Of a DNA stretch of 64,000 bases, positions 1 through 64,000 are shown in pieces. The notes under the pieces were generated by a model. The model made no database searches and had not been told where the DNA came from. It saw only the letters and a list, made by a program, of their open reading frames with translations. Origin of the DNA: Deuterostichococcus epilithicus (lineage: Eukaryota > Chlorophyta > Trebouxiophyceae > Prasiolales > Stichococcaceae); assembly GCA_033439295.1 (NCBI GenBank), contig JAVTLE010000016.1, positions 1,364,001 to 1,428,000 on the forward strand, in the 5' to 3' direction. How positions within the stretch are numbered: position 1 is the stretch's first letter; every line of letters starts with the position of its first letter. The translations under genes and the position numbers were made by a program.

Positions 1-479
1 GCTGCACCCGAGCGCCATTCCACAGCTGTGCACGCTGCGTGCGCCACTGCCACGATGAGAGACTTAGCGCCGCATCACGGGGTCTATGCTGTGGCCGAAG
101 CTGTCGTCAATCTCTGCTAGGCCCGCTCGCGCGTCTTTTGCAGCCTCTGTTGGTCTAATTCACGGCAGCAATTTGGTGCTTTCGGCGAGTTTGAGCCGTG
201 ACATTCGTGCGAATGTGTGACTGCCACGCGGTTCTGTGGACACAGTCCCCAGCACTGTCTTTGCAGCAGGTGTTGATCCAGGGAAGGGCATGTGTTATCT
301 TTCTAGCACCTATTTTTAGCACCCCACTGCGCACGGCTCGTCTACAAGTATTTGCAGAAATCCGACGAAAGGCAATTCTCATGACGCGTCTGGATATTCG
401 TCAGTGCTGCTGCATCTCGAGTTGACCCGCGATGTTGGCGCATGTGCTGACGATCTCAGCGACTTAAACCTGCTGGGGC
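1..479. other. No gene recognised (start of window)
   Basis: Short open frames occur on both strands, but none shows a recognisable motif or a coherent splice pattern. The stretch lies downstream of the stop codon at 480-482 of the minus-strand gene and is probably its 3' UTR and intergenic DNA. Confidence 0.4.
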
Positions 480-3400
480 TCAGTTGGCGCCGTCAAAATT
501 GGTCCTGTCACGGAACTGCCGTGCAGAGAATTCGTGCATGCGCAGCAGGCCCGGGGCATCACGAAGCAGAGGTTGGTACGCCTCCACCCCAGCGAGCAGC
601 TCCTCCTGGTCTGTTTCTACCTGCACCACGCAGGTAGCGTTCTCAGTGAAAACATGCACCCTGGCGGTGCGCCAGCGGCAGACCTGCCTGATCCTCTTGT
701 GGACTGGGCGATGTGTGGGCCAAAGCCGAGGAACAAGTGTTGGATGCAGGCAGAGAACGCTGCACAGCCCCCGGAGGGTGTGCAGCTTCACAATGGCCAG
801 CAGCGAGCAGCACACAGCAGTCCGCAAGCCGAGGTGGCCTCCTGACAGCAGGAGGGGCAGCGCACATGGGGCACGGGAGCGGAGCGCGGCGCGCGGCCGT
901 GCGGCGCATGCGGAACGGCGGTCCACGGCGGTGCCGGCTTGCCGGGCGGCCGCATGCCCGTCAGCGGGTAGTTCTGCAGCAGCAGCAGGTCCTTCGCGGC
1001 CAGCTGCTCCAGCACCCAGTTGTCCTGCGGCAGCGTGCAGGACTGCAGCTGGCCGACCCAGCAAGCAGGTTTGCCAACTCGGGTGTGGGCCTGACCTACG
1101 ATGCCCTTTGTGCGCGGTCTGGCGCTGTGTCGCTGTTTACTACTCCGGTGCTGCGATCAGACCGCAGCAGGCGAGTGTCCGTGAACAGGTATCATTGCTG
1201 GGCCAATCAGCGTGCAAAGGGTGTCAGCAGCAGGCGCTGGGCAGGTGCGGACGCACCAGGGTGGACAGGTAGTGGGAGGTGATGAACACAAATACGGCGT
1301 CGAAGTCGTGCTTCTTCTGCAGCCCCTCCACCACGAAGCGCCCCCGCTTGTAGAACTGCTTGATAGACTGCCGCAGCTTCTGCAGTCGCACAAGCGGGAG
1401 GCTGCAGGTCAGCAGCCGCGGGCCACTTGCGCAGGTTTGGCAAGGGGTAGGTCAGTGCGCAGAGTCTGCCGGCTCTGGGCTTTGAGCACTCCTGCACACA
1501 CATGCCTGCAGTGCAATTTGCCAGAACAAAATTGTGCGTGACTTGTTCGAGATGGCATCGAGTCGCATCGAGCCCGACAGTCAGTGGGAAGCGAGGGCAG
1601 AGAGCAGCATGTGCACGCACCCCCAGGGTACGGATGTCGTGGCCGGCCTGGGTGGTGATGTAGAACAGTACCGGCCGGCCGCTGATCGGCTTGCCCCGCC
1701 TGCCACCCGCCTGCAGCGAGAAGCATGGCAGGTGCTGACTTGGGAGAGGAGTCGCACGGCATGTGCAGCCCCTTTATGTCGCGTGCGGAGCAGGCTTCCA
1801 GGGTCGCCACCTTCAACATTGAATGAAGTATTTGAAAAACAGTGCAGGAAGGAGCAGCTGGGGCATTGCACGGCGCAAAGGCTGTGCGGACACCCTCAGC
1901 GAACGCTTGCTCCAGGCAGGCGTCCCCTGCGATCCATCACAGCCTGCGAAACGTCACAGGAACGCTCTACCTGCGGCACCCAACGGCGCGCGACGCGCAG
2001 TGTGGCCCGCGCTCGCCGCAGAGCAGGCTCCTTGTCCATGCCCTTGCACAGCGACACGAAGCCTGGGTCCAGCAGCGGCGCCTGCGGCAGATTTAAAAAG
2101 GCGATTCGACATCTGAGGACATGTTGAATCTCCCAGCTCGATTTTTGCACAGCGACACCAAGCCCGCATCCAGCGGCGGAGTGGCTGAGCATTGTCAAAC
2201 GTCACTCGAACGTCAGAGGCATATGGTAAGCATGTGGCCCCTCCAATTCCGAGCTTACACAGCAACACACAGCTTGCGTCAACAGCGGCGCCTGCAGCCC
2301 AGTCAACAGCCATTTGGCTACACCTCCTTCCTCCTACACCTCCTTCCACCAAGACGCTCAGCATAGCAGTATATATCCTACAGCCAGCAGCGGCGCCTGC
2401 ATGTGCCCCCTCGGCATTGCCCACCAGTGCCAAAGGCGCCAGTGCTGCCGGCACCTGCCAGCTCGCTGTCAGATGTGCGCACCGGTGTCATGCAGCATGA
2501 AAGTGCGCTCGCGACCTCGTCAGCGCAGCGCAGCGGCTGCAGCACCTTTCAAGTGTGTAGCACAAAAGCTATGCAGCAGCAGCAGCAGCATCACAGAGGC
2601 CGGCATGACCAAGCAGGCGGGTGCGTGCCTGCAGCAGCGGGGCGGCAGGGTCGAACGGGACCAGCGGGTTGATGGCGGCCATGCCGGGGCCGCGGCCCCA
2701 CTCGGGCGGCAGGCTCGGCGCGTTGCGCCCCGCGTCCGGGTTGAAGAAGAAGCCCTCGCGATGCCGCGTCGGCCGCAGCATCGGCTGCCAGTCGCGTGCC
2801 AGTCGCAGGCGCCGTACCTCCACCTGAAGGGGCATTGCCACAGGCTCAGTGACGAATGCGCGTCCGCCTTTGCGCTTTCACAGTGCAGACTTGCTCACTT
2901 GAGTGATGTTACACGCGACCTCGGCAGAGTAGCGTGTGCACCGAGGGCGGACCTTTCTGTTCAGCAGATGCGGCGGTCCCACAGCGCCCGGGTAAAGGCT
3001 GGCGATGGTGGCCTCGACCATCTCCGGCGCCTCGCCGCTGCCCGCCTCGCCGCCGCCAGCGCCCACCTGCAGCAGCGCGGCCGCCCGCATCCGCTCTGTG
3101 GCCGCAGCGACCTGGTCCAGGTGCGGCCCGGCGTGCAGATCCCCCCACCTGTTTGCGGCGAGGTGCGGCATCAGCAGTGTTGGAAGGCAGCGGCACGCGC
3201 GTCGGGACTGCAGGGGCTGCCAAGCGGCGGGCACACCCGTGCAACTGTGCAGCAACCATGCCTGTCGGAGCAAGGCACTCTCGGCCTGATGCGTGTCTGC
3301 AGACACTGCCTCCAGACCAACGACCTATGAGCTTCCGACCAGGCCTCCTGCAGCATTGCTGCTGCCGAATGCAAGGCACCGCATCAGAGCGTGTGGAGAG

Positions 3401-5147
3401 CGCGCACCTTTGCGGCATGAGCAGGTGCCAGCCGTCCAGCAGTCGTTCTGACTGGTCGGTCGCCCTCGCCTGCCGTTGTGCGGTGCTGGTGCCTTCGCTG
3501 TCTGTTTGAACGCCGCTGCCAGGGTCTGCCGGCAGCGGCGCCGGGGTGCCGGCGCTGGTGACACGCGGGGGGCACAGTCGCGCTGCCGCCTGGGACAGCA
3601 CGAAAGGCGCCAGCGGCGGCAGCGCCGCCACGGCCGGCGAAGATGCAGCAGGCGCCCGCTGCAGAAGATGCACGATGTCAGCCAGACTCCGTGATGTGTT
3701 GAGCTTGTCAATGCCCAGCATCGCGCATCATTCGTTCCTACGTTGCTGGCGCTGCATGCGAAGGAGCGCGTTGCAGGCATCAGAATCTATCGTGGAACAG
3801 CAGGTGGCCCTGCAGTTGCCAGACGTGCGACACTCCGCGCAGCTCCTCCCAAGCCCTCCGTCACTGCCAATTTTGTACAGGGCTCGTGACCAAGTTAGAA
3901 TGTCCGCTGAAGTCAGGCACCTGGTCAGGTGGCACCATCCCCGCACTCGAATTGGCAGACTTTGACGCGTGGGGCGCCGGCAGCGTCGACTGCATTGGCG
4001 GCAGGTCCGTCCCCGCCAGCCGCGCCACCAGGCGGCGCTCCAGCGCCTCACTGCCGCCCGCCGCCCTGATGAGCTCATCCACCACACCGTCGTGTTCCAG
4101 CGCTGCCCGCCACTGCGGCAAGCCGGGGCAGCGATTGGATCGGAATTCGCCCTCGACGAGCTTTCTGGTTTATGTGCTCGTCAGTGGGCCCACAGCCCCG
4201 CCCCCAAGCTCCGGTGGCGGCGCACCGCCAAGCTCGAGAAGCCCGAGAAAGAATCCCCACAGAGCTTCGAAAGGTCAGCAACAACGTGCACAGCAGAGCT
4301 GCTGGGCTCTGACAGCGTGTCACCTCGGCCTCGATTATGGCGGTCGTATCAGCGTGCACGGCGGCTTTCCAGCGCCACCTGTCAAATGCCGCCGGCGCCG
4401 AGCTGGCGTCAACGAGCATGTCCAGCATGCGCTGATCGCCGCCGGTCGCCTGCGTGCCGCAGCAGATTTTGAGGCTCGGTCCCTTCATATTCCACGTGAT
4501 GCTATCCGGCCATATCCATGATGCGGAGGCAGGTGCCGGTGCAGCGCAAGGTGTGCTGCCCATCCCGATGCCGCAATCTTTCGTGCACCACGTGATGAGC
4601 TGCAGACAGGGGTCGACTGACCGCCCACGCTTATGAGATGAGTAAGATTGACAGAACGAGAATCGCTGGGCTGCAGGAGCCTTGCCTGCAGGAGCCCCTG
4701 ATACTCGGGGGAGGCGAGCAGCGCCAACAGGCGCGGTTTTTCGGCATTGCTAAACCCCTTGTCCGGCCATAAAGCAGTCAGCAGCATTGCTTCCACCGAA
4801 GCCCGCCGCGTGTCGCGTGCCAACACCTCCTGCCCAATGCAGCCAGGAAATTTGTTTTGGCACCGCAGGTAATGTGCCGCCCCGGAGGCATTCGGGCCTG
4901 CATCTGTGGCGATACTGTTTCGATGTTCTTCGTAGTCCCTTCATCCCTTCCGCCGGTACTTCAGGACTGCATGACTGCAGTGATCAAGCAGCGATTCTCA
5001 TGGTCTCGTGGCAGCATTCTGCAAAGCTGACGGCTGCATCGGCCACACCTTGGTCTTTTTGGCGGCGCTTCCGAGTGGCCCGTCACAGTCCTCATCCGAT
5101 TCGCTTGACTCTGCATCGATAGCACTGCACGTCAGGATCTCCTGCAT
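480..5147 (-). CDS. Unrecognised 12-exon protein, about 704 aa
   Basis: I do not recognise the family. Exons that join in phase (5' to 3'): 5147-5049, 4829-4629, 4599-4324, 4112-3921, 3658-3408, 3148-2953, 2823-2629, 2081-1971, 1710-1621, 1379-1257, 1042-866, 683-480 (stop TGA). The N-terminus is acidic (DAESSESDEDCDG) followed by a basic AAKKTK stretch, which suggests a nuclear protein. Conserved-looking blocks include SWIWPDSITWNMKG, GRPVLFYITTQAGHDIRTLG (exon 9) and HDFDAVFVFITSHYLSTL (exon 10). The exon 7 donor appears to be GC (CAG|GCACGC at 2629/2628). Twelve exons keeping one frame argue for a real gene. Start choice: the ATG at 5147 opens an exon ending in a good donor, but a further upstream exon is possible. 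No membrane segment or signal peptide is evident. The function is unknown; the splice joins are inference. Confidence 0.6.
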
Positions 5148-8069
5148 CGCCTATCTTGCAATGTGCATTTGAATAGCGGGCAACTGCCCGTCCACGTTGG
5201 TCAGGAACGATTGTTCCAGTAAACCCTGCTGCTTGCTAGCTGCGCACCTGCAACACGGGTCCGGATCTGACGGTATTGCTGCGACCTCCCGGCGTCCTGT
5301 GCATGGCCATGCTGACTGCCAGCCACGCCTGTGCACATATCGATTGCATAGTCGCTGATGATATATGGTCATCCGGCCAACTTTGCAAAGTCACATCACC
5401 AAACTCAAATGGTATGCTTGACAAAACGATTACAGCGATGGCGGAGCCAATTGCTGGCGGCTGCCATGTCTGACAACGGCACATGAACGTAAGATTAAAT
5501 GTCGCGTGCCTGATTCCCATCGGTTAGTGCTCTGGCTGTGCGGCAAAGCAAAGTCAGCCAGGCTGTTGAGAGTCGAAAGCCTGCAATGAGTCCATCGCGC
5601 CGCCGTCACCTTCCCTGCTCTGTGTTACTGGGCTCGCATCATGCTGATCGGGGAAGCGGTTCTGAATATACATCAATTGATCTTTGAGGCAGTACATAAG
5701 CAGCCACCTGCGGACAGCTTGCACTTCTGCAGCAGCTCCGGAACCTCGCAGCAGATGCCATGCAGTGCTTCCTGCTAATCGCCACGCCCTGCTTTGCGCC
5801 GCTAGCAGGGCACACGTCGACAGCATGATTCACACAACGACAATCGTAAGTTTGAGTTATGACGTCTGTGCATGCTGGGAGCGCAGTTGGTACCTGCTGC
5901 ACACCGATACAGGGCGGGGGCCGCCCAGGAGCCCCCTGCCTTTCGCAGCATGCAGGAAGCGAGAAAGGCGGCGGAGCCTCGGCCAGCTTGATTGGAGACC
6001 TGGCTCTTCCCTTTCGACTTGTCCCGTTTCCGCAAGGATTAAGCTAGCGCCCCGAAGTGCACTTCCCATGTACCAATAAAGTGTGTCCAAAATAACCAGC
6101 ACGAGATACGGCCTTACACATTCAGCCGCTTCTGTTGAACAGCCTGAACCTGGCCTGAGCCGTCCCAGTGATGCGCAGACTACTTATAAACACATGTCTG
6201 CCAGAAGTCTTTCAGAAAACCCATTGCAGGCAAGTCAAATTTCCTCGAGACACTGGTTAACCCACCCTGCAGGTGCATGACCTTTGGTTTAAGCACCCTG
6301 GTGGGGTACAAGCCGCTGGCAGCGCGAGTGCTGAGACGCGCAGTGCAAAAACTTCTACTTGCTCTGCGCCCCGCCCAGCGCCTCATAAATCTACGGGGAG
6401 TAAAAGCGCTGATCTGGCACATCATCCGTTCGCATGGCATGAAGGGCACAGCAGAGCTAGCAATATGCAAGAGGTTGTGCGGCCTCAGTCACATCGACAG
6501 CCAATCTATGCAGTTCGACTCTGACAGCAAGTGCGATAGTGGGGCTTGGTGTGCCGACTGTGTCGCAGCAAGCAGTCCCGGCACTCACCTTCAGACCGAG
6601 GCCCAGACATGGCGCAACCGCGACAGAGGCGGCTGCGGCATCTGCAACAATTGCATGCAGCAGCTGTCACATCTGAGAGACACCAACCAAAGAAGACCCT
6701 CCGACTGTCGATGAACGCCGTAGTGCGGCCAGATGCGTAAGGAAGAGCAGGATCAGCCAAATTTGCTCTCATGTTACAATGACAAGGAGGCTTCACACAT
6801 GGCTTGACAGCTTCCTGAGAGACGCAGTCACAAGTATGATGAGGGACACACAAGTGGGCCCTACGTTAAGCTTGACCGCCAGTTGTGCGTTGAATGCTGC
6901 CTGCCCCCGAATATGCTGGCAGCCACCATCACCTCCAGGTGTGAAAGGTTTGCTGCAGCTCTGAGATAGCGCGCAGCTGCCGCTCCTCTGCCGCCTTCAC
7001 ATCTCCCACCTGCACGTGATGCCCAGCACCTGCGCTAGCGCAATCATTGCAATTTCATTGCCTCAAACCACGAATTTCCCGTGCCAACATCACAGGTTCG
7101 AGGACACAGGTGTCGATGGCGAGCCAAGACGCCAACTGCGCGGGTGTATGCAGTGAGGCAACAGCTGCGCGCCTGATGCGACTCAGGTACAGCTGGCTGA
7201 TGCGACTCATGCGTGCATGTGTGTAACCCTATGGCGGCAAGCCCGGCGGCAGCAAGCCGAAGCACTGTCCTCCCCACCATACTTCTTCCTATGCAGAGCT
7301 TCCTTCGTAATGCTGGAGGCCTGCAGCGATGCACACAAAAAGCCAGTGGCGGTCAGCGTTGTTGAAGGCAGGTGGCAGTAGGACCGAAGTGGCAAACAAA
7401 GCCGCAGCACTGCAATGTCAGGGGTAGATTGCAGGCAAGACTGGCCTGCCTCACCCTGAATGCGCCTCTGTCGGCTATCATGCAGGAAAGATACACGGAG
7501 AGGCGGGACGTTACAGAGCTGGGACGGCCGAGGCCCGGAGCAGCACGATGGACAATTCAAGAACATTGAACAACAGCTGCTCCAGGGCGTGGGAAGGCTC
7601 TCGACAACAGTGAACACCGAAAAGACAAAGCGAGAGTTCAATGCAACCGTGTCTATGGTCAAGGAAAGAAGGAAGGAACGAGACTGCGGTGGGCGGTATG
7701 AGGGGGATCCGCACCGGAGTTCCGGCCGTGCGATCTTGTTTGTAGTCCACCAAATTGAAGGGCTTTGGAAGACCAAGGTTAAATTAGGCCGTATCCTCGG
7801 GTCACTTTCATTGGCATTTTCCAGACGCGATTTGCGATTTGGGCTGCGGAGGTCCATTTGCACGCTACTGTATCGACCTCGCTGGAGCCGCAAGCGTCAG
7901 GGGGCATTGCATTCAAGTCGACTTTCGGTCGAGTGTCGTTTGCATGCTTGTGCACCACAAAGTGATTGACGTACTGCTGACAATCGAACGCAACCTCTTC
8001 AATGGCCCACCGTCGTGCGAGGCGCTGTAATGGCGCTTGTGAGCTGGCGCAACACGAGGCTGCTGGCAG
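5148..8069. other. Region without a confidently recognised gene
   Basis: No exon chain with conserved motifs could be built across these 2.9 kb. Open frames at 6277-6714 (+) and 7207-7893 (-) are long enough to notice but show no recognisable domain. The plus frame contains a CGICNNC cysteine pattern near 6637-6657. The region may hold UTRs, introns or exons of the fragmentary gene just downstream. Confidence 0.35.
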
Positions 8070-9775
8070 AGGGTACTGTATCCCATGGCTGGCTGATTTC
8101 CAGCGTGGCGGCGGTTGCAGATACAGGGCCGAATTTTTCTCCTCTTGCGAGCCCTGGTCGCCACGTGAGTCGTCTTGCTCAGAAAGCTCAGCTGGCCTGT
8201 GAACCAGCGCCGCGCACAGGGAGGACCCAGTCACCATAAACACACTTCCCATGGGTGCATGGCGCTGCAGCCTCAGCGCAGCCTGCATGCCCTGTCGACC
8301 ACTTGCACATTTATGGCCGACGACTTCGCTTACCGAACCTCACGACGGGATGTGATCGCCGTTGGCTGCGTATGCGCTGCCGCGATGCTGCCATCGAAAT
8401 ATTTGCTGTCCATACAGGCTGTTCAGGAGGGCGGCGGCCGCCTCAGGCTTGACGCCCAGCAGGTAGACGCATTCCTTGGTCCAAGCCTGCATTTTCCTCA
8501 GCTCCCAACGATAAAGGGGACGAACCGAACGTTCCTACGAGCACCGCGGAGCGCCTGGCAAAGACCACCATACTGTGCCTCTGCTAGAGAAAGCGCTGCT
8601 CCATGCACCCGCCTGTCCTCCAACGAGTACTTAAATTCATACAAGGCAATGCCGGGGGGCGCGGCGTTGCCAGGCTTCCGTGGTCAGTGTCGAGCTTGCC
8701 ACGGTTCCTCAGACTAGAGCAAGCTGCTCCTTTCAGTCTGGACACACGGTGGTGTCTCGATGGTGAGTGCCCCCCTTGAAGTGCGCCAGAAACACAGGCG
8801 CAACTGCAGTGCCAGTGCTCCTTACGCTCAAGCCAATTGCGAGTGCGGTTCTTCGCCTTGAAGCTTCATGACACATGAGTTGTCCGCCCTCCTCAAAGAA
8901 GCTCAGGCACCCACAGTAGGGCGCGTCCGCACCCAGAGGGCCAGAGCGGCAACGGGTAATGCAGGCACACTTTCGAGTTGAACGGAAAGGATCTGGTGTG
9001 CACATGTGCCGTAGTGAGGCTGCAGTGAGTTACAGCCAGATCGTGTAATGACAAGAGTTCGCATTCAGGCCGTCAGCAAGTGATGGGTTCAGGGCCAAGC
9101 TGAGTTGTACACACATTGACCAGGACGAAAGGAGCAACACGTGGTTTGGAACCAGCAACGTCTGTTCGTCCGCTGCCTGCCCTGCTTTCTGCTCCAGCTA
9201 AAAGGGGCTGCGCTGAGTGCGCCCTGCACCCTGGCATGGAATGGCTGGCCCTCAGTGGCTGCATGCCAGAGCAGGCCGGCAGAGTGTACGCCCTCCCCTG
9301 GCGCGGGGAGCAGCTCTACCTAAAGAAAGCACGTCAACCAAAACGAGAAGTCACAACCAATACAACGCGGGTGGACTGGGGGTGCGTGCGCGTCAGCTGC
9401 GGCGGCCCTTCGGCTGTCTGGGCGCCACTGTTTCACTGCCGGCCGCCTGCTGCAGCCCCCGGGGGCAGGCGCACGGTCATAGCTACAAATGCACAGCCGC
9501 CCTGCAGGCAGCGTGCAGTGCGGCACGGAAGTCTGGCTTCTGCGCCGACTCAAGTGATGCAAACGGCAGGTACAAATTCCACTCTGTCATCGGGGGACTG
9601 TCTGAGGTCAGGAGGCGTCGCGCCGCGCCGGCAGGCCTCGCATGCTGCTGCCCCGGCCGCCAACTCGTTTGTGCTGCCGTCGTTGCTGTCGTCGCTGCTG
9701 TCGCCGCCGCGGGTGGGCGGCGGCCGCTTGGGGCGCCCCCGCGGGCCGGGCCGCCGGGGCTGGGCTAGATAGTGG
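8070..9775 (-). CDS. Fragments of an unidentified minus-strand gene
   Basis: Two exons join well: 8501-8344, encoding MQAWTKECVYLLGVKPEA and AALLNSLYGQQIFRWQ, ending at a TC|GTGAGG donor in phase 2; and an exon starting at 8196 after a CACAG acceptor in the matching phase, rich in Asp/Glu/Ser (PAELSEQDDSRGDQGSQEEK), with its 3' end unresolved near 8070. Upstream, 9775-9600 on the same strand encodes an AT-hook-like PRGRPKR motif followed by a Ser/Asp-rich stretch and a CEAC motif. It could be an earlier exon of the same gene or part of another. The composition suggests a nuclear protein. No family is recognised, and the joins between 9600 and 8501 were not established. Confidence 0.35.
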
Positions 9776-9845
9776 GATGTGCCAAGCCACGGCGGCCCGC
9801 CGGCAGCGGCACCACTGTACAAGGAGGGCGGGGGGGCGCCAGCAC

Positions 9846-12800
9846 TCAGTGCTGCGCGTAACCGCCCTGGCCGCCGTTCTGCGCAGGTAGCAAAGAACCA
9901 GCGTGAGGCGGCGGCGATGTGGCAGCGTCCAATGTCACTCAAGACGGGCAGGCAGCGGGTTGCAGCTGCTCAAGCATTCCTGGAGTCGCAGACGCTGCTC
10001 CTCAGCCATAGCAGGACAGCCACAAGCGGTCGCAGGAGGTCGATCCAAGTGCACAACACAGACAGGTACCTGCTTGCGCAGCATGTTTTTGTAGGCAATG
10101 CGGCGCTTGTCCTCCTGCCGCTGCATCTGCAGGCGCCGCATCTGGCGCAGCTCCCGGCAGCGCAGCACGGGGCAGTCCACCACGTTGCATTGCTTGGCGT
10201 GCAGCTGCAGCAGCGTCCACATGCGCCTGCAAAGATAGAGCCAGCTCCTTTCGACGAGTGCTCTTCTCCAGACGAATGAAAACACATAGGCTGTGAAGGC
10301 TGCGTGTCGCAAGCCTGTATCGTAGCAGATCACACTGCACATGGCAGCTGAGCAGTGGTCAGGCAGCTTCAATGCTGGCAAGGCAGCAGTCCGAACCACA
10401 CAGGCAGCGGAAAGAAAGCCACACACCGGCACGGGCCGCAGCCGCCCATGACCTTGATGCGGCAGCTCTGCGCGTGTGCGAACATCTCCTTGATCTTGTG
10501 GCAGTTGCTGGAGACGCAGTGCGGGTCGCGGCAGCCGCTCGCGTGCTCCACCAGCTTCATGGTGCGCTGCAGCTGCGCCGCCCGGTCCCGCCGCTCGTCG
10601 TCGCTGATGCGCTGCCGCGTCTCGTCGATCTTCCGTGCGTTGGGCTGCGGATGGGTGGGAAAACACGGCGGGTCACCGAGGCTATCAGTAAAGGTTTCAC
10701 AGCCCTCAGCAGCGCTGCTCGTGTGACGTGTAACCTTTAAGTGCAGGCACAGCATGGATTCCAAGGCCAAGCCCAGCAGCAAGCTGCAGAGCAGGGGCAC
10801 AGCCAGGTGCCTGGGCCAGAAAACTACAACACTCGAAGGCAGGGGGGTGCCCAAAGCCTTGGGCCTCGCAATGGGAACCAAAAGGCATCAAGTACGGACG
10901 CTGGGAGGACCCGCGACTGTGGCATGGGACGTTTGGCAACATTACTGGGCATTGCAGCACCAGTGCAAGACTCACCACGAGGCGGTGCGGGTGCTGGATG
11001 CGTTGCGCGCAGGGGCCGCACAGGTCGAAGTCGGTGCACTTGGTGCACCGCCAGCCGCTGCCCGGCTCCACCTCCTGCCCGCAGCTGTTGCACGTGCACG
11101 CGAACGCCGGCGCCTGCGCAGCAAGGCATGGCCGAATCATCGAGAGCTTCACCAGGGTGCACAGGATGAGGCGGCTCACGCCAGGGCAGGACCCGGGACA
11201 CGAGGGCTCGGACACTGTGCAGCCAGGGGAGGCGGCAGCTCGCGAGGGGCCACAGACATCATGCAGCGAGGGAACGAGTGGGCACGTGCGGGGCCACCGC
11301 GGCATGACGCAGCCACTGGAAGTCGAAGAGAGCACCTGGGGGTTGTGCAGGTGGTACAGCACCATCATGCTGCTGTGCTTGGCACGCCGCATGGTGTCAA
11401 ACTGGTAGTGGTTGCCCTGGCACAGCGACAGGAACGCCTGCGGAAGGACACAGGGGCCGGTCAGGCTGGGCCGCACAGCGTCAAGGCGCTGGCATCAGAC
11501 ATCGCAGGCTCCATCCAGCCTGCGGATCTGCTGATCCTTGCGAGCTTGCCGAGTCGCACAGGTGCAGTCGCACAGGTGCTGTTCCAGGATCTGGCACCTG
11601 ACCTATGGCCTCAAATTCATCGGGGAAGCAGCGGGAGCAGCCAGTCCACCTGGCGGGTGTCAAAGAACTCGGACTCCACATCGGCGTTGCCGTCATCGTG
11701 CGTGCGCGGGATGGCCGCCACGTGCTCCTCGATCAGCTCGCTGATGGCCATGCCCGCCGGCAGCGCCTTCGGGTGGCTCGCACCGCCACCCGCCTGCCGC
11801 CATTCATAGGAGTAGGGCTTAATGCATGCATACTCCGTTGATACACACCTGGCCACGCCACATCATGACGGCTGGGCAATGCGATTTCAACATGTTGTGT
11901 TGACTACCAGCCCGGCCCTCTATCAACTGCTGCAGGGCCGGCAGGCCAAGCCAGGGTTGCAGCTGAGAGTCAGTCCAGCATCCCCAGTGTCACTGCAATG
12001 ACCGCAAGCTGCAGCGCGCACCGGCACAGCGGCAGCGTCCTTGGCGGCGCCGAAGCACTCGCCGCACAGCTGGAAGCGTGACATCTGCAGCACCGACTTG
12101 GAGGAGGCGCCCGGCGTCTCCAGGCTGATGCCCTCGAAGCTGCGCTCCTGCTTCACTGTGCGCGCCGGGGGCGACGGGTGGTAGTACCTGCTCGTGGCAG
12201 CGGGAAGCAGCATCGAATAGCAGCCTTGGTACAGGACGGTCTCGGACATCCAGCAACTGCTTTCCGTGACTGCTTTGCGGCACATCATGCAGATCTGCTT
12301 CGCGCCTCATCGTGCAGATCTGCCGGCTGACAGCACTACAGCTTGTAGTGGCAGTTGTGTGCCGCAGCGCCTGAGCAGGCGCGGGCGCAGACACGAGGAC
12401 ACAGGAACGACAGAGGCAAGAAATTGCGAGAGAGACGCACCGGGGCTCGTCGGAGAGATACTTGCGGCAGAAGGAGCAGGGCTCTCGGAAGTGCACCACC
12501 ATAAAGTCGTCCTTCATGCCCTGGATGACCTCGCCCAGCCGCCCCATCAGCGCCTCGTCCGTGGAGCCCGCCACCGCCGCGCGCTTGCCCTGTAGTGGAG
12601 TGAGAGGCTGCGCTTGAGCATGCGGGCGCCACAGCACACACATTTGTGCGCCAGTCCAGCGGATCAAAATCTGCTGCTGGAGTCCAGCACTCATACAGGG
12701 AGCACAGCGGCAACATCTGTTGCTGTGCATCGTCAAACGACAAGCAGTAATGACGAATGCCTGCAGGGAAGACAGACAGGGAGGGTGGGAGGAGGGCCCC

Positions 12801-15800
12801 GCCTTGGTGGCCTTGCCGCGGTTGGCGGCGGTGGGCTTGGCGCCAGGCGCCTTGCCGGCACGCTTGCCCGCCTGCCGCGCCTCCTCCGCAATGCCCAGCA
12901 GCAGGTTCTCTGCCTCTCCCGGCCAGTAGTCGCCTGCGCCGCCACGGCAAGACGATGACATGACGTCTGTCATGCTCAAGACACTCGGTGCTTCCCACAG
13001 GCGACAGCTCGTCCCTGCACCCTACACCTGCTGCCATGTTTGTCTGCTTGAAAGGGGAGCCCTTCCAGCGATGCCTCCTGATGTATCAGACGCGGAACCT
13101 TGCCCATCTCGGTGAATGTCGTTTCGACAAGCGTGAATGCATGCCAGGAACCAGACACAGCAAGAAGCAAAGCAGCACACCTTCGAGGTAGGGCATGTGG
13201 CCGGCGGACACGCGCGGCAGGCGGTGGTCCTTGCCCCCTGGGAAGAAGGTGTCGAACAGGTTGGAGACGTAGGTGACGACCCCCCGCTCCTTGGCGGTGC
13301 GCAGCAGCGCATGGTACCACTCGCGGAGGCGGTCGCTGCGCGGCGTCTTCTGTCGGTTCGGGTGGCAGTACAGGATGTAGTCGTCGCCCTGCGTTGTTGA
13401 ATCACGTGAAAGTTTGGTGCTTTTCCTTGCATCCCAAACCCTCTGACCGAACTAATCACCCATCGACACTGTGGGGTGGGGGGCGGGAAACGCTGGGCAA
13501 CAGCGTTGCTGCCGCGAATTAACAGGCTGAACAGCTGGCTGGGAGGAGCCAGTTGTTCCGCCACCTGGTGCTGCAGCGCGCATACATGTACGGGGCAGCA
13601 GCCCCGCCCATTGTTCATTGTCACCGTGACCTGACCCGCACACACAGCAGTCGATCACATCAGCAGCCGACTGAACTTGGGGCAAACCGTGTATTGAACA
13701 AATCGGCGGGCGCCAGCGCCCTCACCTGCAGCGGGGGGCAGGCCCAGATGAACATGGAGGTGAAGCCGCGGGCCTGGATGTAGGCCAGGTAGGACTGCAG
13801 CAGCTCGTGGTACACCAGTGTGCGCAGCGCGCAGTTCCCCGACGACGCCGACCGCTCCGGCTGGAAGTACTTGACGCTGTCGATGTATGCCAGGTACACC
13901 CACCGGCTGCGCGTGGATAACAGTGAGTTCTACAACGAACTGCTATGTGCAAAAGCGCTTTGATGCTCGCTTTGATGCTCGCACAACTGCGCTGTGGGTC
14001 GGGCAACTGGATGCACCAGATGCACCAGTTGCACCTTCGGGGCCCCGAAGGTGGCAAGGTGACCAGCACAGCAGTCAGCAGTGGTGTGGCGGGTGGCACA
14101 TTCGACCGCTGCGCAGTGCACAGGCGTGGAAGCAGCAGAAGGCAGCAGGCACCAAGGGCGCTTCAGGGCAGAAGGGCGGGAGGGTGAGGGGGACCGCACG
14201 TGTTGTGCGCCAAGCAGTGCAAGCGGGCAGGAAGAAGGAAGCAAAAGGGAAAGGGCAACGAACTGGGCACGCACGTGTTGGGCGGCGGGCAGTCATCGCC
14301 GTACTCCTGCACGTACACGCAAAACAGGCACACGTCCACGCCCTCTATCCGCTGGAACAGCAGAATGACCTGCGGGTCAGGAAGGGGCAAGGGCCATGTC
14401 AGCTCAGTCGCGAGGCAGCACTGCACAGGAGAGGCGCAGCCGGCAGGTCGCAGGGAGCCGGCCCAGCAGCACATGGGCTCCCACAGTGTCAGACATGCAG
14501 TGATGTCCGTGCATTCAAACTAGGACGCTAGTTTCCAGAGCAGCTACTGCTCGAGGGCACGACCGCGCCGTGAGGGGCGTGCATGCACCGAAAACAGACA
14601 GTACACGAGGGAAAAGGTGAGAGCGCCCGACCTTCTGCCGGTAGGGCAGCCGCGCGGGGAAGCCGTCGGCCTTGAAGGCGTCGTGGAAGTGGGACTTGAC
14701 CTCCTGCACCTTGTTCACGTTGTTCACCACACGCACGGTGAGCCCCTCCGCCCCCCGCACCGCTTCCAGTGGCACGCCCTCCGCCGCCGCCTTGGCCTGC
14801 CGCTCCTCTGCAGTGCACCAACAGAGGCGCCGAGGCGGACGTTCACGGCTCAGCGCTCTGGAGTTGTAGTCGTGATCTGAGGAGAGTGAACCCCAGCTTT
14901 CCTCAGGGACTTCCTCAGCACTGGTGCAGCAGGCTGTGGCGCGAAATTGGGACAGCAGTACAGGCGACCAGCGGGGCGTTGATTCTGCGGCCGCAGCGCG
15001 CCATCCGCTGCCCCTGCCCAAGCGTTTCAGGTCCCCAGACATGGACTGCTCAGCCTCGGGCGCCAGAAACTGGAGGCAACGCACCGAGGATCGCCCTCTG
15101 CAGGTGCTCCTCGATGTGGTCGGACAGGTGGCAGCGTGGCAGCTCCTTTGCCTCCAGCATCGACTGCGGCCGCACCTCGATGGGCTTGCGCTGCCCCCGC
15201 TGCAGCCCGCTCTCCAGGCACTTGGGGCACTGCATGTGCGCAAAAGGTGGTTGGAAGGGGTCCCCGGTTCAAATCACACAACCTGACAACTTTCGAGTGC
15301 CTTGTGCACTCGGTGATGATGTAGAGAGGTGGCTGGGCACCTACAAAAGTGCGCTTCGGCTGAGATTCGGCCAGGCATTAGTGGTGGTTGACACGGCCTG
15401 AGATGTTCCAGGTCATACACCGCTATCTGCTCCAGTAAACCAATTCATGCTCGTGCCTCAACCCTCTTTCTCTATTGAGCTTCCTCTCTCAGGCCAGTTT
15501 GCAAGACGGGAGCACAGGCAGCTGCGCACCTGGTAGGGCATGTCCTCGTCGTTGCGGCCCTTGTTGAACAGGCCGCAGATCTGGTGGACCCAGCCCTCGC
15601 AGCTGTCGCACTGCACCCAGCCCTCCTCCATCTGCGGGGCATGGACCTAGAGCCATCAGCTCCACCACTCCCGCACATTGGCAGGTGCTGACCCACCCAC
15701 CACGCATCTCTGCTGGCACTGACACCTCGAGACTCGGAGTCGCATTTCTGTGGACACTCAAGACATGCAACCGTCAGTCCATCGGATGCGCACCTCCTCG

Positions 15801-18800
15801 TCGTTCTTGCGCTTGATGAGGTCGGCCTTGCGCACTGTGGAGCCGTCCATCTGGGTCAGGCCGTCACGCGCCTCGCTGAAGCAGGCGTGGCACCAGTGCC
15901 CCTTCACCTCGCTCGCCCGTGCGTCGCTCGCCCTCGGCGGCGTTGTGTAGAACACCTGCGCAGACAACCAGTGTGGCGGTGCTGTCGACAGCCGAGGACC
16001 GAGGAGTGTGGACCTCGCCAAAGGGCTCTGCAGCAGGTGAACACAGGCCGCTGTGCGCGGGCCATTGGCACCCAGCAATCAGCCTTTGCGCTGCACTGCA
16101 CTGCTCAAGCCGGAATGCAGGTCCGTTGACCGCAATGGCCACAAGGGCTTTAGGGCCTTGCAAGGGCAGAGAGGTTTGCAAAGAGGGCTTCGGTAGCGGC
16201 GGTCGAGACCCACCTGGTTGCGCTTGATGCGCTGGCCGCAGCAGGTGCAGTACAGGCTGGGCGGCTCGAACGTCAGCCGGTTCTGGCTGCACGCCTTGCA
16301 CACGCTGTCGTCCGCAAACTCGAACATGGACTTGGCCTTGCCGCCACCCAGGACCTGCGGGTTGAGCGCCAGCGACTGCAGGTGCACCGCGATCTCCTCC
16401 GCGGAGAAGGCCTCCAGCAGCGACGTGCCCGCATTCTCCTGCGCAGGGAGGTGCACCAGGGTGTGCTGTGCTGTCCACTGTCACGGTGTTGGGTCTGGAA
16501 TCGGTTGAGCTGACTGTGTTTGTTGTACACCTCACACCTTCTTCCCTCCTTCTCACGCCTTTCCTCAACAGCTCATGGAGACTCAGGCAGATCGTGGGTT
16601 GTTCAGTGCAGAGGTTGGGGTTTGGGGTTTCATTTGGGATGGAAAGAAACGGGGGAAGGTGGCGCCAGGTCAGCTGGGCGACACCTCCACCCAGGCGGCA
16701 GGAAGGACTCTTTCGACCCAGCTCCGGCCAGCACAGCGCCATGACCGTGCCCGCTTTCGATGCAGCACCGAAGCACATGAGCTGTGCGACAGAGCTGATT
16801 TGAGCCTCTTGAGACACCCACCTGCAGGTTGACGGTCTTCTGGCGCTTGGGCGGCGGCTCCGCCAGCGGCACGACGCCGGACATGGGCAGCGCCGCGCCG
16901 CCGGGCCCCACGTTATTGTTCAGCATGTGCGCATGATGCAGGCTAGCGGAGGTTCCCACGTTCACGTCCGGCCGCAGCGCGCCGCTGTACGACTGGTGCT
17001 GCGCCTGGTTCTGCACAAGTAAAAGGGCGCGACGTCAGTAAATGCACGCCTGAAAGCAGTCGGGGAGGAAAGCACAGCAGGACCAGGACCGAGTTGCAGG
17101 CTTGAAACGTGACAACCAACAACACTACCGCAAAAGGAGTGGTACAGCAGCCGCAGGGCCGCCGTGCAACCCCACGCAGCAGCCACTCACACAGCTTGAT
17201 GGCGGCACAGGCATCAGGGGGTTAGACGGGCATGCGCACCGTGCGAGCGTTGATGGCCTGCCGCTGCTTCTGGACGTACTGCTTCACGGGCGTGCACACG
17301 GGGCAGGAGGTGCTGTTGCACTTCTGGTGGTGTTTTAGCAGCTCCCGCGACGCCACGCACCTGTGCAGGCGCGAAGCCACACCACTCATCGTCCTGCGTC
17401 TTGCCAGCAATCAAGGGGCAGCGAACCACGAGGCTGAGTGTGACCTTCAACCGCTCAGCGCCGTGGTTCACAGCGCGATGCCGCCAAACCTGCCTCCAGG
17501 CTCCAGGCATGCTGCCGCCAGACAAGCAACGGCCAGGACAAGCCATAGCCAGGTGCTGAATGCTCGGTCCTAGCGCAGGACACACACCTTGGGTAGGCGC
17601 AGTGCTGCTCTGAGCAGGTGAGAATGTGGCGCCACAGCTGCTTGGCGACGGTGCATGACTGCCCATACTGACAGCTGCCGTCCGGCGCCTGGCACTTGGC
17701 GCAGTGCCGCAGGAACAGCAGCCACCTGGCAACACAGACACACCCCGAGGTCAGGAGCTTGACCCAGCACCGGCCGACATGCCTGCACGCTGGGGGACAT
17801 CCAGAACTTTTCTGTAGCATTTCAGTGTGTGATTAGGTCATTGCACTGCCGATCACGCTGCTGCTGCTGCTGGCTCCTACGGAAAACTGCACCGCTGCTG
17901 CTTGGCGATGTAGTCCTTGCGCCGCGCCGCAGTCGCTGCCTCGTTGGCATCGCCGTTCCCGGGGCCGCCCATGCTGCCGCCCATGCTGCCGCCCATGCCA
18001 CCGCCACCCATGTCACCTGCCCAGACCAACCAAATATCCTTGAGAAGTTGCACACATCGCAGCCTGGCAGCCAGTGCACGCACCAGGCATGCTGGCATGG
18101 ACGCCTGAGATGACTTGCTACTGACGGCAGACAGGTTGAAAGGAGCTCCAGGTCAGGGCCGATATCCTGTTTGGGATCAGTCGTCCAGTGCTTCGAACTG
18201 AGGTTCCACGACGCACCCATGCTGGCGAAGTGGCCACCGGAGGTCATGTGGCTGCTGCCGCCAGGGTGACCGCCCGAGTGCGAGCCGATGGCGGGCATGG
18301 ACGCACCCATTGCTGGCGAGCCCGCCATCGGGCCGCTGTAGATGCTGCTGACCGGCACCATGCCGCCCCCTGTGCCACACCAGCGCAAGCACAGATGGGA
18401 AAAAGCCACCTACTAACACATCACCCACACCTGCATGACGATTTACACAACAGGACGCTACAGATGCGAAGCACGATCCGAGTGAGTGCGGCGGGCACTA
18501 GTTGGAGAGGGTTGAACCAAGGGACACAGCCAAGGCGCCCAGAGCGCTCCAACAGCATGCACGAGTCGACACGCCTCAGACATGCTTGCAATGCAGGTGG
18601 CAAGCCATCCGCGGGAGGCCGTGTGCAGCGAAGCTCTGCAGTCGCAAACCCACCGTAGGGGTGGGACATGCCGTTGCCGTCCAGTTTGTAGTCGCCGGCT
18701 GGCGGGATAGTGCTGCTGATGGGGACCATGCCCGGCATCTGCGGCGCCATGCCGTGGCTGGACACCGGCATCATGCCGTTCTGCAGGTGCCCGCCCGCCA

Positions 18801-19594
18801 TCTGCGCAAGCACAGCCGACTGCTTTGCCCGATCTGCGCACTGGGATAGGACGCCATGGCACGCCACCCAACTGCACGCTCTCACCATCAATTGCTGCCA
18901 GGGCAGGCCAACCCCTCAGTGCTCACCCGGTGCTGCTGCTGGTGCTGCTGCATCATCTGCGGCTGCTGATGCTGCTGGTACTGCTGCTGCTCGAGCTTCA
19001 GCGGGGCGCCAACGCCCGACTGCATGGTGCCGGACATCTGGCCAGGGCCCATACCGTTCATCATCCGCTGCTGCGCTATCATGCCCTGCAAATCCAGTAC
19101 ACAAGTTCAAAGCATGCATTGGCGAATGAGGAACAACTCTGACACCGCATGCCCAGCACCACGGGATGGACCGCAGGATTGCGGGCTCGTGGCACGTCAG
19201 CTGGATGGGATGGAGGGGCGCAGAGCGCGCACGTTTTGGACCATAGGTGGCGCCTGTGTGGCGGTCCACGGGCCAGCGGACGCGCGACTGCTGCGGAGTA
19301 CCGGCACACCATTGCTCATGACCGCCGAGCCCGCCGCCGGGCCGCCGATGTGGCCCCGCATCATGCTGTTGACCGGCATGCCGCCATTGTGCCCCATGCT
19401 CATGGGCGGCGGCAGCAGCTGCTGGTGCTGCATGCTATTGCCCATCATGCTGGGACCGGCGCTGAGGCCGCCCGACTGGCCCAGCTGCTGCGAGTGACCC
19501 ATCTGGCCGCCGTTTGCCAGCTGGGCGGGGCCGCCGCCGCTGCCGTCGGGCGCTGCGCCGGGCTCGAGCTTGGGCGTCAGCATGCCGGGCCCTG

Positions 19595-19634
<40 letters not shown>

Positions 19635-21466
19635 CTGCTGCGGCGGCTGCTGCTGCGGCTGTTGCTTCATCGGCTGCCCGCTAGGCCCCGGTGACGGGCC
19701 CAGCCTTGCTGAAGCGCCCATGTCCTCGCTGATGGGCACCACGCCACCGCTGGCCGGCGGGTATCCATTGGGCGCCTGCTGCTGTGGCAGCATTGCCGGC
19801 ATGGGCTGCTGCGCCGCGTCGCCGCCCGCACCCCACATGGGGTGCGACTGCTGCGCGCCGGGCGGAGGCCGCTGCAGGGGCGCCGACATCGGCTGCTGTG
19901 CATAGCCGCCAATGGCCTGCGGCGGGTAGCCGTTTGCCACTGGCTGCTGCTGCGGCTGGTGCATGCCAGGCTGCGGCTGCGGCTGCATCGCGGCCTGCTG
20001 CTGCTGCTGTTGCTGCGCCTGCTGCTGCTGTCGCTGCTGGGCTTGCTGCTGCTGCATCCCGGGCGGCCCGGGCTGCTGCGCCTGCTGCTGCTGTCGCTGC
20101 TGCGCCTGCTGCTGCTGGCCCGGTGCCTGTCCCGGGTGCTGCCCATTGGGGTGCGCGCCGTTGGGGAAGTTTGGGCGGTGCACCATGCGGCGGGCGACGT
20201 TCTGCAGCCGCGACTCCAGCGTCGCCAGGTTGACATACTCCTCCTGCACGCATCAAAATGCATAAGTTCACATACTCTCCTCCTGCACACATACGCCAGC
20301 AAGGCCTGGCCGGATCCTCCCCGATCGGTCCTGCTGGTGCGTCCGCAGCACGGCGACCGGCTGCAATCAGAAGCTTTGGCAATGAAATCGTTGGTCCGGT
20401 GGGCCGCACGGGTCCAGACACGGGAGCGCACCGAGGTCGGTGGTGGATGTGCACGACACTGCGTCCGGGACTACCATTCGATGGCAGCCGGCCCCCGGAA
20501 CGGGAACAGGGCTGCCTCTTGAGGCCAAAAGAGCTTTCTGACGGTGACCACCGCCGTGCTGCGGCCGGTCGGTGCGACCCGGGCGTCAAAGACGTTGTCT
20601 GCCCAGCGCGCAGGCATAACGCGACACCAAGATCATGCTGAGGCGCCGGGCCAGGGGCGGAGGCTCTGCTGCGCCAGCTGATTGCGGGCAAAACCCGCTG
20701 GGCGCCGCTCCGCAACGCTGCGGGCGTCGCAACGCGCCACCGACTTGTCTGTGCAGGAATAGTCGAGACCGGAGGGAAGGCAGGGCCAGCCAGCAGGGCG
20801 TGCCAACTCACCTTGCTCCTGGCTGCCCGGTATAGCGCCTCCTCCAGCCGCTTGACGAAGTCCGGCAGCTTGCGCTGCCAGTCCTGATTGACGTTGGGCT
20901 TGCGCTGGGCAAAGAGGGTGAATCTGCGAGCCATCAACGGGCTAGCAGGGTCAGTGACAGCAGCGATGAGGGGCGTCTGGCCCGACAAGATGCTTTCCGT
21001 GCATCCGAACAGTACTTGGTGGCCAGCGGGACGCCGACACGGAGCTGCTGTGCATGGACGACACCCAAAGAGCGCTGATAGTGCACACGCACAGCCGAGG
21101 CAGGTGCGCGTGGCTGCCCGATGATCCCGCTGAGACGTGCTGCCTTCCTGCATCTGACTCGAGTGCACCAACTGCAGTCGCACTGGGACCGCTAGCCATC
21201 GCAGCCAGCCTGTTGAAGCTCCAAAGGTGCTGACAACAGCGATGGGGTTGTTTGAAGGGGCTGTGCTTGCAGTCTCGCATGGAGTGCACGGGAAACGCCG
21301 GAAGAAGGTGTGGCGAAGTCTCTCACATGGAATTGACCAGGCTCTGCCGCTCCTCCATGTCCCGCTGCGCGTCATGCCAGCTCTTCCAGGAAGGTGCAGC
21401 TCCAGGAGGAATTGGCGCAGCCTGCACCTGCAGAGGCTGCGCTGGGGCAGGCTGTGGGGCCTGCAT
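9846..21466 (-). CDS. HAC1: HAC-type (p300/CBP) histone acetyltransferase
   Basis: Transcriptional co-activator that acetylates histones and other proteins in the nucleus. I resolved 27 phase-consistent exons (4,770 nt, about 1,589 aa), close to the usual size of plant HACs. Order: KIX domain (about residues 25-120, including [19 protein letters not shown] and the next exon [20 protein letters not shown]); Gln/Pro/Met-rich disordered region (about 125-590); TAZ1 (about 594-683, HCAKC...HILTC...HCAYPRC); Cys/His-rich PHD region (about 800-960, [20 protein letters not shown]); catalytic HAT core (about 940-1410, including [55 protein letters not shown]); ZZ finger (1409-1454); TAZ2 (1455-1579); short [10 protein letters not shown] tail. 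No bromodomain was seen, as in plant HACs. Start: ATG at 21466 directly precedes the KIX exon. First exon 21466-21327; last exon 9878-9846 (TGA). The exon 19 donor (12803/12802) appears to be GC. All joins are manual but in phase. Confidence 0.93.
19594..19640 (-). repeat. CAG trinucleotide repeat encoding poly-Gln in HAC
   Basis: CTG/TTG triplets on the plus strand encode an uninterrupted run of about 15 glutamines in exon 3 (20243-19302) of the acetyltransferase, between a Pro/Gln stretch and PGPGMLTPK. Shorter Gln runs lie at 20000-20120. Mostly pure triplets with occasional CAA interruptions make this a likely length-variable microsatellite. Confidence 0.9.
20244..20300 (-). repeat. Decoy copy of HAC exon 3 acceptor and exon start
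   Basis: The real exon 3 starts at 20243 with GAGGAGTATGTCAACC after GTGCAG. In the intron 39 nt upstream (20282 downwards) is a near copy, GTGCAG then GAGGAGAGTATGTGAAC. The copy includes the AG and about 16 nt of exon but is out of frame, so splicing there would break the KIX domain. Confidence 0.8.
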
Positions 21467-22625
21467 GGCTGGTGCACGCCTGATCAGACTGCTGAGAGGG
21501 CCATGCCTGGCTGCAGCAACTGATCGCGCTGACGCTGGGTGCCCAACCTCAGAGCTGGACCGAGGGTCGAGACGAGCGCCGCGCTCGGCGCATCGTTATT
21601 TCATCCCTTGTGACCGCTTTGCCGTGTATCGGCGGTAGCGAAATCCAGACGTCCCCGCTCGATGGTCGGTGCCTTTACCAGGTGGAAGAAGTCACGACAC
21701 CAGCACCTTGTGACTAAGTATAGATCAAGCTGCGGCCAGCGATGCTGTGCTCGCGCTGATACTGCCACAACGGGTTTGCGAGTGTGTGCTACTGCAGGGC
21801 AATGCAGATGGGCAATGCAGCCAGTTCGCGATCGAGGAGCTCGCGATCGTCGCTCGAGCTAACGTTATATCTGAGGCTCGTCCTTTTCCAAGGGCTGGCA
21901 GATCGCAGGTCCCTGCAGCTGATGGTTGCATGCCGCCGCCATGGTATCGATGCAGGCGGCAAGTATGCATCCGGTATATGAAGCTTATGCAGCATGAATG
22001 ATTATGCAAAATCACGTCGCTGTCTGGGTTTTCGGAGCCACTGAATGATGGAAGGCCTGAAGCCTTCCTCATGTAGAGCCCCGCCACCGGTACATCCACC
22101 GCGGTTGGTGAGGCCGCTGTACTGCGACCGCGGTTGGGCGGGCTGTTGGTGATGAATGCCGTGCTTGAAGCCGTATTTTCGAGCAGTTCGAGGCGACCAG
22201 GCTCGCTGACCTGCCAGGCTGTGCGACGTTTTCATTAAACTTTTTACTTCGCGGTGATAAATTATCTTGGAGCAAATACCTGCTCCATTAGCCAGGAGCC
22301 AGGGTACCCCGGGTCTTACAAGAGACACGCCGCCGATGACAGATATCGCCGCTGATTGCAGGCGAGAGCATCTAGCATAATCTGCTGGCTGGGTTCGCAC
22401 GACGCCAGTCCACTACATGCGCCGCAAGCCCTTGGTGACTTGCAACACTGCCCATCAGACACAGCATTCAACCAACCACACTTGGTCGCTAAGCTGTCAA
22501 ATTCAACATGAAGACCTGGCAAGCTGCCGGATGACTTACGCTGCCTACCTATGATACACAGTCTATTGTAGTCGCAAAAGGTCATGTACACGGACTCTGC
22601 GGCAGTTGGCCGTCATGATTGCACC
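21467..22625. other. Intergenic between HAC and the phosphatase
   Basis: Upstream of the HAC start and downstream of the phosphatase stop; both genes read on the minus strand. It presumably holds the HAC promoter/5' UTR and the phosphatase 3' UTR. No convincing exon, RNA gene or repeat was found. Confidence 0.5.
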
Positions 22626-24265
22626 TCAGGGGACCTCGCAGCTATCTGCTGTCAGCAGCCGGTCAACTGCCGGGCATAGGACGGTGGCCGCATACGCATC
22701 GAGCTGGCGCATGAACCCGCTGTTGGGACAGGCGCACGGCCGCGCTGCCTTGAGGATCTGCAGGGCCTGCTCTGTTTGCAGCCCCTCGCCTGCAGAGGAC
22801 ATGATGCACAAAGAGCTTGGCATGTGCACTGCTCGTTGGTGGGCAGAACCGTCCTTGCTCAGAAATTCGTGAAAAACCAAGCCTGTGAGCTCCTCATGGC
22901 ATGAGAGAGCTCTTGCAATGCGGCATCCAAGAAAGACTTGCGACCATGCAGAAAAAAGGAATGCAAACAAGAAGAAAAGCTTACGAGCAATCAGATATGC
23001 CATGACAAGCGTGCTGGAGCGGCTCTGTCCGGCATAGCAATGCACAAGGACGCCACCTTTCCTCCGCCCCTGCAGTAACGCAGAAGTACTGATACTAAAA
23101 CCCTAGGCACCATCCAGGCCGGGCTGTTCAGTACTAGATATCATTTGTGTCAGCCACAAACCGCCGTCCGTCACAAAGTCGTCACAGCTGCCTCTAGCAC
23201 AGCGTACCTTGGCGATAAACGCATTTGTGGCCTCAAAGAAGTGCGCGATGTCGTCATGCTCATCGTCATACACACAGATGCTCCTGCGGTCGACAAAAGT
23301 ACTGTCATACAGTTGAAGCGTGTGCCAATCAAATCACACTGCCTCGTAGACAGCACCACAGCTGCACACATGGGTGGGCGCACCTATATCGCAGCTTCCG
23401 CCTGTGGAAGCATGGCACCACGGGTGACGCATTGACCACGTGCGTGACGCCCAGCGCCTGCAGAGCTTCCAGGTCCCTCGCAGCCCCTACGCCGCCTGTG
23501 CAGCAGATGGATGCTTTGAGTGTTCTCCGCATGAATGCAGAGCGGTGCGAGATGACATGATTCGGTAGCGATGAGTCTGCCCTAAGCAGTGTCGGTGCTG
23601 GCCCCTGAGCATGGATGCATGTGTTTCATCCAGGGCATGACCACAACAGGGCGTCATCCAAGCGGTATGCATCATTGACAGGAAGCATAGCAGCCGGCCT
23701 CACCAATGTAGAGGCCCTCGGCAATGCATGCCGGGGGGTCATACTCAGGGCGCCTCAGGAGCGCCCGCTTCACGTCCGCCTTGCGTTCCAGGCAAGACTG
23801 CAGGCTGTCCTGGCCGACCTGCGACGCAGAGCGCTGTGGCAGTTGCATGCCTGGTCAGGTTTTGTCAGCACCACAGTACACACGTAGGGGCGCAAGTGTA
23901 GCAAGCATCTGCGCGAGAGCGACCAGAAAGCCTGCGCATCAGCCATCGATGCAGCCACAAACGAAGCGACATCCCAGTGGGCTGAAACGCCACTCGCTGA
24001 GCGCGAAGCCAGGCAGCGCATGAACCCTTGCAGTGGCACGCTTCACTCGATCGGCAAAACAGGTCCATGGCCGCGACATGCCCCCAGCGAACATGCGTTT
24101 GTGTTTGGCAAGTCTGCAGGCATGCTAGGATCAGCGATTCAGGCGCCAGACGGCTGAGCTCCAACCCACCTCATACTCATCCTTCGTGACAGCAGCCGTG
24201 TCCTCCTGCGACTTTGAGCCAACTCCGAGCGCTGCAAGGTCGAGCTCTGACGCAAGGTCGTGCAT
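22626..24265 (-). CDS. Dual-specificity protein phosphatase (DsPTP1-like)
   Basis: Removes phosphate from phosphotyrosine and phosphoserine/threonine in protein substrates, typically MAP kinases for this small atypical DSP class. Six phase-consistent exons: 24265-24170, 23818-23704, 23495-23384, 23283-23208, 23069-22985, 22789-22626 (648 nt, 215 aa). Family landmarks: EGLYIGGVGAARDLEALQAL and GVTHVVNAS near the start of the domain, the acidic YDDEHDDIAHFFEATNAF loop, and the active-site HCX5R signature HCYAGQSRS (Cys about 144, Arg about 150), followed by MAYLIA and the C-terminal PNSGFMRQL common to plant DsPTP1 proteins. Start: the first ATG of an exon ending in a GAG|GTGGGT donor. No targeting peptide is obvious. 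It is divergent from the FKBP gene, 632 bp apart. Confidence 0.88.
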
Positions 24266-24897
24266 CGGAGCCGGCGCCTGCGGCTGCAGGCACCGGACCC
24301 CGATCCAAAGGCTGACTCTGCACCGAGGTGACCCCTGGCCAAAGCAACTTGCTGCGCAAGCTGTTAGCGAATGCCACGATGACTGCAGGACCGCTGGGAG
24401 CAGGTGATGATCCTCTGGCGGATGCTGCGATTGATGGCGACAGGAGCAGCTGGCTCGAGCTGGACGCCGGCGTGTGGGTTCCGGAACCCAGGTGTCACCC
24501 CCGCACGAAGCTGATTCTCAGCGCCACGGCAGAGACCCGCGTCTCTGAAAGCCTGGATATCAATGCTAGAAATGCATGAAAACGGGCGGGGGGCGGGTGT
24601 TGCTGGTGCTTGCGCATGCTGTGCATGCTCGTGCGGTGTCCAGAGTTGATCATGACTTATGCCCAGTCACACTCGTTGGCTTCACGTGCGCTGAGCTGGC
24701 GGTAGGGCGTAAACCCTAAACCCTAAAAAGGACGTGGTCAGACAACATGGAAGCGGACAGCTGAAGCTGCAGAGCAATATGTGTTTCGCAGGCCCTGGAG
24801 CAATCAGCATCGCGACTTGATTACGTATCCGCGAGCCTAACCACACCAGACGTCTCACGGCCACTCACCAGCGAGGGTACCCCGATAAGGCCTCGAG
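24266..24897. promoter_or_regulatory. Divergent promoter with telomere-like repeat
   Basis: The 632-bp gap separates the start codons of the phosphatase (-) and the FKBP (+), so it probably contains both promoters. At 24709-24726 it holds tandem CCCTAAA units (AAACCCTAAACCCTAAA), the Arabidopsis-type telomere repeat and the 'telo box' known from promoters of plant growth-related genes. A plus-strand open frame at 24328-24579 is not convincing as a gene. Confidence 0.55.
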
Positions 24898-26561
24898 ATG
24901 CTTTCCAGCCAGCTGAGCAGTCAGCAGGTGATAAGCCACGGCAATGGCGTGCTGAACCAGCATTTCAAGCACAGTTTGACATGACTGCCAGCAGATCAGG
25001 CAGCCAGCGCACTCGAGCGCGTGCACAGACAGTGCCTCCAGCTTCTTCGCAATCCCGCAGGTAGTGGGATGCAGGCCCTTCCGGCGCGCTAGCGGGCAAA
25101 CTGGCGCAGGCCGTCGGGCGCAGACCGCGCGTCTTGCCCGCTGCGCTGCTGGTGCGGCCCCAGAGGCGGACGTGCAGCCCAGCCGACGCGCCGCGCTGCA
25201 GGCCGCGGCAGCCGTAGTGGCCGCTACACTGACCAGCGGGTGCAGCAATCTTCACCATATTCCTGGGCATTTACGTTCTGCCCTCGGGCCACAGCACCCA
25301 CGCAGACGGAACACCGGTAGATGGGTGCAACGTTGCGCAGTCTGCACTACATCGTGTTGGCGCCGCAGGGCGACGCAGAGGCCATGCCAGGGCGTGCCTT
25401 CCCTCTGGAGCCTGTTCTTGACCCTGCCTTCACGCACAGGCCGTCCGCAGCGCTAGCAGAGAGCCCGCGGGACATGGGCGCGATGACCTCGACTGAGGGC
25501 GACAAGCTGCTGATTGACGCGGCGGCAGAAAAGGACCTGGAGGGGAAGCCTCGCATCACCACGGCCTCCGGCCTGGAGTACCAGGAGCTGGTCGCCGGCA
25601 AGGGTCCCACCCCCACCGTTGGCATTCAGGTGTGTGCTGCGATTTGCTGATCCTGCAGCTGCCACACATGAGGCCAGGGGCAGTAGCCTCAGGTCCTGCA
25701 TTCTCTCTCAGGATGGCAACGGTTTCGCGTGCAGCAGCGGCTTTGTCAATCATGGTCTTCAGATTGAGAGGCCTCCATGGCAGATTCAGCCAGGTGCATG
25801 GGGTTGGAAGGAAAGGCCTTGATGCTGACTCTGCAATGCCAATGTCAATAACCCCACTGCCGCATGGCAAGCGCATTAAAGAACCGCGCCCTGCAGATCG
25901 TGCGCACCTCAGCTTAGTGTACATGTTGCAGGTCACCCTCCACTACGTTGCAAAAACCCCCAATGGCAAAATATTCGACAACAGCCTGGCCAAGGGGGCA
26001 CCCTACTATGTGCGTGTGGGCAGTGGCGCCGTGGTGCCAGGCCTGGACGAGGCTCTGCTGTCGATGCAGACAGGCAGCATCCGCCGTCTGTACATCCCCG
26101 GTGACCTCGCCTTCCCCAAGGGCCTGGCCTCCGCCCCCGGCAGGTGCGTTCAAGGCGGGTATTAGCACATGCACTGCATCCCGCTGCGGCAAGTTTGATG
26201 TCTGCAGAGAAAGCAGTCGCTAAGGGAGTTTCAAAACAGGAAAAGGTTGTGGGAACGCTCATCTGTGGATGCCGCCTCCTGCCTCGCTGCAGCTCTGTCG
26301 CCAGGTCGTTTGCCTGACATGCCTGCCATCAGGCATCATGTGCGTCGATCTGTCTCATTACAAACTTGATCACGCAGGCCCAAGGTGCCGCCGAAGAGCC
26401 CCGTGGTGTTTGATGTCCAGGCAAGTACAAATCCATGGCGCACCTGCATCTCTGCTGCAAAGCTGCTTCACGAGGGACATGCTGAGAATGCTGACAATGT
26501 CGATGCCAATGTGCAGCTTGTGTACATCCCTGGCATTTCTGACGACCTCGAGTTCGAGTAG
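24898..26561 (+). CDS. FKBP16-3: Thylakoid-lumen FKBP peptidyl-prolyl isomerase (FKBP16-3-like)
   Basis: Immunophilin of the chloroplast thylakoid lumen; the family catalyses or mimics cis-trans isomerisation at proline and assists photosynthetic complex assembly. Exons: 24898-24927 (tentative), 25061-25239, 25440-25629, 25932-26143, 26378-26420, 26517-26561 (699 nt, about 232 aa; Arabidopsis FKBP16-3 is of similar size). A basic transit-like N-terminus is followed by a twin-arginine signal (SRRAALQAAAAVVAATLTSG) and, across the splice, PSAALA|ESPRD, a classic AxA lumen-processing site. The FKBP core includes VTLHYVAKTPNGKIFD, VVPGLDEALLSMQTGSIRRL, YIPGDLAFPKGLASAPGR and the C-terminal VYIPGISDDLEFE. 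The intron after 26420 has a GC donor (CAG|GCAAGT). The first exon and start codon are the weak points: the open frame at 25061 has no in-frame ATG. Confidence 0.85.
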
Positions 26562-27479
26562 AGGTAGAGGAAGACCAATCTATGATCGCGTCTGGGCCAC
26601 ATATGCGAACAATGACACTGTCGCACTGTGATAGCCGATTCCTCACTGTGAGTCTTCAGAGCTGCACTGCATCTCAGGCAACAGCACATTTGTCTCTGAA
26701 ATTTTGATCCATGGACCAAACAATCTGCTACAGGCCCGTGCCTTGTTGAAGGCACTTTGGTGACGGCTCGGGCGGTCTGTTTGCATATTTCGGTGGAAGT
26801 CTTTGCCATTGTGCGTGGCCACGAATTGTCTTGCAGTGTCGCTGTCACAGCCTGCACGACCGGAAGCTGTAACCCCGATCCCTTAGCAGCTGCCCTTTCA
26901 GATTGTGCATGAGCGTGACTCGCCTCCACTCTTCCGGCAGCTTGCACGACCGGGTCGCGAGCCGACACCTGCAGCACGCAATACGAGGCGGTTGACGTGC
27001 AGAACTGCGGCTGCACATTGTCTTGTTCGTGTCGTATTGATGTTGTCCCAACGCCTTGTGCGCGGCGGCCTGTGCTGGCGGCGGCAGCTGTATCAGGTGC
27101 TGAGGTGGTGGCGTACTGTTCGCCTGGACTGCAGAGGGACTAGCGAATGTTCTCGGCTAGCCCTATGAGGTGCCGGCGTATTTGCTGTGCAGATAAGTTG
27201 CATCGAAGTCCACCTGCACCTGGGGGCGCGCTGCGGTCGACATGCTGTACAGGTGGACGCAGCGCTGCCGGGCGAATTGCAGCGGCTGTGTCGGGGGTAC
27301 ATCAAGTCTGCAAGTTCGGAAAGAGGAGGAAACGCAATAAATCGTTCTGCAGCAGAGATCTTGTTTGCAGGCGACAAAAACGAACACGTGAGAGATGAAC
27401 GAACACGTGGCCAATTTAGCAGCATTGCAGCACCGAATGCTGGGATTGCACAAAACCTCTGCGGCAAAGATGTGCTGAC
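26562..27479. other. Intergenic, no gene seen
   Basis: The 0.9 kb between two plus-strand genes shows no coherent exon chain or RNA gene. It probably contains the FKBP 3' UTR and the MnmG promoter. Confidence 0.5.
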
Positions 27480-30400
27480 ATGTTGAGGCTGCCCAAGCGC
27501 TCACTCGCCGCCATGCTGTCAGCGCTCCCAGCGACTCCCGCACATGGTGCCAGCCATGCCTCACGCACTGCACGCGGCCTGTCGGCGTGCACGTCCAGCC
27601 ATCTTCCAGGATTGCATCAGCCTGCACACCGTAACGCTCAGAACTGGCAGGATGCCGCAGACGCCTTGAGGAGACAGTCTAGCCGGGGCTGCAGCACGAG
27701 AGCCGCTGTGGCGGCGGCCTCCTCCGCTGCTGGCCCACAGCAGGTGCAGCACCGGTTTGCACCCCGGAGGCCGTTGCGGGTTGACGCTTTGCGCAACCTC
27801 ACAACAGACGCAGTGTGCATGACTGTGCAAGCAGCAATGCGGACCGTGCACGTCTCATCTCAGGGCGCACTGCCGGCGCAGGGCACGGGCGGCAGCCAGC
27901 ATGGCGCTGCAGCAGCAGCCAGCAGCCAGTGGTACGACGAGGAGGACTACGACGTGGTCGTGGTGGGCGGCGGCCACGCAGGATGCGAGGCGGCGCTCGC
28001 ATCATCGCGTACCGGCGCCAAGACGCTGCTGCTGACGCTGAACCTGGACCGCATTGCCTGGCAGGTGCGATACGCGCCAGGCGTGGCATGGTCGTCTCTA
28101 TCAACCTCACTTCTGCATAGGCAGGGCCGAGGGATTGGCCATGGCGTGCGGCCCAATGTGAAAGCGCAGCCTGACGATGGTCTGATGAGGGCCACATTGT
28201 AGCACACCGTGATGAGCTTGCAATGCAGCTTGCTGTTTATGACTGCGGTCTGCTGCTCTGAACCCCTGCCGGCGACACGCAGCCATGCAACCCTGCGGTC
28301 GGCGGGCCGGCCAAGTCGCAGCTGGTGCACGAGGTGGACGCCCTGGGAGGCGAGATTGGCCGCATGGCAGACCGCTGCTACCTGCAGAAGCGCGTGCTCA
28401 ACCGCTCGAAGGTGCCTCACAATAACCATGACATCCACTCTTGTGAATGCCAGCTGCTCACTCTTGGCAGCGATACGAGTCAGGCTGCATGGAGAACATG
28501 CGATATGAATTTGCGTTTGCGGCTGGGCTGCTGCAAGCCTCGCGAGCACCGGCCTCAGCTCATGGCACTAGGCTCCACGTATGCGCAAGACAATGCGCAG
28601 GACAGCTCAATTGAGACCTGCAGTTCCAGACAAGCTGTGCATAACCACTGCTCCACGCAAGCGCAGGGGCCGGCGGTGTGGGCGCTGCGGGCGCAGACGG
28701 ACAAGATCGAGTATGCGACGGTCATGCGGCGCGTCCTGGAGGCCACGCCTAACCTGTTTCTGCGGGAGGGCATGGCCGTTGACCTGGACATAGGACCCAA
28801 CGACGAGGTGAGACTTCGGGCTTGTCGCGTCCTTCCGGCCCTGCGAGCTCCACGCCGCTGCACTAGTTGAATATGCACGATGTGGTGAAGTTCAAGCTCA
28901 AGAACATTGACAAGGACGCAGGCCGCATTTTGCACATTTGGCGTGGAGCACTTACTGCCTCCTGTTCCTGCCGATTGAGCTGAGTCCACATGATGTACCG
29001 ACTCACGAGGCCATCATCTCTGCGGGTACAGGTGCGTGGAGTGCGCACCTTCTTCGGCATCACCTTCCGGTGCCGCGCGGCGGTGGTCACGACAGGCACC
29101 TTCATGAACGGGCGCATCTGGGTTGGCCGCCAGTCCATGCCTGCCGGCAGGTGGGCGACATCCTCTGCGCACCGCCAATGGCTGATGCCCAATTGCGTGT
29201 ACAAGCTCTTATCACATGCAATAGCTGCAGGGCGGGCGAAATGCTGGGCACAGGGTTGTTTTTTGCGGGTGGCACCACTGACCACTTGCGACCAACCCTG
29301 GCAACCTGTCCCACGCATCAACTGCAGGGCGGGTGGGAGCGCTGAGGCCAGGGCTGCCGGAGGCGCAGGCGGCTTTGTAAGCTGGATGTGTTATCAAGAC
29401 CACATGTGGCAGTAATTGCAGGGCGGAGAGGGCACCCAGCACGGGGCCGATGGATTCGCTGATTCATGCTGTCAAGTCAATCTGAGCGTATCATCTCTAA
29501 TCACATGTCACCCATTACAGGGCGGGCGAGGCGCCGAGCACAGGGCTGACGGAGGCGCTGGTGGCGCTCGGCTTCGAGACGGACCGCCTCAAGACGGGCA
29601 CCCCCTCCCGCGTCGACGCGCGCACCATCAATTACAGCCAGCTGGAGGAGCAGGCCGGCGACGCCGACGTCCGCTGGTTCAGCTTTGACCCGGAGGTGAG
29701 CGTGATACTTGTCACGCGCGCAGGGGAAGATCCTGCAGGGTTGCCGCCCGGAGGTGGGACAGAAAGTTGTCGAATACTTCGTGCGCGGGGGTAGAAACCG
29801 CGGGGCAGCCGCCATGACTCTGTCAGGAACCCGGAACCTGGCAGTGGCGAGTTGATACGCGTCCAGTCGGCACTTTTCTCGTGCTGCAGGCCATGCAAAT
29901 AGTGCCAATCAAATGTTCCCGTTTCATGCGCCATGGATCAGTGCATACCTCTTCCGGCAGGTGCACGTGGAACGACCGCAGATGTGCTGCCACCTGACAC
30001 ACACGACGCCAGAGACGCACCGGCTGATAGAGGAGAACCTGGCAGAGACCCCCGTGTACGGCGGCTGGATGGACTCCACGGGGCCCCGCTACTGCCCCTC
30101 CATCGAGGACAAGATCGTGCGCTTCAAAGATAAGGCCAGCCACCAGGTGCGTCTTGTCTGCAGTGTCTACCAGCATCAGCGGCCGAGTCATTCCGCAGGG
30201 TTGTATGAGGCAATCTGCAGTGCGGCATGGCTGCGCATGGGCGTGCGGCCGGTTCCGATGTGCATCCTGGCCTCTCTGTTGGGAGCAGTTGGGGACAGCA
30301 TCCGGACGCGAAAGAGTCGCAGGGACAGCATCCCACTGATGCCGCGGTGCCGGTGCCGCAGGTGTTCCTGGAGCCAGAGGGCCGCCACAGCCCGGAGGTG

Positions 30401-33400
30401 TACGTGCAGGGCTTCTCCACCGGCCTGCCCGAGCGCCTGCAGCTAGCGCTGCTCCACACTCTGCCCGGTGCGCACAGCTGCTGTTCACCCGTTTTACCAT
30501 CGCATGGGAGGCGAAACTCGCAGCGCGCACATGCACAAGCAGACCTGCCAGGCAGCGCGGCATCTGTAACCGTCATCTCTGCTGCTCTTGCACTGGATTG
30601 ATGTGCTGCATCACCAAGCGTGCTGCCCACATCGTTCACGATGCTCTGCGCCACCCTGCGGCCGGAGGACCAGCCCCTTGCACATCCGGCGCGTGCAGCG
30701 AAAGGCCTGTCGGGACCGTCTGTCGGCGTGCCGCCACCAGCCCAGCCTGCCGGTAGCTGGATGTGTCCGAAGCAGCCTTGCAGCATGCATCTGATGCCGA
30801 CGCAGACCTGGAGGAGTGCGAGATGCTGCAGCCAGCGCATGCGATGGAATGCGACTCATCTGCTTGAAACGTTCTGAGAATGTTTCAACACCGACATGGC
30901 AACACCCGACTGCGCCACAGGCCTGGAGGAGTGCAAGATGCTGCGGCCGGCGTACGCAGTGGAGTACGACTACCTGCCGGCGCACCAGTGCTCGCCCAGC
31001 CTGCAGACCAAGCGCATTGGGGGCCTCTTCTTCAGCGGTCAGCTCAATGGCACGACAGGTTCGGCGCCACCTGGTCTGCTTGCCTGAGTGTGTTGACGGA
31101 GACCTGCATTGCCTGCCCAGAGTTGCGTCCCGACCTCGATGACCGCCCCGGGCAGCCAGCTGACTTCAAGGAATGTGTAGTTCAGCCAGTCAGGTAGGTC
31201 TACCACAGCTGAGACCCACCTAGCGCTGTGATGGTGCGGCGGCAGCGACGCTGCAGACACGAAGAGAAGGCTGTTGCAATGCTGACCCGGTTGTGGACCG
31301 CTCTACAGGCTTTTGAGAACATGGCAGCGCAGGGACTGCTAGGGAGCGACCACGCGGCGTGTGCCGCGCGGCAGATGTGGGAGTAATGCTGCTGCTGGGC
31401 TGATTCGACTGGACAATTTGATGCCGCTGCAGGCTACGAGGAGGCGGCGGCGCAGGGTCTGGTGGCGGGCATCAACGCGGCGCGCGTGGCGGCGGGGCGG
31501 GAGGTGGTCACCTTTTCCCGGGAGTCTAGCTACCTGGGCACCCTCATCGACGACCTGGTCACCAAGGTTTGGGTGTTGTGGGCTGAAATGACCGAAAGAC
31601 TGAAGTATCGCAGCAAAGGGATTGAGACGTCCTGGAAGCCCGTGCCAGGCAGGGCTTGTGCGCGAGGGTGTCGGCTGGGGGATTGTGGCTGAGCGCATCT
31701 TGCAAGGAACTGCAGAGTGCACAGTGCGACAGTGCAACTCCAACGGCATTGGGGTTGCAGTTAACTCGGTACTTGCTCCGCCTCCTCAAATGGGTGATGG
31801 AGGCTCGACACCAGCCCGACTGCAGTTCACCTTCAAACCACTGTTCAGTCATCTTCATGCCCCTTCCCCTTGGCGCTCAGGACCTGCGGGAGCCGTACCG
31901 CATGCTGACCAGCCGCTCCGAGTTCCGGCTGATACTACGATCGGACAATGCAGACGCGCGGCTGACGCCGCAGGGGCGGCAGCTGGGCCTCGTGGATGAC
32001 CGCCGCTGGGCGCTGCACCTCGCCAAGCAGGTTAGCTCACGGTGGTTGATTGCTGTCTCGCATGTCTGGTAGTCTGTGACCGCCCTGGGCTGGCGCTGCA
32101 CCCTGCCAAGCAGGTTGGCAGCGGTCGGGGGGTGTGGAATGTCATGGTAGTCGTGAGGAGCAGTGGCAGAGAAGCGATGATGGGACAATGATATGCTCTC
32201 GACATTTGTGTTTGTGACCACCCCCGGGCGCCTGGCCGCAATCAGAGATGCCAGTCTTGTTGGCAAGTCTTCAGCGGTCAGCTCAAAGCTTGATAAGTTT
32301 CTCCTGCTGCAGGAGCGTATTGAGGCAGAGCAGGCGCGCCTAGCGTCCATACGGGTGCAGCCGGATGCGCCCGTCGCGCTGTCAGCGGCGGCGGTGTCCG
32401 GGCAGCCGGTCACAGGCGTCATCAGCCTGCAGGATATTCTGCGCCGCCCGCACGTGCACTACCCGTGCGTCTTTTGCTTCGCTCCTTTCCGACATCGAAC
32501 GCAATGAGGCTCAGCCCAGGGATTGAACGACGTTGCTCGTGCGTATATTGCATTTCGCAAACCGCTGGCACGTGCCATGCATTCACACCCTGACGTGTGT
32601 TGCCATGCATCATCTAGCGCCTCCTTTCAATAGTTGCGCTGGCGCACACGTCGTCCACACGGGTTTCACAGCATCATGCCGGCTCGTGGGCTCTGCGAGA
32701 TGCGTTCCTGTCTATACACTGTGGCAGAATGCTGGAGGCGCACGGCGTTGGCGGCGCGGTGTCGCCCAGCGAGGCCGAGGCAGCAGAGATCCACATCAAG
32801 TACTCGGGCTTCATCAAACGGCAGGTCGGTGCCTTTGCACCTGCTGCAGCTTCCTGCTGTAGCTTCTCGCTATCTGAATATGTGTGTCTGGGCAGCCTGA
32901 ATCGCGTGGTCCAGTGCGGCAGTCGCCCAGCAGCTGCCAGTCGCTGCATGTTGTTGCAGTGGCGCTCCTGCCAACAAGGAAGCGCGCCAACTGCGAGCAC
33001 CAATTCGTACCCTTGGCCCCCCTTGCGGCAGTGATTTCCAGGAGCTTCGAAAGACTGTCCCTATCAAATCAAAAATGGCGCCCCTGCGTGTTGCGCAGGC
33101 GCAGCAGCAGGCGAGCGTGGCAGCAAAGTCGATGCGGTTGTTGCCGCCGGACCTGGACTACCACTCCATCGGCACTCTGTCCATGGAGGCCCGTGAGAAG
33201 CTGTCCAAGGTGTGCTAAGAAACGCCTTTGAGTCGATGTCATCAAGGAAGTTCAAACGATTTTGTTGCTTGAACGCCCGTTATCCGGTCCCCTTCGTGTG
33301 AGTCCTGGTATCCGTTCGAGCTGGTCATCGATGAGCTCATAAATAAGCGGTGCCATCCTGATTGCAAATGCTAGATGGGGAGCGAGCTCCACGCTGCAAG

Positions 33401-33922
33401 CCCCATTCAGGGCCATCCCTGACGAAATTGAGATGCATTTGCATTGATGGCCGGTGACCCCGCCGTCAGATCACAGCTTTATTGCGATGTGCATCGATAT
33501 GCGAGTGTGCGCGTTTACAGGTGCGGCCGCGGGACGTGGGCCAGGCGGGGCGCATCGGCGGCGTGAACCCAGCAGATATCAGCAATCTGCTAATACACCT
33601 GGAGGTTCTACGGCGGCGCGAGAATGTGCGTTGTTTTTCAGAATTCGCTGGTACAAGTCATGTGAAGGTTCTGGAATGGTCCTTGGTGATAACGACCACA
33701 AGATGGCGCTTGTGCGCATCTGCACTTTGATCCCACTGCGATAGCTCTGCTGCGTCTGTATTGCTATACTTATCCGTACTCTCGTGTGCACAGGGGCGTG
33801 CGCCAAGGGAGCGGGCGCCAGGCGCGCGGCAGCGGCGGAATGCAGCGATGGCAGCCCACCAAGCAAATTTCGATAGTGCTGTTGTGAAAGAGCCCCGAGA
33901 GGTTGCAGTAGCTGCTTTGTGA
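27480..33922 (+). CDS. mnmG: Organellar tRNA uridine modification enzyme MnmG (GidA/MTO1)
   Basis: FAD-dependent enzyme that, with the GTPase MnmE, installs a carboxymethylaminomethyl-type group at wobble U34 of mitochondrial/chloroplast tRNAs. Fifteen phase-consistent exons: 27480-28064, 28283-28411, 28667-28807, 29032-29150, 29521-29695, 29961-30146, 30362-30467, 30921-31058, 31433-31566, 31881-32030, 32313-32464, 32728-32824, 33099-33209, 33521-33625, 33794-33922 (about 818 aa). Bacterial MnmG is about 630 aa; the extra roughly 150 N-terminal residues, rich in Ala/Ser/Arg, look like an organelle transit peptide. Motifs: FAD fingerprint [14 protein letters not shown] (163-168), [116 protein letters not shown] and the C-terminal helical domain ([14 protein letters not shown]). 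Several introns contain decayed copies of adjacent exon ends (separate entries). Confidence 0.95.
29225..29520 (+). repeat. Tandem array of decayed exon-5 acceptor copies in an MnmG intron
   Basis: The real exon 5 begins at 29521 after TTACAG with GGCGGGCGAGGCGCCGAG. Within the intron the same acceptor and exon start recur at 29231 (CTGCAG|GGCGGGCGAAATGCTGGG), 29328 (CTGCAG|GGCGGGTGGGAGCGCTGA) and 29422 (TTGCAG|GGCGGAGAGGGCACC). Similarity runs for about 45 nt, and each copy is followed by intron-like sequence containing a CACATG element. Spacings to the next unit are 97, 94 and 99 nt, so the intron is largely a four-unit tandem duplication whose last unit is the functional junction. Confidence 0.85.
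29738..29760 (+). repeat. Possible decoy copy of the MnmG exon 5 donor
   Basis: The exon 5 end (GACCCGGAG|GTGAGC at 29695/29696) is echoed 58 nt downstream by GCCGCCCGGAGGTGGGAC, with a GT at 29754. The match is short (about 10 nt), so it may be chance. Confidence 0.4.
30801..30850 (+). repeat. Decoy copy of the MnmG exon 8 start
   Basis: The real exon 8 starts at 30921 (CACAG|GCCTGGAGGAGTGCAAG). At 30806, 115 nt upstream, lies GCAG|ACCTGGAGGAGTGCGAG followed by ATGCTGCAGCCAGCGCAT. It matches the real exon for about 40 nt before decaying and reaching an in-frame stop. The AG acceptor is kept. Confidence 0.85.
31295..31383 (+). repeat. Decoy copy of the MnmG exon 9 start
   Basis: The real exon 9 starts at 31433 (CTGCAG|GCTACGAGGAGGCGG). 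At 31309, 124 nt upstream, CTACAG|GCTTTTGAGAACATGG begins a copy that aligns with the exon for about 75 nt (shared GCGCAGGG, CACGCGGCG-like and GGGAG blocks). A usable-looking AG is retained, but the copy is out of register. Confidence 0.85.
32069..32125 (+). repeat. Decoy copy of the MnmG exon 10 end and donor
   Basis: The real exon 10 ends CTGCACCTCGCCAAGCAG|GTTAGC at 32030. Within the following intron, 83 nt on, GACCGCCCTGGGCTGGCG, CTGCACCCTGCCAAGCAG and GTTGGC copy about 45 nt of the exon end plus its GT donor (32114). This shows the effect is not limited to acceptors. Confidence 0.85.
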
Positions 33923-34330
33923 TGTTGCAAGGAAGGATGCCCCGTAATTCGTGGAGCCATGCCAAGCCTTACTCCTGATGAGCCATGTCGGTAGGTCTAG
34001 GATTGCTTTTGGCCGCGCTGCCGCCACCACGTCACCAAATCAAGTGATGCCATGCTGCAAAATTTTGCTTGTGCACGCACGGCATCACCCTCGGCAGTTT
34101 GTCCATCATGCAGGCCTTCAGCTCCATTGCACGTCTACCTAACGTTGTGCCCCTGCCCTCCCACGCTCACCTGCTTTGCGCCCACCGCCGCTCGCTCCTT
34201 GCAAAAACCCGCCGGCAATTTGCACTGTGCCAGGCGGCGGCGGTCGCGTGGGTCTATTGCAGGGGTGAACTACACGCTCTGCTTTGGGAATTTGATGGGT
34301 ACTTGCACATCTGTATGTCGGCGGTGGAAA
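33923..34330. other. Intergenic, MnmG 3' side
   Basis: Non-coding-looking DNA between the MnmG stop and the first retrotransposon fragment. No gene was recognised. Confidence 0.45.
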
Positions 34331-34339
34331 GGTGGAAAG

Positions 34340-34620
34340 TCGCTGCAATTTGCTGAGGGAACGAACGGAAAGGGCGTCGAGCAGACCAAAACGACATCGG
34401 CAACCATGTCCAGTCATAGACTCATGTGCCACAGCACCCGCGGATAAACCCAGTAAACCCCGCGCAGACATACAGGACCAGTTGCGCACAAAGCGCCGAG
34501 CCCTCTGGCTCGCTGGGACCGGAAACGCCGTGAGGCGCCCTGCATGCTGGTGGAAGCAGACCAAACACAAAAGCCAAGGACTGAAAAACACATGCTAGGC
34601 CTAACCCCCCGCTGCCAAGG
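34340..34620 (-). mobile_element. Partial LINE 3' UTR copy
   Basis: About 270 bp that closely match the neighbouring segment 34725-35000 in the same orientation: shared blocks around the GAGGGAACGAACGGAAA-like start, the CCATGTCCAGTCATA stretch and the CATGCTGGTGGAAGCAGACC stretch. It is a tandem partial duplication of the retrotransposon 3' UTR. It lacks the terminal hexamer tail, so it probably arose by local duplication rather than a separate insertion. Confidence 0.7.
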
Positions 34621-34631
34621 CTGCGGGATGC

Positions 34632-35549
34632 CTTGGACTTGGACTTGGTTACGTACTGTGCAGTCAAGTGGCTGACTATAGCACAGGCCCGAAGGCGGTC
34701 AGAATGCGCAACAGCAAGCGACAAGCTGAGGGAACAAACGGAAACGGCGTCGAGCAGACCAAAACGACATCGGCAACCATGTCCAGTCATAGAGTCATGT
34801 GCCACAGCACCCGCGAACCCAGTAAACCCCGCGCAGACATACAGGACCAGTTGCGCACAAGGCGCCGAGCTCTCTGGCTCGCTGGGACCGGAAACGCCGT
34901 GAGGCGCCCTGCATGCTGGTGGAAGCAGACCAAACACAAAAGCCAAGGACTGAAAAACACACGCTAAGCCTAACCTCCCGCTGCCAAGGCTGCGAGATGT
35001 CTGACTGCGCAACATGCCTAAAGTGCCCCCGGCACCTGAGCTAGCCGCTCCCATCGCAGGATTCCGCGAGCGCTATGGCACACCACTCCGAAACCCAACA
35101 CAGAAAATGAAATCGCCATCTACCCCCATGCCGACTCCAAAAGTCCCGACAGCAAGGTGCCCTCTGCCTCGAAAGCATGATGATGATAGGCCTCATTGAG
35201 AGCTCGAGCCCCAGCCCTCTAGCTCCGCGCAGCGATCGGCGCAATGCCGCAGAAACACCCCCAAGCTGGCAGGGTCCTGCTGCATGAACGCCTCGACTGT
35301 GGCGTCGCCCCGGCTGAACAACTCCACGTGCTGGAGGCGCTGGTCTAGCAGAGCAGAACAACCCCTGAGCATGTGCTCTGCGTCATCAACCTCGCCGCTG
35401 TCGCAGCGCTGACAGCTGCGCTGCTCGCGCGGCAGACCGGCCCACCGCCCTGTCTCCACCCGCAGCCAATGGGAGCCGGTGCGAAACTGCGCCAGCCGAA
35501 CGCGGCCGGTCCTGGAGGCCACCGCCTGCAGATACATAGCTGGTTCGTA
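34632..35549 (-). mobile_element. Short LINE copy (C-terminal module and 3' UTR)
   Basis: Minus-strand, 0.92-kb LINE fragment. It starts (5') at the codon block YEPAMYLQAVASRTG, includes the Cys-rich CQRCDSGEVDDAEHML segment and stop, then the 3' UTR, ending at the (AAGTCC)n tail at 34632-34650. It abuts, head to head, the plus-strand LINE starting at 35550. The same 5' boundary is seen in the copy at 45446 and at the junction at 40886. Confidence 0.8.
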
Positions 35550-38540
35550 GGCAGGTTCGACTCTTTCGTTGAGCGCACGCAGGCACAGGTGCTGGCGTCG
35601 CAGCCGGCCGCCAAGGGGCGGCGGCGCGGCGCCAAGGAGCAGCCAGACTGGTGGGACAAGGAGCTGGCCGACGGCCGGCGCGCAGCGCGGCAGGCCATGC
35701 GCAGCGATCCGCGTTCGCACGCGGCTCGCGCGGCGCGCGCTGAGTACCAGCGCGCGCTGCGGCGCAAGCTGAGCCGCTGGACGCGCAGCCAGGCCATCGC
35801 CCTCCTCACCCTGGCCAGGCCAACCCGGCGCGCTTCTGGGGCAAATTCAAAGTTGCCAAGAAGCGTGTCTGCGCTGTGCCTGATGATGCCATGGCTGACT
35901 ACTTTCGTGATCTGCTGGGGCAGCAGCCCGTCATCCCTTCTGATGTGCAAGAGGACCCGACAGCCGACGCCGGCGCCGCGCCACCAGCCGCAGATGATTC
36001 CGAGTTGAATGTGCAGTTCACAGGTGCCTCTGTCACCAAGGGCATTGAGTCCCTGCATGGTGGCAAGTCAACTGTGGGTGTGCTTAAGCTTGATGCTCTC
36101 TCTGTTGCTGCTGCTGAGCTCGCGCCGTGTCTTGCTGCCGTCTTCAATGCTTGCCAGAGGGTGGGGGCGCTGCCGCGCGCTTGGGCGCTTTGCGGCATCA
36201 CCCCCATCCACAAGGGTGGCGACGTTACTGACCCTGGCAACTACCGCGGCATCGCGGTGGGCTCTCTTTTAGCAAAGCTGTACGCTGCGATGCTCAACGA
36301 GAGGCTCATGGAGTGGACCGAGCGCCACGGGCTGCGTGCCCGCGGACAGGCTGGCTTCCGGAGGGACCACCGCACCACTGACCAGGTGTTTGTGCTCCGC
36401 ACGCTCATTGAGCGAGCCCGTGCAGAAAAAAAGCCATTGTATGTATGTTACGTTGACTTCAAAAAAGCATATGACACCATTCCACGTGACGTGCTGTGGC
36501 ACAAACTGCAGCGCATCGGGGTGCATGGGGACTTCTTGCGGGCGGTGCAGGCTTTGTATGCGGAGGTGCCCATGGGGGTGCAGTTTGCTGACGGCATGTC
36601 TGCCACGTTCGATTCCCTGCTAGGTGTGAAACAGGGCTGCCCACTTTCTCCAACCCTGTTTGGCATCTTCATTGATGACTTCCAGGCTGAGCTCGAAGCC
36701 GGCTCCGCCGGCTTCGCTCTTCCCACACTGTCCGGCGTGCAGACGCCGGCGCTCTTCTACGCGGACGACCTGGCACTGGTGTCCACCACCGTCGCCGGCC
36801 TGCAGGCGCAGTTGGACCTCTTGCAGGCAAACAGCAAGCGCTGGCGGCTTACCGTCAACGTCAAGAAGACGAAGGTGGTGGTTTACACCACCGCATGCGG
36901 CGCGGTGGCGGCGCCACAGCTCACCTACATGTCCGCCCCCATCGAGGTGCTTGACACGTTCAGGTACCTGGGGGTTGACCTGCACAGCACGAAGCCATTT
37001 GCTTCGAGCGCAGCGGACCGGGCGGCGTCCGCCCGACGCGCCGCGCTCGCACTGCATAATCGCTGTCGTGATCTCAGGCTGCATGATCCTGCACTGCTCA
37101 TGCATCTTTTTGACGCACTTGTGCGCCCGGTGATGCTGTACGGTGTGGAGACTTGGGGGCCTGGGGCGCTGTGTGGCAAGGCCAGCGGCATGGAGGCTTG
37201 TGAGAAAGTGCAGAGGAGCTTTTTGCGGGCTCTTCTTGGCGTGCGTGCAGGCACGCCCAAGGCGGCGCTACTCGGCGAGGCGGGCTTTGAGGCGGCGCAC
37301 ACAGCAGTGACGCTGATCTGCCGCTTCTGGAACCGGCTGGTGGACATGCCTGACGCGCGGCTGACCAAGCAGGCCTTCCTCGAGAACGTCAGCATGGCCG
37401 GCCGCGGCGGCGGCATCCACTCGGCCTGTTGGGCTGCCCAGGTGGCCTCGTTCCTGGACTTCATGTCCCCCATTGTTGACGGTGTGCCGCAGCACATCGA
37501 CCCTGACGCAGCCACGGCGGTGCTGCAGCGCCGACACTTTAAGTCGGTGAATGGCAGCGATGCCCGCAAGGTACGCGAGTGGCTGCAGATTCGGGGCCCT
37601 TTGGCTTTTGGTGCCTACGAACCAGCTATGTATCTGCAGGCGGTGGCCTCCAGGACCGGCCGCGTTCGGCTGGCGCAGTTTCGCACCGGCTCCCATTGGC
37701 TGCGGGTGGAGACAGGGCGGTGGGCCGGGTCTGCCGCGCGAGCAGCGCAGCTGTCAGCGCTGCGACAGCGGCGAGGTTGATGACGCAGAGCACATGCTCT
37801 GGGGGTGTTCTGCTCTGCTAGACCAGCGCCTCCAGCACGTGGAGCTGTTCAGCCGGGGCGACGCCACAGTCGAGGCGTTCATGCAGCAGGACCCTGCCAG
37901 CTTGGGGGTGTTTCTGCGGCATTGCGCCGATCGCTGCGCGGAGCTAGTGGGCTGGGGCTCGAGCTCTCAATGAGGCCTATCATCATCATGCTTTCGAGGC
38001 AGAGGGCACCTTGCTGTCGGGACTTTCGGGGCCGGCATGGGGGTAGATGGCAATTTCATTCTCTGTGTTTGGGTTTCGAAGTGGTGTGCCGTAGCGCTCG
38101 CGGAATCCTGCGATGGGAGTGGCTAGCTCAGATGCCGGGGGCACTTTAGGCATGTTGCGCAGTCAGACATCCCGTAGCCTTGGCAGGGGCAGGTTAGGCT
38201 TAGCAGGTGTTTCTCAGTCCTTGGCTGTTGTGTTTGGTCTGCTTCCACCAGCATGCAGGGCGCCTCACGGCGTTTCCAGTCCAAGCGAGCCAGAGAGCTC
38301 GGCGCTTTGCGCGCAACTGGCCCTGTATGTCTGCACGGGGTTTACTGGGTTTACCCGCGGGTGCTGTGGCACATGACTCTATGACTGGACATGGTTGCCG
38401 ATGTCGTTTTGATCTGCTCGACGCCCTTTCCGTTTGTTCCCTCAGCATGTTGCTTGCTGTTGCGCATTCCGACCGCCTTCGGGCCTGTGCTATAGTCAGC
38501 CACTTGACTGCACAGTATGTAACCAAGTCCAAGTCCAAGC
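35550..38540 (+). mobile_element. Non-LTR retrotransposon (LINE) copy 1, 5'-truncated
   Basis: Three-kb LINE remnant: linker region (PDWWDKELADGRRAARQAM), reverse transcriptase, Cys-rich C-terminus, 3' UTR and an (AAGTCC)n tail near 38525-38540, immediately followed by a minisatellite. There is no endonuclease or ORF1, so it is 5'-truncated. It is nearly identical to the inverted copy at 40888-43733. Confidence 0.9.
35876..37970 (+). pseudogene. LINE reverse transcriptase, frameshifted copy
   Basis: Encodes the reverse transcriptase of a non-LTR element, which would copy the element's RNA at the insertion site. Visible RT motifs: PGNYRGIAVGSLLAKLYAAM, GQAGFRRDHRTTDQVF, VCYVDFKKAYDTIP, GVKQGCPLSPTLFGIFIDD, the catalytic LFYADDLALVS and a YLGVDL-type motif. 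Compared with the inverted copy, one base is missing near 35813 (frame lost before the FWGKFKVAKK block) and one base is gained near 37728 (frame lost just before the Cys-rich CQRCDSG segment). This copy is therefore interrupted at both ends of the RT and cannot make the full protein. Confidence 0.9.
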
Positions 38541-38545
38541 CACCC

Positions 38546-39486
38546 GCCACCCGCCACCACCACCCGCCACAGCCCACCACCCGGCACTCCCCACCATCCA
38601 CCGCTCACCGCCACCTGCCGCCTACCACCTGCCACTATGCTCTCTACTAGCTTGCCACCCGACACCCACCGCCCGTCACCCGCCGCCATCCGCCACCCGC
38701 CACCCGCCGCACAAACAGTGCTCTGAACACACGCCACCGCCCACNCAGTGTTTTCGAACACTCACGACCACCCATCACTCACCACCCCTCGTCTCTAGCC
38801 GCCACCTGCCGCCGCTTGCCACCTTCAGCGGCCACCTCCTGCCACCACCCACCCGCCACCACCACCCGCTGCAGCCCACCATCCACCGCTCTCCGCCNCT
38901 TGCTGCCGCCACCTGCCACCTGNCACCTGCCGCCTACCACCTGCCACCTACTTCTTTGTTGGCTTGCCATCCGGCACCCACCGCCCGTCACCCGCCGCCA
39001 TCCGCCAGCCGCCACCCGCCACCACCACCCGCCACAGCCCACCACCCGCCACTCCCCACCATCCACCGCTCACCGCCACTTGCCACCTGCCACCTGCCAC
39101 TTGCCACCTGCCGCCTACCACCTGCCACCTGCTTCTTTGTTGGCTTGCCACCCGGCACCCACCGTCCGTCACCCGCCGCCATCCGCCACCCGCCACCCGC
39201 CGCACAAACAGTGTTTCTGAACACTCGCCACCGCCCACACAGTGTTTTCGAACACTCACGACCACCCATCACTCACCACCACTCGTCTCTAGCCGCCACC
39301 TACCGCCGCTTGCCACCGTCAGCTGCCACCTCCTGCCACCCGCCACCCGCCGCCACCACCACCCGCCGCAGCCCACCACCCGGCGCTCACCACCATCCAC
39401 CGCTCACCGCCACTTGCCGCCTACCATCTGCCACCTGCTTCTTTATTGGCATGCCACCCGGCACCCACCGTCCGTCACCCGCCGGT
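38546..39486 (+). repeat. CCACCCGCC minisatellite array
   Basis: Degenerate 7-10-bp units (CCACCCGCC, CCACCTGCC, CCGCCATC) with a higher-order pattern: a TTCTTTGTTGGCTTGCCA-type block recurs near 38640, 38950, 39130 and 39440, and GTGTTTTCGAACACTCACGA near 38749 and 39241. Unresolved bases (n) at 38745, 38898 and 38923 show assembly difficulty. Long open frames in this array are composition artefacts. Confidence 0.9.
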
Positions 39487-39711
39487 GTTTCTGCGGCTTC
39501 TCGTTTCTCCTCAAATCTTGCACACGCATTCTGTACATATTCATAAGCACACCCACCGTGATTGTGCACTGATTGCTCTTGCATCGCCAGCGTCAGCGAT
39601 TTTCGGAACGTTAACGGCTGTCAGCAGATTTTTCGAAAATTTCCGCGCTCTTGTCAGCTTGCGCTTACGCACAACGTCCTGATTGCTCCACACTTGCTGC
39701 TGCACTTGCAT

Positions 39712-39867
39712 CATGAGCACAGCCACGCGCTCACGCCGCCCTGACACGCTTTCTGTGCAGCTTGTGGCTGACTATCGGTTGGCCACGTCAGACAGCACCA
39801 GTCGCACAGATCTGCAGCGGTTAGCCAAGAAATACTCTGTCTCCGTGCGTCCAGGCGCATCGGAGGG
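39712..39867 (+). pseudogene. Truncated helix-turn-helix-like ORF
   Basis: Starts MSTATRSRRPDTLSV and contains SRTDLQRLAKKYSVSV, a spacing typical of small DNA-binding HTH regions in transposases or regulators. The frame then runs straight into the structured repeat at 39868 and changes character, suggesting an interrupted gene. The host family is not recognised. Confidence 0.4.
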
Positions 39868-40145
39868 GGGGTGTTGGAGCGTGAAAAGTGAAAGAACCTT
39901 TGACCGGAAGGTTGGTTGTGAAAGTGGAATTAAATCCACTTATATACACAACCAAGAGATGGTGGAGTGTCACCCGAAGGTGATCGATAGCGATGGGTGA
40001 TTGCCGAAGCAATGCGAAAGCAGGGCAGTCATATGTATGACTATGACCCAATTCACTCCTTTTTTTTGTCCGCATGAGTCGTGAATCGAACTCGCGACCT
40101 CATGGGTATTTTTCCGTTTTCCAACCACTTGGGGGAGGAGACGAT
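39868..40145 (-). mobile_element. Candidate tRNA-headed SINE with UUCG hairpins, copy 1
   Basis: Read on the minus strand: a tRNA-like head with AAGTGGTTGG (A-box-like, near 40130) and GAGTTCGATTC (B-box-like, near 40090) about 35 nt apart; an A8 run; then a body of successive hairpins ending CACGCTCCAACACCCCC. Hairpins (plus coordinates): 40027-40042 (stem AGTCATA), 40000-40013 (ATTGC-TTCG-GCAAT), 39970-39983 (TCACC-TTCG-GGTGA), 39912-39955 (outer stem TTGGTTGTG/CACAACCAA enclosing GTGGA/TCCAC). Two C(UUCG)G loops exist only in this orientation. The body occurs twice more. Confidence 0.6.
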
Positions 40146-40817
40146 TCGGGAGCAGCTTCGTCGCCACTTTGCATCGTCTGGCGTGGAGACGACAGCAGCC
40201 CCGGCAGCGGCAACCGCAGCAGACCTGCCTTCCTTCCCTGCCCCTCATGCCAGTGACGCATCGTCATCCCTGTCCTGCGCGCCTGCATCGCAGCCCCCCA
40301 CGGAGCCACAGCAGCAGCCAGCCGCTCAGCAGCGGCTGCAGCAGGCTTCGGAGCGGCATGCCTCCGCATTGCAGAACCTGTCCGAGTCTAGCACGCACGT
40401 GTTCTCTAGTTCGCAGCCACCCTTCCACGCAGAGCTGGCTAGCTTGCTCGTGCGTGCCAGGACGGCTGAGAATGAGGTGGCTTGCTTGCGCGCTCAGGTA
40501 GCGGCGAGTGACGCTGACAGGGTGCGCATTGTGGTGCAGGTGACGGAGGTCGTCAGCTTGACGGTGCAGGTCGTGGAGGCGCCCGCGGCGAGCTACGGCG
40601 TTGCGCAGGCGGGTGGCCCCAAGCCCTCAGCGGCGCTGGACGGGCCGCACGCCCAGGCCATCTGCCGGGCTGCGCCGCCGACGCCGGCCTCAGGGCCGGC
40701 AGCCGCGGCCGCGGCTCCACCGCACAGCTCGCAGCTGCAGCAGCCAGCGTCAGCGCCACAGAGGCCCGATTGGGTCATCTCTGGACTCGACTTTGCCGCC
40801 GGCAGCAGCCGCGAGTC
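40081..40817 (+). CDS. Ala/Pro/Gln-rich ORF, possible transposon-encoded remnant
   Basis: Open frame of about 245 codons, low-complexity Ala/Pro/Gln/Ser, with a short helical stretch (ELASLLVRARTAENEVACLR) that could be a coiled coil. It begins inside the tRNA-like head of the structured element and ends by fusing to a 69-bp LINE fragment at 40818. It may be a remnant of the ORF interrupted at 39868 or a LINE ORF1-like segment. No domain is recognised. Confidence 0.3.
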
Positions 40818-40887
40818 GGTGAATGGCAGCGATGCCCGCAAGGTACGCGAGTGGCTTCAGATTCGGGGCCCTTTGGCTTTTGGTGCC
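40818..40887 (+). mobile_element. 69-bp LINE fragment, plus orientation
   Basis: Encodes ESVNGSDARKVREWLQIRG and PLAFGA, identical to the LINE segment just before the YEPAMYLQ block, then switches abruptly at GGTGCC| to the tail of the inverted LINE copy 2. The junction coincides with the 5' boundary of the short LINE copies. Confidence 0.8.
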
Positions 40888-43733
40888 TTGGACTTGGACT
40901 TGGTTACATACTGTGCAGTCAAGTGGCTGACTATAGCACAGGCCCGAAGGCGGTCGGAATGCGCAACAGCAAACAACAAGCTGAGGGAACAAACGGAAAT
41001 GGCGTCGAGCAGATCAAAACGACATCGGCAACCATGTCCAGTCATAGAGTCATGTGCCACAGCACCCGCGGGTAAACCCAGTAAACCCCGTGCAGACATA
41101 CAGGGCCAGTTGCGCGCAAAGCGCCGAGCTCTCTGGCTCGCTTGGACTGGAAACGCCGTGAGGCGCCCTGCATTCTGGTGGAAGCAGACCAAACACAACA
41201 GCCAAGGACTGAGAAACACCTGCTAAGCCTAACCTCCCCCTGCCAAGGCTACGGGATGTCTGACTGCGCAACATGCCTAAAGTGCCCCCGGCATCTGAGC
41301 TAGCCGCTCCCATCGCAGGATTCCGCGAGCGCTATGGCACACCACTCCGAAACCCAAACACAGAGAATGAAATTGCCATCTACCCCCATGCCGGCCCCGA
41401 AAGTCCCGACAGCAAGGTGCCCTCTGCCTCGAAAGCATGATGATGATAGGCCTCATTGAGAGCTCGAGCCCCAGCCCTCTAGCTCCGCGCAGCGATCGGC
41501 GCAATGCCGCAGGAACACCCCCAAGCTGGCAGGGTCCTGCTGCATGAACGCCTCGACTGTGGCGTCGCCCCGGCTGAACAGCTCCACGTGCTGGAGGCGC
41601 TGGTCTAGCAGAGCAGAACACCCCCAGAGCATGTGCTCTGCGTCATCAACCTCGCCGCTGTCGCAGCGCTGACAGCTGCGCTGCTCGCGCGGCAACCCGG
41701 CCCACCGCCCTGTCTCCACCCGCAGCCAATGGGAGCCGGTGCGAAACTGCGCCAGCCGAACGCGGCCGGTCCTGGAGGCCACCGCCTGCAGATACATAGC
41801 TGGTTCGTAGGCACCAAAAGCCAAAGGGCCCCGAGTCTGCAGCCACTCGCGTACCTTGCGGGCATCGCTGCCATTCACCGACTTAAAGTGTCGGCGCTGC
41901 AGCACCGCCGTGGCTGCGTCAGGGTCGATGTGCTGCGGCACACCGTCAACAATGGGGGACATGAAGTCCAGGAACGAGGCCACCTGGGCAGCCCAACAGG
42001 CCGAGTGGATGCCGCCGCCGCGGCCGGCCATGCTGACGTTCTCGAGGAAGGCCTGCTTGGTCAGCCGCGCGTCAGGCATGTCCACCAGCCGGTTCCAGAA
42101 GCGGCAGATCAGCGTCACTGCTGTGTGCGCCGCCTCAAAGCGGCCCGCCTCGCCGAGTAGCGCCGCCTTGGGCGTGCCTGCACGCACGCCAAGAAGAGCC
42201 CGCAAAAAGCTCCTCTGCACTTTCTCACAAGCCTCCATGCCGCTGGCCTTGCCACACAGCGCCCCAGGCCCCCAAGTCTCCACACCGTACAGCATCACCG
42301 GGCGCACAAGTGCGTCAAAAAGATGCATGAGCAGTGCAGGATCATGCAGCCTGAGATCACGACAGCGATTATGCAGTGCGAGCGCGGCGCGTCGGGCGGA
42401 CGCCGCCCGGTCCGCTGCGCTCGAAGCAAATGGCTTCGTGCTGTGCAGGTCAACCCCCAGGTACCTGAACGTGTCAAGCACCTCGATGGGGGCGGACATG
42501 TAGGTGAGCTGTGGCGCCGCCACCGCGCCGCATGCGGTGGTGTAAACCACCACCTTCGTCTTCTTGACGTTGACGGTTAGCCGCCAGCGCTTGCTGTTTG
42601 CCTGCAAGAGGTCCAACTGCGCCTGCAGGCCGGCGACGGTGGTGGACACCAGTGCCAGGTCGTCCGCGTAGAAGAGCGCCGGCGTCTGCACGCCGGACAG
42701 TGTGGGAAGAGCGAAGCCGGCGGAGCCGGCTTCGAGCTCAGCCTGGAAGTCATCAATGAAGATGCCAAACAGGGTTGGAGAAAGTGGGCAGCCCTGTTTC
42801 ACACCTAGCAGGGAATCGAACGTGGCAGACATGCCGTCAGCAAACTGCACCCCCATGGGCACCTCCGCATACAAAGCCTGCACCGCCCGCAAGAAGTCCC
42901 CATGCACCCCGATGCGCTGCAGTTTGTGCCACAGCAGGTCACGTGGAATGGTGTCATATGCTTTTTTGAAGTCAACGTAACATACATACAATGGCTTTTT
43001 TTCTGCACGGGCTCGCTCAATGAGCGTGCGGAGCACAAACACCTGGTCAGTGGTGCGGTGGTCCCTCCGGAAGCCAGCCTGTCCGCGGGCACGCAGCCCG
43101 TGGCGCTCGGTCCACTCCATGAGCCTCTCGTTGAGCATCGCAGCGTACAGCTTTGCTAAAAGAGAGCCCACCGCGATGCCGCGGTAGTTGCCAGGGTCAG
43201 TAACGTCGCCACCCTTGTGGATGGGGGTGATGCCGCAAAGCGCCCAAGCACGCGGCAGCGCCCCCACCCTCTGGCAAGCATTGAAGACGGCAGCAAGACA
43301 CGGCGCGAGCTCAGCAGCAGCAACAGAGAGAGCATCAAGCTTAAGCACACCCACAGTTGACTTGCCACCATGCAGGGACTCAATGCCCTTGGTGACAGAG
43401 GCACCTGTGAACTGCACATTCAACTCGGAACCATCTGCGGCTGGTGGCGCGGCGCCGGCGTCGGCTGTCGGGTCCTCTTGCACATCAGAAGGGATGACGG
43501 GCTGCTGCCCCAGCAGATCACGAAAGTAGTCAGCCATGGCATCATCAGGCACAGCGCAGACACGCTTCTTGGCAACTTTGAATTTGCCCCAGAAGCGCGC
43601 CGGGTTGGCCTGGACCAGGGTGAGGAGGGCGATGGCCTGGCTGCGCGTCCAGCGGCTCAGCTTGCGCCGCAGCGCGCACTGGTACTCAGCGCGCGCCGCG
43701 CGAGCCGCGTGCGAACGCGGATCGCTGCGCATG
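40888..43733 (-). mobile_element. LINE copy 2, inverted and nearly identical to copy 1
   Basis: The 2.85-kb minus-strand copy runs from MRSDPRSHAARAARAEY in the linker, through RT, Cys-rich C-terminus and 3' UTR, to the TTGGACTTGGACTTGG tail at 40888. At its 5' end (43733) it is cut off inside a GGCGGGTGG minisatellite. Endonuclease and ORF1 are absent. It forms a large inverted repeat with copy 1. Confidence 0.9.
41453..43733 (-). CDS. LINE reverse transcriptase ORF, uninterrupted but 5'-truncated
   Basis: About 758 codons of continuous LINE coding sequence. Compared with copy 1 the frame is intact through the linker (NPARFWGKFKVAKKRVC), the RT fingers/palm (NYRGIAVG, FYADDLALVS) and the Cys-rich end (CQRCDSGEVDDAEHMLWGC; a C-x2-C...H-x4-C arrangement like the zf-RVT segment of many LINEs), ending EGWGSSSQ-stop. 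The open frame continues upstream into the minisatellite to 43846, but those residues are not LINE protein. Without the endonuclease region it is unlikely to mobilise itself. The LINE clade is not determined. Confidence 0.85.
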
Positions 43734-44208
43734 GCGGATGGCGGATGGCGGCGGGTGACGGGCGGTGGGTGCCGGATGGCAAGCCAACAAAGAAGTAGGT
43801 GGCAGGTGGTAGGCGGCAGGTGGCAAATGGCAGGTGGCGGCAGCATGTGGCGTTGGCCGGTGGATGGTGGGCTGCAGCGGGTGGTGGNGGCGGGTGACTG
43901 GTGGCAGGAGGTGGCGGCTGAAGGTGGCAGGTGGCGGCAGCTGGCGGCTAGAGACGAGGGGTGGTGAGTGATGGGTGGTCGTGAGTGTTCGAAAACACAG
44001 TGTGCGCGGTGGCGAGTGTTCAGAGCACTGTTTGTGCGGCGGGTGGCGGGTGGCGGATGGCGGCGGGTGACGGGCGGTGGGTGTCGGGTGGCAAGCTAGT
44101 AGAGAGCATAGTGGCAGGGGGCAGGTGGCAGGTGGCAGGTGGCAGGTGGCGGCGGCAAGTGGCGGTGAGCGGTGGATGGTGGGGAGTGCCGGGTGGTGGG
44201 CTTGGGGG
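43734..44208 (-). repeat. GGCGGGTGG minisatellite (inverted relative of 38.5-39.5 kb)
   Basis: Reverse-complement counterpart of the first array, including the block equivalent to TTGGCTTGCCATCCGGCACC near 43770 and the GTGTTCGAAAACAC motif near 43985. One unresolved base at 43888. Confidence 0.9.
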
Positions 44209-44397
44209 TGGTGGAGCGTGAAAAGTGAAAGAACCTTTGACCGGAAGGTTGGTTGTGAAAGTGGAATTAAATCCACTTATACACACAACCAAGAGATGGT
44301 GGAGTGTCACCCGAAGGTGATCGATAGCGATGGGTGATTGCCGAAGCAATGCGAAAGCAGGGCAGTCATATGTATGACTATGACCCAATTCACTCCT
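44209..44397 (-). mobile_element. Structured element copy 2 (no tRNA-like head)
   Basis: Nearly identical to 39868-40057, including all hairpins, but it stops at the GGAGTGAATTGGG end and lacks the A-run and tRNA-like head. The minus-strand end is CACGCTCCACCACCCCC. Confidence 0.8.
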
Positions 44398-44690
44398 ATC
44401 GCCACCTCCTGTCACCCCCCACCCGCCACCACATGCCGCACGCCGCCACCCGCCGACACTGCCACCTGGACTTGGTTACATACTGTGCAGCCACCGCTTG
44501 CTTCTTGCCATCCTCCCACCGCCTTCCTACCCGCCGCCTTGTCACCGTCACCACCGTACCCCCGCATCACCCCGCTGGCACCTTCGCCGTCACCGTCGTC
44601 GTCACCATCCACACCACACACGTAAACACGAAGAAAAACATCCAACCGTCGCCGTCACCATCACCGTCATCATCACCGAGACTTAGAGGG
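44398..44690 (+). repeat. Low-complexity CCACC / CACCGT tract
   Basis: Pyrimidine-rich simple sequence of CCACC, CCGCC and later CACCGT-type units, interrupted near 44466 by a short piece of LINE tail (TGGACTTGGTTACATACTGT). No gene. Confidence 0.7.
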
Positions 44691-44884
44691 AGAGCACATG
44701 GAAGAAGACCGGATTCTACTAATAGCACGGACTCATCTAGAGCCAGGCACCCGCGGAACCCGCTGCCATGGAGGCGTCGACCACAGATGACCAGGGTGCC
44801 CGGCGTTGCGCGTTAGCCGATAGCTGGCGGCGTCAGCCGCCTAGATGTCAGCCATTGCGAGCGCCAGCCCTCTGTTACCTTGGG

Positions 44885-45372
44885 CTCGGTTGCTTTCACC
44901 AGCATGCAGGACGCCTTGCGGCGGAACGGCCCCAGCGAGCCACAGAGCTCGGCGCCTTGTGCGCTACCGGCCTGCATGTCTGCGCGGGTTTTACTGGGTT
45001 TACCCGCGGGTGCCGTGGCACGTACAGACTTTGGCTCCACGTCTTATCTAGCGCGCTTGTTTGTCAGCGGATCGTTCCAGCCGCGTGTGCATGGCTTTGC
45101 TGCCGCCGCCGCCGTGACCCCGCACTTGCAGGACCGTCAGACAGTTCAGCCTCATCGGGACTATTGCCTTTCGCTAGTCTCATAGGACCTGCATTCCCCA
45201 GTGGTTTCAGAGTCCTCCACCGACATTTTTCGAACGACGATTCCTTTGAAGGTTCACCCCGCCGCGCCCACGTTCACACGTGGGATGCCGCATTGTGCCG
45301 CATTGCCTTGTTCAAGGACTTGGCTTTGGTCTGGACGCCCACTGTAAAAACCAAACAAACAAACAAAGCCGC
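44885..45372 (+). mobile_element. Composite retroposon: LINE 3' UTR piece plus (CAAA)n-tailed unit, copy 1
   Basis: The first about 140 bp (44885-45024) are a diverged LINE 3' UTR (CACCAGCATGCAGGACGCC-like and TTTACTGGGTTTACCCGCGG). They run into about 330 bp unrelated to the LINE (from GACTTTGGCTCCACGTC), ending in CCAAACAAACAAACAAA. The second part recurs at 46478-46851. Confidence 0.7.
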
Positions 45373-45445
45373 ATGTGTGGCTGGACCAGGCGGCGGTCTT
45401 CCTCGCAACGATTCGCATCATGTGATAATCGTCGAATATCTGCAC

Positions 45446-46376
45446 TATGTATCTGCAGGCGGTGGCCTCCAGGACCGGCCGTGTTCGGCTGGCGCAGTTC
45501 CGCACCGGCTCCCACTGGCTGCGGGTGGAGACAGGGCGGTGGGCCGGTCTGCCGCGCGAGCAGCGCAGCTGTCAGCGCTGCGACAGCGGCGAGGTTGATG
45601 ACGCAGAGCACATGCTCTGGGGGTGTTCTGCTCTGCTAGACCAGCGCCTCCAGCACGTGGAGCTGTTCAGCCGGGGCGACGCCACAGTCGAGGCGTTCAT
45701 GCAGCAGGACCCTGCCAGCTTGGGGGTGTTTCTGCGGCATTGCGCCGATCGCTGCACTCAGCTAGTGGGCTGGGGCTCGAGCTCTCAATGAGGCCTATCA
45801 TCATCATGCTTTCGAGGCAGAGGGCACCTTGCTGTCGGGACTTTCGGGGTCGGCATGGGGGTAGATGTCGAGTTCATTCTCTGTGTTTGGTTTTCGGAGT
45901 GGTGTGCCATAGCGCTCGCGGAATCCTGCGATGGGAGCGGCTAGCTCATGTGCCGGGGGCACTTTAGGCATATTGCGCAGTCAGACATCCCGCAGCCTTC
46001 TTGGCAGCGGGAGGTTTAGGCTTAGCAGGTGTTTTTCAGTCCTTGGCTGTTGTGTTTGGCCTGCTTCCACCAGCATGCAGGGCGCCTCACGGCGTTTCCG
46101 GTCCCAGCGAGCCAGAGAGCTCGGCGCCTTGTGCGCAACTGGTCCTGTATGTCTGCGCGGGGTTTACTGGGTTTACCCGCGGGTGTTTGTGGCACATGAC
46201 TCTATGACTAGACATGGTTGCCGATGTCGTTTTGGTCTGCTCGATGCCCTTTCCGTTTGCTCCCTCAGCTTGTCGCTTGATGTTGCGCATTCCGACCGCC
46301 TTCGGGCCTGTGCTATAGTCAGCCACTTGACTGCACAGTATGTAACCAAGTCCAAGTCCAAGTCCAAGTCCAAGTG
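45446..46376 (+). mobile_element. Short LINE copy (C-terminal module and 3' UTR), plus strand
   Basis: Begins at MYLQAVASRTGRVRLAQF, at or within a few codons of the 5' boundary of the copy at 35549, keeps an open frame of about 115 codons with the Cys-rich CQRCDSGEVDDAEHML segment (45447-45791), then the full 3' UTR and a four-unit (AAGTCC)n tail at 46347-46376. Confidence 0.85.
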
Positions 46377-46477
46377 AACCCGAGGGCCCCTCGAAAATAA
46401 TGTCACCCCACAATCGGCATTGCATGCCGCTCATATAGCCGTTAGAGGTGGTCTCCTTCCAGGTGGAAGGAGGGTTT

Positions 46478-46851
46478 ACCCGCGGGTGCCGTGGCACATA
46501 GAGACTTTGGCTCCACGTCTTATCTAGCGCGCTAGTTTGTCAGCGGATCGTTCCAGCCGCGTGTGCATGGCTTTGCTGCCGCCGCCGCCGTGACCCCGCA
46601 CTTGCAGGACCGTCAGACAGTTCAGCCTCATCGGGACTATTGCCTTTCGCTAGTCTCATAGGACCTGCATTCCCCAGTGGTTTCAGAGTCCTCCACCGAC
46701 ATTTTTCGAACGACGATTCCTATGGAGATTCACCCTGCCGCGCCCTCGTCCACACGTGGGATGCCGCATTGTGCCGCATTGCCTTGTTCTAGCACTTGGC
46801 TTTGGTGATATGTGGTCTGGACGCCCGCTGGTAAAAAAAAAAAAAAAAAAC
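46478..46851 (+). mobile_element. Poly(A)-tailed retroposon, copy 2
   Basis: About 350 bp closely matching 44998-45345, starting in TTTACCCGCGGGTGCCGTGG (shared with the LINE 3' UTR) and ending in an uninterrupted run of 18 A (46833-46850). The pure A tail replaces the CAAA tail of copy 1, as expected for reverse-transcribed RNA. No clear pol III boxes were seen. Confidence 0.75.
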
Positions 46852-46995
46852 AGGTGGAGGCGCATATGAAGACCCCTAAGACGATGGTGTCGACAGCGAA
46901 GGCGACTCCGTTTTATGAACATGTATGACAAGCTGTTGAAGGTGTGATGGGCAATTGCTTTGGCTTTCTTGTACAAAACCGCTTTGTGGGTATGG

Positions 46996-47138
46996 GGGTG
47001 GTGGAGCGTGAAAAGTGAAAGAACCTTTGACCGGAAGGTTGGTTGTGAAGGTGGAATTAAATCCACAACCAAGTGATGGTGGAGTGTCACCCGAAGGTGA
47101 TCGATAGCGATGGGTGATTGCCGAAGCAATGCGAAAGG
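46996..47138 (-). mobile_element. Structured element copy 3, short form
   Basis: Matches the body of 39868-40021 but lacks about 10 nt between the two CAC blocks of the long hairpin (ATCCACAACCAAG instead of ATCCACTTATATACACAACC) and stops after GCAATGCGAAAG. Both CGAA/TTCG-looped hairpins are intact. Confidence 0.8.
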
Positions 47139-47589
47139 TATGGTGAAATTGCTCGCAGATTTTCAGGACGCATCGTCATGCCGCCACCATTCACCTGACC
47201 TGTGTGTTGACAATGTGGATCTTTGCTGAGTTGACATACACCGGCCGCCGGCAGCAGCTGGAGGACATCAACTTCCGCGCAATGACTGGCCTGTCGTCAG
47301 CATTGTGGACTTGGACTTTAGCGTCGATCTCGCCATTTCGGCGGCGCGCGCATTGGAGGCGCCGTAGTTCGAGACGCCGATGGCGAAGGCTGTCGGAATG
47401 CGATAGCAACTGGCAACTCTTGGCCTTGGCACGGTGTATGGAGTTTAACAGTTGTCAATTTCGTGCATGCCACATCCGGGGGGGGCGTGGGCGTCTATGG
47501 ACATCATGGACGTCGCTCTTGCTTTGCAGAGGCAACCAGTTGGCATGTGCTAGGCAGTGGTCTAGTAGACAGCCAAGCAGTTGAAGATC
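47139..47589. other. No gene recognised
   Basis: A plus frame (47204-47584) and overlapping minus frames are open but show no known motif. The position within the repeat cluster suggests degenerate mobile DNA. Confidence 0.35.
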
Positions 47590-47880
47590 TGGTGATGGTA
47601 GGTCCCACCACAATGTAATTCCACCAGTTTTGGGAACACAAATCCCACCACTGGTTTCCACTAGCATTCCATGTAATTCACTGCAGCGTGAATGGTGGAA
47701 TCCATCAAGCCGATCACAATTCACTGCACGTAGCCCATGGTGGATTCCACGAGCGGCGATGGAATTCCACCGTTTCCACTGGTGGAGTTATTGGTGGAAA
47801 ATTTGGGTTCCACCAGGACGTTCTATGGTGGAATTCCACCGTTTCCAACAATGGATTCCACCATTCAGCATTTTCCGACT
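47590..47880. repeat. Cluster of GGTGGAATTCCACC palindromic motifs
   Basis: At least ten copies of TTCCACC or its complement GGTGGAA in 290 bp, several fused into the palindrome GGTGGAATTCCACC. An 18-bp stretch (GGAATTCCACCGTTTCCA) occurs twice, at 47761 and 47830. It is unlike the surrounding GC-rich sequence. Confidence 0.8.
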
Positions 47881-47949
47881 AGTAGCTTGTGTGGGGTAGA
47901 TGGTAGGACTTGCCTCCATGCCTATGCAATCGGTTATGCTGCATATGCA

Positions 47950-47998
47950 GAACTTGGACTTGGACTTGACTACCTACTGTGCAGTCAACTGGCTGACA
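47950..47998 (-). mobile_element. Short diverged LINE tail fragment
   Basis: CTTGGACTTGGACTTG followed by ACTACCTACTGTGCAGTC matches the terminal about 48 bp of the LINE 3' end with several substitutions: an old, heavily 5'-truncated insertion. Confidence 0.7.
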
Positions 47999-48538
47999 CA
48001 TGCAAAACACACATGATGCATGGGGCTCTGATGGGCCCATTGGAAGATGAGAGATAACTGGCGGATGCATGGAGCAACAGAGTATTTGCGAGTCCTCAGG
48101 TCTAGCAGCAAGAAATATCAAGCTGCGATGCTCCACTAGGCGACCAACTACAGTCAATCCACACGTCTTCCCAACGTCGCAAGGAAGTAAAGAGCAGAGA
48201 GAGAGCTCTTCAGTGTTTCAACGTTCATCCACCATCGGCAACGGAGTCGGCAGCAACGGTTACCGGGGCCAAGGCTCCGGCAGAGGGATCGAGTGTGCAG
48301 ACTCCTGTTACGTCGCCGGATGCCGGCCCCTGCGCCAAACACCTGAGAGTGTGGGTCGTGACACATACACAAGCTCAAATTGCTTGTAAAGATCTGTTGA
48401 TACAGCGATCCTGCAATTATTGATACGTAAATCGGGTCCCGTGTAAGATGTCCAAAGCAAAAGAATTTGCGCCAAGTGTGTCAAGCAGACCATGTCATCC
48501 ACGAAGCATAATGAGTGTCGAGGGGAAACAGTCGTCAC
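47999..48538. other. Probable 3' region of the CotH gene
   Basis: The CotH reading frame ends at a donor at 48539/48538, so at least one more exon must lie on the minus strand here or further downstream. I could not identify it. Confidence 0.4.
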
Positions 48539-51500
48539 CTGAACGAAGCGGCCTTCGCCTGCCATCGGGCTGGTCATTCGTGCACGGAAGGCGACAACAT
48601 CAGGCGACACAAACAGGTTGCCACGCGGTGGGATGACAGTTCCTGCAGGTCGAGAATCTGAAGCTCTCTAGCCTTCACAGTGCGCCTGCCATGGTGTGCT
48701 GATTGTGACACCATCATGCACTTCGTTGTGACAAACAAAAACTACAGAAACACCAGAGTTCACGCTAGCTGGGCCGCGAATGCAGAAGAAAACCACGCTG
48801 CAAGAAAAGCATGTTTCAGTTTGGCAAAGCGGCACCTGGTCGGAAAGTGAACTGCGCAGCGCCGCTCAGCTTCCAGCCGCTGATGTCCACGGCATTGTAC
48901 TGGGGGTTGAGAAGCTCCAGATACGCTGCCCTGCCGGTGCCGCCAGTGGCACCAAAAGAGATGGTGGGGTTGGCAGCCTGCGCCGCCGGCACCAGAGCTG
49001 GAGACCCGCCAGGCCCATAGGTCTCGTAGAGCTGTTTCTTGCGCAACGGCAATGTCTCTTGGATCATCTGCCTGCACGAATCAACATGTCGAATTTCAGA
49101 CAGGCCCCTCTGACGTTCAGGCTCGATGCAACTATTTTATCTGGTGATTGCAACAACCCTACAGTCATTTGTCCACCGAAAACCGTGTTCCTGATACCTA
49201 CTGATGTTCTGCAGCAGAGCTATTGCAATACTGTTGCTCACAGGCAAGAGCAATAAGACCTGTGTGGGCGCGGGTCAAACACAGCACAGGCGGCGCACTT
49301 GAAGCCGAGAGCGGGGTCGCCGCCATGCCACTTGGCGTTGTCCTTCTCCACCGCCGCCGCAATGGTGTTGTAGTTGCTGGTGAACTGCTGTTGCACCCAG
49401 CCGTTGAGGAACTGGTCCATTATGGTGCGCAGGCGGCGCAGGTACATGGCGCGGGTCTCCGGCACGTCGAGCACCAGCTTGATGAGGTAGTTGAAGGTGC
49501 CATTGGCGCCCCTCAAAGACGGGTCTGCATACGGCACGGCGACAGGGGCTGAGCAGATGCGGTGGCGGCGTAGGATCTGCGGCAGCAGCACGAGCTTCAT
49601 ACAAACCCAGCAGGGAAGCTTGGGGCCAGGAAGCAGAGAGATCTGTGCGATGATCAGCGAATTGGCTTGTTGCCATGCATTCACAGGGATACACGCATTT
49701 CTGCAAGCACCAGGTCAGGATGCCATGCGCGTGCCTGTAGTCAGGTTGATGTCGACAGAAGCGTTGAGAGCCCGTGGCGCAGTGAGGGCAGTCTGCATGA
49801 GGCTGCGGCGACGGCCGCCACTTGCATCCGAAAATGTGCCAAATTGCGGAGTGATGACCGCCCAGGGCGTGGTGCTGGAAAGGTCCTGCAGATTGAATGT
49901 GGTCAATTGTGTAGTCTGCTGCAAGCATGGTCGACGTCAAGATGGAAAGCCTCCGAAGTCTACGTGGACTGCAATCTGTGCATGGGAACAACCCTTGCTC
50001 TGCTGACAACAGCAAACACACCTTATTGTTTATGTCCAGGACAGCTGCCGCATGAGACATATAAGACCTGTGGCAATGCCATGCATATCCAATGTCGACC
50101 CATCACTCTTTGTGGAATGCACCTGCGCATGCTGGCCGTCGGCGCAGTACAAGGGCGAGTTCCACTGCCCGCACGCCAGCACGCAGTAGTCGGGCGTCGG
50201 CTGGCCATTGAAGCCGCGGTCGGTTGCAAAAGTGGACTTAAGGTCGTACGGCAGCCGTGACCATTCGCCCGTGCTGTTGTCGTGGTACAGATAGAAGTTC
50301 TGCGCGGCCATGCACAGTAACATCACTCACCACTTCGTCTCACCTAAAGGCTTTCGAAGTGCGACGGCGGCGAAATTAATATGTGTTATATGTTCGAGGG
50401 CGGCGCTGCGGAAGGCCCACAGCACCGTGGTTGGCTCTCGTGCAAGGGTGCATCCCGAGGCTGGAAGCCTAAATTTCGAGGACTGGGCATGATGCATAAT
50501 GAACCCGATCAGCAGTGTCAGCAGCTGGTTCTCCGCGCAGCACACCTTGGTGCATCGATCCTGGTTTAACATGGCAGTATGCACGGCCATCTCGTTGATG
50601 ATCTGCACACATTGGGTGCGTCAAAGTTCATTGGGAGTTGTGAACCCACAGCAGCTTCGGCATCTCAGCCTCAAAACAGCACTTTGCGCGCATGTCTGAA
50701 CAAATTTACTCGTCAGTCTGAGATCCTCACGTGAGCGCCAACGATCTGGTCAGTCACTACGCTAGCGTAGGACTACGATCGCCGGTGTTACGCACCGCAG
50801 GGATGTTGAGGTTGTCGAATGCATACTGGGTCCGGGTGCCTGGACCGCCTCCGTTAATTCCGCTCAGGAACTGCTTCAGCACCTGGACATTGCAAAATCA
50901 AGACATGCATTCGAGTGTGGCCGGGACATGATGCCCACTATTGCAAGAATGCTTGATGTGGTGGGTCAAGCGTACGCCAGACAAGACAATACAAAACACT
51001 GTAGCATGGTCGTGAGATGCGCACTGCATATGGAGCTCTGGCAGCAGTGGAGTTGAGGATTGATGGGTTGTCCGTCTTGATGGCGCCCTCCAAGGTGTAG
51101 TAGAACTGCAGCGAAGACGACAGCGACGATGATTCAAACTCGCTCAGGCTACCTCTCGACCGAATCCTCAATGCGGCACACTAGCAGACGACAAGTGAAC
51201 AGTTGCCGTCAGGAATGGGCTGCTTTGGAAGACAGTGACATGATATGGAAAAGCATGCCTCCAGCTTACAAACACCGGCCAATGCGTACCCGCAGCTGTG
51301 AAGTGGCCACATCCCAGCGCAGGTTACTGTTTTGACCATCCAGAGCTTTGTAGATCCCCCCAGTCGGCGGCAGACCGTTTTGCTGAAAAAGTAACACATA
51401 GCTCATGTGTCTCGTTTACCCCAGCGCTGGCCGGCACGAGAGTTTGTGCAATGATAACGAACACTGACACACGACTGCTATCTAACGCAGGCGCACACAT

Positions 51501-54124
51501 CCTTGTTGGACGCTGCAAATGGATCGTCACCTGCAAATACTGCTCGTTGATCTTGGTCAGTGCAGTGAAGAAGCCATAATACGCATTGTTCAGGTTGACC
51601 GTCAACCACTGCGTGTTCACCGTCGGAGATCCAGCTGCCCTGCAAGCGGTGCTGTGCAAGTGTAAGACCGACACGTTCGGCCAGATGTCGGCAGCAGGCG
51701 GTTCCCCTCCCCTTCTGGGGGTGCTAAGGAATCTACCACGACGATGGAGTTGCCGCAGGCTCCGACAAGTGCCCTCGTCTGAGTTTGCACATCCGCACAT
51801 CTGGTGCAAGTGCGGAGCGTCGCACCCATCGTAATTGCGATTACTTTCACACAGACAGGAGGCAGCTGTCAAAGTCTAGAGGTGCTGCGATCACGGGACC
51901 GCGCAACAGAACTGCCCACTTCAAGAGGGGACGGGGCGCACTTCATGAGGACATACGCCACAGTCTCGCGCATGTAGCTGTTGTCGCCAGGCTCCCTGAA
52001 GTTGCTGTTCAGATCAATGCGGTCCACCGGCGGCAAGCCCTCTCGGAATAGGAAGGGCTGCACGGCGGCATGTGCAGCAGCTTGCTCTCAAGTCCAGCCT
52101 GGATTCCAATTTGGCACATTCCAGCAGTTTGGCACATTCCAGCCTGGCATCTTGTGCAATGCAATTTCGGGCAGTGTGAAAACGAAGGCATGTCCATCAG
52201 AAGGGCCTACAGGGTGGCAGTGCAGTGTGTTGTGTGCAGCGCTCCAGAGTTAGCATGCATTTCGCCTTGCACTTACCTTCGAAGGTTCAAAGTCTCGTTA
52301 AAGCTTTCAGGACATAAATCGGATCGACAGGTCAGGTGCGCCGCAGACGTACTCACATGGTCCCTGTTGAAGTTGAACTTTAGTTTCGGTTTGGGCCACG
52401 CCAGTGTCGTCACGCCCTTTCGAGAGCACTCCACGTTGTCGTAGAAGCGGTTGTTGAAGAAGGCGGAGCACTGCGCGCCGGCTTGGGTTACGAGTGACGC
52501 CGCGTTGGGCGAAAACCTGCGAAACAGCAAGTGGAAGGGAGCTCAGTCGCGAGCCGGATGCCAGCCAGATGCTGCACCACTTGCAGCATGGACAGCATGG
52601 GAATCGACTGGCGCGCGGCCAATGCCCGCGGCAGACAATTCACTGCGGCATGACAGCATGGTGCAGGCCGTCTGAGAGGAGGTGCGGAAGATACATTCGA
52701 GGCGATTTTGTGAACAGAAGCACAAGCGCACAGCTCCAGGACCGGCAGCGTGCTTGCGGTTGCCGGATTTGCGATGACGGTGCCGTAGTATTGTGTAGAG
52801 TTGACGTCCTGAAACTCCGGATCACGGGCCACAGCACCGGACGGCAGAGTAGCCTGCAGCGCAACAAGCACAAGGCAGCGTCAGTAGCGTGCATGTGTGC
52901 CCCTGCTGCCTCCGTCCCATGCCTAAGCCGCAACTGCAGATGTCCTGCGGCTTGGCGACAGAGCAGCTCACATTTAGCCCCTCACAAAATGCGCATGTCC
53001 GGAGCAATGCACAGTCAGAGCAGCAGTCTGCACTGAAACTTTACACAACCGGCATCCTCTGTGAGCTGCCAATTCTCTTGGCAGATGGTTGCCTATGTGT
53101 TCCTATTGAAGAAGCCATACTGCAGGCATAATGCTCGCGTGGCCAGCAGCATCCTTTATGAGCGCACCGTGACGGCCCAGCGGACCATATCGCCCGGCTG
53201 CGTCATCCCGGCGGGGATTGCGGCTGTCAGCCTGCTGCCCGTGCCCGCAAACGGCACCTGCATTGCACCAGTGACGAGTGACCCACCATGTCTTGTCACT
53301 CTGAAATGGATTACAATCCCCTCACGTCTTCTGCAGGTCTACACCCCGCACACATGTTGATGCTTCGAGACTCTGACGCAGACACACGTCGCAGGGGGAC
53401 ATATGTGGATGCACCTGCTGCTCTGTCTCGTAGTTGCGCCGCCACAGCAGTGTGGCAGACAGCGCAGATGTGACGAGTGTGGTGGTGATGGGGATTGCAG
53501 TGCCAGCCGCGGGACGCGGCGACGTGACATTTGTGGTCCTGTCAAGTTTGGTATCACACAAGCAGTCAGTCAGCGAGGAGGTGATTCTTTGCTATTTCCG
53601 AATGCTCGAGCTACCCTGTCTACCTGGTATGCACAATGTAATGGCAGACCAAGCGTCCGTGTCCTGCCATACCCAGTCGTTGCAACAACGGGCGGCGGTA
53701 GCGGCGCCGTGGCTGCCGCGGCTGGAGGGGCGGAGGTGGCAGGTGCGGCTGCTGCGTGCCGAGGACATAGACCATCTGAACATCGAGTAGAGCTGATGGG
53801 TGCAGAATGCTGTACTACCGCCGCCGTCCAATGGCACTGTGCGAGTGTGGGTCCATCAGCATCAATAAGTGTCTTCGCTGCACAGTGCAGCATAGCATAT
53901 CGCAGCATTTGCAGCAAAGCTTCAATGTCCGATCGGCCGATGCAGAAGTTTCCCTCGACTTTGAACAAGTTGAGAATGCGTCAGCTGCCTTCGCCAGCAG
54001 TGACGACCGCCGGAGAAAGAGAGCAACAGGATGCACCTTGGGACGTTGCAGCCTGCGCGCTGCATTCCAGGGCCACAACCAGAAGCAGCAGGCACGCCAT
54101 GCGGCAGCCCAAACACCCGTGCAT
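48539..54124 (-). CDS. Secreted CotH-kinase protein with lamin-tail domain
   Basis: CotH-family atypical kinase (bacterial CotH phosphorylates spore-coat proteins) followed by a lamin-tail domain; the algal substrate is unknown. The N-terminal exon (ATG at 54124 or 54100) encodes a signal peptide (MACLLLLVVALECSAQA). Phase-consistent exons: 53257-53168, 52853-52732, 52516-52357, 52057-51942, 51639-51531, 51382-51290, 51105-51025, 50882-50796, 50602-50546, 50299-50123, 49885-49735, 49548-49260, 49071-48836, 48642-48539 (about 624 aa). Motifs: PVLELFSPNAASL, RFYDNVECSRKGVTTLAWPK, DLNSNFREPGDNSYMRETVA, YGFFTALTKINEQYLQ, QYAFDNLNIPA, NFYLYHDNSTGEWSRLPYDL, ETRAMYLRRLRTIMDQFL; then LTD AAYLELLNPQYNAVDISGWK and PRGNLFVSPDVVAFRAR. 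An exon near 53560-53430 (SPRPAAGTAIPITTTLVTSA) probably precedes them. The intron after 49735 appears to use a GC donor. Exons between the signal peptide and 53560, and the 3' end, are unresolved. Confidence 0.85.
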
Positions 54125-55952
54125 CGCCGTAACTTGAGCTATCCGGGTGTACTTGCAGCAGCCGATGCAAGACGAAGGGGCGGCGCCGAGAAACAGTTGT
54201 TGTTTCACGGAAGCGGTCAAATCAGACTGTTCTTGGGCGAGTGTACACCAAAGACATCCACGTGTATCCTCGATCCGCGCGTGTGATATCGTCCGGGAAT
54301 CAGGTCCACTGCGCGTATGTCAGTGGCGCGACGACTCTGCGAAGCACAGCCATCGCATTCTGGGACTGCCGCCCGGAAATTGGACGGCGGTCACGAGCAT
54401 TGGTACACACCGCCGTAGCTGCTCTGCACGACACATCCCTTCCATGTCCTTCATAGCGCAGAAGACATTGTATCTTGATGTTGCATGCGGCAATCGAATG
54501 CACTGCCTTGATTGCAAGGGCTAGAGCACTCTGGGTGTTATTCCCTGCTGCGTTTGGAACTGAGAAGCGCTGGATGCAAATGCTTTCTGAAAGCATACGC
54601 ACAGGGGTAAGCAGATGTGGGACAACTTGAGGAAATCTGGATCACTTGGCCTCCTGTGGCATTGATTCAATTGCATGACCGCAGGAGTCCGACTGCCGAT
54701 TGAACGGCCATCAGCCTGCCGGTGCGCGCAACCCCAGTTGCCATTTGCGATGGGACCTTGGCACGAGCACATTCCAAAAGAAGCCATGGAGAAGGTGGCA
54801 GTGCTATGGCTGAGCAAGGCGACATGGAGGTACAGAAAGGCGGCGGAGACTGGCGACAACAGTGATCGGCGCAGGGACGCTGACAAGATGTGTGCATGTT
54901 TCGGACGATTTCGACAGGCATCAAGGGTTTCGCCGAGTCAACCAGCATATGCCATCAGCACTTCATCCACGGTCAAACAGAATGGAGGTAAATCTCTTTC
55001 TCTCTTGGCCTGCCTGTACATTGATGTTTGGTCGTCGTATTACATTAGGGGCACACGCATCATTGCTGACAGAGACAGAGTAGGTAGGTGGTGGTGACAC
55101 CTCAATCCAAGTAAAACATGTACAAGACGACAAAACACTTGAGCCTCTGTGGAAGCGACATAGCTGCAGACATAGACGAGGAGGCTGAGTTGCGCCACAA
55201 GACAAACCAATTCGACATGCACGCGATTCAAACCAGGATCCCAGAGACGCGGGACATGCAAACCAGCCGCTCACCATGCAGGGGTGGCAACGGCTTTCCC
55301 CTGATCGATGCCCGCATATGCCTCCTTCTTGGCAGACCGCCGCTCGCTTTTCGGGGCTCTGGCCTAGCCCGAGCCTGGAGCCTGAGGTGCACTGAGCCTG
55401 GCCCGAGCAGCCTAGCCTGACTGCGCACCCCCTGACAACCTGCCTGCTGGTGCAGACTCCTAGCCACCCTGCCGACTGCAGCAGCGCTGCCCGCCGCGCA
55501 TGAGGCAGCGGGCAGGCCCCTAACAGCTACAGCTGACTCGAACCTACACGAGCCTGCCTGCCTGCAGAAAACAAGCAAAACCAACGCCTAGTCAGCCTGC
55601 CTGCCTGCCTGCCCGCCCGCCTGACGCGCACTAACATAGGCCTCGAAATGTCAATGCAGATGCCGTACATGAATACGTAGACGCACTGCTTGACATACAC
55701 TCGAACCTCGAACCAGGCTCAGGGTGACCTCTCAATACACGATGTGCTGGGCCTGCGACTGCTGGGCACACCTGGCTATCGCACCTCTGCCCTTTGCAGA
55801 GCACTCTATACACGCCTCTGCATGACTGAGGAGGGGCCTTGTCCTGCCGCCCCAAAGCGCTGCCCAACTCTCGAGCTTGACTGGTTAGGAGGGCAGGAAG
55901 AAATGTCGCACCTGGGTTTGTGCTAGGTCAGCGCTTGCCGCAGGCGTCCCCG
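54125..55952. other. Intergenic, no gene recognised
   Basis: 1.8 kb between two minus-strand genes, probably the CotH promoter and the 3' UTR of the RNA-binding protein gene. Open frames on both strands lack recognisable motifs. Confidence 0.45.
55554..55624 (+). repeat. CCTG-rich simple repeat
   Basis: Imperfect CCTG/CCCG tetranucleotide units (for example CAGCCTGCCTGCCTGCCTG near 55593) within a wider AGCCTG-rich stretch from about 55340. A short microsatellite. Confidence 0.75.
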
Positions 55953-58900
55953 TCAGTAGGGGCGATAACGCTGTGCGCCCATGTTACCGCGGCCGGGGGC
56001 AGCACGTCCGTATGAGCCCTGCCCGCTGTACCCGCCGCTGCCGTCACCATAGCCGCCAGCGGCGCCGGCGCCGCCGCCATACCCTGGACTGCCACCACCG
56101 TAGGCGCCAGCTACGCCCGCGCCGCCGCCGTAGCCGGCCCCGCCGCCATATGCCGCGCCGGCGCCTGCGCCGCCGCCATAGCCCCCGCCGCCGCCATACG
56201 CCGCGCCGGCACCCGCGCCACCGCCGTAGCCACCCGCTTGGCCGCCAGCACCGCCGCCATAACTGCCCGCACCTGCGCCGCCGCTAACGTCTGCGCGCAC
56301 GCGAGGCTCTGCTCGGTCGCTAATGGCACAGGCGTCATGGAGTGTGCCCATAGTCTGCTGCGACAGCGCTGGCCTGCACCCAAGGCTCGAGTGCACTGGA
56401 TGCTCAAAAGGCTCGGGGACTGATCAACAAATGATGCAGGTGGAGCAGCATCTGAAATGATGGGCCTTGGTCCGGTGGATTGATGAACTTGGAGGTGGAG
56501 GGGGTTTGAAGGATCTCACCGTAGCCGCTGCCGCCGTTCTCGCCGTACGCAGCCCCATAGCCAGAGCCCTGCTGCGGCTGGCTGTAGGAGCCGCCGCCGC
56601 CATTGCCGTAGTTGCCGCCCATGCCGCTGACGGCTGCCATGCCGCCACCGCCCATGTGGGGGCTCATGCCGCCGCCAGCCATGCCGCCGCCGTAGCCGCC
56701 GCCAGTCATGCCGCTGCGGCCACCCATGTTGCCGCCATACCCGCCCATGCCGCCCTGCTCGGCAGCACAAAAATCTGACTTAAAATCGCGCTGCAACAAC
56801 GGCAGCTCAAGCTGTCAATGTAAATGACGAAAGGCAATGATCTGTGAAGGACTAAACGAGGTTACAACAGCTGGCACAGCGCTGCGACAGAGCAAGCTCA
56901 CCAAGTTGCCGCCCATGCCCACCATGTTACCGTATCCGCCCATGCCGCCCTGCACAATGCGACTGCCCGGGTCAATGACAGGACAACAGGCGCACGTATA
57001 GTGCAGAAGTTCACTGACATCTGCACCGGCTGCTGGGTGTGGAATTCGTGTATGAGAAGCGCATCGTGTGCTGTCTAGTAGTGCAGCTGGTATGTCTCGT
57101 GCAGCCCGGAAACAGTGTGAAGAGGGGCTTCCTTGATCTTGCAGAAACAGCGCACCATGCCGCCGGCCATCTGGTCGTTCATGTGCGGGCTCATGCCGCC
57201 GGCCATGTTACCCATGCCCATGCCGCCAAAGCCGCCGCCGCCAGCGGCCATGCCCATGCCGACGCCGGCCATGCCGCCACCCATGAAGCCACCGCCGCCA
57301 CCATAGCCAGCGCTGCCTGTGCGCATGCCGCCGACCATGCCGCCGCCACCCATCATGCCGCCCATGCCGCTGACCATCATCTGTGGCTTCGGCACCTGCG
57401 GATCAAAGTAGACAAGCTGTGCTTTACCCCAGTGATTACACGCGTCTGTTTGGTAGGTCCGGAACAGAGATGGCTGGCGCGCAACAAAACCGAGCCCAAA
57501 ATGTGCAGTCCGGCAGCAACGATCATCGCGCACTTCAAACCCTGCAGGTGCGGCAGAATCGGTATGGTTCACCAGCACCAGCACACCCGATCAAATGAAT
57601 GTTGCGCCGCCTGCGCAAGGAGTGAGGGGAGAAGGGTCCTCGTTAAAACACCTGACACCGATTGCAGACGTCCCGCCAGCCAAAGTTCTTGTTCCTGCAC
57701 TCTGGGCAGTGCCAGTCGGGCGCCTTTCCGGTGCGGGCGGCATAGCTCTGGTCGTAGCCTGCGCCCGCCGCCATGTCCTCCTTCTTCACGGCCCGCTTCA
57801 CTTCCACCTGCAGATGAGGCAACACAGCTGCATGAGCAGAAAGTCATCTGGCATCACCGCACGCGGTCACCCCTGGCTGAAAGACCATGTGAGACGAGAG
57901 ACGCTGACAGGAACTACATGTGGAAGTAAAAGGGCAGGAAGGTTCGCAGCCCAAAGCTATTCAGCAATGCCCCGGGCGACTGCATGCAGACTGAAGATGC
58001 ACAGCGGCAGCAAGGCTCTATCGCAAACCGTCCAGATGTCCTTGCTTACTGTCACATTACACTGCAGCACAGACACACATGACGTTACCTACCGTCTTGC
58101 CAGTGATGGTGTGCGTGACGACGAGGCACTTCTCCACCATCGACTCGTCTCTGTAGGTGACAAAGCCAAAGCCGCGCGACGTGCCGTCTGGCTTCCTCAG
58201 AATCTGCGTAAATTAGGTAACAGGTGAGACGATGTCTTAGATTACACATGGAGATGGCGCAAGAGCAGCAGCTTGCTGCAGCTGTTCAGCAACGAGTTCT
58301 CAATGCGCCAAGGCAGGCGCGCACCACACAGTCCTCGATGTCGCCAAACTGCGCAAAGTGCTGCCTGAACTCTTCCTCGCCGATGTCGCCCTGCGATGCG
58401 CGGTCATAGCAGCGTTACGTTAGTGAAGGGCTTGGACACTGCTTGGCTGGGACGCTGCTGGCTGTAGGCCAGCAGCTCTGCCCGCTCCCGGCATGCACCT
58501 TGTGACGCCTGCATGTGCTTGGCCTTGGCGCAGCGCACCGTGCCGCCAACAAACATCTTGCGGGTGAGGCCGCTGCTGCCGCCAGCGTTCTTTGGCACCG
58601 CCGCCTTGGCCTCAATCTTCTTGTTGTCGAGCTCGTGGTCTTTCTTCTGCGCCAAAGGAGGCAAGATGTAAACTGCGCGTGCCCACGACACACTGATATG
58701 CAGCTGTTATTCGCGTAGTTGGTGCGGAGGTGACCGTGTCTGGATGCACAAGCCGCGACTCACCTCAAGGAAGGCCTGGGCGCACTGCGGGTCTGCATAC
58801 GTCACAAAGCCAAACCCGCGGCCGTCCATGAGCACGATGTCTGACATCTCGCCCCTGCAGCGGCATAAACGATGCATTGATTGCCCGCAGCTGTCTCGCG

Positions 58901-59670
58901 TACTCATTTAGCAGGGTCGTGCACAAGCATTCAAGCAGCAATGCATAAGTCGAGGTGCAAGACACCAGCCCATCGTTCTCTTTCTGCTGACGTGGGTGAC
59001 TCGGGCTACATTATGACAAATGTTCAATGCGCAGAGGACGTGCCATTGTGCGCAATACGACTCCAGCATCTCCTTCGTGGTGGTGTTGGCCAAGCCGCCT
59101 ATGAAAATCTTGCCGGGCACAAATGTGGAGCCACCCATGCCCGGAGGCGGGCCGCTGCCAGGCCGCCCGCCGCCACCACCATACTGCTGCTGGCCGTACG
59201 ACTGCTGCCCCTGGCCGCCATCGGGACCTGGTCGCCCGCCTGGGACAGGAGGGTGCATGTCAGCAGGGGCGTCTAATTGCACGACACTGATGTTCAGGTG
59301 CAACACGAACCTCGTACTACAAGGCAGCGTCCGGCGACCACCGGCGTGGTCTTGGTTGTTTCCGAAGGCTATGAAGAGGCAAACGCGATGATCAAGGCTC
59401 AAGGCATGGTGCCGCAGAGACAGCACTCTGCTGCACTTGTCGAAGCTGAGCAACGTGTCAATCATTCCTCAGACACAACAGCTTAGCAGTACGGCACGCA
59501 CCTGAATGGTCTGTTCTTGGCGTGTATGCTGTGTCTTCGGCGCCGCCGGCCACGGCGCCAAAGCCCTGCTCCTGCCCATCATAACCTGTGTGCAACTGCC
59601 CAACGCTGTTCTGCCCACCGTTCTGCGCGCCAGCGTACCCGCCGCCAGTTTCAGCCTGATAGTCACCCAT
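55953..59670 (-). CDS. hnRNP-like RNA-binding protein: two RRMs, RanBP2 zinc finger, Gly-rich tail
   Basis: Binds single-stranded RNA, presumably in nuclear RNA processing or RNP granules (inferred from architecture). Eleven phase-consistent exons: 59670-59502, 59239-59044, 58854-58764, 58646-58539, 58390-58325, 58203-58093, 57807-57652, 57395-57156, 56949-56902, 56754-56520, 56290-55953 (585 aa). RRM1: RNP2 KIFIGGL (100-106), RNP1 GRGFGFVTY (133-141). RRM2: RNP2 KMFVGGT (182-188), RNP1 SRGFGFVTY (219-227). RanBP2-type finger: Cys 281, 284, 295, 298 with Trp 279 and Asn 288, matching W-x-C-x2-C-x3-N-x6-C-x2-C. The rest is Gly/Met/Tyr-rich with YGGGAGAGAAYGGG-type repeats, ending RGNMGAQRYRPY. 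The N-terminus is also Gly/Gln-rich. Start: first ATG of exon 1. Intron 2 only fits phase with a GC donor (TG|GCACGT at 59044/59043). It resembles the hnRNP A/B or FUS/TAF15 layout. Confidence 0.93.
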
Positions 59671-60480
59671 AGCGGCGCCGTTTGCTAACGAAAAGCTGCC
59701 CTTTTGTGAGCGCCCAGCACCGGAGCAGCACCTGAGGCAGCGATTGCTGACAGGGTCGGGTCGTTGCAGTAGGACATGCGTGACAACTCTGTCAACGACC
59801 CTCGTTTTCACCGTCGATCCTGCCGGGGCTCAGCGGCAGGCTGCAAGCCTATGCAAAAGCATTCAAAAGACGTGCTTGCCTGATTATAAATAAGACCCAC
59901 ACCCGAAGCTCGAGCGGCGGTTGCTCCCGCCCATGCGCGTGATCAATCTCGAGTCCACCGCAGTGTCGTCGTTCCGCGTTTCGCGAGTAAAATTGCGATT
60001 CGAGAATAAGCACATTGCACTTGAAACCCGATATAATCTAACGGCATCTCCCACAAGGAACGCGGCGTCAGGATGAACAAGGTGTTGCTGGCCGCACATC
60101 AGCAGCAGATTTGTCGCACGGTCGATCCTGAACATTGCAGCGGTTGTGGCAAGCTGGCAGCTCGCATGAAGTATTGAATGCATTCCCTTTATATGTACCT
60201 CATTATGTCCCGCAGGTGAAGGTCGCATAAGGACCGCCGCGGTGCCGGCAACTGTTTCTGGATTTCAAGGGGGAGCTTCCTGGGTTCAGAGACGAAGGAT
60301 CAAACCAAGCGGGAAATACGTTAGAGGCGAAGTAGATTCATGTACGTTCGCGGCCTCGCAATGCTCCTCTGTGCCAGCTGCTAAGATGCCACCGGGTCAT
60401 TGAACCCGCCACAACCTTCATCAGCCAGCATAGACTCCACTGCGTGCCGTACCAACTGGAACAATGCAGTGTTCTGGACG
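59671..60480. promoter_or_regulatory. Divergent intergenic region
   Basis: The 0.8 kb lies between the start codons of the RNA-binding protein (-) and the coiled-coil gene (+), so both promoters are probably here. It is more AT-rich than its flanks (for example near 59980-60040 and 60170-60200). The plus-strand frame is open back to about 60385 without an ATG. Confidence 0.45.
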
Positions 60481-62876
60481 ATGTTGGAGGAGGCAGGTAA
60501 AGATACAACTTCTTGCGGCGCGTCCAAAACCACAGCGGAAGCCGAACGCTGCCGTGCCACGACCACCGCCTCAGGGCGCGCACCCACCAGCGGCGCGGTG
60601 ACTGCCGCAAAGGCGCACTCGAGACCGGGACAGCTGGCGGTGACGGCGCTGCAGGCCCGGGCCGGCAGCCAGTGGGCGCTGCTAGCAGCGGCAGACGCAC
60701 AGGCGCATGCTGTTGAGGAGGAACGGCGCAAGGAGGTACACATCGCTCACATCCATGCCTTGCTATTGACCACTACTATAACTTTTGCCTCCCGCACGCC
60801 TGTTGGTGCACCCCGATGGCAAAGTGACACAGCTCACAGTCGAGTATGCGTTGCCAGGACATCGTCACAAGGTCCACGTGCACATGCAAGCCTGTCGAAT
60901 AACTCTTGCCTAATGTCCTAGCTTCCACCCCCTGCCCATGAGCTGCAGCAACAGCAGCGGCAGCGTCTGGCAGAGCTGAACGCTCAGACGGCTTCCAAAG
61001 CGGAAATGACGGCGGCGGAGGCCGCTGCCAAGCGTCAGGAGTGCGTGGCGATTGCCGCAGAAGTCGTCCAATACAACACAGAGCAGCAGCATGCCGCGGC
61101 GGAGAGCAGGGCGGCCATGTCCTCTGTGAAGGCGGATCACCAGCGCCAGGTGCGTTTAAAGCCTGACATTGTCATAGGGACAAAGCGACAGAGGAACGAC
61201 AGATGAAATCGACGAACCAAGGCGTGATGGCGTCACGCAGGTGAAGGAGTTCAGGGCGAGCAAGCATGTCGCAGAGAGGCTGCGGCAGCGGGAGCAGCAG
61301 GACCTGGCAGATACCAAGGCTGTCCTGCAGTCTGAGAAGGTGTGCAGTGAATGTGTTACATTGCGTTCCGTGCACTGGGGTATGGGGCTGTGCAAAAGTC
61401 AGGCGCCGAACGCGTGGCTGCCGCATCCAGCGCTTTGGGGTGCAAATCTGCACAGATCCCTGCTCTCAATTGTCGGGTTGTTGTGAAAGGGTTGCCTTAT
61501 TCAACTTGAACTTGACCTTAAACCGCCTTGTTTTCTGGCTGCAGACTGCCCACCAGCTTGCTCTGGCGAGCGAACGCGAGGCCATGCGCGCTAGCCTGAT
61601 CGCCAGTGAGGAGGGCATGAGGCGATGAGAATGCCATGCAACATACTGCGAAGGGGATCCCAGCCATGAAAATATCAATTGCATCGACAATCGACAGCCA
61701 GCCGACACCCTCTGGGCGCTCACAGCAACAGAAGGGTCCTCATGTTGCGTTTGGGGCCGCTTGCAGGCAGCAAGAGGAGTCGGAGCTGTTGGAGGCAGAG
61801 GCTGATGCCGTGGCTGCTGCAGAATACCAGGCGCTACTGGCCGCACAGGATGCTGAGAGGCAGGCCGCACTGCAAAGCCATGTACGCAAGATCTGCCCAC
61901 CGCGCAATCCAAGCTGGCAGGCAGGTGATCACTCCAGCCGCAGCTCGCTGCAAGTGGCTGTTCCTGCAACCCTTCACATGACCTTGCCGCTGCCGAACAC
62001 TGCATTTGTGGCGTATTAGCACAGGATGGCTTAGCAGTGCCGTGGACAACACATATACCCAAGTATCTATGCCAACTGGTTAACTCGGGGCTTGGCCTCG
62101 ACTCGTAGGGGGTCAAGGAGGCCAGAGAGAAGGCGGAACGTGAGGAGCAGGCCATCCGCAGGTACGAGGCGCAGGAGGCGGAGCGGCTCACAGCAGCTGC
62201 GGCTGAGAAGAGGCTGCAAGCTGCGCGCGTCAAGGCTGCGATCGATCAGGCAACCCTTCAGACTCAAGAAGTAGCATGACGAATGCTGCCTCTTGGCTAA
62301 TCGCTTCCAAGTCTGCCGGTGCATGGAACCCATGCCTTATGGCAACCTGGAACCAGCATGGCTACCTGCTTGTGCAGTCTCGCCTTCTTCTTCTCAGCAG
62401 CTCGCGCTCAAAAGCGAGCGGGCGGCGGCGGAGGTGGCAGCGGCTACAGAGCATCTGAAGGCCATGCGGCTCGCAATCCACACGGAGGCTGCTGCAGAAG
62501 CCGCCTGGGCAAGTGCTGCCCGGCAGAGAGCCCAGGAAATTGGGTGCGCATCGTCATCGGCGCCTGCCATGTTTATTTTTTTTGTCACTGCACGAATCGT
62601 CTCAAAACGGCTTAGAATCCTTGTAGTGGTGAAACGGCGTTTATCTAACTCGCATGCAGGCGCGCACAGCAACTACAGCATGAAAAGCAGGAGAACGCAT
62701 TTGTGGCAGAGGCACAGATGGTGGGCGCCGAACGGCGCTTGAATGCTTGCGCCTTCAAGCAGGCGGCTCGCCAACAGCCGTTGCCTGCATCGCAGAGGCG
62801 CCAGCCATACCGACCAATCTGCAATACTGCTGCAGAGCATCCAACTAATTGGTTGCGCGTCTTTGAAATTAGTTGA
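60481..62876 (+). CDS. Coiled-coil protein, possibly ciliary/flagellar type
   Basis: Eight phase-consistent exons: 60481-60735, 60922-61149, 61241-61339, 61545-61621, 61767-61881, 62109-62270, 62401-62543, 62660-62876 (about 431 aa). From about residue 80 the protein is almost continuously charged and Ala-rich helix with heptad-like spacing (HELQQQQRQRLAELNAQ, VAERLRQREQQDLADTKAV, VKEAREKAEREEQAIRRYEA, LKSERAAAEVAAATEHLKAM), reminiscent of trichohyalin/plectin-homology or CFAP-type coiled coils. This similarity of composition does not prove family. The C-terminal about 40 residues (LPASQRRQPYRPICN) are not helical. The junction 61621/61767 only keeps frame if the intron starts with GC (AG|GCGATG). 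The start is uncertain: no ATG lies between the upstream stop near 60382 and 60481, so an earlier exon is possible. Confidence 0.6.
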
Positions 62877-63189
62877 AGTCACTGCTTGCAATATATGTAC
62901 CCTGCAAGTAACATGGCAGTTGCAACGCAGGAATTGTCAAGTTGGCAGGAATTGTGTAGCATCCCAGCGCGTCACCCAAGCGTGCTGTCTTGAAAGACGG
63001 TGTTGGTCCTTCCTTTCAGCTCTGCCAGACCACTTCGACTACGGTGGTCGGTGTATCCTACCTTAAGACGTCCTTCATAGGTATCACAAGCCGATGCAGA
63101 TCGAGTAACAAGTGCAACCTCTTTGAATGTCCCAAGGAGGACCCTTGAGCAACAGCTAACTTGCAGAGCTTTCCCGTCTGGTTCAGCAT
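62877..63189. other. Convergent intergenic spacer
   Basis: 3' ends of the coiled-coil gene (+) and the DNA2-like gene (-) face each other here. No feature beyond presumed 3' UTRs. Confidence 0.5.
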
Positions 63190-63759
63190 TTAAGTCTCCA
63201 GCAGCTGTGCCAGCAGCGGGTCAGCCGCGGCGCCGGCCGGCAGCGCCTGCAGCCAGCCATGGCCCGACATGAGGCCCAGAAGGTGGCCGAACAGCGGCAC
63301 GCTGGCCAGCGTGGCCGCCGAGCCGACCAGCACCAGCTTGGCACGGGCGCGCGTGACGGCGACATTCACGCGGCGCCAGTCTGCCAGCAGGCGCCCTGCC
63401 TCGCGGCCGGCGTTCGAGCGCACCAGCGACACCAGCACGCACTCCTTGTCCCGGCCCTGCCGATCAGCACAACGTCTGCTCAGCAGCCCCGGTGGTGGTG
63501 GGAATGCACCGCGCACAGCGCCACCGGCACACAAATGGCATGTAAATGGTGTAGTGAGCCTCCCAGCTGTGGAGGCAGCACAGCATGTTTGGCAGGGGCC
63601 TGTCCTGCCTGCACACACCCAGACCCGCCCACGTATCCGCATTGGCCATACAGGGCCACTTGAAGATGCAGTCACATGCCACACCTGGTACTTGTCGACG
63701 GTGAGCGCCTCCATGCCCTCCAGCCCCACCTTTTTCGCCGCCTTGGTCAGCAGTGCCAC
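63190..63759 (-). CDS. DNA2: DNA2-type helicase/nuclease, C-terminal exons (partial)
   Basis: Superfamily 1 DNA helicase that, in the DNA2 family, also carries an N-terminal nuclease and acts on Okazaki-fragment flaps and DNA-end resection in the nucleus. Only the last two exons are resolved: 63759-63685 (VALLTKAAKKVGLEGMEALT) and 63456-63190 (stop TAA). Across the splice they read TVDKYQ|GRDKECVLVSLVRSN, then LLADWRRVNVAVTRARAKLV, matching helicase motifs V and VI of DNA2 proteins, with the typical LFGHLLGLM-type tail and no further domain. The rest of the gene lies upstream; I could not confidently place the preceding exon between 63770 and the window edge. Confidence 0.82.
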   Translation of the reverse strand: MALLTKAAKKVGLEGMEALTVDKYQVWHVTASSSGPVWPMRIRGRVWVCAGRTGPCQTCCAASTAGRLTTPFTCHLCAGGAVRGAFPPPPGLLSRRCADRQGRDKECVLVSLVRSNAGREAGRLLADWRRVNVAVTRARAKLVLVGSAATLASVPLFGHLLGLMSGHGWLQALPAGAAADPLLAQLLET

Positions 63760-64000
63760 CTGCGAAGCACAACGCTCAGGCATCGATGCGCGCGATCCTG
63801 GTGCGAATGCCGGAGAGTTCGACGCGATCCGCGCTGCACCTCCAGAGGCCCTTCCATGCCCACCCCCAGCCCTCCTCACGAAGGCCGCCGAGTCTCGGCT
63901 GAGATGTGCGGAGTCGTCGCAGCACACACCTCGACGCCACTCTATTGCTGACTTGAAACTGCAATGGCACACAAGTATACACACCGACAGGATGGCGGTA
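63760..64000 (-). other. Intron/upstream part of the DNA2-like gene
   Basis: This stretch lies upstream of the penultimate exon. A possible donor (ATCCTGTCG|GTGTGT near 63984) could end an exon that begins outside the window, but its residues do not clearly match DNA2. Confidence 0.35.

Follow-up and report, generated by a model that had tools for sequence, protein, structure and literature searches.

Green-algal introns are sometimes strikingly long for compact genomes. The 64,000-nucleotide stretch of algal DNA analysed here (the window) contains a predicted MnmG (GidA) gene whose fourth intron raises the question of how such introns may grow. Ahead of the acceptor of exon 5 it holds three additional copies of the start of that exon, arranged as a ladder (Table 1).

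Repeated exon starts in MnmG intron 4

The CAG preceding each of the three unused copies (hereafter ghosts) begins at positions 29228, 29325 and 29419, and that of the true acceptor at 29518. The resulting spacings of 97, 94 and 99 nt confirm the positions of the four copies reported in the initial annotation. Similarity is not confined to the CAG/GGCGG core (the slash marking the junction): alignments to exon 5 cover 28 nt for copy 1 (score 16), 46 columns for copy 2 (score 26) and 40 nt for copy 3 (score 18). When the same stretches were compared with 380 other exon starts, the best scores were 12, 18 and 13, and none of the 380 equalled exon 5 at any of the three copies. BLAST self-comparison of the MnmG gene recovered pairs of ladder units with E values of 8e-7 to 2e-5. 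The junction reads TGCAG/GGCGG at all three ghosts and TACAG/GGCGG at the true acceptor.

Table 1. Predicted features of the MnmG locus (window coordinates)
Feature	Position	Strand	Details
MnmG (GidA) gene	27882–33218	+	Home-made HMM gene finder and protein homology; coordinates predicted, 5′ start provisional
Predicted exons 1–7	27882–28064, 28283–28411, 28667–28807, 29032–29150, 29521–29695, 29961–30146, 30362–30467	+	
Predicted exons 8–13	30921–31058, 31433–31566, 31881–32030, 32313–32464, 32728–32824, 33099–33218	+	
Predicted intron 4	29151–29520	+	370 nt; contains ladder
Ghost copy 1 of exon 5 start	29231–29258	+	AG 29229–29230; acceptor 5.24 nats
Ghost copy 2 of exon 5 start	29328–29373	+	AG 29326–29327; acceptor 4.57 nats
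Ghost copy 3 of exon 5 start	29422–29461	+	AG 29420–29421; acceptor 4.91 nats
True exon 5	29521–29695	+	AG 29519–29520; acceptor 4.13 nats; Pfam match continuous across junction
Ghost of exon start at 30921	30807–30863	+	Intron 30468–30920; lag 115; score 33; identity 0.81; BLAST E = 2e-9
Ghost of exon start at 31433	31323–31368	+	Intron 31059–31432; lag 123; score 20; identity 0.72
Ghost of exon end at 32030	32077–32113	+	Intron 32031–32312; lag 83; score 20; identity 0.82

Coding sequence had been said to continue from the last copy alone, and protein comparison bears this out. Joined exons 4 to 11 match the Pfam family GIDA (PF01134; E = 9.7e-99, residues 1–264 of 352), the match of the spliced peptide crosses the exon 4/exon 5 junction, and splicing at any of the three ghost acceptors is predicted to yield an in-frame premature stop. 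Ghost copy 3 keeps the frame of exon 5, but stops intervene. The description of the upstream acceptors as dead finds no support in the motifs themselves, all three of which score above the true one (Table 1). Each of the four units does retain an AG, whereas the CACATG attributed to every unit is present in three (at 29213, 29401 and 29502) and replaced by CCCACG in the second. The proposal that the intron grew by duplication across its boundary with the exon, the upstream copies then decaying, draws support from the near-equal spacing, the partly shared intron tails and the frame-breaking decay, as well as from the presence of the same pattern elsewhere in the genome (see below). Read from the sequence of the locus, MnmG intron 4 would represent a three-step example of junction-spanning duplication.

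The gene finder introduced a false 30-nt exon (29724–29753) into an otherwise continuous MnmG structure. It also fused MnmG with an upstream gene (window 24898–26420), which by eye resembles an FKBP-type prolyl isomerase. A possible fifth copy, at the donor of intron 4, was rejected, as an equally high score against the start of exon 5 is reached by 63 of 517 other donors. This particular intron does not qualify as a dispersed introner-like element either: a search of the alga's own genome with positions 29150–29700 of the window, in which very common words are skipped, returned the segment itself and no other match.

Three further MnmG introns carry ghosts (Table 1). Three of the four ghost-bearing MnmG junctions lie inside the GIDA match, as calculated from the predicted proteins. 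The region of the ghost of the exon at 31433 gives a 140-nt BLAST alignment at a lag of 118, and the ghost of the exon end at 32030 runs straight into a ghost donor at 32114 (gttggc). The two additional duplicated stretches seen in the self-comparison of the gene (lags 115 and 118) led us to survey further contigs.

Exon-edge copies in four contigs

The survey covered 304 kb of the 46.8-Mb, 21-contig genome, taken from four contigs: the window (C14:1364001–1428000), two blocks on C1 and C3 that total 200 kb, and a 40-kb block on C5. Genes were predicted with a home-made two-strand HMM trained on the same 304 kb, which converged on 692 exons and 577 introns with strong signals at both donors (AG/GTG.G) and acceptors (GCAG/G). 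The predicted introns have a median length of 219 nt, and the 450 that were tested, one of 228 nt. These 450 were drawn from 621 intron records, the requirement being a minimum length of 60 nt for the intron and 40 nt for each flanking exon; 171 records were left out. Each intron was queried with the 60 nt of exon adjoining it on either side (the end of the upstream exon and the start of the downstream one); 40 foreign edges per side served as control.

At a score of at least 18, a same-strand copy of one of its own exon edges is present in 33 of the 450 introns, 20 copies deriving from the start of the downstream exon and 13 from the end of the upstream exon. The number expected from foreign edges is 0.08 on the donor side and 0.10 on the acceptor side (0.18 in total). 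Reverse-complement copies reaching the same score in the 450 introns number zero on the donor side and one on the acceptor side. MnmG accounts for four of the 33 introns, the ladder intron and the three mentioned above. By block, copies are found in 4 of 70 introns in the window, 19 of 151 in C1, 7 of 168 in C3 and 3 of 61 in C5. If the sample is a fair one, extrapolation to the whole genome gives about five thousand copy-bearing introns. The C1 block is richer in such introns than the other three together (14 of 299), a hint of regional variation.

Of the 17 predicted genes that bear ghosts, 9 supplied ten peptide pieces for comparison with Pfam, and all ten match conserved families (GIDA, tRNA_Me_trans, Phos_pyr_kin, TMP-TENI, Topoisom_bac, Amino_oxidase, Mito_carr, Pyridoxal_deC, CLP_protease and RRM_1). 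Reading the models by eye, we found ghosts that the HMM had called exons, so 33 is a low count. Within the C1 block, copies of neighbouring exons were called as exons at about 56689–56752, 68276–68454 and 78382–78554, in the MnmA, ThiD and mitochondrial-carrier genes; as a result, the protein models repeat the adjacent segment in garbled form.

The copies lie at a characteristic distance from their source. When local self-hits were located without recourse to gene models and labelled by the models afterwards, their number per 100 nt of lag was 65–70 at lags of 80–120 nt and 30 at 120–140 nt, falling to 0.15–0.2 beyond 1000 nt. An ungapped scan yielded 30 pairs against none in a cross-block control (2 x 100 kb), and a scan of 555 individual intron regions yielded 58 pairs against one in the control, both sets including non-edge pairs such as short-period repeats and protein repeats. 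Informal inspection of the printed lags revealed no clear preference for frame.

Copy-bearing introns are also the longer ones, with a median of 374 nt as compared to 224 nt for those without a copy. Copies occur in 25 of the 94 introns of at least 300 nt and in 8 of the 356 shorter ones; below 160 nt the figure is 1 of 86. Greater length is the expected residue of growth by one or more units, and the association suggests that introns lengthen through local duplication across splice junctions.

What is copied is the edge of the exon. Sixty-nucleotide windows at the edge have a copy for 19 of the 427 exons lying downstream of the intron and 13 of the 421 lying upstream (32 in total), as against 1 of 849 windows lying deeper. 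For the 26 of the 33 copies that have a lag below 160 and an exon part longer than 15 nt, the median lag is 109, the median exon part 48 nt and the median intron part 6.5 nt; the unmatched spacer in this same class has a median of 57 (interquartile range 48–65). Three places show homology over a whole period: the MnmG ladder, a multi-copy array of period 104 in C1 (149 nt at 80%, intron parts included) and a full-length, intron-internal 119-nt pair in C3 (94%).

Once in the intron, the copies are free of coding constraint. In 453 codons they differ from their exons by 148 non-synonymous and 60 synonymous changes, and only 2 of their 23 insertions or deletions are multiples of three. Splice motifs were counted by hand in alignments reaching the junction. 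One of the 33 ghosts could not be placed, and in seven of the remaining 32 the alignment stops short of the junction. Among the rest, 11 of the 15 acceptor ghosts retain AG and 9 of the 10 donor ghosts retain GT. Preferential destruction of the ghost splice motifs is not seen in the scored set.

Origin of the copies

We consider it probable that these patterns stem from recurrent tandem duplication of 80–140 nt spanning splice junctions, one copy being spliced and the rest fossilised in the intron. A short local duplication with a unit of roughly this size would cross an exon-intron junction. Where it spans an acceptor, the last copy would be spliced and the earlier ones left in the intron; at a donor, splicing would use the first copy and leave the later ones in the intron. 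The mRNA would remain unchanged and the intron would gain one unit, while the unused exon edge, often with a consensus splice site, would decay neutrally. Since a duplication within an exon alters the protein, survival is to be expected of those that span junctions. We favour the view that the latter are tolerated because splicing of the intact exon remains possible, and that neutral decay ensues. The occurrence of single ghosts in the same lag range as the whole-period arrays argues for tandem duplication. Selection of the right splice site may perhaps operate via exon definition, which we propose because a ghost amounts to half of an exon and carries a single splice site.

As for the duplication step itself, fill-in repair of staggered breaks is a plausible mechanism. 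Small tandem duplications are described as arising through fill-in by Pol alpha-primase at breaks with 3′ overhangs (PMC8355091). This general source of short direct duplications is a candidate mutational mechanism here; the data presented in that report concern mouse cells, induced breaks and overhangs down to 43 bp, and make no tie to the alga or to splice junctions in the portion relevant here.

The duplication model was confronted with a simulation of neutral tandem duplications of 80–140 nt, run with substitution and indel rates of our own choosing and with age fits that proved unstable. At a ghost identity of 0.80 the model predicts similarity on the intron side, with mean scores of 11.4 for acceptors and 10.7 for donors; for ghosts of a somewhat greater age than their identity implies (0.25–0.35), the acceptor prediction drops to 7.97. 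Donor ghosts behave about as predicted, scoring 9.0 against 6.2 in the control (p = 0.0005; 13 of 13 tested). Acceptor ghosts do not: in the 19 of 20 that could be tested, the 50 nt upstream of the ghost and of the true junction have a mean score of 6.21, identical to that of mismatched pairs (6.21; p = 0.70). Furthermore, for every 33 edge copies the model produces 11–20 detectable intron-internal pairs, whereas two to four were observed, depending on whether pairs within ghost-bearing introns are counted. It also has about 23% of edge copies (140 of 618) reach exon positions 60–120, as against 0 of 29 observed. Either intron halves diverge much faster than the exon halves of the ghosts, or the decay of ghost edges is slowed (through function or gene conversion), or many events copied the edge alone. 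Given self-chosen rates and unstable age fits, we regard the misfit as a serious difficulty that falls short of refuting the model.

The last of these options can be formulated as a separate explanation, one that we hold to be rather unlikely. It posits that repair or template switching places a splice site and some 35–80 nt of exon edge into the intron, non-contiguously, with an unrelated spacer, typically of about 57 nt, between the copy and the junction. Such copying would account for the end of intron-side homology near the junction and the narrow spacer, for the acceptor ghosts devoid of intron-side similarity, for the scarcity of intron-internal duplicates, and for several young copies (86–89% identity) that are only 36–53 nt long at lags of 90–116. 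It does not sit well with the full-length tandem arrays found at the same lags in MnmG, in the period-104 array and in the 119-nt pair. Break-repair templated insertions are expected in both orientations, and all but one of the copies scoring at least 18 are direct. In its broadest form, which we consider doubtful, this explanation would have the edge and its splice site copied into the adjacent intron, about 57 nt away, by a junction-linked process (transcription- or splicing-linked DNA repair, for instance) and not by random tandem duplication, and would make this process the builder of much of the intron length in this alga and possibly in other green algae with long introns.

That the ghosts are maintained for a function, serving as decoy or poison sites that regulate expression via premature stops, or as alternative acceptors, appears improbable. 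The MnmG ghost acceptors do outscore the true site, each leading to a stop, the AG and GT counts given above are high, and ghost edges seem better preserved than intron flanks. Nonetheless, survival of the motifs is just mildly above what a ghost identity of about 0.8 predicts, and the edges decay as neutral sequence, accumulating indels and non-synonymous changes. De novo intron birth according to the Rogers model, in which an AGGT-bearing exon segment is duplicated so that donor and acceptor are copies of one another, is very improbable. The MnmG donor, CAG/GTGGGCGA, bears a superficial resemblance to the start of exon 5, CAG/GGCGGGCGA, a match equalled by the 63 other donors already mentioned, and copies are rare in introns shorter than 160 nt. 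We give almost no credence to the idea that the pattern is an artefact produced by faulty gene models, by protein domain repeats or by coding sequence of low complexity. The models are indeed ab initio, some ghosts appear on reading by eye to have been called exons by the HMM (e.g., in the MnmA, ThiD and carrier genes) and some exon-exon self-hits are protein repeats. Against this stand the near-zero foreign-edge and reverse-complement controls, the lag peak that is visible without gene models and the Pfam matches of all ten peptide pieces; ghosts miscalled as exons, moreover, lower the count.

Precedents and implications

Tandem duplication across splice junctions, the reading we prefer, has a precedent in the potato RdRp gene, in which a tandem duplication is described that spans an intron-exon boundary with its acceptor, part of the former exon now lying in an intron; the same report describes an 83-bp tandem duplication within an intron of the gene (PMC4974935). 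As in potato, a direct copy of the exon edge and splice site lies beside the original, here in 33 of 450 introns. In the potato account, a single event in a single gene created a new intron and the duplicated exon piece is kept in the mRNA. In the alga, existing introns are lengthened, the pattern recurs genome-wide and donors are involved as well. A duplicated intron part of the potato type is found in the MnmG ladder, in the period-104 array and, on average, in the donor ghosts; on average it is not seen in the acceptor ghosts. As one boundary-crossing case is published, the alga's pattern may be viewed as a pervasive variant of a known event.

Tandem genomic duplication is also presented as a mechanism of intron gain (the Rogers model; Hellsten 2011; Gao and Lynch 2009) in a review (PMC3443670). 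The two situations share a duplication within a gene whose extra copy is hidden by splice sites. They differ in that the review's model turns an AGGT-bearing exon segment into a new intron, whereas the copies reported here sit within older, longer introns and call for no new one. For MnmG intron 4, a newborn intron of the Rogers type was rejected as well, since 63 of 517 other donors have a flank that fits as well as its own, a result that applies to this intron only. Genome-wide recurrence, lengthening instead of creation of introns, involvement of both donors and acceptors and the narrow lag set the alga's pattern apart from tandem genomic duplication within genes.

Exon-like copies that go unannotated in adjacent introns are likewise reported for tandem exon duplication and mutually exclusive exons (PMC9013439). 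The location is alike; unlike those, the alga's copies are confined to exon edges and show no coding constraint. Duplication of whole, constrained exons was rejected on account of the single hit in 849 interior windows and the 148 non-synonymous versus 60 synonymous changes. Within the open-licence literature searched we found no description of genome-wide exon-edge copies in introns, a weak negative.

A comparative study of Chlamydomonas gives median intron lengths of 198–343 nt and, in the part bearing on this point, does not settle what drives intron length (PMC8226300). If the duplication reading is right, intron growth becomes testable inside one genome, with 33 of 450 introns as readable growth fossils. 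Gene finders would need to be wary of exon-edge ghosts, which may be called exons, and the ghosts would offer natural test cases for how the spliceosome passes decoys whose motifs are equal to or better than the true ones.

Other repeats were noted in the window. Positions 34352–35002, predicted to be intergenic or near a gene end, hold a 282-nt direct duplication (95% identity, lag 373), and positions 38539–39484 a long CCACC-type minisatellite with a higher-order repeat of 181 nt. Elsewhere in the assembly, contig C21 carries plastid psaA and psaB, psaB matching photosystem I chains in the PDB, of which the best-ranked recognisable entries are green-algal. The psaA match (C21 139151–142539) is split in two, the parts lying about 1.2 kb from each other and having in-frame stops where they end, as a psaA intron would give.
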